Assembly (NCBI GenBank): GCA_028278405.1
Contig: JANQEK010000003.1
Location: 1 to 64,000 of the forward strand
Direction: 5' to 3'
Source of the DNA: Nitrospinaceae bacterium
GTDB lineage: Bacteria; Nitrospinota; Nitrospinia; Nitrospinales; Nitrospinaceae
DNA length: 64,000 bases
Shown here: positions 1-64,000 of the stretch, piece by piece
Position numbering within the stretch: position 1 is the first letter of the stretch
How the letters are laid out: each line of letters starts with the position of its first letter
Program-made: the position numbers and the translations under genes
Notes under the pieces: model-generated
Database searches by the model: none
Told to the model about the DNA's origin: nothing
What the model saw: the letters and a program-made list of their open reading frames with translations, nothing else

Positions 1-1
1 G

Positions 2-280
2 GGAATGATGGGATTCACGCTTCGCGGCGGTGAGGAAAAATTCTTTGAGGTTCCTGTACGCAAGGTGTCCGGGTTGTCCGGAGGGGTGTATCCGGTTCAC
101 CTGCTGGTGGAATATGGGGAGTTGTTGACTCACTATTCCGGAGACATTCGCGGTGAAATCGATTTCGGCCCGGTGATCGAAAAGGATGTGCTCTGGCCGC
201 AAATGCTGGTGTTTCTATTTGTGCTCGTTACACTGGTTCTAGCCTACCGGTCCCACTCCAAATCCGTTCACTCGGTATGA
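2..280 (+). CDS. C-terminal part of a membrane-anchored protein (cut by window edge)
   Basis: The reading frame is open to the left edge, so this is only the end of a longer gene; the methionines near the start are probably internal. The visible part looks like a beta-rich extracytoplasmic segment followed by one hydrophobic helix (about residues 66-82, rich in Leu, Val and Phe) and a short basic tail. That layout suggests a type I membrane protein with its bulk outside the cytoplasm. No family is recognisable from 92 residues. It converges on the lipoprotein gene on the other strand, with about 50 bases between the stop codons. Confidence 0.55.
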   Translation, partial: GMMGFTLRGGEEKFFEVPVRKVSGLSGGVYPVHLLVEYGELLTHYSGDIRGEIDFGPVIEKDVLWPQMLVFLFVLVTLVLAYRSHSKSVHSV

Positions 281-331
281 AGAAAAACTAAGCTGTCTCT
301 CCGCCCAAAAGCGGGAAGTACCTTAGGCGGA

Positions 332-1417
332 CTAACTATCAGGTTGATTAACAGGTTTCTTTAACTCTTCAAGAACTTTTTTAAAATCATCCTTGGCTTT
401 TTTTATATCCTCCGGTTCCAGCGCGATCAATTTTTTTGATATTGCCAATTCCAGAAGCTCACCCTGTTTTTTCATCACCCGAGCTAAAATCCCAGTGTCG
501 CCTTTGCAAAGCTCAAACAATTCTGATGTATTGTCTGCCTGATATTTGGTGTTTGAAAGTTCCGTAAGACAGGCCACGACCAAGGCATCGCTGTTGATGT
601 TTTCCATATATTTTCTCTGGATGGTGTGCAGTACCTTGGCGAGCTCGACTCCCTGAGTGCGTTTGAGCTCATCCGTGGCGGCTTTTCCGACATTGGCAAT
701 AGCCTCAGCCCGGGTTTTCTGAGCCGCTTCAAGTTTTTTCTTTTTTGCCGCTTTTTCAGCTGCCGTTGCTTTGTCCAGTTCCGCTTGAGCTTTTTTGACT
801 CCTGCTTCGGCCTTGAGCACCTGTTGGGCTGCTTCGTTCAAGGAGCGGTCCACCGTCTGACTGGCGTTGGCGGAGCCGCCCAGACTGACCAGAGGTCGGC
901 CGAAATTTCCAGCTGCCAGTTCGCTGGTCATCAGGGTGACCATGACGTCGTCGAATCGGCTCAACATCACCGCGTACATAGTGGCATTGAATCCACCGTT
1001 GACAAAAGCTTCGCAGGCCCGGAACAAGCCGTCGCGCAGGAGTTGGATGGTGGCCATGCGTTCTCCCAGTTGGGCGATGGCTTCGGCATGGGCTTTGGAA
1101 AATTCAAATGCCAACTCTCCATTGATGGTTTTGGAAGCGTCCGATGCGGCGAGTTTCGAAGCCATGGTCATAGATTCCTGAAACACTTTGGCGACATCCG
1201 GGCTGGGTTCCGAGCAGACCATTCTTGCCGGGCCAATTCTTTTGCCGTTAGAGTCGTATTCGACCCCGGTAGAAACGACGAGACGGGACTCGGCCATACC
1301 GGCAATGGCTTGGTTTTCACCGAGATCCATCGTTTTGACATTCATTTTGTTGTTGCAGGAAACCAGGAATAAAGCAGGAACCAGCAGAGCCACAAAAGCC
1401 AGGCGTTGTGTGATCAT
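332..1417 (-). CDS. Predicted lipoprotein with alanine/lysine coiled coil
   Basis: The 361-residue product starts with a short basic region, a hydrophobic stretch and a lipobox ending LVSC (Cys at about residue 21), so it should be a lipid-anchored protein outside the inner membrane. A central segment at about residues 190-250 is almost pure Ala/Lys/Glu and predicts a long coiled coil. The start is supported by a GGAGGGGG-like ribosome site a few bases upstream. I do not recognise a catalytic domain. A role in envelope structure or surface organisation is inferred only from the anchor and coiled coil. It appears to be transcribed alone. Confidence 0.75.
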   Translation of the reverse strand: MITQRLAFVALLVPALFLVSCNNKMNVKTMDLGENQAIAGMAESRLVVSTGVEYDSNGKRIGPARMVCSEPSPDVAKVFQESMTMASKLAASDASKTINGELAFEFSKAHAEAIAQLGERMATIQLLRDGLFRACEAFVNGGFNATMYAVMLSRFDDVMVTLMTSELAAGNFGRPLVSLGGSANASQTVDRSLNEAAQQVLKAEAGVKKAQAELDKATAAEKAAKKKKLEAAQKTRAEAIANVGKAATDELKRTQGVELAKVLHTIQRKYMENINSDALVVACLTELSNTKYQADNTSELFELCKGDTGILARVMKKQGELLELAISKKLIALEPEDIKKAKDDFKKVLEELKKPVNQPDS

Positions 1418-1699
1418 GACTTCCCCCTCCAGGAATTCAGAACTTATGGTTCAATCGACCAATAGATTTCTTTGGAAATCGGAACTGGGTTGAATTTACC
1501 CGGATTGAGGCGGGTATGCAAGCATAAAGGCGAATCTACAGGGTTTTCGGGAACCATGAAGGATTAAGGTTGGGTCTTTAAATCATGAAAAGTAAGTCCT
1601 TACAGGCTCCTTATTGTTTTTTGAGCCGTTCGAAATTTTATTAATTATCCGCGAACCTTTACACTAAAAGTACGTTGAATATCTGTTGAAAGGTAGCCA

Positions 1700-2638
1700 A
1701 TGACTACTGTTTCCCCGGCTCACGAGCGAATAGAATTACGTGGCCGCCACCCGGTGAGCCGAACGACGATTCACGGCTGGCCGTCTGTTCTATTGGGATC
1801 GCCCTTTGCTGGGGCGGGAACCTTTATTCTCCTGATAGGATTGGGCAAAGTCGAGGTGTCTCCGAGTAAAATTCACGCGCCCATGTGGGTGATTTCCGTT
1901 TTCGGGTTAATGTTTCTGTTGGCGGGACTTTGGTTTGTCTGGCACGGACTGGACGGGCTCCGGCGTAAAGCCAAAATAAAGACCGTCAAGATGACCCGGG
2001 CTTCCAGTCCCTGGCTCTGGGACTATGAGTGGCAGGCTCTCGGTATCTCCGACAATAAAATGAAAAAAGTGATGCATGCTCTTCTCATGTTGATCGTTGT
2101 GGGAACTTTTCTGGCACCTTTTCATTGGTGGGCTTTTTTTTCGGATGACGGGCGCCTGATGGTCAAAGTTCTGGTCATATTTTTTGATTTGGTTTTTGGA
2201 TTAGGAGGCGGTTATTACTTTTTGAAAAATCTTGCCCTGTATCTGAAATACGGCAACAGCCGCCTTCGGTTCGGGAACTTTCCTTTTTATTTGGGGGACA
2301 AGCTCTCGGTGGTTCTGGTCGATCTGCCGGCTGAGATCAATCAATTGCAACTCGACTTGAGATTCATTGAAGAAAAATATGAAACGCGGCAAAGAGGGCA
2401 GGAAAGAGAAAGCAAGGTTGTGTGCTACCAACTGTATCACGAATCCCGGATTCTCAAGGATGAGGAAGTGGTGCACTCGGGTAAGCTCTTGCTGGAATGG
2501 GATCTGCCCGGTGAACCGGAAATGACTTCCACCTTGAGCCAGCGGCCCGCCCGATTCTGGGAGCTGGAAGTGAACGCCGACACTCCTGGTGTCGATTACC
2601 ACAGTAACTTTCTTCTGCCTGTTTACGCTCGCGGATAA
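1700..2638 (+). CDS. Hypothetical membrane protein, about four transmembrane segments
   Basis: The 312-residue protein has two hydrophobic segments near the N-terminus (about residues 28-48 and 61-82) and two more at about 130-180. The second half is soluble and looks beta-rich, with a mixed charged region. The layout resembles DUF3592-like membrane proteins with an extracytoplasmic or cytosolic beta domain, but I cannot assign it to that family. The ATG has an AAAGG-like ribosome site. The gene is divergent from the upstream lipoprotein gene across 282 bases and has no obvious functional partner. Confidence 0.7.
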   Translation: MTTVSPAHERIELRGRHPVSRTTIHGWPSVLLGSPFAGAGTFILLIGLGKVEVSPSKIHAPMWVISVFGLMFLLAGLWFVWHGLDGLRRKAKIKTVKMTRASSPWLWDYEWQALGISDNKMKKVMHALLMLIVVGTFLAPFHWWAFFSDDGRLMVKVLVIFFDLVFGLGGGYYFLKNLALYLKYGNSRLRFGNFPFYLGDKLSVVLVDLPAEINQLQLDLRFIEEKYETRQRGQERESKVVCYQLYHESRILKDEEVVHSGKLLLEWDLPGEPEMTSTLSQRPARFWELEVNADTPGVDYHSNFLLPVYARG

Positions 2639-2940
2639 TATAGACTCTTTGTTTTCAAGGAATTGTTTTGGGAGGGGTTCCCACGATCAACAGGAAGCGT
2701 TGGTCTTTATTTCCGAGCTCCTTCAATCCAATATTGCCCGAACCTACTTTTATCCTCACCTTTTTGTGTGGGCTTAATTCAGGATTTGTGGAATAATCCT
2801 CTCGATTTAACCTTCTATATATTTAGGAAAGACAAAGGTTTTGGGATTGCAGAATTTCCATGGCCGGAGGGAATTCTTTCAATCTTCCGGAGCGCTTGCT
2901 GAAGAATCAGTTTCTGCAACATTCGTATTTTCTGGAGAGA
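2639..2940. other. Intergenic stretch, no gene seen
   Basis: About 300 bases separate the membrane protein gene from the NmrA-like gene. An in-frame ATG at 2860 would lengthen the downstream protein by 27 residues, but it lacks a ribosome site and the extra residues precede the normal N-terminal beta strand of the fold. An AT-rich patch (TATATATTTAGG near 2816) could be part of a promoter, but no convincing -35 element pairs with it. Confidence 0.4.
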
Positions 2941-3807
2941 ATGATGTATGTGATCGGGGGGGTCACAGGGCATACCGGGTCGCTAGTCGCCCGAACCCTG
3001 TTGGAGCGCGGGGAACATGTGCGCGCCATTGTACGTAGCCGTGAGCAGATTTATCAGTGGAAGGATCGGGGTGCCGAGGTGGTGGTGGCGGATTTCAACG
3101 ATTCCCAAGCCCTGGCTTTCGTGCTCGAGGGAGCGCAGGGCGCTTATCTACTGACTCCCCAATCCGTATACGATTCAAATCCACTCGAAAAGTGGTCCCG
3201 GCAAAATCAGTCGATCGTTTCCGCCATCAAGAATGTCCAGTTGAAGAACACGGTTTTTTTATCTTCCATGGGCGCCCACCTGGATAAGCACACCGGATTG
3301 GCGTTGGCTTTGTACGACGCCGAACAGAAGTTTAAAGAGGCAGGGATACCGGTAACAGCACTGCGGTCTGCCTATTTCTACGAAAACTGGATTCCCACTC
3401 TTGATACCATCCATGAGAAAAGCGCCTTGCCCACTTTTCTCAAACCTAAAAAGTCCATTCCAATGGTATCGGTCAAGGATATTGCCGCCGTTGCCGTGGA
3501 GTTGCTTTTAAACCCTGTCGAATCCCAAAGGGTGGTGGAGTTATCCGGTCCCAAAGACTATTCGGCTCAGGATATTGTTGATATCCTGGAGCAGATACTG
3601 GGAAAGCAAATGGATATTCTTCCTTTTTCTGAAGGAGGCTGGGAAGAGGTTTGGGGCGAGTTGGACCTTCCTGATGAAATGAACAACCTGCTGAACGAAA
3701 CCTATACTGGCCTCAACGATAAGAGAATTACTTTTTCAGGGAAACACGTGGATTCCCGCCGGGGAACGGTGACCTTAGAAGAAGTATTGGAGAAATGGCT
3801 AACTTGA
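2941..3807 (+). CDS. NmrA-like NAD(P)-binding atypical short-chain oxidoreductase
   Basis: The protein opens directly with a Rossmann strand and a GxTGxTG nucleotide-binding motif (residues 7-13), as in NmrA/HSCARG and isoflavone-reductase-like atypical SDRs. A later region lists a C-terminal substrate lobe ending in VEVLE-type helices. Typical lengths are 280-300 residues and the chosen start gives 288. I chose ATG 2941 because GGAGAG lies just upstream and the fold starts immediately; the longer frame from 2860 has no ribosome site. These proteins act as redox sensors or NAD(P)H-dependent quinone or other reductases, and the substrate here cannot be deduced. Confidence 0.85.
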   Translation: MMYVIGGVTGHTGSLVARTLLERGEHVRAIVRSREQIYQWKDRGAEVVVADFNDSQALAFVLEGAQGAYLLTPQSVYDSNPLEKWSRQNQSIVSAIKNVQLKNTVFLSSMGAHLDKHTGLALALYDAEQKFKEAGIPVTALRSAYFYENWIPTLDTIHEKSALPTFLKPKKSIPMVSVKDIAAVAVELLLNPVESQRVVELSGPKDYSAQDIVDILEQILGKQMDILPFSEGGWEEVWGELDLPDEMNNLLNETYTGLNDKRITFSGKHVDSRRGTVTLEEVLEKWLT

Positions 3808-3830
3808 GCGGACATTAGCTGCGAAATTAA

Positions 3831-3862
3831 AAAGGGCTTATGGGGAATCCCATAAGCCCTTT
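3831..3862. terminator. Bidirectional terminator hairpin
   Basis: A perfect 14-base inverted repeat (AAAGGGCTTATGGG and its complement) encloses a four-base GAAT loop. It lies between the convergent NmrA-like and htrA genes. A/T-rich sequence on both flanks lets it serve either strand, although the U-tract is modest. Confidence 0.8.
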
Positions 3863-3899
3863 CAGTTTATAACCCACACCAATACGGTGGGAGGGGAGG

Positions 3900-5045
3900 T
3901 TACACTTCTTTATCCGACTGTGCGTCGATGGTGATGCGTACCGTTTGTTTCTTTCCGTCACGCAGAATCACCACGTCTACCGTTTTACCCGGTTCGACGG
4001 CAGCAACCAGTCTCGGCAGTTCGGATACGTCTTCAACCGGTTGATCGCCGAACTTCACGATCACATCACCGGATTTCAGTCCTCCTTTGAATGCTGGACC
4101 GTTCGGAAGCACATCGCTCACCAGGGCCCCCTTCGTGGTTTTCAGTGAGAACGAATCGGCGAGATCCTGGGTCAGGTTCTGAATCATGACTCCCAGCCAG
4201 CCGCGGGTAACTTTCCCGTGCTCCTTGAGATCTTTCATGATGTTTGCCGCCATGTTGATGGGAATGGCAAACCCGATTCCAACATTGCCTCCAGAATTAC
4301 CGGAAATGATGGCGGTGTTGATGCCGATGACTTCGCCCTTCATGTTCAAGAGCGGACCGCCACTGTTGCCGGGATTGATAGAAGCATCGGTCTGGATGAA
4401 CTCGTCGTAAGGCCCGGAGCCGATGTCGCGTCCTTTGGCGCTGACAATCCCCGTCGTTACCGTGTGGCTCAGTCCGAACGGATTGCCAATGGCGATCACC
4501 CATTCACCGACTTCAACTTTTTTCGAGTCACCCATCGGAATATAGGGGAATGGTGTGGTGTCGTTGCCTTCACGTTTGATTTTCAGAAGGGCAATATCCG
4601 TTTTCTTGTCGGATCCGATCAACTCCGCTTCCATCGTCTTTTCCTTGTCAGCGACTTCGAGACGGACCTTGATTTTTTCCGCACCATTGATTACATGATG
4701 ATTGGTCAGCACATAACCTTCAGGACTGATAATGAAACCGGAACCTGTGCCACCACCGCGTTTAGGCGGTTGGGGGACTCCGGGAAAATTTCTAAAGAAA
4801 GGATGGTCTGGGGTCTGGCGTTTCATTTTCTGAATCTTTTGTACCGATTCCACCCATACCACCGCGGGATTCTGTTTTTTGGCGACCTGGACGATCAAAT
4901 TCGTTCCCACCGGATTGGTGTCGGAACTCATCGCCAGCGCCTTGTCCGGTTCCAGAACGCTGGACACCGGTTGGCCCGGAGCAAAGGGCAGGGCCAGTAA
5001 AGCCATCATAAAGAAAGTGAGAAAAATTTTGTTTGTGCGCTTCAT
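3900..5045 (-). CDS. htrA: HtrA/Deg-family periplasmic serine protease
   Basis: This is a trypsin-fold quality-control protease of about 381 residues with an N-terminal signal peptide (hydrophobic residues 6-22). The catalytic triad is visible as His117 in TNHHV, Asp150 in KTDIALL and Ser238 in GNSGGPL. A single PDZ domain fills the last 100 residues, so it is built like DegS/HhoA rather than the two-PDZ DegP. The signal peptide has a likely cleavage region after ALPFAPG, so the enzyme is probably soluble in the periplasm. ATG at 5045 has GAGGGG eight bases upstream; a GTG three codons earlier would overlap that site. Expected role is degrading or refolding damaged envelope proteins. Confidence 0.93.
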   Translation of the reverse strand: MKRTNKIFLTFFMMALLALPFAPGQPVSSVLEPDKALAMSSDTNPVGTNLIVQVAKKQNPAVVWVESVQKIQKMKRQTPDHPFFRNFPGVPQPPKRGGGTGSGFIISPEGYVLTNHHVINGAEKIKVRLEVADKEKTMEAELIGSDKKTDIALLKIKREGNDTTPFPYIPMGDSKKVEVGEWVIAIGNPFGLSHTVTTGIVSAKGRDIGSGPYDEFIQTDASINPGNSGGPLLNMKGEVIGINTAIISGNSGGNVGIGFAIPINMAANIMKDLKEHGKVTRGWLGVMIQNLTQDLADSFSLKTTKGALVSDVLPNGPAFKGGLKSGDVIVKFGDQPVEDVSELPRLVAAVEPGKTVDVVILRDGKKQTVRITIDAQSDKEV

Positions 5046-5261
5046 ATTGAACACCCCTCAAGTTTGTTGATTAGAGATGATGAACTCTCTTTAAATTTTC
5101 TTACTCTTAAAATAGGGTTTCAGGATTAACGGTGCATTAATGAAAAATTAATTGTTTTTAATGTTTAGAGGCCGGAAATTTAAGGGGTTTCTCATTGAAA
5201 GTTAAAGGTTTCCGCCCGTCAGGACGATAAAGCGGTCATAGCTGAAAGGAAGGGGGGAAAC

Positions 5262-5558
5262 ATGCTGGAGGACCTGAAAGAGGTGATCCAGAATATCGAG
5301 AAGTCTCTCGACATGCTGGTTCATAATGACGAAGTCGAGCTTCTCAAGCATCCGGAATATCTTGAGGCCATGAAGGAAGTCATCCAGTCGATCAATCAGG
5401 TGACGCGGACCCTTAAAAAACTGGAAGAATCCTACAGTGAGGGAAGAGAACAGGATCGGGAAAAACAAGCGGAGCAGAAACAGGTTTCAGACCTCGCAGA
5501 TCGTACCCTGAGCGTCGTCAAAAAAAAGTCAAAGGACCACCGCGCTTCTTCAAAATAG
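5262..5558 (+). CDS. Small helical protein, hypothetical
   Basis: This 98-residue protein is almost entirely charged and helical, with heptad-like Leu/Ile spacing in residues 1-60 and a Lys/Asp/Glu-rich tail. It has no signal peptide or membrane segment, so it should be cytoplasmic. A very strong purine-rich ribosome site (GGAAGGGGGG) precedes the ATG, which supports it being real. The family is not recognised. It converges on the cytochrome gene with only ten bases between them. Confidence 0.7.
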   Translation: MLEDLKEVIQNIEKSLDMLVHNDEVELLKHPEYLEAMKEVIQSINQVTRTLKKLEESYSEGREQDREKQAEQKQVSDLADRTLSVVKKKSKDHRASSK

Positions 5559-5568
5559 TGTGATTCGA

Positions 5569-5940
5569 CTATAAAGGATTGGGGGGATAGTCGAATTCAT
5601 ACATGCGGTGGTTCCTGGGGGATGGTTTCCCGGCTGGAGAAGCCATCCCCCGGACAGTTTCCAGATAATCCAGAATTTGCGTTCGGGTCTCAGAAGGCAA
5701 GTCCATCAATCCCTGTTCCTCCTGCATCCAGGTGATCGTTTCATCCCAGCGTTTGCGGTTCATGCGGTTTTGTAAAATGATCGCGGCGGAATGGCAGGCA
5801 GTGCAAGTTTCCTCCACCACATCGCGGTGGGGTCCGTCGGGCAGTCCCGGTTCCGTTTCTGCAAAACTTGTCAATGCCGGTCCAAATACGAATCCCACAG
5901 ACAAAAAGATGGCCGCTATTCTTTTTCGATTCATGTGCAT
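5569..5940 (-). CDS. Monohaem cytochrome c subunit (SorB/SoxD-like)
   Basis: The 123-residue protein has a signal peptide (about residues 8-27 ending in SFAE) and one CTACH haem-attachment motif at residues 46-50. Several downstream methionines could be the sixth ligand. It follows the molybdoenzyme gene directly (start five bases beyond that stop), so it is most likely its electron-accepting partner in the periplasm, as SorB is for SorA. The ATG at 5940 is followed two codons later by another ATG; either could be used. A longer in-frame extension overlaps the molybdoenzyme coding sequence and is not real. Confidence 0.85.
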   Translation of the reverse strand: MHMNRKRIAAIFLSVGFVFGPALTSFAETEPGLPDGPHRDVVEETCTACHSAAIILQNRMNRKRWDETITWMQEEQGLMDLPSETRTQILDYLETVRGMASPAGKPSPRNHRMYEFDYPPNPL

Positions 5941-5945
5941 ATCTT

Positions 5946-7262
5946 TCACACTACGGTTACTGCAATGCGGTGCATGGCGTTGTTGAGATATCCTTTGGGA
6001 TTCCATCCCGGTACCACCATAGGCTGCATGACCCCTGCGCTGTCCGTCGCCCGCGCCCAGATTTCGTAATAACCGCGCTCGGGTAGTTTTATGTTCACCT
6101 GCCAGTCCTGCCACGCGAACTTGTTGACGGGGTCCTTCAGTGATGCCTGTATCCACGTTGCGCCGAAATCGTAGGACACGTGCATTTGTCTTACACTCCG
6201 ATCTCCCGCCCAGGCATGACCTTTTACTGTTAACGTTTGACCCTTACGAATCTGTAATCGTGTTTTGGGTTGGGTAATGAGCGACTTCACCGGCATCGAC
6301 TCGATGATCTTCATATCTTCTTTTGGCACCTTGGTTCCCGGTGCCACCTTGTACTTTGGCACGCGGTAGGAGTAGCCCTCCATCTTGTGCCCGTCATGCA
6401 CGCGGTCGCGCACCCAAATACGCTTCAGCCATTTCGCCGAGGTCGAACCCGGCCAGCCCGGTGTGACTACCCGTAACGGAAAACCGTGCAAAGCGGGAAG
6501 GGGTTTACCGTTCATGGCCCACGCCAGCAGGGTATGGTCCTCCGTTGCTTTAACAATGGGTGTTCCGCGAGAGATCGTCACCTTGTTGGGATCACCGCTC
6601 AAGTGAATGTCGCTTCCATAATATCCGGTATACACCGCCGAGTCTTTGAGTCCCGCTTCGCGCAGCACATCACCCAGGCGGACGCCGGTGTACCGCGCGC
6701 ATCCGATTGCGCCGAAGGTCCATTGATTGCCTTTGGCGGGAGGGTTGAATCCCGCACGGCCGTTGCCACCGCACTCGACCTGCAATGCAAAGGTGTGTTG
6801 CTTGAAACGTTTGAGTTGATCGAGGGATAGGGTCAGCGGACGATGCACTTCGCCATCGATGGTCAACTTCCATTCCGAAGTATCGGGATCGTAGGCGGAA
6901 CCCGGCGGGTGACCGTTGTTACGCACGAAATGCCGGTCGTTCGGGGTGATGGCGTCGTCGAGAAGATGCGGCGGGGTTTCGGCATTGATCGGCCGGTCGT
7001 TGAGGACCACCAGCCCATGTTTGCCGGGGAGTTCGAAATCCTCTTCGGTATCCGCCAGTGCCACGGGGATGAGGCCGGAAGGCATGTTACGGAAAAACGG
7101 GATGGGTGCAGCCAGCACCATTGTCAGAGCGGTCAGTCCGGAGTTCTTCAGGAAACCTCGACGCGAAACCGATTCAGGTTCACGCCCCCACAACTCCGCA
7201 TCCGCCTTTTCCGGATCGTTTTCATAAAGTTCCCGCAACCCGCGTTCTTTTTTTTGAGCCAT
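5946..7262 (-). CDS. Sulfite oxidase-family molybdoenzyme, Tat-exported (SorA/SoxC-like)
   Basis: The protein (438 residues) begins with a twin-arginine signal (SRRGFLK at residues 33-39) and a hydrophobic stretch, so it is exported folded. The molybdopterin domain contains ECGGNGR with the putative molybdenum-ligand Cys164. A C-terminal immunoglobulin-like dimerisation domain spans about residues 315-438. Members oxidise sulfite to sulfate, or sulfane sulfur in SoxCD, and pass electrons to cytochrome c. The adjacent haem protein fits this. The sequence cannot tell sulfite dehydrogenase from a related activity. A GGGGGG-containing ribosome site precedes the ATG. It is the sixth gene of a minus-strand run starting with holB. 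Confidence 0.88.
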   Translation of the reverse strand: MAQKKERGLRELYENDPEKADAELWGREPESVSRRGFLKNSGLTALTMVLAAPIPFFRNMPSGLIPVALADTEEDFELPGKHGLVVLNDRPINAETPPHLLDDAITPNDRHFVRNNGHPPGSAYDPDTSEWKLTIDGEVHRPLTLSLDQLKRFKQHTFALQVECGGNGRAGFNPPAKGNQWTFGAIGCARYTGVRLGDVLREAGLKDSAVYTGYYGSDIHLSGDPNKVTISRGTPIVKATEDHTLLAWAMNGKPLPALHGFPLRVVTPGWPGSTSAKWLKRIWVRDRVHDGHKMEGYSYRVPKYKVAPGTKVPKEDMKIIESMPVKSLITQPKTRLQIRKGQTLTVKGHAWAGDRSVRQMHVSYDFGATWIQASLKDPVNKFAWQDWQVNIKLPERGYYEIWARATDSAGVMQPMVVPGWNPKGYLNNAMHRIAVTVV

Positions 7263-7322
7263 AATTCCCCCCTGGCGATGTTCAGAAGAACATCATTCTA
7301 TCAAATTGGAATGACGTTGGGT

Positions 7323-7697
7323 TTATTTCTTGGGAAGGGAAAAAGCCAGAAGAAACCAGCCGGCCATGAAGGACAGGCCGCCGAGGGGGGTGACGGGTCC
7401 CAGCCACTTGGGTCCACCGAGTGCTAGTGAGTACAAACTGCCGCTGAACAGCACGATGCCGGTGGCGAAAAACCATCCTGGCCGTTCGACCTTTTTCTGA
7501 TGTTCATCGACAAAGTGCATTGCCAGTATTCCGACCAGAATCAAAGCCAGACTGTGAATGAACTGGTAAAGCACCCCCGTTTGAAATGTCGCCAGGCTTT
7601 TTTCGGTGAGGCGCGCCTTGAGTGAATGGGCGCCGAATGCACCGAGCATGACGCTCAGTCCGCCGAGGATTCCACCGAGTTTGATCCAGAGATGCAT
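7323..7697 (-). CDS. DUF423-family small membrane protein (YgdD-like)
   Basis: The 124-residue protein has four hydrophobic helices and the family's N-terminal pattern GxxGAFGAHSLK (residues 18-29). DUF423 proteins are widespread inner-membrane proteins of unknown function. It begins three bases after the stop of the TatD-radical SAM gene, so it is very likely co-transcribed. An AGGA ribosome site lies within the intergenic bases and the upstream gene's end. Confidence 0.9.
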   Translation of the reverse strand: MHLWIKLGGILGGLSVMLGAFGAHSLKARLTEKSLATFQTGVLYQFIHSLALILVGILAMHFVDEHQKKVERPGWFFATGIVLFSGSLYSLALGGPKWLGPVTPLGGLSFMAGWFLLAFSLPKK

Positions 7698-7700
7698 GGT

Positions 7701-9089
7701 TTATCCTGTGACGTTATACCGCCGGGGACGGTAGTTGACGCCGAATTCATTTTTCGCGATGTCCTCGCACTTGGCTTCGTCCACATCCTCCTGATGCGTC
7801 ACGATAGTCGCCTGTACGTCGGGGATATACTTTTTGGCTTCGGCGATGAATTGTTTGACTTCATCGTAAACCCAGCCGCGGAACGAGGGCAGGGGGACCG
7901 TTACTTCGTCGTACGCTTCCGAGTTATCCGCGTTGAGACTGATGGAAATTTCGTCGACCAGTCCTTTCAGCTCCGGCAGGATGTTGCGCTTGTTGATGAC
8001 GTTGCCGTGACCGTTGGTGTTGAGCCGCACGCGTCCGCCCGCTTTCTTTATTTTCTGCGAAACTTCCTTGATCACATCAAGGCGCAGGGTCGGTTCGCCG
8101 TATCCGCAGAATACAATTTCGTCGTACTTCGTCACGTCGTCAATCGATTCCCATACTTCCTGCGCGGTTGGCTCGCGGTCCAGCGCCAGGTTGTAGCCCT
8201 GCACGATCGGTTTGGTCAAGCGCGTGCAGAACACGCAATTGGCGGTGCATCGTTGCGTCAGGTTGAGGTACAGCGAGTTGCGTATCAGATATGAAATCGT
8301 TCCCGGTTTTGCGGATTCGCCGATGCCAAACAGATCGTGGAAGTTGAGCTCCATGGTGCGTTCTACGTCTTCGATCTTGAGGCCGCGTACTTCCGCCAGT
8401 TTAGCGGCGGTGTGGTTGACAAACGCCGGTTCGTTGCGTTTGCCCCGCATTGGTACCGGCGCCATGAACGGGCAATCCGTTTCGGCAAACAACCGGTCGG
8501 CGGGAATTGTTTTGGCCACCTGTCGGAGATTGTCCGCATTTTTGAACGTCACCGTTCCGGCGAATGAAATGTAGAATCCCATTGCCAGCGCAGCGTCTGC
8601 CAGTTCCTGATCGTCCGAGAAGCAGTGGAAGATGCCCGACTTGCCGTTGGGATCGTCATAGTAATCGGACAGGATGGATATCATATCTTTTTTGGCGTCC
8701 CGGCTGTGGATGATGATCGGCTTGTTGAGTTCCTTGGCCAGTTCGATTTGCTTGCGGAAATGTTTGCGCTGCACGTCCTGTGGTGAATAATTTTTGAAAT
8801 AGTCGAGACCGGTCTCTCCCAGCGCGATCACTTTCGGATGGTCCAGCAGGATGCGCAGTTGATCATACGTGTCGCCGGTGATGTCCTTGGTGTCGTGCGG
8901 ATGGATCCCCGCCGTGGCGTAGATGAAATCGTAGTACTCTGCCAGTTCCAGCGACCGCTGGCTGCTTTCGATATCGCACCCGATGTTGACCAGATACTTC
9001 ACACCGCTTTCGCGGGCGCGCTGGATGGTTTCTTCGCGGTCCTCGTCGAATAGTTCCATGTCGACGTGCGCGTGGGTATCGATCATCAT
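7701..9089 (-). CDS. tatD: TatD-family metallohydrolase fused to a radical SAM domain
   Basis: Residues 1-262 are a complete TatD-type TIM-barrel nuclease. Metal ligands are visible: His6 and His8 (THAH), Glu92 (GETGLDY), His128, His155 and Asp205 (ETDCP). Residues 270-462 form a short radical SAM domain with CTANCVFC (Cys281, 285, 288) binding the 4Fe-4S cluster and GYGEP at 339-343. TatD proteins are 3'-5' exonucleases or deoxyribonucleases. The fused domain corresponds to the known TatD-linked radical SAM family (TIGR04038), whose reaction is not established. The start overlaps the metG stop by four bases (ATGA), giving translational coupling. Confidence 0.92.
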   Translation of the reverse strand: MMIDTHAHVDMELFDEDREETIQRARESGVKYLVNIGCDIESSQRSLELAEYYDFIYATAGIHPHDTKDITGDTYDQLRILLDHPKVIALGETGLDYFKNYSPQDVQRKHFRKQIELAKELNKPIIIHSRDAKKDMISILSDYYDDPNGKSGIFHCFSDDQELADAALAMGFYISFAGTVTFKNADNLRQVAKTIPADRLFAETDCPFMAPVPMRGKRNEPAFVNHTAAKLAEVRGLKIEDVERTMELNFHDLFGIGESAKPGTISYLIRNSLYLNLTQRCTANCVFCTRLTKPIVQGYNLALDREPTAQEVWESIDDVTKYDEIVFCGYGEPTLRLDVIKEVSQKIKKAGGRVRLNTNGHGNVINKRNILPELKGLVDEISISLNADNSEAYDEVTVPLPSFRGWVYDEVKQFIAEAKKYIPDVQATIVTHQEDVDEAKCEDIAKNEFGVNYRPRRYNVTG

Positions 9090-11032
9090 TTGACGCGTAC
9101 TCCCGGGGGCAGGTCGCCGTCGAAGCCGCCGAGGATGATGGCGTCGCCGTCGCTGCCGGCGAGGATCATGCCCTGCGATTCGAGGCCCATCAGTTTAGCG
9201 GGCTTGAGGTTGGCGACCAGGATGACGGTACGGCCGACGAGTTGTTCCGGCTCATAGGCTTCAGCAATGCCGGCTAATACCTGGCGTTGTTCAGTACCGA
9301 GGTCGACTTTCAATTTGATCAGTTTTTTGGATTTCTTCACCTTTTCCGCTTCAAGGATTTTAGCGGTGCGCAGGTCGACTTTCATGAAATCATCGATTGT
9401 GATTTGTCCGTCACCGTTGGTTTCTGACTTCGCGTCTGTTTTGGTTTCCACATTGCCTCCGATGTTGACTTCTTCCAGAATTTTAGCGGCTGTTTTATCC
9501 TCAATGCGCGGGAAGATTTGCGGCCCCTGATGCGTTTGCGTACCGGATTGGATCCATCCCCACTTTTTGATCGAGTCGAGACCCTGTTCGTCCACCGGGG
9601 TCTCGATGCCGAGTTGCTTCATCATTTTGTCGGCGGTTTCCGGCATGAAGGGAGCGATGAGAATGGCGATGACCCGGCAGGCTTCAGCGGCATTATAAAG
9701 AACCGTTGCCAAGCGTTTCTTACCGTCGTCGGATTTCGCCAGGTTCCATGGTGCGGTGTCGTTGATGTAGATGTTGCCGGCATCCAGAAACTCCCAGATT
9801 TTTGCCAGGATTTTACTGTAAGCGAGGTCCCTGTAAAGCGCGTCGACTTCCTGAATCACTTCGGTGGCCTTGGCAACCAAAGGCGCATCTTCATCTCCTT
9901 TAGCATCTATACTTGGAAGCTCTCCCTTAAAGTACTTCTTGAGCATGTTGAGTGTGCGGTTGAGCAGGTTGCCGAGGTTGTTCGCGAGGTCGCTGTTGAT
10001 TCTTCCGATCAGCGCTTTGTGCGAAAAGTCACCGTCTTGTCCAAATGGCACTTCGCGCAACAGGAAGTACCGGATGACATCGACACCGAACTGATCGATG
10101 AGGTGATTCGGTTCCACCACATTGCCCACGGACTTGGACATTTTCTGGCCGTTCACCGTCCACCAGCCGTGCGCAAAAATGTTTTCGGGCAGGGGGAGTC
10201 CGATGGCTTTCAACATGGTCGCCCAGTAGACCGAGTGCGTGGTGAGGATATCCTTACCGATCAGGTGATGCGCTGCAGGCCAGAATCCACTCTTTTTAAT
10301 CTGGTCAAGATTGCCGTGTATGGAAATATAGTTGATCAGTGCATCGAACCAGACGTAAGTGACATAGTCGTTGTCGAAGGGCATGGCAATGCCCCACGGC
10401 AAACGTTCTTTGGGCCGCGAGATACAGAGGTCGTCCAACGGTTGTTTGAGAAAGCCGAGAATCTCGTTGCGGCGCGATTTGGGCTGTATAAAGTTCTCGT
10501 TTTTGTTTATGTGATCCACAAGCCAGTCACGGTGTTGTCCCATTTTAAAAAAATAATTGCTTTCGGTGATCTGATCGACCTTGCGTCCGCACTCCGGACA
10601 GTTGCCATTCACCAGATCCTTTTCCGTCCAAAACCTTTCACAAGGCATGCAGTACCAGCCTTCGTAGCTGTCCTTGTAGATTTCCCCCTCATCGTAGAGT
10701 TTTTGGAGGATCTCCCAGACCACTTTCTTGTGTCGGTCCTCGGTGGTGCGGATAAAATCATTGTTGGAAATATTGAAACGGACCCAGAGTTCCTTGAAGC
10801 GCACGTGCAGGTCGTCGACATGAGCCTGCGGTTCCCGACCCGATTGTCCCGCCGCCTGTTGGACTTTCTGCCCGTGCTCGTCGGTTCCCGTCAGGAAAAA
10901 AACATCGTCACCCGCAAGCCGTCTGTAACGCGCCGCCACATCCGCCGCGATAGTGGTATACGCGTGCCCGATATGAGGGACGTCGTTGACGTAATATATG
11001 GGTGTGGTAATAAAAAACGTTTTCTTCTTCAT
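9086..11032 (-). CDS. metG: Methionyl-tRNA synthetase
   Basis: The 648-residue class I synthetase charges tRNA-Met with methionine. Seen in order are HIGH (residues 20-23), a zinc knuckle with CxxC pairs at 128/131 and 145/148, the KMSKS loop at 297-301, the anticodon-binding helical domain, and a C-terminal EMAP-II-like OB domain (about 545-648) that adds tRNA affinity and dimerisation. Length is normal for MetRS with the OB appendage. It lies between ricT (24 bases upstream) and tatD (four-base overlap). No clear Shine-Dalgarno is seen before the ATG. Confidence 0.97.
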   Translation of the reverse strand: MKKKTFFITTPIYYVNDVPHIGHAYTTIAADVAARYRRLAGDDVFFLTGTDEHGQKVQQAAGQSGREPQAHVDDLHVRFKELWVRFNISNNDFIRTTEDRHKKVVWEILQKLYDEGEIYKDSYEGWYCMPCERFWTEKDLVNGNCPECGRKVDQITESNYFFKMGQHRDWLVDHINKNENFIQPKSRRNEILGFLKQPLDDLCISRPKERLPWGIAMPFDNDYVTYVWFDALINYISIHGNLDQIKKSGFWPAAHHLIGKDILTTHSVYWATMLKAIGLPLPENIFAHGWWTVNGQKMSKSVGNVVEPNHLIDQFGVDVIRYFLLREVPFGQDGDFSHKALIGRINSDLANNLGNLLNRTLNMLKKYFKGELPSIDAKGDEDAPLVAKATEVIQEVDALYRDLAYSKILAKIWEFLDAGNIYINDTAPWNLAKSDDGKKRLATVLYNAAEACRVIAILIAPFMPETADKMMKQLGIETPVDEQGLDSIKKWGWIQSGTQTHQGPQIFPRIEDKTAAKILEEVNIGGNVETKTDAKSETNGDGQITIDDFMKVDLRTAKILEAEKVKKSKKLIKLKVDLGTEQRQVLAGIAEAYEPEQLVGRTVILVANLKPAKLMGLESQGMILAGSDGDAIILGGFDGDLPPGVRVK

Positions 11033-11055
11033 TTAAGGATTAAACGGGCAAAGGG

Positions 11056-11970
11056 TTATTGGGTTGGGGCCGTGGGGTTACCCTGCGGTTTCTTCAGGTA
11101 TTCCCGAAGTTCGTCAAGATGATAGTACATCATGTAATCATCATCAAGTAGACGGACGGTGATGATCTGCTTCAGGATATCGTTCTTGATCACCTTGCCG
11201 GAACCTTCCGGAGTATTGATGACTTTGCCGATTTTTGGAAGCTCCTTGATCATTTTCCGGTAAAGGTCATGTTCGTATTGAAGGCAGCACATGAGGCGCC
11301 CGCAGACACCGGAAATTTTGCTGGGATTGAGAGCCAGTCCCTGGTCCTTGGCCATGCGGATAGTCACCGGAGTGAACTCGGGCAGGAAGGTGGAACAGCA
11401 CAAGGATTCACCGCAGATTCCGTTGCCGGTAATTGCCTTGGCTTCGTCACGCACGCCGACCTGGCGCATTTCGATCCGGTGTCGCAGTTTGGCCGCCAGT
11501 TGTTTGACCAGTTCGCGGAAATCGATTCGCCCCTCGGCCGTAAAGTAAAAAATCGATTTGTTCATCTCTTCGAAAAAAACCACCCGGCTCAGGTTCATGG
11601 CTAGGCCGAGCTTATCGATCAATTGCCAGCAGAGTTGGCTGGATTTCCATTCCCGTTCCTCTTTATTTTTTTCTTTCGTCAAATCGTTTTCATTGGCGAT
11701 GCGCAGAATTTTGGGCGGTGCGAACGAACCGTCTTTTCGAATATTGATAATCTTGTTGGATACCACCTGTCCCATTTTGGGTCCGTCTTCGGTTTCGACG
11801 ATGACCTGCATGCCGACCCGGAGATTCAGGTTTTGCGGGTTGCACAATTCAGACTTGAGTGATCCCCGGATGCGCGTTCCAATGACGAACTTGGGAGGAG
11901 GCTCCGAAGGGCGGTTTGACTTCCCTTTGTTTTTGCAGTCCTGTTTTTTGTGTGCGCTGGATTCCATCAT
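11056..11970 (-). CDS. ricT: PSP1-domain protein, RicT (YaaT) homologue
   Basis: This 304-residue protein carries the PSP1 C-terminal domain with two cysteine motifs, CGESLCC (Cys186, 191, 192) and CGRLMCC (Cys223, 228, 229). In Bacillus subtilis, RicT works with RicA and RicF as an iron-sulfur-containing regulator of RNase Y-dependent mRNA processing. The motifs suggest that iron-sulfur binding is conserved here, but the partner proteins are not in the window. The ATG overlaps the holB stop (ATGATG), so translation is probably coupled. A long in-frame extension upstream overlaps holB and is not real. Confidence 0.9.
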   Translation of the reverse strand: MMESSAHKKQDCKNKGKSNRPSEPPPKFVIGTRIRGSLKSELCNPQNLNLRVGMQVIVETEDGPKMGQVVSNKIINIRKDGSFAPPKILRIANENDLTKEKNKEEREWKSSQLCWQLIDKLGLAMNLSRVVFFEEMNKSIFYFTAEGRIDFRELVKQLAAKLRHRIEMRQVGVRDEAKAITGNGICGESLCCSTFLPEFTPVTIRMAKDQGLALNPSKISGVCGRLMCCLQYEHDLYRKMIKELPKIGKVINTPEGSGKVIKNDILKQIITVRLLDDDYMMYYHLDELREYLKKPQGNPTAPTQ

Positions 11971-12977
11971 GCGGCCTCGCAAAAATCCAATAACATGGTT
12001 TCCAATGCTAGCTGGGCATTGGCGTTGCCGGATAACGCGTGCAGGGTCTGGTTTACCGCTTCGGTCATTTTTAAAAGGTTGAGCAGGGATTTTTTTCGGG
12101 CAACCGGTTCCAATTCCGCCAGTAAATCGCCGTTGAACAAGTGATCGGGCGATCCTCCCGACTTGACAAACGTCAAGTCCCGTAAGATTCCCAGCAGTTC
12201 TTCCAGGATTTGGGATAATGGTTCGCTGCCTTTCGCCATGGCTTTCGACCATTGAAACAGAAGATCCATTCGTTTAAAGGATACTTGGTCGATCAGGCTG
12301 AGCATTTCCTGCCGGTAAGACGAAGTCTGGGTGACTTCATCACTCAGGGCTCTCGAGACCTGCCCTTTGGAACGCCCGACCCGCAACTCCACTTCTGTCG
12401 GGTCCAGCGCTTCCTCACCCTGGGTTCGGAGGATTTCCCGGATTGCGTCCGGCGGCAAAGGATTGAACTTGATGCCCTGGCAACGGGAAATCAGGGTGGG
12501 CAGCAATTGGTAAATATTGGATGTGATCAGTATCAGAACGGTTGAAGACGGCGGCTCTTCGAGAGTTTTCAAAAAAGCGTTGCAGGCCTGAGGGTTCATT
12601 TTTTCCACCTGGTCGATGACAGCCACCTTGAATTTTCCCTCATAAGGCAGGAATCCCAGTTTCTTCTGCAATGCCCGGATTTCGTCTATTTTGAGAATCG
12701 CTTCGCGCGCGGTTGGGGTCGCCTTGGTGGGTTCGAGGAAAAAGAAATCAGGATGGATGCGGTCTTCGATTTTGCGGCAGGAGTCACAGGCACCGCAGGC
12801 TTCTCCTGATTGGGATGAGGTGCAGTTCAGGGTTTTCGCAAATTCTACCGCCAGAAGCTTTTTGCCTATGCTCTCGGGTCCATAGAACAGATAGGCGTGC
12901 GAAAGCCGACTGCTGGAAAGGGCTTGATTTAATATATGTTTCGCCTGGCCTTGGCCAAGGACGTTATCGAATGACAT
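11967..12977 (-). CDS. holB: DNA polymerase III delta-prime subunit
   Basis: This is the clamp-loader delta' subunit, about 336 residues. It has an AAA+ fold with a P-loop-like GPESIGKK near residues 33-40, a four-cysteine zinc module (Cys pairs in the CGACDSC region) and a sensor segment (SRCQGIKF). It helps load the sliding clamp in the replisome. ATG 12977 gives the usual N-terminal FDNVLGQ segment. A TTG 14 codons earlier is also in frame, and neither has a good ribosome site. The order holB-ricT-metG-tatD matches the well-known Firmicute cluster. Confidence 0.92.
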   Translation of the reverse strand: MSFDNVLGQGQAKHILNQALSSSRLSHAYLFYGPESIGKKLLAVEFAKTLNCTSSQSGEACGACDSCRKIEDRIHPDFFFLEPTKATPTAREAILKIDEIRALQKKLGFLPYEGKFKVAVIDQVEKMNPQACNAFLKTLEEPPSSTVLILITSNIYQLLPTLISRCQGIKFNPLPPDAIREILRTQGEEALDPTEVELRVGRSKGQVSRALSDEVTQTSSYRQEMLSLIDQVSFKRMDLLFQWSKAMAKGSEPLSQILEELLGILRDLTFVKSGGSPDHLFNGDLLAELEPVARKKSLLNLLKMTEAVNQTLHALSGNANAQLALETMLLDFCEAA

Positions 12978-13284
12978 GATTTTTGGATTGAATCCATATA
13001 TATGAAACGTTTGAACCAAACGATTGGCTGCATATTCTGTGTTTTTTGAACAATATCGGGTTTAACCAAAAGAACCCGGTTTCAAGCCAGATTCCAATCC
13101 CACATCTTATATGAAGTCACTTTTGCTGTAAAGAGAAAGCGTAAGGCATTCCGATAGCCTTAAATTCCTGTGAATGCAGTATTTCAGGCTCCAAAAGCTT
13201 GCAAGGGGGTCGGGAATTTGATATACATCAGTGCCCTTTTTGGTAGAATGTGAACAAGGATCAATTTTTCCTAAGGTATTGAAA

Positions 13285-13611
13285 ATGGCCGTAGCGGAAA
13301 AAGCCAAAAGAACGGTAAAGCGAAAACGTAAGCCAAAAATATTGGCGGTGATCAACGATGCCTGCACGGGTTGTGCCGGGTCGCCCATCTGCATTACTGA
13401 GTGTCCGGTGGATTTGTGTATGTTTGAAGTTGAGAATCCGGATGCCCCGATATTCAACCGGGTGGATGTAGATCCTCTGCTGTGCATCGGTTGCAAGAAG
13501 TGCATTTCCAAGGGGCCGATGGACACCTTTCTCGAAGGTTGCCCCTGGGATGCGATCGATATGATTCCTCTCGAGGAATATGAGAAAACCTACGGCGAGC
13601 TCCCATATTGA
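13285..13611 (+). CDS. Dicluster ferredoxin-like 4Fe-4S protein with unusual Cys spacing
   Basis: The 108-residue protein has a basic N-terminus (residues 1-18) followed by two cluster motifs: Cys27/30/36/40-Pro and Cys67/70/73/86-Pro. A ninth cysteine is at 45. The spacings CxxCx5CxxxCP and CxxCxxCx12CP differ from the classical CxxCxxCxxxCP. The fold should still hold two 4Fe-4S clusters and act in cytoplasmic electron transfer, but its partner is unknown. The ATG has AAGG about ten bases upstream; an in-frame extension to 13231 is possible but has no ribosome site. The gene is divergent from holB and precedes the ATP synthase operon. Confidence 0.85.
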   Translation: MAVAEKAKRTVKRKRKPKILAVINDACTGCAGSPICITECPVDLCMFEVENPDAPIFNRVDVDPLLCIGCKKCISKGPMDTFLEGCPWDAIDMIPLEEYEKTYGELPY

Positions 13612-13716
13612 GTCGGTTCAGCGATTCAATTTTCTCCATCCTTTGCGTGACTCCATCAGAACCCGCTCCCGCAGTCCAATAAGTCGCTGAAAAGGCTGTA
13701 AAATCTAAATTTTCAA

Positions 13717-13745
13717 TTGACAAGCAGGGAAGACAAGGTTATTTT
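13717..13745 (+). promoter_or_regulatory. Candidate sigma-70 promoter of the atp operon
   Basis: A perfect TTGACA (13717-13722), a 17-base spacer and TATTTT (13740-13745) lie about 80 bases before atpZ. Only the -35 element is consensus, so this is a prediction. Confidence 0.5.
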
Positions 13746-13826
13746 CTCTCAGACTTGATGGAGTGATTCAGGAAATCTCGTTTGAGAGGTCCCTTCCGAC
13801 TGAGCATCCCCTGTCAAAACAAACGA

Positions 13827-14084
13827 ATGAGTAAAGATAACTTGCGCCAAGGCATCGGTTTAGCGTTTCGTCTGGGTACAGAGTTAGTTGTCGCCACCAT
13901 GATCGGGGCACTCATGGGGTATGCAATAGACCACTATTTTGAGACCAGGCCCTGGGGCATTTTGGTCGGTTTGATTTTCGGAGGCGCGGCAGGTTGCCTG
14001 ACCGTGTACCGGACCGCCATAAGTTTGCAGTCCGACGAAGAAGATGACAACGGGGATCAACCCCCTAGAGGAGAGGATTCATAA
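13827..14084 (+). CDS. atpZ: AtpZ/AtpI-like F1Fo assembly protein
   Basis: The 85-residue protein has two hydrophobic helices and the family's GLAFRLGTELV...GALMGYAID pattern, placing it in the ATP synthase gene 1 family that assists Fo assembly or Mg/Ca transport. It heads the atp operon, where such genes normally sit. ATG 13827 matches the family N-terminus. A TTG 15 codons earlier would add a segment not expected in the family. No second atpI gene follows before atpB. Confidence 0.85.
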   Translation: MSKDNLRQGIGLAFRLGTELVVATMIGALMGYAIDHYFETRPWGILVGLIFGGAAGCLTVYRTAISLQSDEEDDNGDQPPRGEDS

Positions 14085-14092
14085 CCGCATCA

Positions 14093-14824
14093 ATGAACGA
14101 AAATCCCTTACATCATTTTGAATTACATCCCAGCGTTCCGTTAAGTCTTTTTGGGTTTGATATTTCCCTCAACAAGGCCATTTATATCATGTGGCTTGCC
14201 CTGGCAATTGTCTTTGGCCTCTTTCTATTGATTAATAAATCCGGCGTTCGAATGGTGCCGTCCAAAATGCAGAGCATGGCTGAGATGCTTCTGCTGTTTT
14301 TAAGGGGACTGGTGGATGAGTTCATCGGCAAGGAAGAAAGGAAGTTTTTTCCTTTTGTGGCCGCGTTGTTTTTCTTTATTCTCAGCTGCAATATGATCGG
14401 ACTGGTTCCAGGATCTTATACCATCACCAGCCAAATAGTCGTCACCGGAACATTCGCGTTAATTATCTTTGTTATGACCCTGTTTATTGGTTTTGGCCGC
14501 CACGGCCTGCATTTTTTAGGCATTCTGTTACCTTCCGGTATTCCCAAGGTTCTCATTCCCTTGATGATTCCGATCGAAATCATCAGTATGCTGGCGCGCC
14601 CCTTCTCGTTGGCGGTCCGCCTGTTTGCCAACATGACCGCAGGCCATACGGTTCTGGCGGTGTTGTTTGGGATGTCCCTGGCCCTGCCGTGGTTCATAGG
14701 GTTTCTTCCGTTTGGGTTTACCGTGTTAATCAACGGCCTGGAGCTGATGGTCGCTTTTATTCAAGCTTATATATTCACGACATTGACCTGTTTTTACCTG
14801 GGGGATGTCATCAAAATGCATTGA
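14093..14824 (+). CDS. atpB: ATP synthase Fo subunit a
   Basis: This is the 243-residue membrane subunit forming the proton half-channels. It has about six hydrophobic segments, and the key region RPFSLAVRLFANMTAGH (about residues 168-184) contains the essential arginine next to the c-ring. It starts eight bases after atpZ. Length is typical. The subunit acts in the inner membrane. Confidence 0.96.
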   Translation: MNENPLHHFELHPSVPLSLFGFDISLNKAIYIMWLALAIVFGLFLLINKSGVRMVPSKMQSMAEMLLLFLRGLVDEFIGKEERKFFPFVAALFFFILSCNMIGLVPGSYTITSQIVVTGTFALIIFVMTLFIGFGRHGLHFLGILLPSGIPKVLIPLMIPIEIISMLARPFSLAVRLFANMTAGHTVLAVLFGMSLALPWFIGFLPFGFTVLINGLELMVAFIQAYIFTTLTCFYLGDVIKMH

Positions 14825-14854
14825 TCTGATAACTAGAAATCGAGGAGAGTTAGA

Positions 14855-15091
14855 ATGGATTCAAGTGTAGCGGGTTTGATAGGTATGGGATTGTGTGCGG
14901 TCGGCTTCAATGGCGCCGGCTTGGGAATCGGTTACATCTTTGCCAAAACGATTGAAACGGTCGGCAGACAGCCCAACGCGGAAGCGCGAATCGGGAAATA
15001 CTGCTGGATCGGATTCGCTCTGGTTGAAGCGATTGCCCTGTATGCATTGGTTGTCGCGTTTATTATTATGGGCTACATCCCATCTGCGTAG
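14855..15091 (+). CDS. atpE: ATP synthase Fo subunit c
   Basis: The 78-residue protein is a hairpin of two membrane helices. Helix 1 carries the glycine repeat GAGLGIG and helix 2 the ion-binding Glu58 in FALVEAIALYAL. The residues after Glu58 are Ala-Ile, not the Ser-Thr pair found in sodium-binding c subunits. This points to proton coupling, but only by motif reading. GAGGAG-like sequence precedes the ATG. Confidence 0.96.
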   Translation: MDSSVAGLIGMGLCAVGFNGAGLGIGYIFAKTIETVGRQPNAEARIGKYCWIGFALVEAIALYALVVAFIIMGYIPSA

Positions 15092-15169
15092 TTTTTGGGC
15101 GGCTCGAAGAAATGCTTCGGGTAGAGCCTGAGGGATTGTAATCAAAAATCATTTTTTGGGATTAAGAAG

Positions 15170-15682
15170 ATGCCGCAATTTGATTCAACTTTTTTTTCAC
15201 CATTAGTATTCTGGTCGATCGTTTCCTTTGTAATCTTTTTGGTATTGATGGCAAAGTTTGCGTTCCCGCCTATTTTCGAAATCCTCGAGGCTCGTGAAAA
15301 AAAGATTTCTGGGGATCTGCAAAGCGCCGAAGATATCAAAGCCGAGGCTGAAAAGCTGAAAAATGAATTTGAAGAGCAACTCCAGGCCGCCCATGATAAA
15401 GCTGCCACGATTGTTCAATTAGCCGGGGAAGAAGCGCGCAAAACCCAGGAAAAAGCTCTGGATGAAACCCAGGCAAAATGCCGTCAGATGTTGAAGGAGG
15501 CGGAGCATGAGATTCAAACCTCACGTAATCAGATCCTGTCGGAAATCCGGGGATACGTATCCGCCTTGACCATCAACTCGGCGGAAAAGATTATGAAGCG
15601 TGCATTGACGGAAGATGACAAAAAGCGGCTGGTGGACGAGTCCATCGACGAAGTGGTGGGTAGCTTGGAAAAGCAGGCTTGA
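15170..15682 (+). CDS. atpF: ATP synthase Fo subunit b
   Basis: This is the peripheral stalk subunit of 170 residues: one N-terminal membrane helix (about residues 10-30) followed by a long charged helix rich in Glu, Lys and Ala that dimerises and reaches delta. Only one b gene is present, so the stalk is likely a homodimer, unlike b/b' pairs in cyanobacteria and alphaproteobacteria. Confidence 0.95.
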   Translation: MPQFDSTFFSPLVFWSIVSFVIFLVLMAKFAFPPIFEILEAREKKISGDLQSAEDIKAEAEKLKNEFEEQLQAAHDKAATIVQLAGEEARKTQEKALDETQAKCRQMLKEAEHEIQTSRNQILSEIRGYVSALTINSAEKIMKRALTEDDKKRLVDESIDEVVGSLEKQA

Positions 15683-15728
15683 GCAGCAAGCCATTGTCTC
15701 TCAGTTATTTTGAATTGAATCCATTGAT

Positions 15729-16298
15729 ATGATCGAGAACCAGATAGGCAAACGATTTGCAGAAGCGCTTTCAGGGTCGATAACAGACGACAAGCGATTG
15801 CAGACGGCGTTGGAAAACCTGCGGTGGTTTCAGGATGCGTTTGAAACACAACCCGATTTGAGTCGGTTTTTCATCCACCCTGGTTTTCCTCAGGAAAAGA
15901 AAGCGGCTCTGGTGAAGGAGATGTGTGATCGCGTGGATGCTTTGAGCGAGATACGAAAGCTGCTCAAACTTCTGGTCGATCGCAACAAAATGATGTTTCT
16001 AAAAAACATCACCGAATTTTTTGAAAATGCAGTGGACCAGCGGTTGAATCAGGTCCGGGTGAATGTGGTTAGTGCTTATCCTCTGAACGATGCTCAGCAG
16101 AAAAAGCTGAAATCCACTCTGGAGCGAATCCTGGGTAAAAGTGCAATTCTCGAAACGAGCGTCGATGAAAGCCTGATTGGCGGAATGCGATTGAATGTAG
16201 GAAGCCTGGTTGCCGATGCCACCCTCAAAAACGGTTTGGCCCTGCTTAAACGATCTATAGAACAAGAGGAGGTTTTAAGTGAGTCTACGAGCGGATGA
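15729..16298 (+). CDS. atpH: ATP synthase F1 subunit delta
   Basis: The 189-residue protein links the peripheral stalk to the top of F1. The N-terminal helical domain and the C-terminal conserved segment [14 protein letters not shown] (about residues 153-166) are clear. Its last 20 bases overlap the start of atpA, which suggests tight translational coupling. Confidence 0.94.
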
Positions 16299-17781
16299 AA
16301 TCAGTTCTCTGATTCAGAAACAGATTCAGGAATCTGATTCTGGAATTGAACTTAAGGAAACTGGCCGGGTGATCTCGGTGGGTGATGGTATTGCCCGGAT
16401 CTATGGGCTGGAAAACGCCATGTCTGGAGAGCTGTTGACGTTTCCCGGCGACCTGGCGGGTATGGTGCTGAACCTGGAAGAGGATAATATCGGAGCCGTT
16501 GTCCTGGGATTCGACAGCGATGTTAAGGAGGGGGATGAGGTCAAGCGCACGGGACGCATTATGGAAGTGCCGGTCGGACCGGAACTGGTCGGCCGCGTTG
16601 TGGACGGGCTGGGGCACCCCATCGACGGCAAGGGCCCGATCAACGCCAAACAGAACGGCCCGATTGAACGAATCGCTCCGGGCGTGATCGACCGTAAATC
16701 CGTACACGAGCCGATGCAGACCGGCATCAAGGCCATCGACGGCATGATTCCCATCGGCCGCGGACAGCGTGAATTGATCATCGGAGACCGCCAGACCGGT
16801 AAAACCGCCGTTGCGCTCGACACCATCATCAATCAGAAGGGTCAGAACATGTTTTGCGTGTACGTCGCTATCGGTCAGAAACGGTCGACTGTGGCGCGCG
16901 TGGTGAAGACGCTGGAAGAGCACGATGCCATGAAATACACCACGGTGGTATCCGCCAGTGCCAGTGACCCGGCTCCGATGCAGTTCATCGCCCCATACGC
17001 CGGTTGCGCCATGGGCGAATATTTCCGTGACAACGGTCAGCACTGCCTGATCATTTACGACGATCTATCCAAGCAGGCGGCTGCCTACCGCCAGTTGAGT
17101 TTGCTCCTGCGGCGTCCACCGGGACGTGAAGCGTATCCCGGAGACGTGTTCTATCTGCACTCGCGTCTGCTGGAACGTTCCGCCAAGGTGAGTGATGAGT
17201 TGGGTGCGGGTTCCATGACCGCTCTGCCGATCATCGAAACACAGGCGGGAGACGTGTCCGCGTATATTCCGACTAACGTGATTTCGATCACCGACGGTCA
17301 GATTTATCTTGAAACCGATTTGTTTTACTCGGGCGTGCGCCCGGCGGTTAACGTTGGACTGTCGGTTTCCCGAGTGGGCGGTGCCGCGCAGATCAAAGCC
17401 ATGAAACAAGTTGCCGGTCAGTTACGGCTCGACCTCGCCCAGTACAGGGAAATGGCCGCGTTCGCACAGTTCGGCAGTGATCTTGATGCCGCAACTCAGG
17501 CCCAGTTGTTCCGGGGGGAACGGCTCGTGGAACTTCTGAAACAGGATCAATACAAACCCCTCAGCGCCGTCCAGCAGGTGGTTTCGCTTTTTGCCGGTGT
17601 GCGCGGTTTGCTCGACGACATCAAGGTGGGAGATATCAAGCGGTTCGAATCGGGTCTGCTGAACTTCATCGAAGAGAAGCACAAGGACATCATGGATGCG
17701 ATCGAAAAAGAGAAAAAATTGAGCGATGAAACCGAAGAGAAATTGAAAAATGCGGTGAATGCTTTCAAGGAAATATTCTAG
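16279..17781 (+). CDS. atpA: ATP synthase F1 subunit alpha
   Basis: The 500-residue subunit forms the non-catalytic nucleotide sites of F1. A P-loop GDRQTGKT lies near residue 170, and the C-terminal segment includes the usual SRVGGAAQ region (about 365-372). The start is GTG inside the atpH coding region, preceded by AGAGGAGG, which fixes the choice. Length is typical (about 500-513). Confidence 0.97.
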
Positions 17782-17787
17782 AGCACT

Positions 17788-18645
17788 ATGCCTAATTTAC
17801 GAGACGTCAAACAGCGAATCAAGAGTACCAAGAACACCCAGCAGATGACCAAGGCCATGAAGCTGGTTTCGGCTTCCAAATTGCGCAAGGCGCAGGAGGC
17901 GATCCAGACGGCCCGTCCTTACGGCCACAAATTGCGGGATGTGTTAAACCATTTAGTTGCCCGGTGTAACAATGATTTGCACCCCCTGTTGGATAACCGG
18001 ACCGGGAATCGGGTGCTTTTGGTAGTGATTACCGCAGATCGCGGACTGTGCGGCGGCTTCAACAGCAATATTGTGAAGATGACGCAGGAGTTGATCGAGG
18101 AAAACAAAGACAGCGACATTTCTCTGTTCATCGCCGGAAAGAAGGGTCTGGATTTTTTCCAGAGCCGGCCGTACCCGATTGAGGACAAGTACCTGGGATG
18201 GACCAAGGATTTCGGTTATCTCAAAGCGGTTGAAATCGGCGAAATGCTGGCTCAATTGTTTGTCGAAAACAAATCCGACCGGATTTATATGGTGTACAAC
18301 GAATTCAAATCCATCATTCAGCAGGAAGTCATCCGTGAGCAACTGCTTCCAATTGTTCCCGAAGAAGTGGATGGCGGTGACATGACCGATTATATTTTCG
18401 AGCCGGATGAAGAAGCCATTCTCGAAGATTTATTGAAAGAGTACATGACGACGCAGATTTACCGCGCGTTTCTGGAGTCCAGCGCCAGTGAACACGGTGC
18501 CCGGATGACCGCGATGGATGCCGCAAGCCGCAACGCCAAGGAAATGATCGGCAAGTTGACGCTGTTCTACAATCGCACCCGGCAGGCATACATCACCAAG
18601 GAATTGATCGAAATTGTGAACGGGGCGGAAGCGCTTAAAGGCTGA
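17788..18645 (+). CDS. atpG: ATP synthase F1 subunit gamma
   Basis: This is the rotor shaft of 285 residues. The N-terminal helix starts with the conserved RDVKQRIKSTKNTQQMTKAM pattern and the C-terminal helix with RQAYITKELIEIVNGAEAL; together they form the coiled coil inside the alpha/beta ring. It sits six bases after atpA. Confidence 0.96.
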   Translation: MPNLRDVKQRIKSTKNTQQMTKAMKLVSASKLRKAQEAIQTARPYGHKLRDVLNHLVARCNNDLHPLLDNRTGNRVLLVVITADRGLCGGFNSNIVKMTQELIEENKDSDISLFIAGKKGLDFFQSRPYPIEDKYLGWTKDFGYLKAVEIGEMLAQLFVENKSDRIYMVYNEFKSIIQQEVIREQLLPIVPEEVDGGDMTDYIFEPDEEAILEDLLKEYMTTQIYRAFLESSASEHGARMTAMDAASRNAKEMIGKLTLFYNRTRQAYITKELIEIVNGAEALKG

Positions 18646-20091
<1,446 letters not shown>

Positions 20092-20097
20092 TCATCC

Positions 20098-20508
20098 ATG
20101 GCGGACAAACTCTTTTTAGCATTGGTGACCCGGGAAAGGGAAGTGGTGGTCGATCCAGATGTGGACCAAGTCAATATTCCCGGTTTTGATGGGGATATGG
20201 GTATTATGGCAGACCACGCGCCTTTGCTCACCATCCTGCGGCCGGGCCGGTTCTCCTATCAAAAAGGAGACGAAGAAATCGAGTTGGTGATCAGTCACGG
20301 CTACGCCGAAGTCACCAACAACCGGGTGACTATACTGGCGGAGTCCGCCGAATTCTTGCACGAGATCGATCACGAGCGTGCGGAAACCGCACGCGCCGCT
20401 GCTGAGAAACTCCTCGAAGAAACCGGCCTCGAAGAAGAAGCCTTCAAAGAAGCTCAGGACAAACTGTTTCGCGCCCTGGCCCGCCTCGAAACCAAGAAAT
20501 CCGACTGA
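20098..20508 (+). CDS. atpC: ATP synthase F1 subunit epsilon
   Basis: The 136-residue protein has an N-terminal beta sandwich (residues 1-85, with the conserved PGFDGDMGIMADHAPLLT pattern) and a C-terminal helical hairpin that can inhibit ATP hydrolysis. It closes the operon. Its stop is only nine bases from the stop of the convergent CBS-domain gene and no terminator hairpin is visible between them. Confidence 0.95.
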   Translation: MADKLFLALVTREREVVVDPDVDQVNIPGFDGDMGIMADHAPLLTILRPGRFSYQKGDEEIELVISHGYAEVTNNRVTILAESAEFLHEIDHERAETARAAAEKLLEETGLEEEAFKEAQDKLFRALARLETKKSD

Positions 20509-20517
20509 TCCACCTTC

Positions 20518-20940
20518 TTACCAGGACCGCATACGCGGATTGGCGTAGTAGTGAATCAAGTCCTTGACTGAAAGCATACCCACCACCTCATCGTTTTCCG
20601 TGACCGCAATATGACGAATCCTTTTGTTGGCCATCAACTGGTTGGCATCCACAATGGCTTCATGACAGTCTATGGTTTGAAGCGGGCTGGTCATGATTTC
20701 CCGTACGCTGGGATTTTTGTCCTTCAGTCCCTTTGCCAGAATTTTCCGTGTTAAATCCGTTTCCGTAACGATACCGACAAAGTTTTTTCCATCTTTAACC
20801 AATAGCGATCCAATATGCTTGGATTCCATGAGTTGAGCTGCTTCCTGAGTCGAGGTATCGGGGCCGACACTCAAAACCGGGCTGACCATGTAGTCGCCGA
20901 TTTCTTCGTTGGGATTGGATGAGGCTTTTCTTTTTCTCAT
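20518..20940 (-). CDS. Two-CBS-domain protein
   Basis: This 140-residue cytoplasmic protein consists of a short basic N-terminus and a tandem CBS pair (about residues 16-70 and 80-135), with the HIGSLLV and RIRHIAVTE strands typical of these modules. CBS pairs bind adenosine nucleotides and act as energy sensors. No effector domain is attached, so it may regulate another protein in trans. GGAG lies before the ATG. It converges on atpC, but a regulatory link to ATP synthase is not shown. Confidence 0.9.
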   Translation of the reverse strand: MRKRKASSNPNEEIGDYMVSPVLSVGPDTSTQEAAQLMESKHIGSLLVKDGKNFVGIVTETDLTRKILAKGLKDKNPSVREIMTSPLQTIDCHEAIVDANQLMANKRIRHIAVTENDEVVGMLSVKDLIHYYANPRMRSW

Positions 20941-21126
20941 AATTCATTCTCCTTCAACAATGGTGAATCCTGAGTCGCTGGATGTTCATGTAGAAATTGA
21001 ATGATCGAAATGGATGTCCCTCCCGCCCGGAGGGCGGAGTTTGGCACCATTTTAGATGGATTTTGAGAGGAGATGGATTTCTTTTTTACGCAGGCAGGAG
21101 TGAGGTTGTCGATCTCATTGATTTTA
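20941..21126. other. Intergenic region with a GC-rich inverted repeat
   Basis: The gap contains CTCCCGCCC followed by GGA and GGGCGGAG near 21022-21041, an imperfect GC-rich hairpin with one bulged C. It lacks a T-tract on either side. It could help end transcription of the upstream minus-strand gene, but nothing proves that. Confidence 0.3.
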
Positions 21127-23040
21127 TTAATAAAAATATGCCTTTACAGGTTTTTTGAGTTGGTTGATCTGTCTTCGGACTCGTGGTTGGTAACGCAGAT
21201 CCGTGTTTTGATAAACTTCTTCTAATCGCTCCAGTAAATCCTCGTTTAGAGGTTTGAGTCCATAAAGATTCCAAAAAGCTCTGTCTTGGGCCCAAGAGGG
21301 TTCTCCCTTAAAATCCTGCATGATTTCCGGTATTAGAGGTTTGATGGTCTTATATATTCTTTCTTGAGCCAGTTTGGAGGCAAGTTCCTGAGCCATACTG
21401 AAATCCTGCAGAGTTTTCGGTATAAATTTCTTTTCTTTTTCAGCATACATTTGGTTTATGAAAATTGAAATCATATCCTGAATCCGTTTTCTTCTGACAT
21501 CCCTGCTCGCCGGGTTACGGTCTATCAACTCTTTTTCCTTTTCGATTCTCGAATAAACGGCCAAACGAATGTCCTTGCTTTGCTTGTTGCTGATGGGCAT
21601 CAAATGCTTAAGGATTTCAATGACGGCAGATGCTGTGATGGGATCATTGTTATTGAGGTCTTCTACAATATCTGGCAACAACGAGTTTTTATCTTCTTCG
21701 GTACCGTGTTTTATCAAGTACAAAATAATTTCTTTTTTCGCATTTATTCTTTTCCTTTTGGCATAGGTGCTCTCTTCTTTAAGATTTGAGGTGGCAGGAC
21801 GGGTGCTTTGTTTTTCTAATTCCTTTCTGTAGGCTGATAAAACCTGTTTGTTATGCTCGTCGGTAGCAGGTTTGAGTCTGCGAAAGTTGTATAAAGCCGA
21901 TTTTCGGACACTTGGAAACTCACTAGCGAGATCCTGTAAAATGTGTGTACGCATCCAAGCCGGACTTGTTTTGCCTGCCCCTTTAATCATATAGGATATG
22001 ATTCCCTGGATCATGCTCCGCTGAGCTGCTTTCTCTTTGGGGTCAATGGGTGTTAGGAAATTCTTTTCATCCGCAATAACCTTTTGTAAAAGAGCGTGAT
22101 TTTCTTCTTTTTGCTTTTCTTTCTGATTGTGAATTAACAGTTCACTCACTGCCCGGGATCTTACTATTATCGAACTGTCCTTCAGGTAGGCATGTCGTTG
22201 TTTATCAGCCTTGCTTTTTGGGATATCCAAGAATTGCATGAAATGGAGTGAATCCTTGCGAATTTCGGGGCTTGGATCCTTAGATGCTATTCGCCATGCT
22301 CTTTGGGTCAGTTTTGGAAATGTGCTGGGATCAAATCCTTTTGGAAGATAAGGAGCCAGATATTCTGGAATTTTGGTTTTGTTTTTGGATTGCATGTACT
22401 TAACGATGTCATGATAACCAGACAAGTCTTCGAAAAGGAGGGAGGCCGCTTGTTGGCGGAATCTTGTTTCCCGTTTCGATTCCATGATATTGACTAGGTA
22501 CTCATGAATCTTTGCTAGAGGAGTTCCTTTAACAAAAAGATCCAGTATCTCCATTTCCACTTCTATGTTTTTTGAACCTCTTGTGCGGTAACAGTGGGAT
22601 GTGCCAACGAGATCACCATTCTGCCAACCATAGAGCAGGTATGGACCTCCAACAGGAAGCAGGGAGTCGCAGCTGCTGTAAAGAACCGAACTGAAAATAG
22701 CGGTTTTTCCAAAAGAACCCTTCCATACTTTTTTAACCGCTAAGTTGGCTGTTTGCCTTTTTAGTTTTCTCTCTCCTTCAGGATCGTCTTCAACGTCCTT
22801 GGGATATATTTCACTCAAATAAGGGAAATCATATTTTTCATCGAGAACCTCGATCAATATGATTACGCTACTACTTTGCATCGTAATGCTCGGAGAGTAA
22901 AATGCGCAGGAGCAGGCATGCGCGGTGGATGACGCTAGAATGAGAAATCCAATGAAGAAAAAAAAGACTGGACATTTAGAAGCTCTAAAAAACATGCTCA
23001 AAAACTTTTCCACAAGAAATCTCCAGTAGGAAGACATCAT
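21127..23040 (-). CDS. Secreted protein: NTR/TIMP-like domain plus helical repeats
   Basis: A hydrophobic signal segment (about residues 23-42) ends in AHA, directly followed by CSC. That Cys-x-Cys at the mature N-terminus, with later paired cysteines in a beta-rich stretch to about residue 150 (VKKVWKG, a Gly-Pro-Tyr strand), resembles the NTR/TIMP-like fold. Residues 170-637 are charged helices in a loose HEAT-like repeat pattern. The gene is visibly richer in A and T than its neighbours and uses more AAA, ATT and TTT codons, which may point to transfer or relaxed selection. A second ATG lies at 22995 and could be the start. The function is unknown; a secreted binding or inhibitor role is speculation. 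Confidence 0.7.
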   Translation of the reverse strand: MMSSYWRFLVEKFLSMFFRASKCPVFFFFIGFLILASSTAHACSCAFYSPSITMQSSSVIILIEVLDEKYDFPYLSEIYPKDVEDDPEGERKLKRQTANLAVKKVWKGSFGKTAIFSSVLYSSCDSLLPVGGPYLLYGWQNGDLVGTSHCYRTRGSKNIEVEMEILDLFVKGTPLAKIHEYLVNIMESKRETRFRQQAASLLFEDLSGYHDIVKYMQSKNKTKIPEYLAPYLPKGFDPSTFPKLTQRAWRIASKDPSPEIRKDSLHFMQFLDIPKSKADKQRHAYLKDSSIIVRSRAVSELLIHNQKEKQKEENHALLQKVIADEKNFLTPIDPKEKAAQRSMIQGIISYMIKGAGKTSPAWMRTHILQDLASEFPSVRKSALYNFRRLKPATDEHNKQVLSAYRKELEKQSTRPATSNLKEESTYAKRKRINAKKEIILYLIKHGTEEDKNSLLPDIVEDLNNNDPITASAVIEILKHLMPISNKQSKDIRLAVYSRIEKEKELIDRNPASRDVRRKRIQDMISIFINQMYAEKEKKFIPKTLQDFSMAQELASKLAQERIYKTIKPLIPEIMQDFKGEPSWAQDRAFWNLYGLKPLNEDLLERLEEVYQNTDLRYQPRVRRQINQLKKPVKAYFY

Positions 23041-23125
23041 TTAGCGACCGCAACAATATAATTCAGTATAAGTCTACATCTGCCTATATGGCCTTGGAAA
23101 TTCTAAGATTAATTTTTACAAATAC

Positions 23126-25966
23126 TTATTTTGAGGTAAGGCAGGACTTCAGATATTGCGCCGTGTAGGAGTATTTGGACTTGATTATTTCTTCGGGGGT
23201 GCCGCTGGCGACCACTTCGCCGCCTTTGTCGCCGCCGTCGGGGCCGAGGTCGATGATATAGTCAGCGGTTTTAATGACGTCGAGATTATGTTCAATGATG
23301 ATCACGCTGTTGCCGGCATCCACCAGTTTGGAAATCACTCCCAGTAGGTGTCCGATATCGTGAAAGTGCAGGCCGGTGGTGGGTTCGTCGAGGATGTATA
23401 GCGTTTGACCCGTACTGCGTTTGCTGAGTTCCTTCGCAAGTTTGACACGTTGCGCCTCGCCGCCGGACAACGTAGTGGCCGGCTGGCCAAGGTGGATGTA
23501 GTCGAGCCCGACGCTGGTGATCGTCTCCAGTTTGGAGCGGATCGCCGGGATGTTCTGGAAAAATTCCTCGGCTTCCTCCGTGGTCATTTCCAGCACATCA
23601 GCAATGGTTTTACCTTTGTACTGAATCTCCAGCGTCTCGCGGTTGAAGCGCTTCCCTTGGCACACTTCGCAGGTCACAAAAATGTCGGGCAGGAAATGCA
23701 TCTCCACTTTAATCAGGCCGTCACCCTGACAGGCCTCGCACCGTCCGCCTTTGACATTGAAACTGAATCGGCCGGGGCGGTAGCCACGCAGGCGCGACTC
23801 CGGAACTTCGCTGAACAGATCACGAATGAGCGTGAACAGGCCGGTATAGGTGGCCGGATTGGACCGCGGGGTGCGTCCGATGGGGGACTGATCGATATCG
23901 ATTACTTTATCAAGATGGTGAATCCCTTTGATCTTTTTGAAGGCTCCCGGTTTGTCCATTGCGTTCCAGAAATGGCTGGCCAGCGCCTTATACAGGATGT
24001 CGATGGTCAACGTGCTCTTGCCGGAACCGGAAACGCCGGTGATGCATGTGAGACACCCGAGGGGAATACTGACGTCGATGCTTTTCAGGTTGTTGTGTTG
24101 TGCTCCCTTGATTTCCAGAAAATGTCCGTTCCCCTGGCGCCGCTTCTTAGGAACGGGGATTTCTTTGCGTCCGGAAAGGTATTGCGCGGTCAGGGAAGTT
24201 TTGTGTTTCATAAGGGCCTTGGGTGTGCCCGCGAAGATCACTTCGCCGCCGTGGATACCCGCGCCCAGTCCGAGGTCGATTACGTAGTCGGCGGCAGTGA
24301 TGGTATTTTCGTCGTGCTCAACGACGATCACCGTATTGCCGAGGTCACGCAGTTTGGTGAGCGTGGTCAGCAGACGGTCATTATCGCGCTGGTGCAATCC
24401 GATACTGGGTTCGTCCAGAACGTACAACACACCCATCAGGCTGGAACCGATCTGGGTGGCGAGGCGAATGCGCTGGCTTTCCCCTCCGGAAAGCGTGGCA
24501 GACGTCCGGTTGAGTGTCAGGTAATCGAGGCCGACATCGACTAGAAACTTGAGGCGTTCTTTGATTTCTTTGACGATGCGTCGGGCGATTGAGTATTCCT
24601 GCTCACTGAATTTTAATTCATCGAAAAATTGTCCCAGCGCGCCGATGGAGAGCCCGGTCAGCTCGACAATATTTTTACCGTGGACGCGCACCGAGACGGC
24701 TTCTTTTTTGAGCCGCGTTCCGTTGCAGGCGGGACAGGGCAGGGCGCGCATGTACCGCGCGATTTCATCCCGTTGTGAAGCCGATTCGGTTTCATGATAG
24801 CGCCGCTCCAGGTCGGGGATAATGCCGTCGTAGGTTCCGGTATAGGTTTGGCGTCGACCGCTTTTTTCGTAAAAGTATTTCACCGGTTGGTCACCCGATC
24901 CGTAAAGCAGGATGTCCTGGGTTTTCTGCGGCAAATCCTTGAACGGCGTGCTCAGTTTGAATTTGAAATTCTGCGCCAGCGCTTCCACCATCTGATGAAA
25001 ATTGATGGAGGTCTTTTTCTGCCAGGGAAGGATGGTTCCGTCACGGATCGAAAGCGATTGATCGGGTACGATCAAATCCGGATCAATCTCCATTTTGTTT
25101 CCGAGACCGTCGCATTTAAAGCAGGCGCCCGTCGGGTTGTTGAAAGAGAACAGGCGAGGTTCCAGTTCCGGGTAGCTGATTCCACAATAACTGCATGCAA
25201 ACTTTTCACTGAACAGAAGATCTTCATCTTTTTCCGATTTCTTTCCTGCGAGGATGGAGATCACCAGGGTGCCTTCCCCCAGTTGCAATGCCGTTTCGAT
25301 GGAATCCGCCAGCCGCTTGCCCATTTTGCTTTTGATGATGAGGCGGTCCACCACTGCTTCGATCGTGTGCTTGAATTTTTTGTTGAGCTGTACCCCGTCT
25401 TCTAAGGAGCGCACTTCACCGTCGATACGGGCCCTCACGAATCCCTTTTTCTGAAGTTCGAGCAGGTCTTTTTTAAATTCTCCCTTGCGGTCGTTCACGA
25501 TGGGAGCGAGGATCATTACCTTCTTGCCTTCAGGGATGGATTGCACCTGGTCGGTAATCTGCTGGACGGTTTGCGAGGCGATTTGGCGTCCGCATCCGTA
25601 ACAGAACACATGTCCGACACGAGCATACAGAAGGCGCAGGTAATCATAAATTTCGGTGACAGTGCCGACAGTGGATCGCGGATTTTTGCTGGAGGTTTTT
25701 TGTTCGATGGAGATAGCGGGTGACAGACCTTCGATATAGTCGATATCCGGTTTTTCCATCAGCTCCAGAAACTGGCGCGCATAAGCGGAAAGCGATTCGA
25801 CGTAACGGCGTTGACCCTCCGCATAGATCGTATCAAACGCAAGCGAGGACTTTCCTGATCCGCTGAGACCGGTGATGACCACCAGTTTCTCGCGCGGCAG
25901 AGTCAGGCTGATGTTCTTTAAATTGTGCTCACGCGCGCCTTTTATGGTTATTTTTTCTAAAGCCAT
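23126..25966 (-). CDS. uvrA: Excinuclease ABC subunit A
   Basis: This is the DNA damage sensor of nucleotide excision repair, 946 residues as usual. It has two ABC ATPase modules: P-loops GLSGSGKSS (near residue 31) and GVSGSGKST (near 640), two LSGGE signatures, and CxxC zinc pairs (for example CEAC...CEVC near 740-765). It works with UvrB and UvrC, which are not in the window. It follows ubiD by 28 bases, so the two are probably co-transcribed. I see no clear LexA-type operator upstream of the pair. Confidence 0.97.
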
Positions 25967-25994
25967 TATTTAATTTAAGATTTATTATATAAAG

Positions 25995-27818
25995 TTATAC
26001 ATTAAATAATTGATTCCACTTTTTTTCGACTTTCTCAATGATTTCCTCCGACATGACAATCTCTTCCGGCCAGTTTTGCTCGTAACCTTCCTCGGGCAGT
26101 TTGCGGGTGAGGTCGACTCCGATGCGTTGATTTGTAATCTGGATGTCCCGTTTCGGATCGAGATTGTTGAACAGTTTCCAAAGCACCTGTGATGTGTTTT
26201 TCAAATCGACATGTGCTTCCAGCACGAGGAGGACACCGACCGATTCGAACGTCTCCTGCTCAAAAAAGTTTTGAATAAATTCAACTCCCTGTCGAGGTGC
26301 GGTTTTGTCGAATGCCACCAGTGCAATTGGACGTTGCTCAGAAAAATGGATGATGCAGCTATCCTTGACAGCAGGAAACTTTTCTTTGATTTGTTCTGTG
26401 ATGTTGGATTCAGGAGGTGAAGTTTTAGCGGTCTCCAGGTTACGCTGTGATTCTCCGTCGATTTTTCGGGTGGCGTCGATACCGAGCTTGGACCCGTAGA
26501 GCGGCTGATCGGAAGCGTGATTCAATACGTCGAGAATACCTTCCGAAAAAAACAAATCTGTTTTCAAGTCGACTCCATCAAGCAAAAGTTTTAAAACCTG
26601 CGCTTCGTTCTGGACGTCCACATCGGCATCGACTGCAATGATAGTTTTGACAAAACTCATCTGCCCCATGCCCCACAGGGCGCTCATGGTGCGACGCGCC
26701 TGCATCGGGTAACGTTTTTCCAGGGAAACAATGACACAGTTATGGAACACCCCTTCCAGTGGCATGTTCATGTCCACGATCTCCGGCAGTTGAGTGCGCA
26801 ACAGCGGCAGGAAAATGCGCTCGGTCGCCTTGCCGAGATAAAAATCTTCCTGTGGCGGGATGCCGACAATGGTGGTCAGGTAAACCGGATCTTTGCGATG
26901 GGTGACGGCGGTGACATGGAACACAGGATAGTCGCCGTCCTGCGAATAATAACCGGTATGATCGCCGAAGGGTCCCTCCAGACGCATTTCGGAGGGATCG
27001 ATGTATCCTTCCAGCACGATCTCGGCATGAGCCGGAACCTCAAGGTCGACGGTTTTGCATTTCACCAGCGGCACCGGTTTTTTGCGGATGAATCCAGCCA
27101 GCAAAAACTCGTCGATACCATAGGGAAGGGGAGCGGATGCCGCGTAACAGGATGCGGGATCAGCGCCAATGGCTACCGCCACGTCCATTCTCTTGCCGGC
27201 TTTCCGGTATTCGTGAAAAAAGTGTGCTCCGTCCTTATGTATGTGCCAGTGCATGGCGGTGGTCTGTTTGTCGAAGACCTGCATGCGGTACAGCCCGACA
27301 TTACGGATCGTTTGATCGAGGCTCCGGTTGATGACGATGGGGTAGGTGATAAAGCGTCCGGCATCATTCGGCCAGCACTGGAGGATCGGGATGCGGTCGA
27401 GGTCTACGGCATCGCCGGTCATGACCACTTCCTGGCAGGAGGCTCGTCCGGCGGTAACGGTTTTCGGGGGGAAACTCGAGGCCTGCAGGAGCATCGGAAG
27501 CAGTTTGGCTTTATCTATTAGGGTGGCAGGCGGGGCAATTTTGATGAACCGTTCTATTTCCTGCGCAATCTTTTCCAGATTTGAGACCCCTAAAGCCATC
27601 TGGATGCGGCGCCAACTGCCAAACGCGTTGATCAGTACCGGCATGGCGGACCCCTCGACGTTTTCGAACAGCAGGGCCTTACCGCCGTTGGGGCTTTTGG
27701 ACACGCGGTCGGTGATCTCTGCGATCTCCAGGATGGGAGACACGGATTCGGTGACGCGCACCAATTCTCCCTCGGATTCCAGCCGCTTTATAAATTCCCT
27801 GAGTGATTCATACGTCAT
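25995..27818 (-). CDS. ubiD: UbiD-family prenylated-FMN decarboxylase
   Basis: The 607-residue protein has the UbiD core with the conserved segment EGPFGDHTGYYS (about residues 280-291), which includes active-site acidic residues, and a metal/prFMN-binding region upstream. UbiD enzymes remove carboxylate from aromatic or unsaturated acids, classically in ubiquinone or menaquinone synthesis. The length is closer to the long UbiD group that includes menaquinone-pathway decarboxylases than to E. coli UbiD (about 497). No ubiX or quinone gene is adjacent, so the substrate is open. The start lacks a clear ribosome site. Confidence 0.9.
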   Translation of the reverse strand: MTYESLREFIKRLESEGELVRVTESVSPILEIAEITDRVSKSPNGGKALLFENVEGSAMPVLINAFGSWRRIQMALGVSNLEKIAQEIERFIKIAPPATLIDKAKLLPMLLQASSFPPKTVTAGRASCQEVVMTGDAVDLDRIPILQCWPNDAGRFITYPIVINRSLDQTIRNVGLYRMQVFDKQTTAMHWHIHKDGAHFFHEYRKAGKRMDVAVAIGADPASCYAASAPLPYGIDEFLLAGFIRKKPVPLVKCKTVDLEVPAHAEIVLEGYIDPSEMRLEGPFGDHTGYYSQDGDYPVFHVTAVTHRKDPVYLTTIVGIPPQEDFYLGKATERIFLPLLRTQLPEIVDMNMPLEGVFHNCVIVSLEKRYPMQARRTMSALWGMGQMSFVKTIIAVDADVDVQNEAQVLKLLLDGVDLKTDLFFSEGILDVLNHASDQPLYGSKLGIDATRKIDGESQRNLETAKTSPPESNITEQIKEKFPAVKDSCIIHFSEQRPIALVAFDKTAPRQGVEFIQNFFEQETFESVGVLLVLEAHVDLKNTSQVLWKLFNNLDPKRDIQITNQRIGVDLTRKLPEEGYEQNWPEEIVMSEEIIEKVEKKWNQLFNV

Positions 27819-27999
27819 GAGGCGTTGGTGTCCGGCGGTAAAAAGGAGCGAAACGAGTCATTATATCTTAGTCTTGCGCCGTGAGGAGGAATTATTGTGA
27901 AAGAAGTATTTGCCTTTGAAATGCGCCCAATGATTTTCTCTTGGTAGTAACTGTCAGCAAATTCCCTCCCCTGGCAAGGGGTATGCTAGGATATGCGCC

Positions 28000-28929
28000 A
28001 TGTGGATGTATTTTTTCAAACGTTTGATGCATGGCATACCGGTTCTCCTGACCGTAGCGACGTTGACATTCGGCATCATGCATCTGGTGCCCGGCGGGCC
28101 GTTTGATCAGGAGAAAAAACTCCCTCCCGAAATCATTGCCAATATTGAAGCCAAATACCATCTCGACAAGCCAGTCTGGCAACAATATCTGCTGTACATG
28201 AAACAGATTCTGCAGGGAGATATGGGGCCCTCTTATAAGTATGTCGGAAGGGATGTGTCCGATATCATTCTGGATGCCTTTCCGGTGTCCCTAACGCTGG
28301 GCTTGTGTGCGGTGCTGATTACCCTCGCGCTGGGTGTTCCGGCGGGGGTGGTGTCCGCTGCGCGTCAGAATTCGTGGATTGACCATAGCTGTATATTCGC
28401 CGCGACGTTGGGGATTTCCCTGCCCAGTTTTGTCTTAGGGGCGTTATTGATCCTGCTGTTGTCGCATCAATGGCACCTTCTCCCTCCGGCGTTGTGGGAA
28501 GGTCCGAGGCATATCATTATGCCGGCAATTGCTCTGGGAGCGGGGTTTGCCGGGTATATTGCGCGTTTGACCCGGTCGACCGTCATCGAAGTACTGGGGG
28601 CCGATTATATCCGTACCGCCCGTGCCAAGGGTTTGAGCGAGACCCAGGTATTGCTCAAACATGCCTTGAGCAATTCGATCACCCCGATCGTTTCAGTAAT
28701 GGGGCCGTTGACAGCTGGGCTGGTGACGGGATCGTTTGTGATTGAGTTTATTTTCTCGGTGCCCGGCATGGGAAATTTTTTCATCACCGCGGTCACCAAT
28801 CGCGATTATCCGTTGATCATGGGCGTAACGCTGGTATATGCGGTGTTAATCGTACTGGCCAATATAGTTGTGGATCTGATTTATATGAAACTGGACCCGC
28901 GAATTGCCCTCACCGGGCCGAAGAGGTGA
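28000..28929 (+). CDS. Peptide/nickel-type ABC transporter permease (OppB/DppB family)
   Basis: The 309-residue inner-membrane protein has six hydrophobic helices. An N-terminal LVPGGPF-containing loop and the EAA-type cytoplasmic loop (ADYIRTARAKGLSETQVL, about residues 206-223) contact the ATPase. It is the first of two permease subunits and starts three to four bases before the next gene region (gap of three bases). No substrate-binding protein or ATPase gene is adjacent, so the importer must draw those from elsewhere in the genome. Confidence 0.93.
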   Translation: MWMYFFKRLMHGIPVLLTVATLTFGIMHLVPGGPFDQEKKLPPEIIANIEAKYHLDKPVWQQYLLYMKQILQGDMGPSYKYVGRDVSDIILDAFPVSLTLGLCAVLITLALGVPAGVVSAARQNSWIDHSCIFAATLGISLPSFVLGALLILLLSHQWHLLPPALWEGPRHIIMPAIALGAGFAGYIARLTRSTVIEVLGADYIRTARAKGLSETQVLLKHALSNSITPIVSVMGPLTAGLVTGSFVIEFIFSVPGMGNFFITAVTNRDYPLIMGVTLVYAVLIVLANIVVDLIYMKLDPRIALTGPKR

Positions 28930-28932
28930 GCG

Positions 28933-29751
28933 ATGTTCACTAAAATGCCGTTGCCCTCTAAATTGAGCGCGATTTTCTTATTGGGGTTGATTCTATGCGC
29001 TCTATTCGCTCCGTGGGTGGCTCCATATTCCTACGAAACGCAGGACACTCTGAAAACCCTTGCCGCGCCCGATGGTGCGCATTGGATGGGCACAGACCGC
29101 TTGGGACGCGATGTGTTCTCACGGATGGTTTACGGCGCAAGGGTGTCGTTGTTTATTGGTGTGTTCACCACTCTGGTGGCGCTTGTGATCGGAACGGTCT
29201 ACGGGGCGGTTTCCGGATACGCCGGCGGAAAAACAGACAATATCATGATGCGTATCGTCGATGTCGTTTTTGCTTTGCCGGACTTGTTGATGATTATCCT
29301 GATCATGGTGGTTCTGGGGCGGGGGCTTTGGGGAATTTTTCTGGCTCTCACGCTGGTGAGCTGGGTTACGGTGGCGCGCGTGGTGCGGGGAGAGGTGCTG
29401 CGGATCAAAGAGTTTACCTATATCGAAGCGGCTCGAGCCATTGGCGCCAGCCATGCCCGCATTGTGCTTCATGAAATCCTTCCTAATATATTGGGAGTTT
29501 TGATCGTGACGTTAACCTTCCGTATTCCTGTAGCGATTCTGGCGGAATCGACGTTGAGCTTTATTGGATTGGGAATTGCACCGCCGTTCAGCAGCTGGGG
29601 GACTCTGGCAAATGACGGCTGGACGGCAATCAAGTTTTACCCTCACCTGATCCTGTTTCCTTCGCTGGCCATTTTTCTGACCATATTGTCCTTCAATTTC
29701 CTGGGAGAAGGCCTGAGGGACTGGCTCGATCCGCGAAAAGTGAATCAATAA
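28933..29751 (+). CDS. Peptide/nickel-type ABC transporter permease (OppC/DppC family)
   Basis: The 272-residue partner permease has the N-terminal OppC segment (LFAPWVAPY), the GTDRLGRDVFSRMVYGARVS signature (about residues 54-73) and an EAA loop (IEAARAIGASHARIVLHEILPN). It pairs with the upstream permease to form the membrane channel for peptides, nickel chelates or similar solutes. The set is minimal: no ATP-binding or periplasmic-binding gene follows within the window. Confidence 0.93.
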   Translation: MFTKMPLPSKLSAIFLLGLILCALFAPWVAPYSYETQDTLKTLAAPDGAHWMGTDRLGRDVFSRMVYGARVSLFIGVFTTLVALVIGTVYGAVSGYAGGKTDNIMMRIVDVVFALPDLLMIILIMVVLGRGLWGIFLALTLVSWVTVARVVRGEVLRIKEFTYIEAARAIGASHARIVLHEILPNILGVLIVTLTFRIPVAILAESTLSFIGLGIAPPFSSWGTLANDGWTAIKFYPHLILFPSLAIFLTILSFNFLGEGLRDWLDPRKVNQ

Positions 29752-29786
29752 GGTTAACAATTCTAATAGCTTGGAATAAACGATTG

Positions 29787-29813
29787 AACACCTTTTTGGG
29801 GTTTTTTTGGGAG
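29787..29813 (+). terminator. Possible weak terminator after the permease pair
   Basis: AACACC, a five-T loop and GGGGTT form a short imperfect stem followed by a run of seven T. The stem has one mismatch, so efficiency is doubtful. Confidence 0.35.
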
Positions 29814-29913
29814 AGGGATAGCGATAAACTATAAGTGCGCACATGGCGTCTGAAAGTTTGCCAGGCGTCGGTTTGATTGTAAAATCTGAAGAATGAACAC
29901 CACGGGTTTCGGG

Positions 29914-29942
29914 TTGACAATACGAAACAGTCGATTTAAAGT
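29914..29942 (+). promoter_or_regulatory. Candidate sigma-70 promoter
   Basis: TTGACA (29914-29919), a 17-base spacer and TAAAGT (29937-29942) lie about 60 bases before the 92-residue gene. A small hairpin (CCGATTCCT...AGGATCGG, 29944-29962) would form at the very 5' end of the transcript. Confidence 0.5.
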
Positions 29943-29999
29943 ACCGATTCCTTTAGGATCGGAGCTTGGGTCCGGGGTGAATCATTGACAGGATGGACC

Positions 30000-30278
30000 A
30001 TGACTCAGATAAAAAGCGATCTGATTTGCGAGATTATTCGAAAGTCTCAAACCCGGTTTCTAAATAAAAAAGGGTGGACCGCGGAACGATCCGAGGCGTG
30101 TGAGCAATCTGTTTTAGAATGGGTAAAGAATAACGCCTGCAGCTATCGCAATCACTACAAGCAGCAGTTGGAAGCCTATTCCACCGGAGAGCTGAGCGAA
30201 GTCCTGAAATGTCTCAATGAGTCTGACAAGGATTTGAACGATATCCTGAATGAAGCCCCAGAATTTATTGAGAAGTAA
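30000..30278 (+). CDS. Small hypothetical helical protein
   Basis: The 92-residue protein is charged and helical throughout, with two cysteines, an Asn/Tyr-rich centre and an acidic C-terminus. There is no signal peptide or membrane segment. ATG 30000 has AGGATGG upstream and a plausible promoter further up. A TTG five codons earlier is in frame but less well placed. No family is recognised. Confidence 0.7.
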   Translation: MTQIKSDLICEIIRKSQTRFLNKKGWTAERSEACEQSVLEWVKNNACSYRNHYKQQLEAYSTGELSEVLKCLNESDKDLNDILNEAPEFIEK

Positions 30279-30310
30279 TTTTAAATCGAACCGAATTTGA
30301 TTGATTAGCA

Positions 30311-30943
30311 ATGTCTGAAACACCTCCCAAGAAAGAACCCGTTTCATCCACCGAGGGCGCTCCCCCGGCAGCAACTCCCAAGCCGGCTGCTGAAGCCAAA
30401 CCTGCTCCGAAACCCGCTCCCAAGCCAGCGGCCAAACCCAAAGTTGAAAAAAAACCGCTAATCGATAACCAAGACGGCACTATTACCGATCCCAATTCCG
30501 GATTAATGTGGAAGCAAACGGATGCCTGGCTGGATATGCACAAGTTTTATACTTGGCAGGACCAGCCTTCGTATATCGAAAAGCTCAACAAGGAAAAATT
30601 CGCGGGGCATACGGACTGGCGGATTCCCAGCAAAGCGGACGCTGCGACTCTGGTTGAAAAGGGGAGAAAAGAAACAGTAATCGATAAAAACGGGACACCT
30701 TTTCCCATGGATCCTATCTTTACCGAAGGCCGTGTCAGTAATACCTGGATCAGTGAATGTACGGAGGAAGAAGTGATTCGATTCGATTTCAAAATCGGCA
30801 GTGATTTCAAATACCCCCCCGCGGAGATCTGGGCCTCGATCTGGGCAGTACGGGAAGTGGCGCCCAAAAAAGAAGAAACTTCTGCAGAAGAGGCCAAGCA
30901 AGAAGCAGCGGCCGCACCCAAAGAGCCGGTCGCAGCAACATAG
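30311..30943 (+). CDS. DUF1566 (Lcl-like) domain protein with Ala/Pro/Lys-rich ends
   Basis: Residues 1-48 are low-complexity Pro/Ala/Lys repeats. Residues 55-180 are a DUF1566 domain, recognised by DGTITDPNSGLMWKQ, the GHTDWRIPSKAD segment and the IWAVRE strand at its end. The domain is a lectin-fold-related module often found in secreted or surface proteins, but no signal peptide is seen here. The C-terminus is again Ala/Glu/Lys-rich. It lies 32 bases downstream of the 92-residue gene and may share its transcript. Confidence 0.8.
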   Translation: MSETPPKKEPVSSTEGAPPAATPKPAAEAKPAPKPAPKPAAKPKVEKKPLIDNQDGTITDPNSGLMWKQTDAWLDMHKFYTWQDQPSYIEKLNKEKFAGHTDWRIPSKADAATLVEKGRKETVIDKNGTPFPMDPIFTEGRVSNTWISECTEEEVIRFDFKIGSDFKYPPAEIWASIWAVREVAPKKEETSAEEAKQEAAAAPKEPVAAT

Positions 30944-31010
30944 TCTCTCCCTGCCACGCGCTCTCATCTTTTCAAAAAAACGTTTGTTCGGCTGATTCCA
31001 ACCTGCGCCT

Positions 31011-31958
31011 TTATTTTCTCAGTTTTTCATCGATCTGAAATTTGACCACGAAGTCCCCGCGCTTTTTGCCCCAGGGTTGTGTCGAGCCCGCACCGGGGAT
31101 CCGGAATTCTTCGCCGGTCAGAGTTCCCTCTTCAACTTGAATGGTCGTGGTGGAATCCAGCAACTGGACTTTCAGAGGACCGCCTTTTTCGGCCAGTTCC
31201 GGTGAAATGGTGACGATGGAGTGGACATCCGATTTGACTTTTTTGAATTGCGGGTGTTTTTCGATGCAGACTTTGACCATCAAGTCTCCAAGTGGTCCGC
31301 CGTTTCGTCCTGCGCCTCCGTGTCTCGGAAACTTCAGAGTATATTGATCAGCGACTCCGGAAGGGATGTCGATATCCAGGGTCGTGGTTTCGACCACACG
31401 CTGTTTGCCCTGGCATTTCGGACACGGGTCCTCGAAATCATTTAATCCCGAGCCTTTGCACTCTGGACAGGTGACGTGTTTTTCATATGTGTAGGGGATT
31501 TGACCTCCCAGGGCGGCCACGACAAAGGGAACGTCCACCATGAACTGGAGGTCGAAACCGCGGGAGGGCATGTCCGGATCCATAACCGTTTCGTCAGCAA
31601 AGGGAGGTTGACTGAATGGCTCCTGCTGGTTTTCTCTCGGACCCTGTCGGGTGTATTGCCGTCCAAAATCAAAGGGATCAGTGTAGCTTTCGTTTTGACT
31701 TCCAGGGGAGCGGTTCGAGCGGCGTTGCCGTCCATTAGCCCTTAATTTGTCATATTCCTTCCGGCTTTTGGCGTTGCCCAAAACCTCATAAGCTTCGGAA
31801 ATCTGCTTGAACCGTTCTTCCGCTTTTTGGCTGCCCTGGTTGGTGTCAGGATGGTGCTTGCGGGCCAGTTCCCGATACCGCTTTTTGATATCCCTGATTT
31901 TGGCGCTCTTTTTGACGCCCAGGATTTTGTAATAGTCTTTTTCTACAGAAACCTTCAT
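31011..31958 (-). CDS. DnaJ-like co-chaperone with a half zinc finger
   Basis: The 315-residue protein has a J domain (residues 8-70) with the HPD motif at 36-38 that stimulates DnaK. A spacer follows in which Gly/Phe richness is weak. The substrate-binding beta domains begin near residue 136. Within the first, only two CxxC pairs remain (Cys164/167 and Cys179/182), enough for one zinc, whereas classical DnaJ has four pairs. It is thus between DnaJ and the zinc-less CbpA type. AGGAGG lies before the ATG. No dnaK or grpE is nearby. Confidence 0.88.
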   Translation of the reverse strand: MKVSVEKDYYKILGVKKSAKIRDIKKRYRELARKHHPDTNQGSQKAEERFKQISEAYEVLGNAKSRKEYDKLRANGRQRRSNRSPGSQNESYTDPFDFGRQYTRQGPRENQQEPFSQPPFADETVMDPDMPSRGFDLQFMVDVPFVVAALGGQIPYTYEKHVTCPECKGSGLNDFEDPCPKCQGKQRVVETTTLDIDIPSGVADQYTLKFPRHGGAGRNGGPLGDLMVKVCIEKHPQFKKVKSDVHSIVTISPELAEKGGPLKVQLLDSTTTIQVEEGTLTGEEFRIPGAGSTQPWGKKRGDFVVKFQIDEKLRK

Positions 31959-32025
31959 GCTCCTCCTAAAGAGGTCGGGGCTAAAATCGTTATGGGTTTT
32001 ATTCTATAGCCTGGCGGAGGGGTAT

Positions 32026-32790
32026 TCAAGCAGAGGGAATCTGTGTCGAGCCCAAACCTTCATCAACCTCAAATTCCCGGGTATCGGTATCCTGAACGCC
32101 GGATAGTCTTTGAAACCATTGGTCCCGCAGCTTCCGTGTTTTAAAAGGATAGAATTGTTGCCGGATAATAATAGTCCACACGACGGTTCGATTACGCAGG
32201 GTTTGCTGCGTCGGGATAATTTTAATTTTTTCAGAACTGATCTTTTCAGCGGTCAAAACAGATTGCCGGGAAAACACCCGGCGGGACATAATCCCGTCAA
32301 ATACCAATTGGTGCCCTTCCCAATAAACATAACCTGAATCGAGCGAAACGGGTTTTATTCCGGTTCCTATGCCAGTGCCGGAACGTTGGCCAAGCAACAT
32401 GCAAAAAACGGAATCTTTCGGAGGAGGCAGTGAAAGGGGTTGTAGTTTTAAAACCAGGCGGCGGTAGATGGCGTGCGTAAAATCAAACCATCGAAAGGAA
32501 ATCAGAAAGCAAAAGATAAAATTGAATACAAAAAGACGCAAGCTGTCGAAAATCAGAAAATATACGGTGAGGGCCAAAAGAAAAGCCATCATGAAGCTTA
32601 GAATCGTATCAGCGGTTCCTGTTAGAAAATGAATCCAGACAATTTTTTTCCATTTGGACGGCTGACGGTTTAACAGTAAAAGCTTGCTGTAAATGAGGTA
32701 ACAGGTCCATGCTCCCAGACACACGGCCAGGCCGGGAATAGGGAAAATAAAAAACAAGAGAATAAGCAAGGTAATACCGATTTCCAGCAT
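32026..32790 (-). CDS. Hypothetical membrane protein
   Basis: The 254-residue protein has four to five hydrophobic helices in residues 1-120, then a soluble domain of mixed beta character with basic patches. The N-terminal helices are rich in Phe, Leu and Ile. I do not recognise the family. It lies downstream of birA in the same direction, 215 bases away. A possible small frame on the other strand in that gap is rejected below. Confidence 0.65.
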   Translation of the reverse strand: MLEIGITLLILLFFIFPIPGLAVCLGAWTCYLIYSKLLLLNRQPSKWKKIVWIHFLTGTADTILSFMMAFLLALTVYFLIFDSLRLFVFNFIFCFLISFRWFDFTHAIYRRLVLKLQPLSLPPPKDSVFCMLLGQRSGTGIGTGIKPVSLDSGYVYWEGHQLVFDGIMSRRVFSRQSVLTAEKISSEKIKIIPTQQTLRNRTVVWTIIIRQQFYPFKTRKLRDQWFQRLSGVQDTDTREFEVDEGLGSTQIPSA

Positions 32791-33005
32791 ATCGAATCTT
32801 TCAAAACGTTTTGTTTAGACATTTATGTCTTTTTCTTTCCGGGAGGTTCAATTCTACCAGACCCTTTCAGAGGAGTCTTCACGAAGTGATCGGAAAAGAT
32901 TTAAAGCCCTTTTTTTCAGTACGATTGGTCTGGGTGGAGAGTGTTTTGCGGTATTCGAAGATCTGACAAAAGGTGAAAAGACAAACGAGGTTCCGAATCT
33001 GGTAT

Positions 33006-33794
33006 TTATTCCCGCAGGGTAACTTCTCCCGAGTCAAAATCGATTTCTTCACCATTGTCCATCATCACCACCAAGTGTCCTTGATCGTTCAGCTTCATGG
33101 CGGTGCCGGAGAACGTTTCTGTTCCCTGAGTCATTGAAATTTGTTTTCCAAACATATCACTGTTCAGGTTCCAATGGTCGATGATCGGTGAAAGACCTTC
33201 ATCAAGAAAGCATCGGTATTCTTGATCCAGATGGTTGACGAGAAAGGTGATCAAAGGGAGTCTTTCAAAAATTTCACCGTTCTCCATGGCCATTGAGGTG
33301 GCGATGTGTTGCAGGGAGACTGGGAAATGGGAGTGATTGACGTTGATTCCTATGCCGAGAATGATTCCTGAATGCGTGTTGTTTTGATGATTCTCGGTAA
33401 GGATACCCGCGACTTTTTTCCCGTTGAGAATAATATCATTCGGCCATTTGAGAAAAGCCCTGGTCCGGCTGAATTCGTTGATCGCCTGAGCCAGAGCCAC
33501 ACCCGCAACCAGAGTGATTTGGGAAATCTGCTCTGGGGGAAGGGAGGGCTTTAGAAAAGTGGAAAGATAAATGCCGACTTTTTCCTCGGAGTACCAGGTT
33601 CTTCCCATGCGTCCTTTGCCCTGGGTTTGGCTGTCGGCTAAAATCACAGTTCCTTCTTTATCCGATTCCCCAACCAGACTTTTCGCGATGTCGTTGGTGG
33701 AATCTACTGAATCATAGGTTATAATTTCCCGCCCGATACATTCGGCGCGCAGTTGGTTCCGGATCCATTGCTGATCTTCTTGAGAATAGGGCAT
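33006..33794 (-). CDS. birA: Biotin-protein ligase, class I (no DNA-binding domain)
   Basis: The 262-residue enzyme activates biotin with ATP and attaches it to carboxyl-carrier proteins such as AccB. The biotinoyl-AMP loop QGKGRMGR is at about residues 73-80, SxxST-like substrate sites come before it (DSVDSTND), and the KWPNDI motif is near residue 121. An SH3-like C-terminal domain follows. The N-terminal winged helix of E. coli BirA is missing, so it should not act as a repressor. The start lacks a clear ribosome site. Confidence 0.93.
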   Translation of the reverse strand: MPYSQEDQQWIRNQLRAECIGREIITYDSVDSTNDIAKSLVGESDKEGTVILADSQTQGKGRMGRTWYSEEKVGIYLSTFLKPSLPPEQISQITLVAGVALAQAINEFSRTRAFLKWPNDIILNGKKVAGILTENHQNNTHSGIILGIGINVNHSHFPVSLQHIATSMAMENGEIFERLPLITFLVNHLDQEYRCFLDEGLSPIIDHWNLNSDMFGKQISMTQGTETFSGTAMKLNDQGHLVVMMDNGEEIDFDSGEVTLRE

Positions 33795-33861
33795 AAAATT
33801 ATGAGAAGGTTTGGGTTATAATTAAAATGAAGGCCGCTGTCCCGATAGTAATACTATAATA

Positions 33862-34434
33862 ATGAATTTTATGGAATCCATCAAACGCGCCTGCAAATAT
33901 TTTTATTATCGATTTATCCGATTACAGGCCACTCCAGAGAGTCTCGCCCGTGGGGTAGCACTCGGTTTATTCATCAGCACGACCCCGACATTCGGCGTTC
34001 AGACCTTCATCGCCCTGTTTTTTGCAGCGATCTTAAGATGCAGTAAGATTTGTGCCGTAGTAGCCGCCCAGTTGACCAATGCCCTGACGGCTCCCTTCAT
34101 TTTCTTGGGGACCTATTATCTGGGGGCCGTCATTTTGGATCGTCCGTTTGACCAGTCCCGATTGGACGGGCTCTTGGGTGGGTTCCAGTGGGACAATGTG
34201 TGGACATCGGGATTCGCGGCTTTTACCCCGTTATGGGAGGGGTTCCGCGATGTTTTCATTTCTCTCTGGGTGGGAGGCCTGATTGTAGGGGTTATTTTGG
34301 CGGCGATTGGTTATTTTGTGGTCCTGGGCATCGATACCAAGGCCCATGTACAAATCATCCGGGCCAAGAAGCAGGTCGAGCGGTTGAAGCGGCTCAAACA
34401 GAAAAATGCACCGGTTTATGAAAAAATTGATTGA
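33862..34434 (+). CDS. DUF2062 membrane protein
   Basis: The 190-residue protein has the DUF2062 pattern: a short amphipathic start, GVALGLFISTTPTFGVQT (about residues 32-49), two to three membrane helices and a basic C-terminal tail. The family's function is unknown and it is often near glycosyltransferases, though none is seen here. Two in-frame ATGs lie close together (33862 and 33871). Neither has a ribosome site, and a TATAAT at 33854-33859 would give an almost leaderless message if used as a -10 element. It is divergent from birA. Confidence 0.85.
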   Translation: MNFMESIKRACKYFYYRFIRLQATPESLARGVALGLFISTTPTFGVQTFIALFFAAILRCSKICAVVAAQLTNALTAPFIFLGTYYLGAVILDRPFDQSRLDGLLGGFQWDNVWTSGFAAFTPLWEGFRDVFISLWVGGLIVGVILAAIGYFVVLGIDTKAHVQIIRAKKQVERLKRLKQKNAPVYEKID

Positions 34435-34515
34435 AATGTTTGAGAAATATTGATAAAAACCATATCACTATTAGGGATCGAGGCCTAAGTCAGTCAAAAA
34501 ATGAGGAGCTTTTTA

Positions 34516-34662
34516 ATGAAAAAACTGGTGCTTATTCTTATGTTGTTGGCTTTTTCGGTTGCAGGCGTGGGTTGTTATGGAACCGGAGAATGTCCTCAGG
34601 GCATATGTTCGGAAGAACATTCCAAGTCCACGGGTCCTCCCGAAAAAGGTGCTGAAGAGTAA
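34516..34662 (+). CDS. Very small predicted lipoprotein (48 residues)
   Basis: An ATG with AGGAG nine bases upstream opens a 48-residue frame: Lys-Lys, a hydrophobic core (LVLILMLLAFSVAG) and a lipobox ending VGC at Cys20. The mature part is about 29 residues with two further Cys and a Pro/Glu/Lys-rich tail. The layout matches small envelope lipoproteins such as entericidin-like or LptM-like proteins, though no sequence match to those is visible. A strong terminator follows 20 bases later, which supports a monocistronic gene. Confidence 0.75.
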   Translation: MKKLVLILMLLAFSVAGVGCYGTGECPQGICSEEHSKSTGPPEKGAEE

Positions 34663-34683
34663 TTTTGTCCCTCTGATTTTCGG

Positions 34684-34727
34684 AAAAACCCCCCTTCTGT
34701 GGTTGAGAAGGGGGTTTTTTGTTTTTT
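34684..34727 (+). terminator. Rho-independent terminator
   Basis: AAAACCCCCCTTCT, a loop of about seven bases and AGAAGGGGG form a GC-rich stem (one C bulged) followed by TTTTTTGTTTTTT. It is a textbook terminator for the small lipoprotein gene. The flanking A-run would also allow some activity on the other strand. Confidence 0.9.
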
Positions 34728-34875
34728 GGCAAAACTCGTGGTTGTTTTCACCATTCCCTCACAGACACCTTATTTTCCCGAAAACTCCCTTCTGCCTGAA
34801 CAACAGGTCACCATCAGTCCTTCCTAGGCAAGTCATCCGAATTCCCTCATTTTTCCGGTCTTTTTCAGTTAATTT
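34728..34875. other. Intergenic region, nothing recognised
   Basis: Between the terminator and the next promoter there is no credible gene or RNA structure. Short frames on either strand lack ribosome sites. Confidence 0.4.
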
Positions 34876-34906
34876 TTGACAATAGGGCCAGAGGCGGTGA
34901 TAGAAT
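34876..34906 (+). promoter_or_regulatory. Candidate promoter of the TPR-like/radical SAM pair
   Basis: A perfect TTGACA (34876-34881) and TAGAAT (34901-34906) are separated by 19 bases. A TG one base before the -10 element makes it an extended -10, which can tolerate the long spacer. The leader to the start codon is about 95 bases. Confidence 0.5.
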
Positions 34907-35004
34907 GTGCCCAATATCATTAATTTTGGGTAGTTCCACACTTCTACATTCTGGGCAGGCGCGCTGGAGTGTTGGAAAGCTTATGTTTGAAGGAGATAAA
35001 GGGT

Positions 35005-35334
35005 ATGTCCAGGCAACGGGCGACTGTAGAGCAAGTGAGGCAAATTCAAGATTATTTTAAAGCGGGGGTTGATTATCATGGTGAAAAGAAGTTCAAGGAA
35101 GCCATAGAATCCTTCAGGAATGGAGCGGCAATCAATCCCTTTCAGGAAGACCATCTCAATGAATTGAGCAAAAAACTGAAAGCCATGTCGGTCAAGCTGG
35201 TTCAAGAAAGCATCGCATACATGGGGTGTGCCGCGGTCCACTTGAAAAGTATGATCGATGAACTCAGTGAAAATGAGAGAGATTTGGTTCCCGTGGATGA
35301 TTCTCTTCTGGATGCTTTCAAGGGCTGGGATTGA
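35005..35334 (+). CDS. Small TPR-like helical protein
   Basis: The 109-residue protein contains one recognisable TPR-type hairpin (YFKAGVDYHGEKKFKEAIESFRNGAAINP, about residues 18-46) followed by two or three more helices and an acidic end. It is cytoplasmic. ATG 35005 is set by AAGGAGA eight bases upstream. Its stop lies eight bases before the ATG of the radical SAM gene, so the two are probably expressed together, and the TPR unit could bring the enzyme to a target. That link is inferred. Confidence 0.8.
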   Translation: MSRQRATVEQVRQIQDYFKAGVDYHGEKKFKEAIESFRNGAAINPFQEDHLNELSKKLKAMSVKLVQESIAYMGCAAVHLKSMIDELSENERDLVPVDDSLLDAFKGWD

Positions 35335-35342
35335 GGAACCCC

Positions 35343-36545
35343 ATGGACGAACAGGTTCTACACGACGTATTCAGACAGGAAATCCGCGAACGGAAAATTC
35401 CGATCAGTTTAGGCAAAACCTGCCCGGTTAAATGTACCTTTTGCTATGAGAAAGATCACAGTTACCGTCCCACCATCGAACCTCCCCTGACGACTCAGGA
35501 GCAATGGCAATTCATCCTTCGCGAGATCCAGAAATACCCGACCCAACCGGAAGAAGCTTGGCTTTTGGGTGGAAACGAGTACATGGAGTGGACGGACATA
35601 TTCCTGCACCCCAAGGCCATGGACTGGTTGGAAGAGTTTCTGGATGCGACGGACAAGAAAGTTATATTTTTTACGGTCGGGTATGTCAAATCGGACCGTC
35701 TTCAAAAGCTGGTTGAAAAATATCCCGGCCGTATCAACTTTGAACTTTCCGTAATCACCCTTGGAGAAAATCGGAAAAAACTCATGCCCCATGCCCCAAC
35801 TGTTCCGCAGGTGCTGGAATTGATCGGGGGACCGGGGGTGACTTCCTCCAACTTTTATTCCTTTGGGCCGGATACCATGTCCCGGGATGCCATGACGATC
35901 TCAAAAATAAATCCCAATTGCGTTCTATGGATGGGCTGCTTGACGCCTTTAAAGTATATCGACCAGGAAACAAGCACGCTGATGCGCTACGGCAGACGCT
36001 TTTTACCCGATGAAGCACGCAAGATTTATAACGCGGGTTTGCCCAACACACAGATGATTCATACGGAGTCGTATATTTCAACGTTTCTGGCGCATCAGAA
36101 GATACTCAAAACCTTTGATGCGTGTGAGCTGGAAAAGAAGGATACCGTTGTAGTGTCTGCCAGTGTTTACCGCCTGCTTACGACTTTACGGAAAAACCGG
36201 GCCCGTTATCTTTATGTTCCCAATCAGATGCTGGGTGGAGATTCGGATTGTTCCACTTTGCTGACATTCGAGGATGTGGCTCAAAGGCTGAATGGAGAGA
36301 CCCAGGTGTATCTTCCCAAGGTCATCATGGAGCATCCTTCCAAAACAGAGAGGGATATTACAGGGGTTACCTTCGATGAGTTCAAGGAGAGATTTCCGCG
36401 GATTCGATTCAAGGTTCTCCATAAGGTCAATTCCAAAATGTCCAACAGCAAGCTGTATGAAAAGGGATATTTAAAAAATGTGGTTGAGGATTATTTGGAT
36501 AATCCGCTAGCAAAAAAAATTGCGGATGCACCGCTTCCCAATTAA
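35343..36545 (+). CDS. Radical SAM protein with DUF512-like C-terminus
   Basis: The 400-residue protein has a CPVKCTFC cluster motif (Cys27, 31, 34), a GGNE segment in place of the usual GGEP, and a partial TIM barrel. The last 130 residues (VPNQMLGGDSDC, LLTFEDVAQRL, LPKVIMEH, TFDEFKERF) read like the DUF512 domain, although the N-terminal PDZ of typical DUF512 radical SAM proteins is absent. The reaction is unknown. ATG 35343 has GAGGA upstream; an in-frame TTG at 35331 is less likely. It follows the TPR-like gene by eight bases. Confidence 0.82.
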   Translation: MDEQVLHDVFRQEIRERKIPISLGKTCPVKCTFCYEKDHSYRPTIEPPLTTQEQWQFILREIQKYPTQPEEAWLLGGNEYMEWTDIFLHPKAMDWLEEFLDATDKKVIFFTVGYVKSDRLQKLVEKYPGRINFELSVITLGENRKKLMPHAPTVPQVLELIGGPGVTSSNFYSFGPDTMSRDAMTISKINPNCVLWMGCLTPLKYIDQETSTLMRYGRRFLPDEARKIYNAGLPNTQMIHTESYISTFLAHQKILKTFDACELEKKDTVVVSASVYRLLTTLRKNRARYLYVPNQMLGGDSDCSTLLTFEDVAQRLNGETQVYLPKVIMEHPSKTERDITGVTFDEFKERFPRIRFKVLHKVNSKMSNSKLYEKGYLKNVVEDYLDNPLAKKIADAPLPN

Positions 36546-36639
36546 AATGCTTCGAACTTTCCATCGGACAGTCAGAAGCGAACTCCAGACAGGGCTTAAA
36601 GCAGTCAGGAATCAATCAATTCTCGCATAGGGCAGGGAC

Positions 36640-36819
36640 ATGCAATATTGGCTGAAAGTTGTTTTTGTGGATAACAGTGAGTTGAAGTTGGATGATACGG
36701 AAAAGCATTTTATCAGTGACGACCTGGAAGTGTTGGAAATCACTACTGCCAAGGAAGTATTCATTGTGCCGGTTCGGCAAATCAAGTACATCGCGTGTGA
36801 TTCCAAAATCTTCAAATAG
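36640..36819 (+). CDS. 59-residue hypothetical protein
   Basis: The short frame encodes a beta-rich protein with alternating hydrophobic and charged residues (YWLKVVFVDNSELKL at residues 3-17 and a VFIVPVRQIKYIACD strand pair near the end). This resembles a small beta barrel or sheet. An AGGGCAGGG stretch precedes the ATG. It lies 94 bases after the radical SAM gene and may share its transcript. No family is recognised. Confidence 0.65.
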   Translation: MQYWLKVVFVDNSELKLDDTEKHFISDDLEVLEITTAKEVFIVPVRQIKYIACDSKIFK

Positions 36820-36841
36820 GGAGGAGGGTGCGTAGGGAAGG

Positions 36842-36871
36842 CAAAAAAAAAGAGCGCCGCAAGGGCGCTCT
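36842..36871 (-). terminator. Rho-independent terminator of the downstream minus-strand gene
   Basis: AGAGCGCC and its complement GGCGCTCT enclose a five-base loop. On the minus strand the stem is followed by a run of eight or nine T, right after the 132-residue gene. It can also end the plus-strand transcript less efficiently. Confidence 0.85.
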
Positions 36872-36894
36872 GTGAGAATGGGTTTGGAAACGGT

Positions 36895-37293
36895 TTATAG
36901 TTTGATGCGGGCTTTCTTCAGCCAGTCTTTTTCATCAAAAACCGAGTTGCAGTAGTCCTCAAACAGCTCTTCTTTATTGGAAAGCTTTTCGCCGTCGATG
37001 GCCTGGGTCTCTTCCTTGTTGGCGAATCCAAATTCCAGTACCGTTTTAGGCTTGGGAGGTTCACCGTTGGGTTCCAGTTTATAGATCTTTTCAGAAAAGG
37101 GTTTGGGATTCACATAGTCGTCCAACTCTTCCAGACTGAGCAGAAGGTTGAATACAGCGGATTCCGTTATTAACCCGTTGGACCCCAATTCCTTGAGGAG
37201 CTCCTTCACATCCTTTGAGGATGTGATGGCATTCATAATAGCTGCGCTGAGTTTCTCGTAAATTTCGTCTTGGTAAGATTCGTTAGAATCCAT
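36895..37293 (-). CDS. Acidic hypothetical protein
   Basis: The 132-residue protein is cytoplasmic, acidic and mostly helical, with a Pro-rich link (EPNGEPPKPK) near residue 80. A GGGAGGTG ribosome site sits just before the ATG and a strong terminator follows, so it is a real single-gene unit. It is the only minus-strand gene between 33.8 and 52.2 kb. No family is recognised. Confidence 0.75.
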   Translation of the reverse strand: MDSNESYQDEIYEKLSAAIMNAITSSKDVKELLKELGSNGLITESAVFNLLLSLEELDDYVNPKPFSEKIYKLEPNGEPPKPKTVLEFGFANKEETQAIDGEKLSNKEELFEDYCNSVFDEKDWLKKARIKL

Positions 37294-37408
37294 TTACACC
37301 TCCCTTGCCGCCTTCATAATAATTATATTATAACGCCATTTTCTGAAATAGATACACAGCAATATGCGTGCCATGTAAATATAACTCCTTAAAAAACCGC
37401 TTAACATG

Positions 37409-37436
37409 TTGTTTATAAAAAACTTAGTTGTATAAT
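37409..37436 (+). promoter_or_regulatory. Candidate hemB promoter
   Basis: TTGTTT (37409-37414), a 16-base spacer and a perfect TATAAT (37431-37436) predict a start near 37443, leaving a leader of about 215 bases. Confidence 0.55.
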
Positions 37437-37506
37437 GGAGACTGAAAAAAAATTTATTTTGAAGTGTCCACCGTCAATTATTCAACTATATTTCGTTACA
37501 AGAATT

Positions 37507-37594
37507 ACCCCAATTTGGGTGGTTGACTGATTTTAAGTGGGGTATTTCCATCAAGTCAGTTCAAAAATCAAGTAACCCTTTAAATGTAAGGGTT
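37507..37594 (+). promoter_or_regulatory. Structured leader of hemB, possible cis-regulatory RNA
   Basis: Several inverted repeats are nested here. ACCCCA (37507-37512) pairs with TGGGGT (37538-37543) but also with the near GGGT. TTGACTGA (37523-37530) can pair imperfectly with TCAGTTCAA (37556-37564). AACCCTT (37574-37580) pairs with AAGGGTT (37588-37594), with a T-rich stretch after it. The overlap of partners allows alternative folds, as in attenuators. No known riboswitch is recognised. Confidence 0.35.
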
Positions 37595-37624
37595 TTAACG
37601 AATTTTTTGCCTGAATCAGGGTGA

Positions 37625-38632
<1,008 letters not shown>

Positions 38633-38681
38633 ATTTAACGTCCCCATTTACAAGGTGTTTTTTTTCAAAGGGTTTTATCTA

Positions 38682-38711
38682 TTGTTTAATAAGTCCCGCC
38701 GTGGATATAAT
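38682..38711 (+). promoter_or_regulatory. Candidate promoter of the HTH-PBP-SPOR operon
   Basis: TTGTTT (38682-38687), an 18-base spacer and a perfect TATAAT (38706-38711) lie 34 bases before the HTH gene. GAGGAGAG follows as its ribosome site. Confidence 0.55.
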
Positions 38712-38744
38712 AAAGAAAAACTTTCTAGCAGAGGAGAGTGGTAA

Positions 38745-39395
38745 ATGTCAATTTTGGCTCAGAATATGAAAATCATCCGACGCGAGTTGAAGTGCACGCA
38801 GTCAGCTATGTCCGATATTTTGAAAGTCGGCTTCAGGACCTATGTTCGTTATGAAGCAGGAGAAAGGGATGCGCCTGTCGCCGTTTTGGTAAAAATGGCG
38901 CGGCTGGGAAATATTTCTTTGGAACACCTGTTGACTCGGAAAATCGATTCGCTCGCTATTTTGCCGATGGATACGGAGACCCTGAACCTGAATCCCCCGG
39001 AAATCAAATCGGTTAATTTTCAAACCGGACATATTTCTTTCAAAAAGTTGTCCAAAGAAGGAATTCTGGCTTTGGATGAAGTCGAGAAAAAAGCCATTTC
39101 AGCTTACAGAAGAATGCCTCAGGATCTGAAATCGACTTTTCTCAAAGACTTGGAAAAAAACTATAAAGTCACAGGGGTAGGGCTTAAAGCCAGACGACCG
39201 GCTTCCGCAAAATCAGCCAGCTCTGTGAAGGCTTTGCCTCCGGAGACCAAGCCGACGGCGAAAAAGGAAAGTGGCAAAGGGGTTAAAAAGAAAGGAAAAC
39301 CCGGACGAAAAAAATTGGATAAAAAAGCCCTCAAGGAAAAAATCGACCGGCTGAAAATGATTACCAAATCCGTTCCGAAAATTACCGTGAGATGA
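38745..39395 (+). CDS. XRE-type HTH regulator with lysine-rich tail
   Basis: Residues 5-62 form an XRE-type helix-turn-helix (QSAMSDILKVGFRTYVRYEAG). A middle region of about 80 residues has no known fold. The last 75 residues are Lys/Pro/Ala-rich, reminiscent of histone-like tails, and could bind DNA non-specifically. The gene has its own likely promoter and starts a four-gene envelope operon, so it may regulate that operon. This is inference from position. Confidence 0.82.
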   Translation: MSILAQNMKIIRRELKCTQSAMSDILKVGFRTYVRYEAGERDAPVAVLVKMARLGNISLEHLLTRKIDSLAILPMDTETLNLNPPEIKSVNFQTGHISFKKLSKEGILALDEVEKKAISAYRRMPQDLKSTFLKDLEKNYKVTGVGLKARRPASAKSASSVKALPPETKPTAKKESGKGVKKKGKPGRKKLDKKALKEKIDRLKMITKSVPKITVR

Positions 39396-39398
39396 GTT

Positions 39399-40307
39399 TT
39401 GAAAAAAGCTGGAATTCTGGGAAATCTAAATGGCATCGTTTTTATCGTTGCTCTATTGGTGATTTTTTCCCTTGAGATTTTTGGCAAGGTGATCGAGCGG
39501 GGCGTCGGGCATTACCTCAAATGGGAAAATCATACGCGCCCTCAATTGGGGCGAATCTGGGAACGCGACCGCGAAAAGATCGTTGCCCAGAAGAAAATTG
39601 AATCCATTCTTTCTAACCTGAGTACTCAGGAACAGAGCTCCGAGTCGATCCAGTCCTTCAAGGAGTTGTTTGAAAAGCTCAACCCCTCCGATCCGCAGAT
39701 GGTCTCCCGCAAAAAGTTTCTACAACTGTATTTCGAATTTCCGGAACAGTTGGCCAACAAGATGGTTTCTCCCTACGAATTACTGGAAATCGATTCCAAC
39801 CGCGATTGGCAGCGCGTTTTGTTAACTCAGTTGGGTGAATGGGTCACCATCAGTTTTATCAATAATCAGAATTTCCCCATTCGGGAAGTATTTTTGTCTG
39901 CAGAAGGAATGGGGGAAAATCCCCTGAACCGCGACATTTTTAAAGGCACCTTGGAAGAAGCTGGGTTCGGACAAGCGTCAATTCTTACAATTGTCGATTT
40001 CATGAGAGTGATGAAAACCCTGGACCCGGATGCCCAAAAGGATTTGTTTCCAAATCCTTATTGGTTCTTCAGCAAAAACTATTATGTGGTTCGGGTCGGG
40101 GTGAAAGAGATTGAAGGCTCGGATGTCTATCCCCCTCCAGTTCGAATGGGCGTCGAGTACCAGAGTGACTTTTATACAGAAGTTTTGATCCTTCCCGTTC
40201 CGGCAGATATCTCAGAAAACCTGCTATCCCAAATTGAAATCCCCGTTTATGACGAGTCTGCCGAAGATCTCTCTCCCTTCGGTGATTATCAAGGAGATCT
40301 GAATTGA
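39399..40307 (+). CDS. Hypothetical protein with one N-terminal membrane helix
   Basis: The 302-residue protein has a single membrane helix (about residues 11-28) and a mostly helical outer part with Glu/Gln-rich stretches, then beta-type segments near the end. The start is TTG, three bases after the HTH stop, with GAGATGAG as a ribosome site; no in-frame ATG lies nearby. Its last four bases overlap the PBP start, so it is probably made together with that enzyme. It may be an accessory factor of the PBP. No family is recognised. Confidence 0.75.
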   Translation: MKKAGILGNLNGIVFIVALLVIFSLEIFGKVIERGVGHYLKWENHTRPQLGRIWERDREKIVAQKKIESILSNLSTQEQSSESIQSFKELFEKLNPSDPQMVSRKKFLQLYFEFPEQLANKMVSPYELLEIDSNRDWQRVLLTQLGEWVTISFINNQNFPIREVFLSAEGMGENPLNRDIFKGTLEEAGFGQASILTIVDFMRVMKTLDPDAQKDLFPNPYWFFSKNYYVVRVGVKEIEGSDVYPPPVRMGVEYQSDFYTEVLILPVPADISENLLSQIEIPVYDESAEDLSPFGDYQGDLN

Positions 40308-42379
40308 ACCGGCGCATTTTTGAAAAGATAGCCTTTTCACTGTTTACTCTGGTGATGGCGTTTTCTTTACTGGGATTCGGTCTTTATGTCGACTTGAAGG
40401 ACGATCTCCCGCAATTGCCCGACAGCCTCGATAAAATAAACTTGAGTCTGCCGACCGAAATCTATTCCTCACAAGGCAATGTGATCAAGGTTCTGGGTCA
40501 ACGTCACCCGGTGACTTTGGACGAAATTTCCCCACGGTTTACCGAAGCCATGATTGCGACTGAGGATTCCCGTTTTTACAGCCACAGCGGGGTGGATCAT
40601 ATCGGTTTAACGCGGGCGATGCTTCGCAATATTCGGGACATGAGGGTCTCACAGGGGGGAAGCACAATCACCCAGCAGCTTTCTAAAAATCTTTTCTTCT
40701 CGTTTGAAAGAAAGTGGGTCCGCAAGATCAAGGAACTGATGATCGCTCTTCAGATCGAGGCGACCTTTTCCAAGGATGAGATTCTGGAAGCCTATTGCAA
40801 TCAGGTTTATTTTGGAAGCGGTGCATACGGTGTCGAAGATGCATCGTTGATCTACTTCGGAAAGCGCGCGAAAGATTTGACTTTGCTGCAGGCCGCTTTG
40901 CTGGCGGGTTTGCCCAACTCTCCCAACAACGCAAACCCGTTCAATAATTTTGAACGGGCCATGAAGCGTACCCGGACGGTATTGAACCGTATGATCAGTT
41001 CAGGCTTTATCAGTCCTATCCAGATGGAAGAGGCTTTAGAGACCGATCTGGAATTGGCGCCGCGTCGGATTCAATCGAATCCCAATCAATACTTCATACA
41101 GTATGTGATCTCCAAGCTTGAAAAAGAATATGGCAAGGAATTTGTGCATTTTGGCGGCCTTAAAATTTTTACCACCCTGGATGCCCGATTGCAGAAATTC
41201 GCGCAACAGGCCGTGACCACCCATATGAAAAGTCTCGATAAACGGATGGGGTCCAATGAGGATGAAGAAATCCTTCAGGCTGCGGTAGTGGCATTGGAAA
41301 ATAAAACCGGAGCCGTTCGCGTGCTGGTGGGCGGGAGGGATTATGCCCAGAGCCAGTTCAATCGTGCTATTTCAAACAACCGAATGGCGGGGTCTTCCTT
41401 TAAGCCGATCGTTTATCTGGCTGCCATGGAAAACTTGGGGATCTCGCCCGCAACCGTGATGAAGGACGAACCGGTTGTTCTGAATATTTCAGAGGACAAA
41501 ACCTGGGAACCGAAAAACTTTAACGATGAATATTTCGGAGATTTGATCCTGAAGCGAGCCTTGATGAAATCGTTGAACGTGGTATCGGCGAAACTGGTGA
41601 ACGATCTCACTCCGGAACGCGTGATCAAAACCGCGCGTCAGATGGGAATCACCAGTCCCCTGGGTGAAAACCTGTCACTGGCGTTGGGAGCCACCGGGGT
41701 CTCGCCGCTCGAGATGGCGGGCGCATATAGTGTGATCTCCAACTTGGGAGTTTTGAACGAACCTTATCTAATCGACCGAATCGAGGACTTCAGGGGGAAC
41801 ACCTTGTATGAGCATTTCTATTTTGGTGTTCAACGGTTTTCGCAGAAATCCATTTACCCTCTTCTGGACATGATGCGCGGGGTGGTGGAAGAGGGCACCG
41901 GGAGGGTGATCCGGCGCATGGGCTTTCGCCATCCGGCAGGCGGTAAAACAGGAACCACTAATGACTACAAAGATGCCTGGTTCGATGGTTTCACCAAGGA
42001 TCTTTCCGTTTCAGTCTGGGTGGGTTATGACAGCAACAATTCTATGATCGACCGGAACGGAAGGGGTCTGACAGGCGGCAGTGCCGCCGCGCCGATCTGG
42101 GGATATTTCATGAAAAAAGGACTGAGAGGCAAAAACCCGGCAAACTTTCCTGTGCCTGAAGGAATCCGGTTTGTTGAAGTGGATTCCGAAACCGGTTATA
42201 TCGCCAATATCAGTACCAAGAAGACCATGAAAGTAGCGGTGAAAAATGATGTCGTGTTGACATTGCCGCCCACCACAGATTCCACCCGGGGATTCTTTTC
42301 CTTTGAAGACGAACCGGAGCCCGAACAAAACTTTCCAACTAACAATCGTCCCGAGGAAAATGTTTTACCAGAGCTTTAA
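40304..42379 (+). CDS. Class A penicillin-binding protein
   Basis: The 691-residue bifunctional enzyme builds peptidoglycan. It has an N-terminal membrane helix (about residues 5-27), a glycosyltransferase domain with catalytic Glu87 in TEDSRFYSHSG, and a transpeptidase domain with Ser364 in the SSFK motif and KTGT at 548-551. It is shorter than the PBP1A gene at 52.2 kb and lacks that protein's inserted OB-type domain. The start is TTG, inside the stop of the previous gene, with AAGGAGA upstream. Confidence 0.94.
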   Translation: MNRRIFEKIAFSLFTLVMAFSLLGFGLYVDLKDDLPQLPDSLDKINLSLPTEIYSSQGNVIKVLGQRHPVTLDEISPRFTEAMIATEDSRFYSHSGVDHIGLTRAMLRNIRDMRVSQGGSTITQQLSKNLFFSFERKWVRKIKELMIALQIEATFSKDEILEAYCNQVYFGSGAYGVEDASLIYFGKRAKDLTLLQAALLAGLPNSPNNANPFNNFERAMKRTRTVLNRMISSGFISPIQMEEALETDLELAPRRIQSNPNQYFIQYVISKLEKEYGKEFVHFGGLKIFTTLDARLQKFAQQAVTTHMKSLDKRMGSNEDEEILQAAVVALENKTGAVRVLVGGRDYAQSQFNRAISNNRMAGSSFKPIVYLAAMENLGISPATVMKDEPVVLNISEDKTWEPKNFNDEYFGDLILKRALMKSLNVVSAKLVNDLTPERVIKTARQMGITSPLGENLSLALGATGVSPLEMAGAYSVISNLGVLNEPYLIDRIEDFRGNTLYEHFYFGVQRFSQKSIYPLLDMMRGVVEEGTGRVIRRMGFRHPAGGKTGTTNDYKDAWFDGFTKDLSVSVWVGYDSNNSMIDRNGRGLTGGSAAAPIWGYFMKKGLRGKNPANFPVPEGIRFVEVDSETGYIANISTKKTMKVAVKNDVVLTLPPTTDSTRGFFSFEDEPEPEQNFPTNNRPEENVLPEL

Positions 42380-43895
42380 ATACATTTTAGTCCGGACTGG
42401 ACTGACCTTGTTTCTGGTCTTGTCTCTCGGCTATATATCGTTGTACTTCGTGCACGAAGTGGCTTTGCCCAACGTGTATTTCAACGATCTGTGGATCAAG
42501 TGGACGGTTGTTCTGGTTTGTCTGTTTTTCGGATTTGTGGTGTATGGGATTTTCGGCGAACACCGTTTTCTCAGCGCTTTGAACAGCCTGAGGCATATCG
42601 ATCTTAAAACAGTAGGACCGGAAGTTAGAAAACAGTTTCAAAGTTTGGTTGATTTCACCGGATCTTCCTATTTCCTGCCGGGGAAGGGTCGCGAACTGCG
42701 GGAACAGTTGATTCAGGACTATGCCGAATTTCTAATGAGTATCGGTTCCGAGGATCCGGAAGCTCTGAATGTTTATTTGAAGGCCTTCCTCCAGGATTCC
42801 AAGCAAACCCGTTTCCGCAACGTGTTAGTTTCCGCTCTGACCCGAAAGGAACAGTTGACCGATCAGGAAATCGACCTGTTGCTGGTGATCATGAAGACCG
42901 AGGGATATGAGGATCGGGAGCTGCTCAACCATATGATTACCGTTTTTCTGGCTCAGGAGTGGTTCACAAACAAGTCAGAGCCTGTATTCCTGAAAGCGTT
43001 GCAGTTGAAAACAGGTCAGGAAGATAAAATTATCAGTTTTATGCTTCCCTATTTGCTGGATAAAAAGAGAACCGATTATCTGGCTGTGAACTTTTATCTG
43101 GAATCTTTATCCTCTCTGCCCGAGGATCAACGTGAAACGATAACTTTCCTGGTGAGTACCAGTTACTGTGAAGAGCGGTTCAAAGTGCTTGATCCTGATT
43201 TGCATGCCCGGTGCAAGCAGGTTTTTGATTCCCTGGAAACCCAAACCCAGGATCGCCTGCTCCGTGTGGCGAAAGATGCCAAAGTTTCCGAACAATGGAA
43301 AAAGGTCAAACTGTTCCACTCGGATGATAAACAGGCTTTGGAGCGGTTAAAGGTCTACACCGGGTTGAGTCCCACGTTCTGGCAGGTTGTTGGTAAAAAG
43401 ATAACAGGGCAGGGGGGCGGTGTTTTCAATCTGATCAAAAAAGTGGTTTTCAAGGTATTTGACGGGTTGAATTTTATGGGGAACTTGAATACGGCTTCCA
43501 AGCTGCTGCTGACAGGACTCATTCTGGGAGGGATGACCTTTGCGGCGATATCTGTAGATTGGAAAGCCCTGTTCTCGGTCCCTCAGCCCGTTCCGACCGC
43601 TCCTCCGGAGGTGGCGGTTCCTACAAAACAAGTGTTCACCCTTCAGGTGGCTGCCGTAAAGGGCAAGAGTCAGGCCGACGCCACTGTTCGAAAACTCAAA
43701 AAAAAGAAGGTGGAAGACGTTTATGTCGTGAAAATCCCACGTAACGAGGGAGGATTCTGGTATAAAGTGCGTGTAGGAAAATTCCGCGAACGTGAAATGG
43801 CGGAAAAAGTAGCTATCATTTTGATGAACCAGAAAAAGATTCGTTCCTATTTCATCATTGCGCTGGATGACCGGCCTCCGACCCAGCCCCAATAA
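42360..43895 (+). CDS. SPOR-domain membrane protein
   Basis: The 511-residue protein has two N-terminal membrane helices (about residues 9-29 and 42-61), a long cytoplasmic helical region of about 300 residues with TPR/HEAT-like character, a third membrane helix (about 382-400), and a periplasmic SPOR domain (about 421-505). SPOR domains bind denuded septal peptidoglycan and mark cell-division proteins. ATG 42360 lies inside the end of the PBP gene with GAGGA just upstream, so the two are coupled. A role in directing the PBP to the division site is inferred. Confidence 0.85.
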   Translation: MFYQSFKYILVRTGLTLFLVLSLGYISLYFVHEVALPNVYFNDLWIKWTVVLVCLFFGFVVYGIFGEHRFLSALNSLRHIDLKTVGPEVRKQFQSLVDFTGSSYFLPGKGRELREQLIQDYAEFLMSIGSEDPEALNVYLKAFLQDSKQTRFRNVLVSALTRKEQLTDQEIDLLLVIMKTEGYEDRELLNHMITVFLAQEWFTNKSEPVFLKALQLKTGQEDKIISFMLPYLLDKKRTDYLAVNFYLESLSSLPEDQRETITFLVSTSYCEERFKVLDPDLHARCKQVFDSLETQTQDRLLRVAKDAKVSEQWKKVKLFHSDDKQALERLKVYTGLSPTFWQVVGKKITGQGGGVFNLIKKVVFKVFDGLNFMGNLNTASKLLLTGLILGGMTFAAISVDWKALFSVPQPVPTAPPEVAVPTKQVFTLQVAAVKGKSQADATVRKLKKKKVEDVYVVKIPRNEGGFWYKVRVGKFREREMAEKVAIILMNQKKIRSYFIIALDDRPPTQPQ

Positions 43896-43936
43896 CCGAA
43901 GTTCTCTTTTAAAGGTTCCTTCCTTACTATTTGACC

Positions 43937-45268
43937 ATGGCAAATATTCTAGAGCTCCGTACTGAGAATATTAAAAAGTTTGTTGCGGACCAGGATATTG
44001 TCACCCTGCAACCGGAAGTGGATCGGTGTCATCAGGATTTGGAATCCGGCCGGAAAGAGGGTGCGGAATATCTGGGTTGGCTTCACCTCCCATCGCAAAC
44101 AGCGCCTGACCACCTCAAGGAAATTGAGCAGTCTGCAAAATGGATTCGGGATAATTGTGAAGCCTTTGTCTCTGTAGGGATCGGTGGTTCTTATCTGGGA
44201 GCCAAAGCTGCAATTGACTTTGGAAGCCATGCTTTTTTGAATCAACGTTCTTCCATTGCACGCGGAGGACCGGAAATTTATTTTGCCGGTCAAAACATCA
44301 GCTCCGATTACCTTCACGATTTGCTGGAAATTCTGGAAGATAAAAAAGTTTGTCTAAATGTTGTTTCCAAGTCTGGAACGACGACCGAACCGGCCATTGC
44401 GTTTCGCCTGCTCAAGCAATTTATGGAGAAGAAATACGGGTCCGATGAACTGCGCAAACGGATATTCGTAACCACCGATCCGGAAAGGGGTGCTTTGAAA
44501 CAATTGGCGGGTGAAGAGGGATACCGGTGTTTCGTGATTCCGGATAATGTGGGAGGCCGGTATTCGGTGTTGACCCCGGTCGGCTTGCTGCCCATTGCAG
44601 TGGCGGGAATGGATATTGGGGAATTAATCGCCGGTGCCCGGGAATGTGAGAACCTTGCCACTAGGCATACTGGCTTGGACAGCAATCCTGTTTATCGATA
44701 TGCGGTCATCCGCAATGTGTTGTACCAAAAGGGGAAAACCATTGAGCTCATGGCCGCGTTTCACCCGGCCCTGCAAACTGTGGTAGAGTGGTGGCGTCAG
44801 TTGGCTGGGGAGAGCGAAGGCAAAGAAGCCAAGGGTATTTTCCCGGCAACCGCCGAATACACGGCCGATTTACATTCCCTGGGACAGTGGGTCCAGGAAG
44901 GCAACCGGATCCTCTACGAGACCTTTCTCAGAGTGGCATCTTCCGGACATTTCATGGAGATTTCCGAGTCTCCCGGGAATCAGGACGGCCTCAACTATCT
45001 GACCGGTCGTAGCCTCGATGAGGTGAATGAAAAAGCCTGGCAGGGAACCGCCCGGGCTCATCTTGAAGGCGGCGTGCCCAACATGACCCTGACAATGAAA
45101 GACCGGAGCGCCTATTCACTGGGCTATCTGTTCTATTTTTTTCAGCGAGCCGTTGCCATGTCGGGCAGTTTGATGGGGGTCAACCCGTTCGACCAGCCGG
45201 GAGTGGAGTTTTATAAAAAAAACATGTTTCAACTTTTGAACAAACCGGGGTATGAGAAGGGAAAATAA
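43937..45268 (+). CDS. pgi: Glucose-6-phosphate isomerase
   Basis: The 443-residue enzyme interconverts glucose-6-phosphate and fructose-6-phosphate. Signatures visible are SVGIGGSYLGAKA (about 75-87), SKSGTTTEPA and the conserved Glu/His region LHSLGQWVQ. It is the short (about 450 residue) type seen in Bacillus. ATG 43937 is two codons into the longest frame, which opens with TTG. Its stop overlaps the tal start by one base (TAATG). Confidence 0.96.
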   Translation: MANILELRTENIKKFVADQDIVTLQPEVDRCHQDLESGRKEGAEYLGWLHLPSQTAPDHLKEIEQSAKWIRDNCEAFVSVGIGGSYLGAKAAIDFGSHAFLNQRSSIARGGPEIYFAGQNISSDYLHDLLEILEDKKVCLNVVSKSGTTTEPAIAFRLLKQFMEKKYGSDELRKRIFVTTDPERGALKQLAGEEGYRCFVIPDNVGGRYSVLTPVGLLPIAVAGMDIGELIAGARECENLATRHTGLDSNPVYRYAVIRNVLYQKGKTIELMAAFHPALQTVVEWWRQLAGESEGKEAKGIFPATAEYTADLHSLGQWVQEGNRILYETFLRVASSGHFMEISESPGNQDGLNYLTGRSLDEVNEKAWQGTARAHLEGGVPNMTLTMKDRSAYSLGYLFYFFQRAVAMSGSLMGVNPFDQPGVEFYKKNMFQLLNKPGYEKGK

Positions 45269-46518
45269 TGGGGACAATCAGTAAAGATTTGAGTGAAACA
45301 GTTCATCGCATCGCCTGCCAGGAGATCAGTTCGGAGAAGCCTTCCAAAAAATACGAGAGCGATCCTCTGCTTGCCCGTCTGAGAGAACTGGGTACAGAGT
45401 TGTGGATCGATACCGGGGAGTTGGAACTGGCCCAATCGATTTGGAAAAATGAATTAACAGCTCTCACCACCAACAACACGTTAGCCAATCAAGTGGTGCA
45501 GAGTGGGGTGATGGACGATGTGATTCAGGAAACCGTGAGCAAACTCGGAGAAGCCGCCTCCGGTTTGAGCCGGGATGAACTGGTGATGGAAGTTGGGTTC
45601 GTGATCAACTGCCGCATCGCATTGAGACTGGTTGAAGCCTTCAAAGTAAAGGTCAGTGTCGAACTGCATCCCGCCATTTCCCGGGATCTCGAAAAGAGCG
45701 TGGAATACGGCAAGCGGTATTTTCGAGTTTGCCCTGAGTATTTTATTGTCAAGGTTCCCCTGACGCCGGAAGGCCTGCTGGCAACCCGGCGGATACGCCA
45801 GGAAAACATCCCTGTGAATTTTACTCTGGGTTTTTCTGCGCGGCAGAATTACTTGACCGCCCGGCTTTCCAATCCCAATTATGTGAATGTCTTTCTGGGC
45901 AGGCTCAACGCCGTGGTTGCGGACAATGCGGCCGGCACGGGTGAATGGGTCGGCGAAAAGGTTACGTTGCATACTCAGAGTACCGTGAGTGAAGTTCGAA
46001 ACGAGCATGCCGACATCAATACCCGATTGATCGCCGCAAGTATTCGCAATGGCGATCAGGTGGCGACTCTGGCGGGACTGGACGTTCATACGATTCCACC
46101 TAAGGCGATGAAAGAATTTCAGGAGTCGGGCCGTATCCCGGATCAGATCAAGCCGACAGAAGGAACTGCCTTAAACCCCAATGTGGATTCTGCGCACGAA
46201 TGGAGTGCCCGGGTGGCGAAACTCTGGGATGTGGATGGTGATTTCCGAAAGGCGGTTGACCGTCTGATGGCCCGTAACGATCTGAGCCAGCTCTCCGGCG
46301 AAAGCCTCGTCAAATTTTTCGAAGAAAATAATTTGGACCTGTTTCACCCGTTTACCGGATCGGACCTGAAGAAAATCCAAAGCGACGGTAAAATTCCAAA
46401 ACTAGCCGACTGGCCAGGTTCCATTGCGCTGGACGATTTGATGACCCAATCCGCACTGCAATCGTTCGCCAAGGACCAGAGCGCGCTGGATGCAAGGATT
46501 GAATCCTTTCTTAAATAG
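45268..46518 (+). CDS. tal: Transaldolase, long type
   Basis: The 416-residue enzyme transfers a dihydroxyacetone unit between sugar phosphates in the pentose phosphate pathway. The Schiff-base Lys lies in FIVKVPLTPEG (about residue 155), with the usual TLGFSARQ and Asn/Asp-rich strands around it. It is longer than the E. coli enzyme (317), resembling the mycobacterial-type family, with an extra C-terminal helical region after about residue 330. It is translationally linked to pgi and followed nine bases later by glk. Confidence 0.9.
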   Translation: MGTISKDLSETVHRIACQEISSEKPSKKYESDPLLARLRELGTELWIDTGELELAQSIWKNELTALTTNNTLANQVVQSGVMDDVIQETVSKLGEAASGLSRDELVMEVGFVINCRIALRLVEAFKVKVSVELHPAISRDLEKSVEYGKRYFRVCPEYFIVKVPLTPEGLLATRRIRQENIPVNFTLGFSARQNYLTARLSNPNYVNVFLGRLNAVVADNAAGTGEWVGEKVTLHTQSTVSEVRNEHADINTRLIAASIRNGDQVATLAGLDVHTIPPKAMKEFQESGRIPDQIKPTEGTALNPNVDSAHEWSARVAKLWDVDGDFRKAVDRLMARNDLSQLSGESLVKFFEENNLDLFHPFTGSDLKKIQSDGKIPKLADWPGSIALDDLMTQSALQSFAKDQSALDARIESFLK

Positions 46519-46527
46519 GATCTTCGC

Positions 46528-47517
46528 ATGATCCTTACGGGGGATGTTGGAGGGACCAAAGTCAATCTGGCTCTTTTCGAAATCAAAAAGGGAATCCCCA
46601 GCTTATCAGCGGAAAACAATTACACCAGTCGAGATTATTCCAGTCTGACCCACCTGCTTGAACGGTTTCTTAAAGAAACACAACCGAAACTCACCCACGC
46701 CTGCTTTGGAGCGGCGGGACCCGTGCACGAAGGCCGGTGCCGTGTTACTCATCTACCGTGGAAAATCGACGTTGATGAATTGAAATCTCTCTTGGGAATC
46801 GATTCCGTTTCACTGATCAATGATCTGGCAGCGCTTGCCTGTGCGGTTCCTCATCTGACCCCAGAAGAATTGGAAATGATTCAGGAAGGTCAGCGAGATT
46901 CCAAAGGGAATATTGCCGTTCTGGCTGCGGGGACCGGATTGGGGCAGGCATTTCTCATTTCGGAACGGAAAGAGGGCTACCGGGTAGTGGAAACCGAAGG
47001 GGGGCAATGCGATTTTCCTGCCCGCAACGCACTGGAAATCAGCCTTAGAGAATATCTCAGCCAATTGTCTTCTCGGGTTTGTATTGAAGATGTTTTATCC
47101 GGACCCGGTTTGATCCGAATATTTGAGTTTATGAAGGAGCGCGATCACGCCACCGAACCCAAATGGTTGGCGGAAGAATTTGAGCAGGAAGATCCGGCGT
47201 CGGTGATTTCCCGTAACGGTTTGTCCAAAAAATTTGTATCCTGTGAGAACGCTCTCGAGTTATTTGCATCCATTTATGGCGCAGTGGCAGGTAACCTGGC
47301 GCTTCAGGTTATGGCACGGGGCGGGGTATACATCGGCGGAGGGATCGCCCCCGAAATATTGCCTCTTTTGAAATCGGACTTATTCTTGGAAGCGTTTCGC
47401 GATAAGGGGAAATTCAGGGATTTCATGGAGCAGGTCCCGGTGAAAGTTATTACGAACAAAAGGGCTCCGCTGCTGGGAGCAGCCCATTTTGCGCTGGGAG
47501 AAAATAAGATTCAGTGA
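46528..47517 (+). CDS. glk: Glucokinase
   Basis: The 329-residue enzyme phosphorylates glucose with ATP. The ATP-binding GDVGGTKVNLALFE motif is at residues 5-18, the LINDLAALA segment near 93, and the phosphate-2 GTGLGQAF motif near 137. It is of the GlkA/E. coli type, not the ROK type with a zinc CxCGxxGC motif. Together with pgi and tal it forms a sugar-phosphate block. Confidence 0.94.
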   Translation: MILTGDVGGTKVNLALFEIKKGIPSLSAENNYTSRDYSSLTHLLERFLKETQPKLTHACFGAAGPVHEGRCRVTHLPWKIDVDELKSLLGIDSVSLINDLAALACAVPHLTPEELEMIQEGQRDSKGNIAVLAAGTGLGQAFLISERKEGYRVVETEGGQCDFPARNALEISLREYLSQLSSRVCIEDVLSGPGLIRIFEFMKERDHATEPKWLAEEFEQEDPASVISRNGLSKKFVSCENALELFASIYGAVAGNLALQVMARGGVYIGGGIAPEILPLLKSDLFLEAFRDKGKFRDFMEQVPVKVITNKRAPLLGAAHFALGENKIQ

Positions 47518-47565
47518 TATGGTGGCAGTTTTTATTTGTTCAACAGTGTGTCTAGGAATGGAAAC

Positions 47566-48780
47566 ATGAAGAAGAAATTGAATAAAATTGTTCTGGCCTA
47601 TTCGGGTGGGTTGGACACTTCAGTCATTATCAAATGGCTGAAAGAAGAGTACGAAGCTGAGGTCATCGCATTCTGCGCTGATCTCGGGCAAGGGGAGGAA
47701 TTGGACCCGGTCCGGGAAAAGGCTCTCGCTACTGGAGCGAGTAAAGTCTATATCGAGGACTTGAAGGAGGAATTCGTCCAGGATTTCGTATTCCCCATGT
47801 TGCGGGCCAATGCTTTTTACGAGAATAACTATTTGTTAGGTACCTCTATCGCCCGTCCCTTGATCGCCAAAGAGCAGATTCGGGTGGCCGGTCTCGAAAA
47901 TGCCGAAGGAGTATCGCACGGAGCCACAGGCAAGGGCAACGATCAGGTACGGTTCGAATTGACCTACATGACCCTCAACCCGGATATCACCATCATCGCG
48001 CCTTGGCGGGAATGGAATCTCGACTCGCGCACCAGCCTGTTCGATTATGCCACCAGTCACGGCATCCCCGTTCCTGTGACCAAGGACAAGCCATACAGCA
48101 TGGACAGGAACCTGTTCCATATCAGCTACGAAGGCGGAGTTCTGGAAGATCCCTGGTACGAGCCACACGAGGAAATGTTTCTTTTATCCGTGTCTCCGGA
48201 GAAAGCCCCGGATCAGCCAACAGTACTTGAAATTCAATATGAAAACGGCGATCCTGTAGCTATTGATGGAGAGCGGATGAGCCCGGCTCATTTGCTGGCC
48301 CGAATGAATGAAATCGGTGGGCAAAACGGGATTGGACGGATCGATATCGTTGAAAACCGCTTTGTTGGAATGAAATCGCGGGGTGTTTATGAAACTCCCG
48401 GCGGCACTATTCTGCACGCCGCCCATCGGGATCTGGAGACCATCACAGTCGATCGGGAAGTGATGCATCTTCGGGATTCACTCATACCGGCCTATGCGCG
48501 GTTGGTATATAATGGGATGTGGTATTCTCCGGAACGGCTTCTGCTTCAGAAGATGATCGATGAAGTGCAGAATACGGTAACCGGGACTGTCCGCCTCAAA
48601 TTGTATAAAGGCAACTGCATTGTTACGGGACGCAAAGCGGACCGCTCTCTTTATTGCCCGGAAACCGCGTCTTTTGAAAAGGACGAGGTTTACCGTCAAA
48701 ATGATGCCGAGGGATTTATCAGGCTCCACGCTCTCCGATTAAAGCGTTTTTCGGAAATCCTTGGTGACAAACTGTTCTAA
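47566..48780 (+). CDS. argG: Argininosuccinate synthase
   Basis: The 404-residue enzyme joins citrulline and aspartate with ATP in arginine synthesis. The P-loop-like AYSGGLDTS (residues 9-17) and the [16 protein letters not shown] segment are clear. ATG 47566 has AGGA upstream; the frame extends ten codons further but without a ribosome site. It sits between glk and the response regulator, with no other arginine gene in the window. Confidence 0.97.
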
Positions 48781-48788
48781 ACCATCAC

Positions 48789-50186
48789 ATGAGTCGTATT
48801 TTAGTCGTCGACAATGAAAAAAGCATGCGGGAAATGCTTTCCATTGCCCTGGAAAAAGAAGGGTATGAGGTGGAAACCGCCCGCAACGGCGAAGTTGCGG
48901 TCGAAATGGTCGAAAAAGACAGTTACGATGTGGTGATTACCGATATTAACATGCCCCGTTCCAACGGCATTGATGTTCTGGATGCCGTTAACCGTGTCCG
49001 TCCGGAAACACCGGTTATTATGATGACCGGTTACGCCTCTCCCGAAACTGCTGTCGAAACCATGAAGAAAGGCGCTTACGATTATATTACCAAGCCTTTC
49101 AATATGGAGGATTTCAAGCTTGTCATTCGTAATGCTTCTGAAAAGAAGCAATTGACCGAAGAAAATACCTACCTTAAATACGCTCTTAAAGACAAGTATC
49201 AGTTTGGCAACATCATCGGCAAAAACGAGGGCATGAGGAAGGTGTTCGATTATATCGAAAAAGTCAGCAACAGCAATGCAACGGTTCTAGTCGGGGGTGA
49301 AAGCGGTACCGGAAAAGAGTTGGTCGCCAAAGCGCTCCACTATAACAGTTCCCGAAAAAACTATCCGTTTATTTCCATTAACTGCGGTGCCATGCCGGAA
49401 AACTTGTTGGAAAGCGAACTCTTCGGACATGAAAAGGGCGCTTTTACCAGCGCGGATTCCACCAAAGTCGGATTGATGGAAGTAGCGAATAAAGGAACGT
49501 TTTTTCTGGATGAAGTTTATGATGCTCCACTTACGATTCAGGTCAAACTGTTGCGGGTCCTGCAGGAGCGGGAAATAACGCGGGTCGGAGGCACCCAGCC
49601 CATCAAAGTCGATCTGCGTATTATTGCGGCCACCAACCGGGATTTGGCCGAAGGGGTCAAGCAGAAGGTGTTCCGCGAAGACCTGTATTACCGCTTGAAA
49701 GTTATTGCGATTGAATTGCCTCCTCTTCGCAGGCGGAAAGAGGACATCCCACTGCTGGTCCAGCACTTTATCAACAAGTACAACGAACAGCATGACAAGG
49801 ACCATAAGATTCAGGGGATCCAGCCAGATGCACTGAAGTGCCTGGAGAATTACGAGTGGCCGGGCAATATTCGTGAATTGGAAAATACGATTGAACGGGC
49901 AGTGGTTTTGGAAGCAAACGACTTGATTGGCGTATCCAGTCTTCCGGAAGAGATATTTCAGGCGCCTACTCCTGCGGACAACCTGATACCCTCCATTGCA
50001 GGAGACGATCCCATAGATTTGGAGAAAACCCTGGACAACATCGAAAAGAGCATGCTTCTGGGAGCTTTGAACAAAACAGATGGAATGATTAACAAAGCCG
50101 CCAAACTTCTGAACCTGAGCTTTCGTTCGATGCGCTATCGGGTTAAAAAGCACAATATCAACGCCAAATCCGAAGGAAATGAGTGA
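48789..50186 (+). CDS. Sigma-54-dependent response regulator (NtrC/PilR family)
   Basis: The 465-residue regulator has a receiver domain (phospho-acceptor Asp52), an AAA+ domain with Walker A GGESGTGKE at 169-177 and Walker B with DE at 241-242, and a Fis-type helix-turn-helix (RSMRYRVKKHNI at the end, a PilR-like ending). The sigma-54 contact loop is GAFTSA (217-222) rather than GAFTGA, and the following Walker B region reads DEVYDAP. No histidine kinase gene is adjacent, so the partner is unknown. It begins eight bases after argG. Confidence 0.92.
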   Translation: MSRILVVDNEKSMREMLSIALEKEGYEVETARNGEVAVEMVEKDSYDVVITDINMPRSNGIDVLDAVNRVRPETPVIMMTGYASPETAVETMKKGAYDYITKPFNMEDFKLVIRNASEKKQLTEENTYLKYALKDKYQFGNIIGKNEGMRKVFDYIEKVSNSNATVLVGGESGTGKELVAKALHYNSSRKNYPFISINCGAMPENLLESELFGHEKGAFTSADSTKVGLMEVANKGTFFLDEVYDAPLTIQVKLLRVLQEREITRVGGTQPIKVDLRIIAATNRDLAEGVKQKVFREDLYYRLKVIAIELPPLRRRKEDIPLLVQHFINKYNEQHDKDHKIQGIQPDALKCLENYEWPGNIRELENTIERAVVLEANDLIGVSSLPEEIFQAPTPADNLIPSIAGDDPIDLEKTLDNIEKSMLLGALNKTDGMINKAAKLLNLSFRSMRYRVKKHNINAKSEGNE

Positions 50187-52249
50187 GCCTGTTCCCACGG
50201 CCACATCCTATGCCGGATCCCCTTCAAATGATACGTCTTTACTTCGCAATACTCTGCTGGTTGTTTGTTGCAGTGGCAACTGTTTCTGCCCAGGATTTTG
50301 AATCCATTCAGGGCGCAGACACTTTGTTTGCCAAAGCAGAGACTTTATATCATGAAGACAAGTTATTGGACTCCCGCGGTTCCTATGAGGATTTTCTAAG
50401 GGCCTTTTCAACGGATTCCAGAGCTCCCAAAGCCGCCATGCGGTTGGGGCAAATTGATTACAAGAATAAGTCCTACCTTTCGGCTCTCAGGCACTATCAG
50501 TATTTTCTGGAAACTTTTCCTCATTCCACGCTGGCTTACAGTGTCAAACTGGATATGGGCCGATGCTATTTTGAATTGGAACGCTATCCCGAAGCTGAAA
50601 AAGTGCTACGGGAAACGGTCCAACTCAATCCTGATCCGGTTCAAAAATGGCAAGCCTTTGTTTACCTGGGATACATTGACGACAAACGTTTGGAGCTGGA
50701 AAAGGCTTTTAAAAAATTCAAACAAATTAAAGAAAGAAGCCCTTATCCGGAAATCAAACAGGAAGCCACCGATTACATTAAAGGGATTGTCAATGAAAAA
50801 CTAGACAAGAAACAATTGGTATCCCTTTCCAAGTCTCTGGGTTCTGAATTTCCTGCCGATTTGATTTTGCAAAGGTTGATTTCAATTTACAGGGTCGAGC
50901 GCGATTTGGGGAATTATCAAATTGCTCTGGAGAATTTCAATTTCCGTTTTCCCAGCCATGAGTTGAAAGAATACTACGAAAAATTACTGATCCGATTGAA
51001 AACCGATCCGAATAGGGTCATACGAATCGGCGTGGTACTCCCTTTATCGGGGAAGCGGGCGATTGTAGGACAGCGGGTTCTGCAGGGAGTTCAATTGGCG
51101 ATTAATCAGCTGTCGGCGCGGGATAAAAGTCGGCTGGAAATTGTGGTGAAAGACTCCGGGTTGGGTCGGGAGATTGTCCAGGTGGTGGAAGAACTGGCTC
51201 AAGACCCTAATGTCATCGGTATTATCGGGCCGGTATTGACGAAGGATGTGGAAAGTATTATTCCCATTATTGAAAAGTATCAATTGCCTATTTTTACTCC
51301 CACCGCTTCGACTCACGGGCTGGCGGAAAAAAGTCCTTACATCTTTAGGAACGCGCTTACCAAGGAATTGCAGGCCAGTTATCTGGCTCGGCATGCGGTC
51401 AACGAACTGCAGTTGTACCGCTTTGTGGTGGTCTACCCCACCGAGACCTATGGGGAAATCATGCGGAAGGTGTTTGAGGATGAAGTTCGCTCCTTCGGCG
51501 GGCATATTGTCGAATCTATACCCTACGAGCGGACGCAGACGGACTTTAGAAAGCAAATTTTAAAGATCGGTGGAATGGCCGATGACCGGTTGAAAGCCCG
51601 GATTCAGAGACATATCAAGCGAGGCACACAGCCCCGGCCCTTGAACGATAAGGGTATCAAGTCCAGGCCACTGGTCGAAGGCGGGCTTTATGCAGACGAC
51701 CAGGTGGAAGCCCTGAAGGTTGCCTTGGAATTGAATTACGATGCGATCTTTATTCCCGGATCTTACGATAAAGTAAGGTTGATCGTACCTCAGCTTGCTT
51801 TTTACAATATTGAAGAAGTCTTGTTGATGGGAGGCAATGGCTGGCACTCCCGCGAATTAGTGGATAGCGCCCGGAATTATTTAAAGAATGTTCTATTTGT
51901 AGACGGGTTTTATGCAGATTCACGAAACGAGAGAACAGTTAAATTTGTGGATATGTTCCTCTCCACGTTTGGGCAGAACCCTACCATTCATTCGGCTCAA
52001 TCGTACGATATTGCAAATGTGTTTTTGAAGTTCGTCCTGGAGGAAAGGGCTTACAACCGTCTGGATGTGTTGGAAAAATTACGTGCTCTTAAAGATTATC
52101 CCGGTGTGTCTGGGGATACTACGATTTTACCCTCCGGCGACTCTCACAAATCCCTCGTCAAGTTGACCGTGAGAGAGGGTGATATCGCCGAAGAACTTCC
52201 CGAAAATGCGGTCGTTCAACCCCTGGAAGATGAAGATGAAATCCCCTAA
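50183..52249 (+). CDS. TPR plus periplasmic-binding-fold protein, LpoA-like
   Basis: The 688-residue secreted protein has a signal segment (about residues 16-36), TPR-type helices (about 40-270) and a type I periplasmic-binding (Peripla_BP_6/LivK-like) domain from about residue 278. This TPR plus binding-protein layout is that of LpoA, the outer-membrane activator of PBP1A in E. coli. Unlike LpoA, no lipobox cysteine is seen, so it may be soluble. GTG 50183 overlaps the regulator stop and has AAGGA upstream; ATG 50210 is an alternative. It converges on the PBP1A gene. Confidence 0.82.
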   Translation: MSLFPRPHPMPDPLQMIRLYFAILCWLFVAVATVSAQDFESIQGADTLFAKAETLYHEDKLLDSRGSYEDFLRAFSTDSRAPKAAMRLGQIDYKNKSYLSALRHYQYFLETFPHSTLAYSVKLDMGRCYFELERYPEAEKVLRETVQLNPDPVQKWQAFVYLGYIDDKRLELEKAFKKFKQIKERSPYPEIKQEATDYIKGIVNEKLDKKQLVSLSKSLGSEFPADLILQRLISIYRVERDLGNYQIALENFNFRFPSHELKEYYEKLLIRLKTDPNRVIRIGVVLPLSGKRAIVGQRVLQGVQLAINQLSARDKSRLEIVVKDSGLGREIVQVVEELAQDPNVIGIIGPVLTKDVESIIPIIEKYQLPIFTPTASTHGLAEKSPYIFRNALTKELQASYLARHAVNELQLYRFVVVYPTETYGEIMRKVFEDEVRSFGGHIVESIPYERTQTDFRKQILKIGGMADDRLKARIQRHIKRGTQPRPLNDKGIKSRPLVEGGLYADDQVEALKVALELNYDAIFIPGSYDKVRLIVPQLAFYNIEEVLLMGGNGWHSRELVDSARNYLKNVLFVDGFYADSRNERTVKFVDMFLSTFGQNPTIHSAQSYDIANVFLKFVLEERAYNRLDVLEKLRALKDYPGVSGDTTILPSGDSHKSLVKLTVREGDIAEELPENAVVQPLEDEDEIP

Positions 52250-54747
52250 AAGGTGTTTTCTTCCAGCGGATTGATTCCTGAAGTATTCTTGTCAGGAAGA
52301 TTCTCGTTTAAAAATACTTCAAATCGTCCATCCGGATCATCAAAGGTGGTTTCCTCTCCGGTTTTCTGATTTACTTTGATGTAGGTCACATCGTTAGGAA
52401 TGGGAAAGCTTTTAACGGGTACATTCTTTAACGCTTCCCCCATGTACTTGAGCCAGATAGGTATCGCTGTCCGAGTCCCAGTCTCATTCACTCCCAATGA
52501 TTCATCTTCATCTTTTCCGACCCAAACGCCGGTGACCAGCTCTGGAGAGAACCCAATAAACCATGCATCGTTATAATCGTTGGTGGTTCCGGTTTTCCCT
52601 GCAATGGGACGGTGTAAGGTTTCTTGAATAATGTGAGCTGTTCCGTGTTGAACCACGCTCTCCATCAGGCTCGTGATCATAAAGGCCATTCCCGTGGAAA
52701 TGACGGGTTCTCCTACAGGCTCGTAGGTATAAAGAATCTCATCGCTCCGGTCCTTGATGTAACGGATAGGCCCCGGAGGTAGACGGACTCCCTGGTTCGC
52801 GAAGATGGAATAGGCGGATACCAGTTCGTACAAGGTCACACCGGATGAGCCCAGAGCAATGGACAGGTTGTTCGACAGTGGAGTCGTGATCCCCAAACGG
52901 CGCGCCATCTGAATGGCTTTGGGGACACCCGTATTTTGGAGAAGCTTGATGGTTACTACATTGCGGGAATGGGTCAGCGCTGTCCGCAGAGAAGTGGGGC
53001 CGTAGAATTTCTTTTCAAAGTTGACCGGTTTCCATTTACCGAAAGTATCCTCTTTTTCCTTGAAGATAATGGGTGAATCGATAACGATGCTTGCCGGTGT
53101 GTAGCCGTCTTGAATCGCTGTAGCGAAAATAATAGGCTTGAAGGCCGAGCCGGGTTGACGTATCGCTTGCGTGGCCCGGTTGAATTGACTTTTGCTGAAA
53201 TCATAACCGCCGACCATCGCCTTGATGTAACCGGTGGAAGGTTCCATACTGATTAAACCTGCTTGCGCTTCGGGCTCCTGTTCCAGACCCAGGTCCCAAC
53301 CGCCTTTTTCCAACGCTGCCAGAATTTTAACCTCGATGAGATCACCCTTCGACAAAGCTTCCTTGGGGTCGGTGATTTGATGGTATTTGCCATCCAGTTT
53401 CGAATTGGGTTCGCGAGCCCAGTCCATATTTTCCAGGCGTATGATTCCCTGGTCGCCTCCAAGATAAACGGTAACTTCTTCGTCTTTGATCTGAGTAACG
53501 ATGCCTTTGACCAGCTCACCTTCCTTAAAAGGAATAATGGGGAATGAGGTCTCGGTTTCCGTTTCAGCAAGCGGATTGTTGGTCGCTTCGCCGGGTGTGA
53601 GATTTTCTGCATCGCTGGCTTCGGACTCGTTTTCTCTGGTTCCAGCGGACCGTTGGTTGAGTTCCATCAGCAGGTTGTTGAGAACCTGGATGTCTTGATC
53701 GGGATTAACCCTGTCCAGGGGACCGCGGTATCCATAACGTTTGTCCGCCAGTCGCAAGCCGTCAATCAAGGCTTGTTCTGCAGCTTTCTGCTTCTCCAGG
53801 TTCAGGGTGGTGTAGATTTTCATTCCATCCTGGTAAAGTTGTTTGCTCCCGTAATTCTCTTGAATGAACTGGCGGATATGCTCAATAAAGTAAGGGGCCT
53901 TATTGAGCATGCCTTTGACTTCTCCCAATTCAAGAGGTTCTGACAGGGCTGCATGCATTTCCTCTTCGGTAATAAAACCATGATATTCCATACGGCGGAT
54001 CGCATGGTCCCGCCGCTTCAATGCCTTGTTGAGATTGTTGTAGGGGGAATAATGCGTCGGAGCCTTGGGTAAGGAAGCGATCATGGCGCATTCACTGATC
54101 GTTAGATCCTTTAACTCTTTTCCGAAATAGGTGCGCGCTGCCGCCGCGACTCCATAACTGCCGTGCCCGTAATAAATCTGATTCAAATACATCTCCAGGA
54201 TTTCATCCTTACTGAAAATCAACTCCATTCGAACCGCCAGGATAGCCTCCCGAATCTTTCGTTCGAACTTTTTCTGGGGCGACAAATACAGGGTTTTGGT
54301 CAGCTGCTGGGTGATCGTGCTGGCGCCTTCCACCACGTGGCCCGCTCGATAGTTAGCGATCGAGGCCCGAATAATGGCCTTGGGGTCGATTCCCAAATGG
54401 TAGTAAAAACTGGAATCCTCCACTGCCAAGGTCGCTTGTTTCAAGCGTAGGGGAATCTGGTCGAACCCCACCATGATCCGCTTTTCAATAAAGAACTCCG
54501 CGATCAATTCGTCCGTGTCCGAATAGACCTTGGTGATGATATTGGGCTGATATTCCTTGAGAGCCCGGACATCTGGGAGGTCGCTGGAGTATTTGAAGTA
54601 CAGGATGCCAGCCCCTGTAAAACCGATTACGAGGCAGCTCAGAAAGCCCCATAAAGTGACTTTCAGTAAAATACTTTTCCAGGTTCTGGGTTTATGACTC
54701 CGGTTGAAACCTGGAGTCACTTTTTGATTTTTTAGAATATTTTTCAT
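52246..54747 (-). CDS. mrcA: Class A penicillin-binding protein, PBP1A type
   Basis: The 833-residue bifunctional enzyme has an N-terminal membrane helix (about residues 27-51), a glycosyltransferase domain with Glu110 (EDSSFYYHLG), a central OB-type insert (about 390-490, with a Glu/Ser-rich linker before it) and a transpeptidase domain with Ser534 (SAFK) and KTGT at 718-721. The insert is typical of PBP1A. Its stop codon overlaps that of the convergent LpoA-like gene by four bases, leaving no space for a terminator. Confidence 0.95.
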   Translation of the reverse strand: MKNILKNQKVTPGFNRSHKPRTWKSILLKVTLWGFLSCLVIGFTGAGILYFKYSSDLPDVRALKEYQPNIITKVYSDTDELIAEFFIEKRIMVGFDQIPLRLKQATLAVEDSSFYYHLGIDPKAIIRASIANYRAGHVVEGASTITQQLTKTLYLSPQKKFERKIREAILAVRMELIFSKDEILEMYLNQIYYGHGSYGVAAAARTYFGKELKDLTISECAMIASLPKAPTHYSPYNNLNKALKRRDHAIRRMEYHGFITEEEMHAALSEPLELGEVKGMLNKAPYFIEHIRQFIQENYGSKQLYQDGMKIYTTLNLEKQKAAEQALIDGLRLADKRYGYRGPLDRVNPDQDIQVLNNLLMELNQRSAGTRENESEASDAENLTPGEATNNPLAETETETSFPIIPFKEGELVKGIVTQIKDEEVTVYLGGDQGIIRLENMDWAREPNSKLDGKYHQITDPKEALSKGDLIEVKILAALEKGGWDLGLEQEPEAQAGLISMEPSTGYIKAMVGGYDFSKSQFNRATQAIRQPGSAFKPIIFATAIQDGYTPASIVIDSPIIFKEKEDTFGKWKPVNFEKKFYGPTSLRTALTHSRNVVTIKLLQNTGVPKAIQMARRLGITTPLSNNLSIALGSSGVTLYELVSAYSIFANQGVRLPPGPIRYIKDRSDEILYTYEPVGEPVISTGMAFMITSLMESVVQHGTAHIIQETLHRPIAGKTGTTNDYNDAWFIGFSPELVTGVWVGKDEDESLGVNETGTRTAIPIWLKYMGEALKNVPVKSFPIPNDVTYIKVNQKTGEETTFDDPDGRFEVFLNENLPDKNTSGINPLEENTF

Positions 54748-54795
54748 GGCTAAATTATAATTTCGCGATGAAGTTAATAAACACTGTGCCTGATT

Positions 54796-55209
54796 CTAAA
54801 GCCGGCCTTCCTCCAGGTCGATCAAATCCACCCAAGTGGTTATATCTGTTCTGGAGGAATCCAGTCCATCGCGGATCTCATGAAAGGTCTCCCATTTTTC
54901 AGGGTTGTCGGGTTGGCTTTTCAAAATTTTGAGATTTGCCGCCTGTTTGTCTTCGGAAGATTGGTTCTGGCATTGCAAGGTGATCCAAGTTGATAGATCC
55001 TCCTCTGAAGCGTCGCAGGCCTTTTTCTGGAATGTGTCCGAATCCACTTTCAGAAATTCCAGCATAATTTTGTCCATGGGGCAGGGATAGATATAATCTC
55101 CCAAAGTGTTTTGTCGGGCGGCGCGCGCCTTGTCGATCATTCTCGGGATATGAACCAAACCTGCCATTTTCTCTCTGGGACCTCTGGGAAATTCCTGGGT
55201 CAGGTCCAT
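54796..55209 (-). CDS. DUF5069 protein
   Basis: The 137-residue cytoplasmic protein opens with the family pattern DLTQEFPRGPREKMAGLVHI and PRMIDKARA (about residues 2-31). The rest is helical, with several Cys, Gln and Asp. The family is widespread in planctomycetes, cyanobacteria and relatives, and has no known function. Its stop lies 48 bases before the PBP1A start. Confidence 0.88.
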   Translation of the reverse strand: MDLTQEFPRGPREKMAGLVHIPRMIDKARAARQNTLGDYIYPCPMDKIMLEFLKVDSDTFQKKACDASEEDLSTWITLQCQNQSSEDKQAANLKILKSQPDNPEKWETFHEIRDGLDSSRTDITTWVDLIDLEEGRL

Positions 55210-55247
55210 TGGTATTCTGCTTTATGGATTCGAGAGGTCACGAGCTT

Positions 55248-55715
55248 TCAATCCAATCGGACTCGACTGAGGTTTTTGAAAAATTTTGATTTCTTGATGG
55301 CGGCAACGCCTTCTTCTCCCAGGTTGTTGCGAAACAGATCCAGTGTGTTCAGTTGGGGAAAGTGTTCCGATGCTGCCAGATGCCGGGCACCTTCTCCTCC
55401 AATTTTATTGAATTTTAGAATCAGCTGTTCCAGCTGGCCCAGATTGGAGGCATTGGCAATGATCTGGGCTCCCTCGCCGGTAATTTCATTCGATTTCAGG
55501 TTTAGAATTTTCAAATTACCGAGGTGGGGGCTTGCCATCAGGGCAGCGACTCCGACATCGCTAATTCCATTGTCCCCCAACTCTAGACGAGTCACCTGGG
55601 CCAGAACTTCCATTTCAGCTAAAGCTTTGACCCCGTCATCACCTACGTTGGAATTTTCGAGCTCCAGGGTATTACCGTTAACCAGATTTTGTTTGACCAG
55701 CTCTTCGATGGGCAT
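55248..55715 (-). CDS. Leucine-rich-repeat protein (ribonuclease-inhibitor type)
   Basis: The frame encodes about five LRR units of the RI type (pattern LxxLxLxxNxIxxxGxxxL), forming a short solenoid for protein binding. I place the start at ATG 55715 because it gives a compact LRR protein of 155 residues with a GGAAA site upstream. The frame continues to TTG 55790, which would add 25 residues without a good ribosome site. There is no signal peptide. It lies 38 bases before the DUF5069 gene in the same direction. Confidence 0.75.
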   Translation of the reverse strand: MPIEELVKQNLVNGNTLELENSNVGDDGVKALAEMEVLAQVTRLELGDNGISDVGVAALMASPHLGNLKILNLKSNEITGEGAQIIANASNLGQLEQLILKFNKIGGEGARHLAASEHFPQLNTLDLFRNNLGEEGVAAIKKSKFFKNLSRVRLD

Positions 55716-55954
55716 GGATTGAGGATTTCCGGTGTTGACAGGGCTTGAAACTGCAGCAATCAGTTTATTGAATTTCCTGCGTCCGTTCAAGCCCTTAGCA
55801 CCATAATATTTTCAGTATCTTTTGCGAAATAATCGAAAATTTGAGGCGGTGATTTTCTATTGGAAAATCGCAATATAAAAAGAGGATATCCAAAGGTGAT
55901 GGTTAAAAGAGCGTTATTTTAGGGGCTTTGGGGGTATTGCCGAGTTTAAGAAAA

Positions 55955-55984
55955 TTGTTTTTTGATCTCGGAAAATGATAGACT
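55955..55984 (+). promoter_or_regulatory. Candidate promoter of the small TPR gene
   Basis: TTGTTT (55955-55960), an 18-base spacer and TAGACT (55979-55984), with TG just before the -10 element, precede the gene by 46 bases. Further upstream, GATTTTC (55851-55857) and GAAAATC (55863-55869) form an inverted repeat that may be an operator. Confidence 0.42.
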
Positions 55985-56030
55985 TAATCGTCAAAATTAC
56001 TCCTCTAAACTTCTTTGGGAGAAATACCCT

Positions 56031-56390
56031 ATGAAAAAGGTCATGCTTGTTTTGACAGCTTTATGTTTGCTCGGTCTTCCGGTGACTTCCTTTGCAGGAG
56101 AAGGCCCCATGTCGCTGCCAGAGGGCTCCAACCCCAGTGCGGTGAAACATAACAAAGAAGGAATCGATCATTGGGGTCAGGGACACTATGATGTTGCCTT
56201 AAAGCATTTTCAGGCAGCCTCCAAAGCGGACTCGTCTATCGCTGAAACGCATTTCAACGAAGCGATTTCTCTGGATAAACTGGGACGACACGGCGAGGCC
56301 ACCATGCATTTCAAAGCGGCGAAAAAGCGCGCGGGTGGCAACAAGGCGATCCTCAATTCGCCAATCCTGAACGGTCACCTCGGACACTAA
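56031..56390 (+). CDS. Small periplasmic TPR protein
   Basis: The 119-residue protein has a signal peptide (residues 1-22, ending SFAG) and a TPR pair (about residues 44-100: HWGQGHYDVALKHFQAA and ETHFNEAISLDKLGRHGEA), so it acts as a periplasmic protein-binding module. GGGAGAA precedes the ATG. A hairpin terminator follows. The partner is unknown. Confidence 0.8.
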   Translation: MKKVMLVLTALCLLGLPVTSFAGEGPMSLPEGSNPSAVKHNKEGIDHWGQGHYDVALKHFQAASKADSSIAETHFNEAISLDKLGRHGEATMHFKAAKKRAGGNKAILNSPILNGHLGH

Positions 56391-56411
56391 TCTGGTTTTT
56401 AACTTCGCGAG

Positions 56412-56452
56412 CAACGGGAAGTTGGGGATAGCCCGCTTCCCGTTGTTATTAT
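56412..56452 (+). terminator. Terminator hairpin
   Basis: CAACGGGAAG (56412-56421) and CTTCCCGTTG (56436-56445) form a perfect 10-base stem. The loop may hold an inner GGG/CCC pair. TTATTATT follows, so this likely ends the small TPR gene. Confidence 0.75.
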
Positions 56453-56535
56453 TGACATCAGGTATTATTATCTAACTAATTGAAAACATTGAATTTATTT
56501 AATTGTAGAGATGGTGGGCGGCCTTCTTCCGGCTG

Positions 56536-56544
56536 TGCTATAAT
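56536..56544 (+). promoter_or_regulatory. Candidate extended -10 promoter of tatA
   Basis: TGCTATAAT (56536-56544) is an extended -10 element with a perfect TATAAT. It places the transcript start about 40 bases before tatA. No good -35 element is seen. Confidence 0.5.
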
Positions 56545-56589
56545 GTCTTCGAATTTTCCACCGTATTAACACCGCATGGAGATAGAACT

Positions 56590-57165
56590 ATGATGGGCAT
56601 CGGTTTTCCTGAGTTAATGGTCATATTAGTCATTATCATGATCATTTTCGGCGCCGGCAAACTCCCGGAAATCGGGAACGCCTTTGGCCGCAGCATCAAA
56701 AACTTTAAAACCTCCATGAAAGAAGCCGAAGAGGAATCGTCGGAGCAAGTGGCAAAAGCGGAGGAAACCGATTCCAACGAGCTTCCTGGTCCTGAAGAGT
56801 CTGCCACCAGTTCTGAAGAAGAGGTTGCCGCTCAACTGGGAGGATCCCACCCCAAGGCCGCGTCTTCCAGTCAGGCAACGGCTCAATCAACGACTACCCC
56901 CAGCTCTTCCAAGCCAGCCGCACAGCAACCGGCGGCACAGGCCAAAACCGCTCAAGGCAAACCCAAAGCCAAAGGAGATAAGCCAAAGAGCGAGGAAGAA
57001 AAAATGATCGAAGACGCCATCAAGGAATTAAAGGATAAGCGTATTGGTACCATCAGAACACCGCACGACGGATTGGTTCAGCAGGGTGACGTGTTCACCG
57101 AATCGGTAAAGCGCAATCCCTGGGGGAGCAAGCGGGATCGCGGGGTGCGCCGTGACGTTATCTGA
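56590..57165 (+). CDS. tatA: TatA-type twin-arginine translocase subunit with long tail
   Basis: Residues 1-60 have the TatA layout: a short membrane helix after GFPELMVIL, the hinge [10 protein letters not shown] and an amphipathic helix ([15 protein letters not shown]). TatA usually ends near residue 90, but this one goes on to 191 with an acidic, Ala/Gln/Pro-rich linker and a basic, more conserved-looking C-terminus ([15 protein letters not shown]). TatA forms the export pore for folded proteins such as the molybdoenzyme at 6-7 kb. TatC is not in the window. GGAGA lies before the ATG. Confidence 0.9.
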
Positions 57166-57200
57166 TTAAAAACTTCGTATTTTCCTCTCTCAGATGTTTC

Positions 57201-58205
57201 TCAGGTGTCCTCGGACTCCAGCGGCACTCCGGAAGGCTTGAAATTCGATTTCCACCCCAACAGCAACCCTAAAGCGATCCAGACCAGTTCGCGAATACGT
57301 CGCACGAAAGACACTGCCAGGCCCAATGGACCGGCCATGCCCATCGAAGTGAAAATAACGATCAATCCCCCTTCCTGCGCGCCCAGGCTGAGCGGTATAA
57401 AAAAGCTCCCGGCACGAACAAACTGCAACAGGGACTCAATGATCCACAGTTCCTTGAAGCCTACCGGTATCCCGAGAAAATAGAGAGTAAGGTAAAGTTC
57501 CACCACACCCGCCACCCATCCAAGGAAGGCGAAAGCGATTGACTTTAGAAATAATCCGCGGTGCTTGCGGTAGTAGCCGGACATCATACCGCATAGTGCG
57601 ACGAGGTGTTCCAGAGAAGGCCGCGGATTCTTAGCGGGAAACAGTCGGTTGAAACCATGAACCATCCGGCTGAGAGTGCCGGTTACCTGAAACAGAAAAA
57701 ACAGAAATATCAGGACGGAAAAGGTGATCAATCCAGTCAGGCTGGAAATCTTAAAGGCTTGGGAAATGTCATTGTCCATGAACAGGAACACGATTCCCGG
57801 GATCATGAACAGAATCAGCGATACGGTTAAGGTGGTCCGTGCCACCACCTGTGACGCGGCTCCCTGTTTATAAGTCAGTCCATATTTTTCATTGAGTAAA
57901 AAAGCTTTTGCCGGTTCACCGCCCATGTTTCCCAAAGGGGTGATGGCGTTGAAAGTTTCTCCTATGGTCCTGATACGCCAAATGACAAAGGGGTGAATCC
58001 TTTCGGCTTCTTCAGGTTTGAAGGCGTATTTCCATGAAAGGGCATCGAACCAAGCCACAAACCCATAGGCCAGGATGATGACCAGCAGTCCTGGACCCAT
58101 CTCCATGATCAAAGCATTGACCTGTGAGAGATCAACTTTGCGCAAGGCCCAAATAAACAGCAGCAGGCCGAAAAGCAGAAATAGGGGTTTTAGAAATCGA
58201 GCCAT
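57201..58205 (-). CDS. Flippase-like membrane protein (UPF0104/AglD2 family)
   Basis: The 334-residue protein has six to eight hydrophobic helices and the family pattern NAITPLGNMGGEPAKA (about residues 88-103) with a later SLGAQEGG motif. This family includes lysylphosphatidylglycerol synthase transmembrane domains and putative lipid flippases. The soluble catalytic domain of MprF is absent. It lies 102 bases downstream of nuoD on the same strand. Confidence 0.88.
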   Translation of the reverse strand: MARFLKPLFLLFGLLLFIWALRKVDLSQVNALIMEMGPGLLVIILAYGFVAWFDALSWKYAFKPEEAERIHPFVIWRIRTIGETFNAITPLGNMGGEPAKAFLLNEKYGLTYKQGAASQVVARTTLTVSLILFMIPGIVFLFMDNDISQAFKISSLTGLITFSVLIFLFFLFQVTGTLSRMVHGFNRLFPAKNPRPSLEHLVALCGMMSGYYRKHRGLFLKSIAFAFLGWVAGVVELYLTLYFLGIPVGFKELWIIESLLQFVRAGSFFIPLSLGAQEGGLIVIFTSMGMAGPLGLAVSFVRRIRELVWIALGLLLGWKSNFKPSGVPLESEDT

Positions 58206-58307
58206 GGAATATCAGTATAAGGGATAGAAATACTTTGGGAAAGGAAGGGAGTTTTCCCGGGCATCAATTGAGACTGAAGAATCCTGAAAGCAACGTATTG
58301 ACGAATG

Positions 58308-59498
58308 CTAGCGGTCGCACTCTCCGCCGATCATATTGATCATGTCGAAAGTCGGAATGATGTCTGCCAGCATGGCGCCCTGGACGATTTCCTCCACGCC
58401 TGCGGTCATGGTGAAGCAGGGAGGACGCACCCGGCATTTGTATGGTCGGCCGCTGCCGTCGCTGACGATATAAAAGCCCAGTTCTCCGTTGGCCGCCTCG
58501 GTGGCCATATACACTTCGCCGACCGGCGGTTTCAACCCCTCGATAGTCATCTTGAAATGGGCGATCATTTCCTCCATTTTCGAATAAACATCCTGCTTGG
58601 AGGGTTGACGCATGTAGGGGTTGTCAACGTTAATGGGGCCGTCCGGCATTTCCTTCATGGCCTGCTTGATGATTTTGAAGCTTTGCTTGATTTCTTCCAT
58701 GCGCACCAGATAGCGATCGAAATTGTCGCCCACGGTCCCCAGCGGGATGTCGAAATCGAAGCGGTCATAAAGCATGTAAGGCTGGGCTTTCCGGACATCG
58801 TAATTCACTCCGCACGCCCGGAGGCAGGGGCCGGTGAACCCGAAGGACAAAGCGCTTTCAGTGGAAATCGTTCCCGTGTCCCGCATGCGGTCCAGAAAGA
58901 TCCGGTTTTTGGTTAGCAGTTTGTCGACATCATCGTACAGGCTGTCCAGTTTCGGATAGGCTGCCTGCAATTTTTCATCAAAGTCGGGGGGCAGGTCGCA
59001 CATCAGTCCGCCGATCCGGACATAATTGGACGTGAGGCGTGCGCCGCAAACCATTTCCAGAAAATCCCAGATAATTTCGCGGGTTTCTACAAAATAGATA
59101 AACGCGGTTAGAGCTCCCAGTTCCAGAGCCGCTGCAGCGATGTTGGTGTAATGGTCGGCGATGCGGGACAATTCATTCATCACCACGCGAATGTACTGGC
59201 ACCGGTCGGTGCATTCGATTCCGAGAAGTTTTTCTACGGCCAGCGCATACCCGATATTGTTCATGATGGCTGAACAGTAATTGAGCCGGTCGGTGTAGGG
59301 AAACACATTGGTGTAGGTGACGCTTTCGCACATTTTCTCAAAACCGCGGTGCAAATAACCCACGTCGATGACACAGTCCACCACTGTTTCGCCGTCCAGG
59401 GTCAACAGGAATTTAACGGTTCCATGCGTCGCCGGGTGCGAGGGTCCCATATTCAGGACCATATGCTCGGTATGCAGATTTTCTTTCAGATCAGACAT
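58308..59498 (-). CDS. nuoD: NADH-quinone oxidoreductase subunit D
   Basis: The 396-residue subunit forms the quinone site with NuoB in the peripheral arm. The MGPSHPATHG motif at the N-terminus (about residues 17-26) holds the quinone-contacting His, and the C-terminus ends DMINMIGGECDR, as usual. It is a stand-alone NuoD with no NuoC fusion, and no nuoC lies nearby. It follows nuoG by 43 bases. Confidence 0.95.
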   Translation of the reverse strand: MSDLKENLHTEHMVLNMGPSHPATHGTVKFLLTLDGETVVDCVIDVGYLHRGFEKMCESVTYTNVFPYTDRLNYCSAIMNNIGYALAVEKLLGIECTDRCQYIRVVMNELSRIADHYTNIAAAALELGALTAFIYFVETREIIWDFLEMVCGARLTSNYVRIGGLMCDLPPDFDEKLQAAYPKLDSLYDDVDKLLTKNRIFLDRMRDTGTISTESALSFGFTGPCLRACGVNYDVRKAQPYMLYDRFDFDIPLGTVGDNFDRYLVRMEEIKQSFKIIKQAMKEMPDGPINVDNPYMRQPSKQDVYSKMEEMIAHFKMTIEGLKPPVGEVYMATEAANGELGFYIVSDGSGRPYKCRVRPPCFTMTAGVEEIVQGAMLADIIPTFDMINMIGGECDR

Positions 59499-59541
59499 GA
59501 TTATGCTCGTGTTCTATCTTTAGTAAACGACAGACTGGCCG

Positions 59542-62118
59542 TCAATCCTGTTTGTTAATACGGACGGGAATAAGGCCCTGGTGTCCGTTTCTCAGTTTGT
59601 TGACCGGAACATCCACCCAGTTTTTAGGCACATACACGATGCCGGGAGTCGTGCGGTCGGTAACCGTCACCGGGACATCCAGAAAGTCTGTTTCGGATTG
59701 AATCCGGATCCGGTCACCGGAGTTGATATTCATTGCCTGGGAATCCTCATAGCTGATTTCCGCTACACAATCGGGTCCGATATCGACGAGAGCTTTTGCA
59801 TAATGCGAATAACTCCCAATATGAAACATGTGATTGTTGGTGATCAGTTTCATCGGATAGTCCTGTGAGGGAGTTTCAGCAGTCCCTTCATCACCTATGG
59901 CAAACTCAGGTTGGCTTCCCGATTCCGTTGGAATCCATTGCGCCGATTTTTTCCCGGGAAAGGTTCCCTTATAACTGGGAGCCACGGTTTCGATTTCCTT
60001 TTGAACTTCCCTTACGGAAGAATGCGTGAACGGTTTGTTTAAAGCCTGAGCCAGATCGCTGAACACTTCGAAATCCGGACGCGCTTGTCCTTCAGGAAGA
60101 ACTGCAGGTGCCACCCGTTGTACGTGACGCGACATGTTTGTGAAAGTACCTTCCTTTTCAGCATAGGAGCAGGTGGGTAAAACAATGTCAGCCATACGTG
60201 CCGTTTCCGTCATGTATATATCCTGAACTACAAGAAAAGGTACCGTTTGGAGCCCATCCTTTACTTTGGAGGCCTGGCTGCTGGAATGACACGGGTCTTC
60301 GCCGGCGATCCATAGCATTTTGATCGTGCCCTGGGAACAATTCTTCCAAAGGTCCGCCACCATATTCGGTTGATTCAGGTTTTGCGGCTGGTATCCGGGA
60401 AGAGTCTCCGGAACCATTCCCATATCGTTGACCCCCTGCGAGTTGCAGTGTTCCCGTGGCGGGTAGATGTTGATGCTGCCTTCACCGCCATATTGGAGAA
60501 GTAAGCTGAGGTTGAGCAAGGCATTGAGAATGGCTTCTCCCTGACCGGTATCCAAAATATCGTTGCCAATCAAAATAAACCGGTCGGCGTTTTGCCCCAA
60601 TCGCTCGGCGGCTTGAACCAGTGTGGCATCGCTTACTCCAGTGACTTCTTCGGTATAAGAGCTCGTATATTTGGACAAAGACTGCACCAAGGCATCGTAG
60701 TTGGGAATCGTTTGCCTGGTTTTTGCGGAATCGATGAGATTGTTGTCGATAAGGATCCGGCTGATCCGATTAACCACGGCGGCGTCGGATTCCGGTTTGT
60801 ATGTCATCCGCACTTCCGTCCGGGACTCATGCCGGAATTCCACGTTTCTGGGGTTGGCGATCAAAATATCCGTACCCGCGAAAATAGCGCCTTTTCGAAT
60901 GGAATTGCCCGCCACAGGATACTCGGAGGGAATATCCGTGTTGAACATCAGAACGACATCGGCTTCTGCCAACTCGGTGATGGGTTTGGAGACGATTCCG
61001 CCTTCAAAGCATTTTTGCTGGAAAGCATTGACGTAAGGGGCGCGCACATGATTCAGATTGGTGACCTGATTGGAACCAATCACTTCCCGAAACAGTTTTT
61101 GAAGCAGGTAATTTTCTTCGTTGGTCAGGATTTCTCCGCCGATAGCTGCCACGCTTTCAGGTCCGCTTCGATTCACGGTTGCCGTAATTCGCTCCGCGAT
61201 GGTCTGTATCGCTTCGTCCCAGCCGATTTCCTTGAATTCTCCACCGACGTTCATCAACGGAGTCTGAATACGGTTTTCGTTCTGCACCATGCCGTGGCCA
61301 AATCGTCCCTTGGCGCACAGATTGCCCTCGTTGATTCCGACATCAAAGGTTTCGTCCCCTTCGATACGGATCAGTTTTCCCTTTTTGGTTTCCAGCTTGA
61401 CCGTACAGCCCCATGAGCAGAAATTACAGGTGGTCTCTGTATTGGTGAACATGGAAGCCAGGCCTCTCGCTTCGGAGGTCAAGTCCATCAAGGCGCCGGT
61501 GGGGCAGATGGTGATGCATTGTCCACAGAATTCGCAGTCCAGCGGCTCCTCGTTAGCGGTGCCGATGGTGATTTTATAACCGCGTTTGTGATAATCGAGT
61601 GCCTGCACGCCCTGGGTTTCATCGCAGATACGCACGCACATTCCACACATGATGCATCGATTGAGATAAAACTCGATGATGGGATTGGTTTTGATGCTCG
61701 GTTCGTTCCGCCGCTGGATTTCAAAACGCCCGTTGTACAGGTTCAAGGCATCCGTATTGTCTTGCAGAGGGCAAACCCCCGATTTGTCGCAGATCGGACA
61801 ATCCAGCGGGTGTTCGACCAACAGCATTTCCAAACAGGCTTTGTTGTAGCGGTCGGTTTCTTCGGTATCGGTCCTTACGGCCATTCCTTCTGAGATCGGA
61901 TGGGTACAGGAATATACCAGCTCCTTTTTACCGTCGACTACGGTTTCCACCATGCAGGTGCGGCAGGCGGCGAAAGGTTTAAGTTTCGGGCTGGAACACA
62001 AATTGGTTATAAAGACGTCTTCACGCTTGGCGGCGTCCAGAATCACCGTTCCCTCGGGAGCGGAGATGGGTTCTCCATTCAGAGTAAAATTGATCGTTTT
62101 TTTGACAACGGTGCTCAT
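59542..62118 (-). CDS. nuoG: NADH-quinone oxidoreductase subunit G, FDH-type
   Basis: The 858-residue protein carries in order a 2Fe-2S site (Cys41, 52, 55, 71), a His-ligated 4Fe-4S site (His103, Cys107, 110, 116), two ferredoxin-type 4Fe-4S motifs (Cys155/158/161/165 and Cys195/198/201/205), and the N7-type site (Cys231, 234, 238, 268) leading into a molybdopterin-fold domain. The two ferredoxin motifs match formate dehydrogenase and hydrogenase subunits more than E. coli NuoG. The Cys/Sec expected at a formate site is not seen near LNHVRAPYV. It likely moves electrons within complex I or a related enzyme. Confidence 0.9.
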   Translation of the reverse strand: MSTVVKKTINFTLNGEPISAPEGTVILDAAKREDVFITNLCSSPKLKPFAACRTCMVETVVDGKKELVYSCTHPISEGMAVRTDTEETDRYNKACLEMLLVEHPLDCPICDKSGVCPLQDNTDALNLYNGRFEIQRRNEPSIKTNPIIEFYLNRCIMCGMCVRICDETQGVQALDYHKRGYKITIGTANEEPLDCEFCGQCITICPTGALMDLTSEARGLASMFTNTETTCNFCSWGCTVKLETKKGKLIRIEGDETFDVGINEGNLCAKGRFGHGMVQNENRIQTPLMNVGGEFKEIGWDEAIQTIAERITATVNRSGPESVAAIGGEILTNEENYLLQKLFREVIGSNQVTNLNHVRAPYVNAFQQKCFEGGIVSKPITELAEADVVLMFNTDIPSEYPVAGNSIRKGAIFAGTDILIANPRNVEFRHESRTEVRMTYKPESDAAVVNRISRILIDNNLIDSAKTRQTIPNYDALVQSLSKYTSSYTEEVTGVSDATLVQAAERLGQNADRFILIGNDILDTGQGEAILNALLNLSLLLQYGGEGSINIYPPREHCNSQGVNDMGMVPETLPGYQPQNLNQPNMVADLWKNCSQGTIKMLWIAGEDPCHSSSQASKVKDGLQTVPFLVVQDIYMTETARMADIVLPTCSYAEKEGTFTNMSRHVQRVAPAVLPEGQARPDFEVFSDLAQALNKPFTHSSVREVQKEIETVAPSYKGTFPGKKSAQWIPTESGSQPEFAIGDEGTAETPSQDYPMKLITNNHMFHIGSYSHYAKALVDIGPDCVAEISYEDSQAMNINSGDRIRIQSETDFLDVPVTVTDRTTPGIVYVPKNWVDVPVNKLRNGHQGLIPVRINKQD

Positions 62119-62150
62119 AACAGCTATGGGCTCCTAGTTTCTATTCACAA

Positions 62151-62678
62151 TTAAAGGGTGTAGTTGTTGCAGATTTCGATGGTTTTTTCTGGATCGATGG
62201 TGCCGTACGTATCTTCTCCGATGATGGCCATGGGAGCAGCGCCGCAGTTTCCCAGACAGGAAGCAAATTCCAAAGTGAACAACTTGGTTTCATCAGTTTC
62301 TCCCTGGCCGATATTGTATTTTTCCTTCATTTTCTCGGCGATGATGGGCGCTCCCTTAACGAAGCACGCGGTGCCGTAACACAGTTTGTATATATATTTT
62401 CCGGGCTCGGTGACGCGGAATTGATGATAGAAAGAGATCACGCCATAAATTTCAGCGCGAGTGATTTTTAATTCGGACATGAGGAGGTTGATGACGTCTT
62501 CAGGAAGATAGCGAAACTCATCCTGGAGTTTCGACATCATGGGAATCAAGTATCGCCGGGATCGGCTGGGGAAACTGTCCAGAATCTTGCAAACCGTGTC
62601 CATACAGATCTTTTTTTCTTCCGGAGCGGTTTCGGTCGCCGTTTCTTCAGGTGTATTTCCGTTATCTGGAGTGTCCAT
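62151..62678 (-). CDS. nuoE: NADH-quinone oxidoreductase subunit E
   Basis: The 175-residue subunit has the thioredoxin-like fold with a 2Fe-2S site of four cysteines: Cys100 and 105 (CYGTAC) and Cys141 and 145 (CLGNC). In complex I it sits beside NuoF at the NADH site. No nuoF follows; nuoG starts 32 bases downstream instead. A promoter matching the consensus lies about 110 bases upstream. Confidence 0.94.
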   Translation of the reverse strand: MDTPDNGNTPEETATETAPEEKKICMDTVCKILDSFPSRSRRYLIPMMSKLQDEFRYLPEDVINLLMSELKITRAEIYGVISFYHQFRVTEPGKYIYKLCYGTACFVKGAPIIAEKMKEKYNIGQGETDETKLFTLEFASCLGNCGAAPMAIIGEDTYGTIDPEKTIEICNNYTL

Positions 62679-63024
62679 AAATAGATTCCAAAATAGGGGT
62701 TGCCGGGTATCGGAAGCTTGCTAAGACTCCCAATTTTACAAGGATATTCGCGATCCAACTATATCAAACCCAAAACGAAATCCGAAGTATATAGGGGGGG
62801 TCCGGCGACTGTCAACTAAATATATGGCTGAAAACAGGGCGCTGAAATCACTCGTTTTTTGCAGAAAAATCCGGTTAACCGTCAATTTTTGAAGGTCTTT
62901 TTCAGGGTTGGATTTTAGAGAAATTGGGGTCTGGGGAGGGTTGTGGAAGGCTTTAATGGACCCGGTTCGAAACAATGCGAGGTTGAAAAAAATCAGTAGG
63001 TTACCTTGTTGAATGGGTGAGGAA
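62679..63024. other. Intergenic region between the TPR gene and nuoE
   Basis: About 346 bases with no gene. The left half holds the nuoE promoter. The right half (62816-63024) is AT-rich in places and shows no hairpin terminator for the downstream end of the TPR gene. Confidence 0.4.
62786..62815 (-). promoter_or_regulatory. Candidate promoter of the nuoE-G-D cluster
   Basis: On the minus strand, TTGACA (62815-62810) and TATACT (62791-62786) are separated by 18 bases. An overlapping TATATA gives a 16-base spacer. The spacer contains a run of seven C. The predicted transcript start is about 100 bases before nuoE. Confidence 0.6.
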
Positions 63025-64000
63025 TCACTCTTCCAATATAGGGACGGGTACGGAAGGGGATGGTGTGACGGAGACGGGTACAGGGTCTTTGCCTTTCATT
63101 TTGGCCTGGAGGCGGTTCAATTTGAACCGGGCGCCCATGTGGCCGGGATTGAGGCGCAGGGCTTCTTGATAGGATTGGACAGCCAGCGGCAAACGCCCCA
63201 GTCCCTGATAGGCCCATCCTAAAGCGTAGTGGGATTCCGGGTTTTTGGGATTCCGGGCAAGGGCTTTGTTGAGGATGTCCATTGCTTCGTAATACCGTTT
63301 TTCCTCTGCCAGAGCCCAGGCCAGGCTGAGAAGGATACGATCTCCTTTGTGAGGAATTTTCAAAGCGGACTGGAATATTTTAATCGCTTCTTTGTGTCTT
63401 CCCATCAATTCCAACAGCATGCCCAGGCGATATCGGGCTTTCAGGAAACTGGGATGAAGATTGATCGCTTTGACATAGGCGTTGAGCGCCGTTTGGTGAC
63501 GTCCCACGGTGGTGTTGACTTTTCCCAGCTCGTAATAAATTTGAGCGTTGTTGGGAGAGAGTTGCAAAACCTTGTGGTAGGTTGCGATGGCATCATCATA
63601 TCGTTTTAGCTTTAGGTAAATGGTTCCCAGATGGATCCAGATTTTTTGATTGTCCGGCTCCACTTCCAACGCTTTCTTGTATGGGGCAATCGCTTCCTGA
63701 TGCTGGCCCAGTCTCAGATAGTTTTCTGCCATCAATGTATACAGATTGATATTGCTGTTTTCCCGCTGGACCACTTTCTTGAGGTAAAACAAAGCGTGCT
63801 TGGGTTGATGCAATTGTGTGTAAGTGATCCCCAGACCGAGTTCGGCTTCGGTGAGTTCCGGGTTCAGAGACAATGCTTTGAGATAGGATGGGGCTGCTTT
63901 CTTGTAATTTCCCGATTTTTGATAAGCCTCACCCAGATAAAAGTAAGCTTGCGCGACTTTGGGACTCAGGCGCAAAGACTCATTGAGTGCGGGAATCGCT
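63025..64000 (-). CDS. TPR-repeat protein (N-terminus beyond window)
   Basis: The frame stays open to the right edge, so the start lies outside. The visible 325 residues are about nine tandem 34-residue TPR units (for example YYELGKVNTTVGRHQTALNAYVKAINLHP), then a short Pro/Ser/Val-rich end. The repeats are regular, like OGT-type TPR arrays. Such proteins act as scaffolds. No enzymatic domain is visible in this part. Confidence 0.88.
   Translation of the reverse strand, partial: AIPALNESLRLSPKVAQAYFYLGEAYQKSGNYKKAAPSYLKALSLNPELTEAELGLGITYTQLHQPKHALFYLKKVVQRENSNINLYTLMAENYLRLGQHQEAIAPYKKALEVEPDNQKIWIHLGTIYLKLKRYDDAIATYHKVLQLSPNNAQIYYELGKVNTTVGRHQTALNAYVKAINLHPSFLKARYRLGMLLELMGRHKEAIKIFQSALKIPHKGDRILLSLAWALAEEKRYYEAMDILNKALARNPKNPESHYALGWAYQGLGRLPLAVQSYQEALRLNPGHMGARFKLNRLQAKMKGKDPVPVSVTPSPSVPVPILEE

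Follow-up and report, generated by a model that had tools for sequence, protein, structure and literature searches.

Which of four closely packed genes in a Nitrospinota genome form a conserved unit, and what does the membrane protein encoded directly ahead of its class A PBP do? The activation and placement of class A PBPs are known mainly from a few model bacteria, with unrelated partner proteins. The genes lie in a window of 64,000 nucleotides (the whole stretch of DNA that was analysed) from a genome of 3.16 Mb and 95% completeness (G000), whose nearest named relatives are Nitrospinaceae/Nitrospina MAGs. An earlier note on this DNA had read them as a self-regulated unit for septal wall synthesis, comprising an HTH regulator, a new accessory membrane protein (MP), a class A PBP and a SPOR protein. 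The open reading frames, coordinates and spacing (3, −4 and −20 bases) that it gave agree with ours (Table 1), and Pfam returned the domains that it had named: HTH_3, Transgly and Transpeptidase, and SPOR.

Table 1. Coordinates of the features discussed, as positions in the window
Feature	Position	Strand	Details
Putative sigma-70 promoter, TTGTTT-18-TATAAT	38682..38711	+	Sequence; kept in four genus members
HTH_3 (XRE-type) DNA-binding protein	38745..39395	+	216 aa; Pfam PF01381, E 5e-8
MP, single-span inner-membrane protein	39399..40307	+	302 aa; TM ~10–28; TTG start; C-terminal domain predicted periplasmic
Class A PBP, PBP1A family	40304..42379	+	691 aa; PF00912, E 8e-65; PF00905, E 2e-30; TTG start overlapping MP stop
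SPOR protein	42360..43895	+	511 aa; three TMs; PF05036, E 5e-11
TPR/LppC protein, LpoA-like, periplasmic-binding fold	50183–52249	+	Over Pfam LppC cut-off (PF04348)
Second class A PBP, with OB domain	52246–54747	-	PF17092

We fetched 50 loci of the home order and annotated them with profiles. All 28 good-quality genomes from this order contain MP. It was directly followed by the PBP gene at 49 of the 50 loci, mostly with a 4-base overlap, and the SPOR gene came next at 47; the exceptions were a genome in which PBP-SPOR is unlinked from MP (G013), a locus at which no SPOR gene was called (L125) and one contig end. Among the best relatives of the PBP was one from Desulfobacterales, at a locus where a homologue of MP lies upstream, and a profile search found MP in 31 of 146 Desulfobacterales genomes. 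MP, PBP and SPOR genes are collinear at 29 of these 31 MP-bearing loci, without the HTH gene. One exception (G107) has MP and PBP-SPOR each at the end of a separate contig; in the other (G132) the PBP is interrupted, with its two pieces far apart, which suggests that the gene was rearranged internally or misassembled. The halves of the G132 module PBP lie at C1:1668401–1669387 and C1:3457861–3458856, 1.8 Mb apart in one contig. The earlier note had staked its reading on synteny in relatives, and the gene row is indeed kept through the order and in a second phylum. Among the flanking genes looked for, none was common to the loci of both phyla. The core is a three-gene module, MP-PBP-SPOR, kept in two phyla.

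The two consecutive TTG starts (39399 and 40304) to which the note had drawn attention are credible, backed by the order-level junctions. The last four bases of the MP gene are TTGA at 44 of 52 such junctions, indicating that the overlap of the PBP TTG start with the MP stop is conserved, while the MP start codon across the 52 is GTG in 34 and TTG in 14. At the level of sequence, the MP-PBP junction points to translational coupling.

MP has a single TM segment (residues 10–28) that follows a positive N-terminus, and the remainder of the protein is therefore predicted to be periplasmic. It had no Pfam match, no NCBIfam match and no convincing sequence match in the PDB. Our alignment of the family (A3) holds 38 sequences from two phyla at ∼20–25% identity, with twelve invariant residues (E26, E33, L40, N44, G51, W54, A63, F107, R139, L185, R232 and E253) that are densest just past the membrane (E26 to A63, seven of them). 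The AlphaFold model of MP is moderate (pLDDT 73, pTM 0.41), and a fold search with it against the PDB gave no match at E ≤ 0.001, a result in which a distant match could be missed given the moderate model. The top fold matches (a thioesterase and lipocalins) had TM-scores near 0.1 and are not credible; Pfam matches of single members to G6PD_N (three) and SAUGI (one) were weak, occurred in no other member and were set aside as chance.

Known activators of class A PBPs offered no home for the family. LppC or TPR domains were found in none of the 38 members scanned, which together with the N-terminal TM segment separates MP from LpoA/LppC activators; compared with LpoB and LpoP it showed no Pfam match and, with the moderate model, no PDB fold match. 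LpoA, LpoB and LpoP of Gram-negative bacteria and MacP, CozE and CopD of pneumococcus resemble MP in being accessory proteins dedicated to one class A PBP, the last three being compared by name only. The three Lpo proteins, however, sit in the outer membrane as lipoproteins and have other folds, whereas MP carries a TM at its N-terminus and matches neither Pfam LppC nor any other family in sequence. The suggestion that 39399–40307 encodes a new accessory membrane protein thus stands: it belongs to no described family and co-occurs strictly with one PBP subtype. The novelty of the gene row lies in the MP family and in how strictly it pairs with a single PBP lineage, rather than in the HTH regulator.

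The PBP of the triad belongs to the PBP1A family, with matches to PF00912 and PF00905 and to TIGR02074 over its cut-off. It carries EDSRFYSHSG and KTGT motifs and an N-terminal TM, and has no OB domain. In a tree that also included 36 other class A PBPs and the second PBP of the window, the module PBPs grouped into a single clade across the two phyla (SH-aLRT 100). The MP and PBP trees concur on the main groups, and MP and PBP distances are correlated (Spearman 0.82 in Desulfobacterales, 0.47 in the home order), as is expected of co-inherited genes, the correlation alone not implying interaction. Common origin would be the simplest reading of the module.

Searching the 146 Desulfobacterales genomes with a module PBP from Desulfobacterales divided them cleanly, with 31 at 53–100% identity and all others at ≤ 42%. 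Compared by name, the 31 genomes that carry this PBP subtype proved identical to the 31 of 146 that carry MP, although the counts lack phylogenetic independence (the bearers in Desulfobacterales may represent a single clade or a few) and can be biased either way by MAG incompleteness. Within the home class, both MP and the PBP subtype are present in all eight MP bearers checked (G000, G012, G013, G017, G026 and G061–G063), including at 48–51% identity in the three that belong to other families (G061–G063); all ten genomes without MP (G067–G076) also lack the PBP subtype and have the other PBP type only. MP and PBP are unlinked yet both present in three genomes (G013, G062 and G063). PBP and SPOR are linked without MP in G013 and no SPOR gene adjoins the PBP in G062 and G063, indicating that the SPOR link is looser than that between MP and PBP. 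In every genome checked for both, MP is found only together with the one PBP subtype. No MP was found in 28 genomes of several phyla with other class A PBPs, a set that has no positive and so shows little.

The window contains a second class A PBP gene, which lies tail to tail with an LpoA-like gene, the two overlapping by 4 bases. This pair resembles the triad in that a class A PBP sits beside a putative PBP regulator. It differs in that the second PBP has an OB domain and an LpoA-like neighbor, whereas the triad PBP is without an OB domain and pairs with MP. That this bacterium encodes each of its two class A PBPs next to a different putative partner would fit a partner role for MP. The genome also has one match resembling a monofunctional transglycosylase.

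The third member of the module scored 43.3 bits against a cut-off of 21 for the SPOR domain, which aligns with solved SPOR domains. Binding to denuded glycan and a septal location are expected of proteins with this domain. The AlphaFold model (pLDDT 78) comprises three membrane helices, an all-helical middle and the SPOR domain; in sequence order, two N-terminal TMs are followed by an alpha-helical cytoplasmic region (∼87–307), a third TM (∼378–398) and the C-terminal SPOR domain. Its best structural matches are solved SPOR domains, with weak matches to helical-repeat proteins. The Desulfobacterales partner, as read from its sequences, is built in the same order, with two hydrophobic stretches at the N-terminus and a third between the helical region and SPOR.

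In E. coli, DamX and DedD are inner-membrane SPOR proteins that work with the class A PBPs PBP1A and PBP1B, and DamX has a large, likely folded cytoplasmic domain (PMC7642682). In topology, which is what was compared, the SPOR protein may be of DamX type: its helical cytoplasmic part leads through a TM to a SPOR domain in the periplasm, although two extra TMs precede it at the N-terminus. It differs from DamX and DedD in having three predicted TMs and a helical-repeat-like cytoplasmic region, and in being co-encoded with a PBP and MP. The analogy supports a septal role, by likeness rather than as proof for these proteins.

We consider it probable that one class A PBP subtype has MP as its dedicated partner, and that the SPOR protein ties the pair to the septal wall. 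MP would be anchored in the inner membrane by its one N-terminal helix, beside the PBP's own anchor, with its periplasmic domain (∼270 residues) most likely binding the PBP and controlling its activity or stability; MP would then be an inner-membrane partner of the PBP and probably a regulator. The SPOR protein, with its DamX-like build, most likely fastens MP-PBP to denuded glycans where the cell divides and connects the pair with the cytoplasm. Here we infer the physical binding of MP to the PBP, the direction of regulation and the septal site. More tentatively, and with a little less than even confidence, MP may be the first of a new class of class A PBP regulators that act from the inner membrane, unlike the outer-membrane Lpo proteins, and that a single PBP lineage requires in both Nitrospinota and Desulfobacterales, with the co-encoded SPOR protein giving the septal address.

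A search of the literature found no description of the MP-PBP-SPOR arrangement. As a putative partner, MP represents a conserved and undescribed family matched one-to-one to a PBP lineage, and the module concerns phyla with little wall biology (Nitrospina-type bacteria and Desulfobacterales). The three co-encoded proteins and the invariant residues of MP make the partner role directly testable.

The same pairing could reflect the making of the PBP rather than its catalysis, with MP as a chaperone, membrane-insertion factor or stability factor. A folding partner would be equally compatible with the one-to-one co-occurrence and with translational coupling of MP ahead of the PBP; the large conserved domain predicted to be periplasmic exceeds what a minimal insertion factor needs, a point that is not decisive, and we judge such a role unlikely. 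It is decidedly improbable that MP has an enzymatic or wall-sensing role of its own and is simply carried along with the PBP in a wall operon: the invariant polar residues E26, E33, N44, R139, R232 and E253 could form a site, but no enzyme family matches MP convincingly, and a gene that was only carried along would be expected to part from the PBP after unlinking, whereas the two are still paired in G013, G062 and G063. Synteny among relatives, based here on MAGs, can also last by inertia. We nevertheless give next to no credence to clustering without functional meaning, since the row recurs in two phyla with MP at ∼20–25% identity and no looked-for flanking gene in common, the genome sets are identical and the pairing survives unlinking.

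That the four genes form a self-regulated septal unit under HTH control, as first proposed, is to our minds as improbable as an enzymatic or wall-sensing role of MP. The HTH_3 assignment is sound (33.3 bits against a cut-off of 23), the gene lies directly upstream at 45 of 50 order loci, and the Lys-rich tail that the earlier note had described is present (20 K and 5 R in the last 71 residues, with a GKPGRKK motif); a GRPGRKK-like motif recurs in this tail in most of the home order, the tail being shorter in one genus. The consensus-like promoter fared less evenly. A TATAAT box does lie in front of the row with an 18-base spacer to TTGTTT, and comparison of upstream regions indicated that four genus members keep TTGTTT/TTGTCT...GTGGATATAATA. 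It did not stand above chance in a blind scan, however, which gave 9 promoter-like sites against 9.9 expected, and the −35 box of the candidate matches at 3 of 6 positions.

Against HTH control, the gene is absent from the Desulfobacterales MP loci. Within Nitrospinota it was not found anywhere in three genomes (G015, G037 and G059) and is gone from G013, where only a paralogue is left; it is absent at loci L134, L147 and L143, decayed to a remnant in L133 and frameshifted in its tail in L164 and L148, and the losses and frameshifts at these loci leave MP-PBP-SPOR in place. A paralogue also sits elsewhere in the genome (L243:3392–3994, contig C36 of G000), matching the N-terminal 141 residues of the HTH protein at 49%; it adjoins a MutL-like gene, and such a second copy is present in most genomes of the order. 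No operator for the HTH protein was found. The description of the unit as self-regulated was accordingly not borne out, although in this genus, which keeps the promoter region, the HTH protein may still act on its own gene. The HTH gene is an optional, lineage-specific addition that lies outside the conserved core.

No convincing terminator was found on either side of the four-gene unit. One relative (L006) has a good-looking hairpin with a T-run in the interval from hemB to HTH, but the copy in the window folds worse than shuffled sequences, and we do not claim a terminator there. In many relatives (L132, L135, L139, L142 and others) hemB was not found between the radical SAM gene and HTH, and a gap of ∼1 kb stays. 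An Rfam search of the window gave no matches. Downstream of SPOR, PGI follows after ∼41 bases, and transaldolase and glucokinase after 2 and 9 bases, so that the PGI, transaldolase-like and glucokinase genes occupy 43896–47517 with the short gaps seen in this genus; in many other genomes the sugar genes lie 1–3.5 kb from SPOR or are absent beside it. In this genus the four-gene unit is probably open at its downstream end, and the sugar genes may share a transcript with it.
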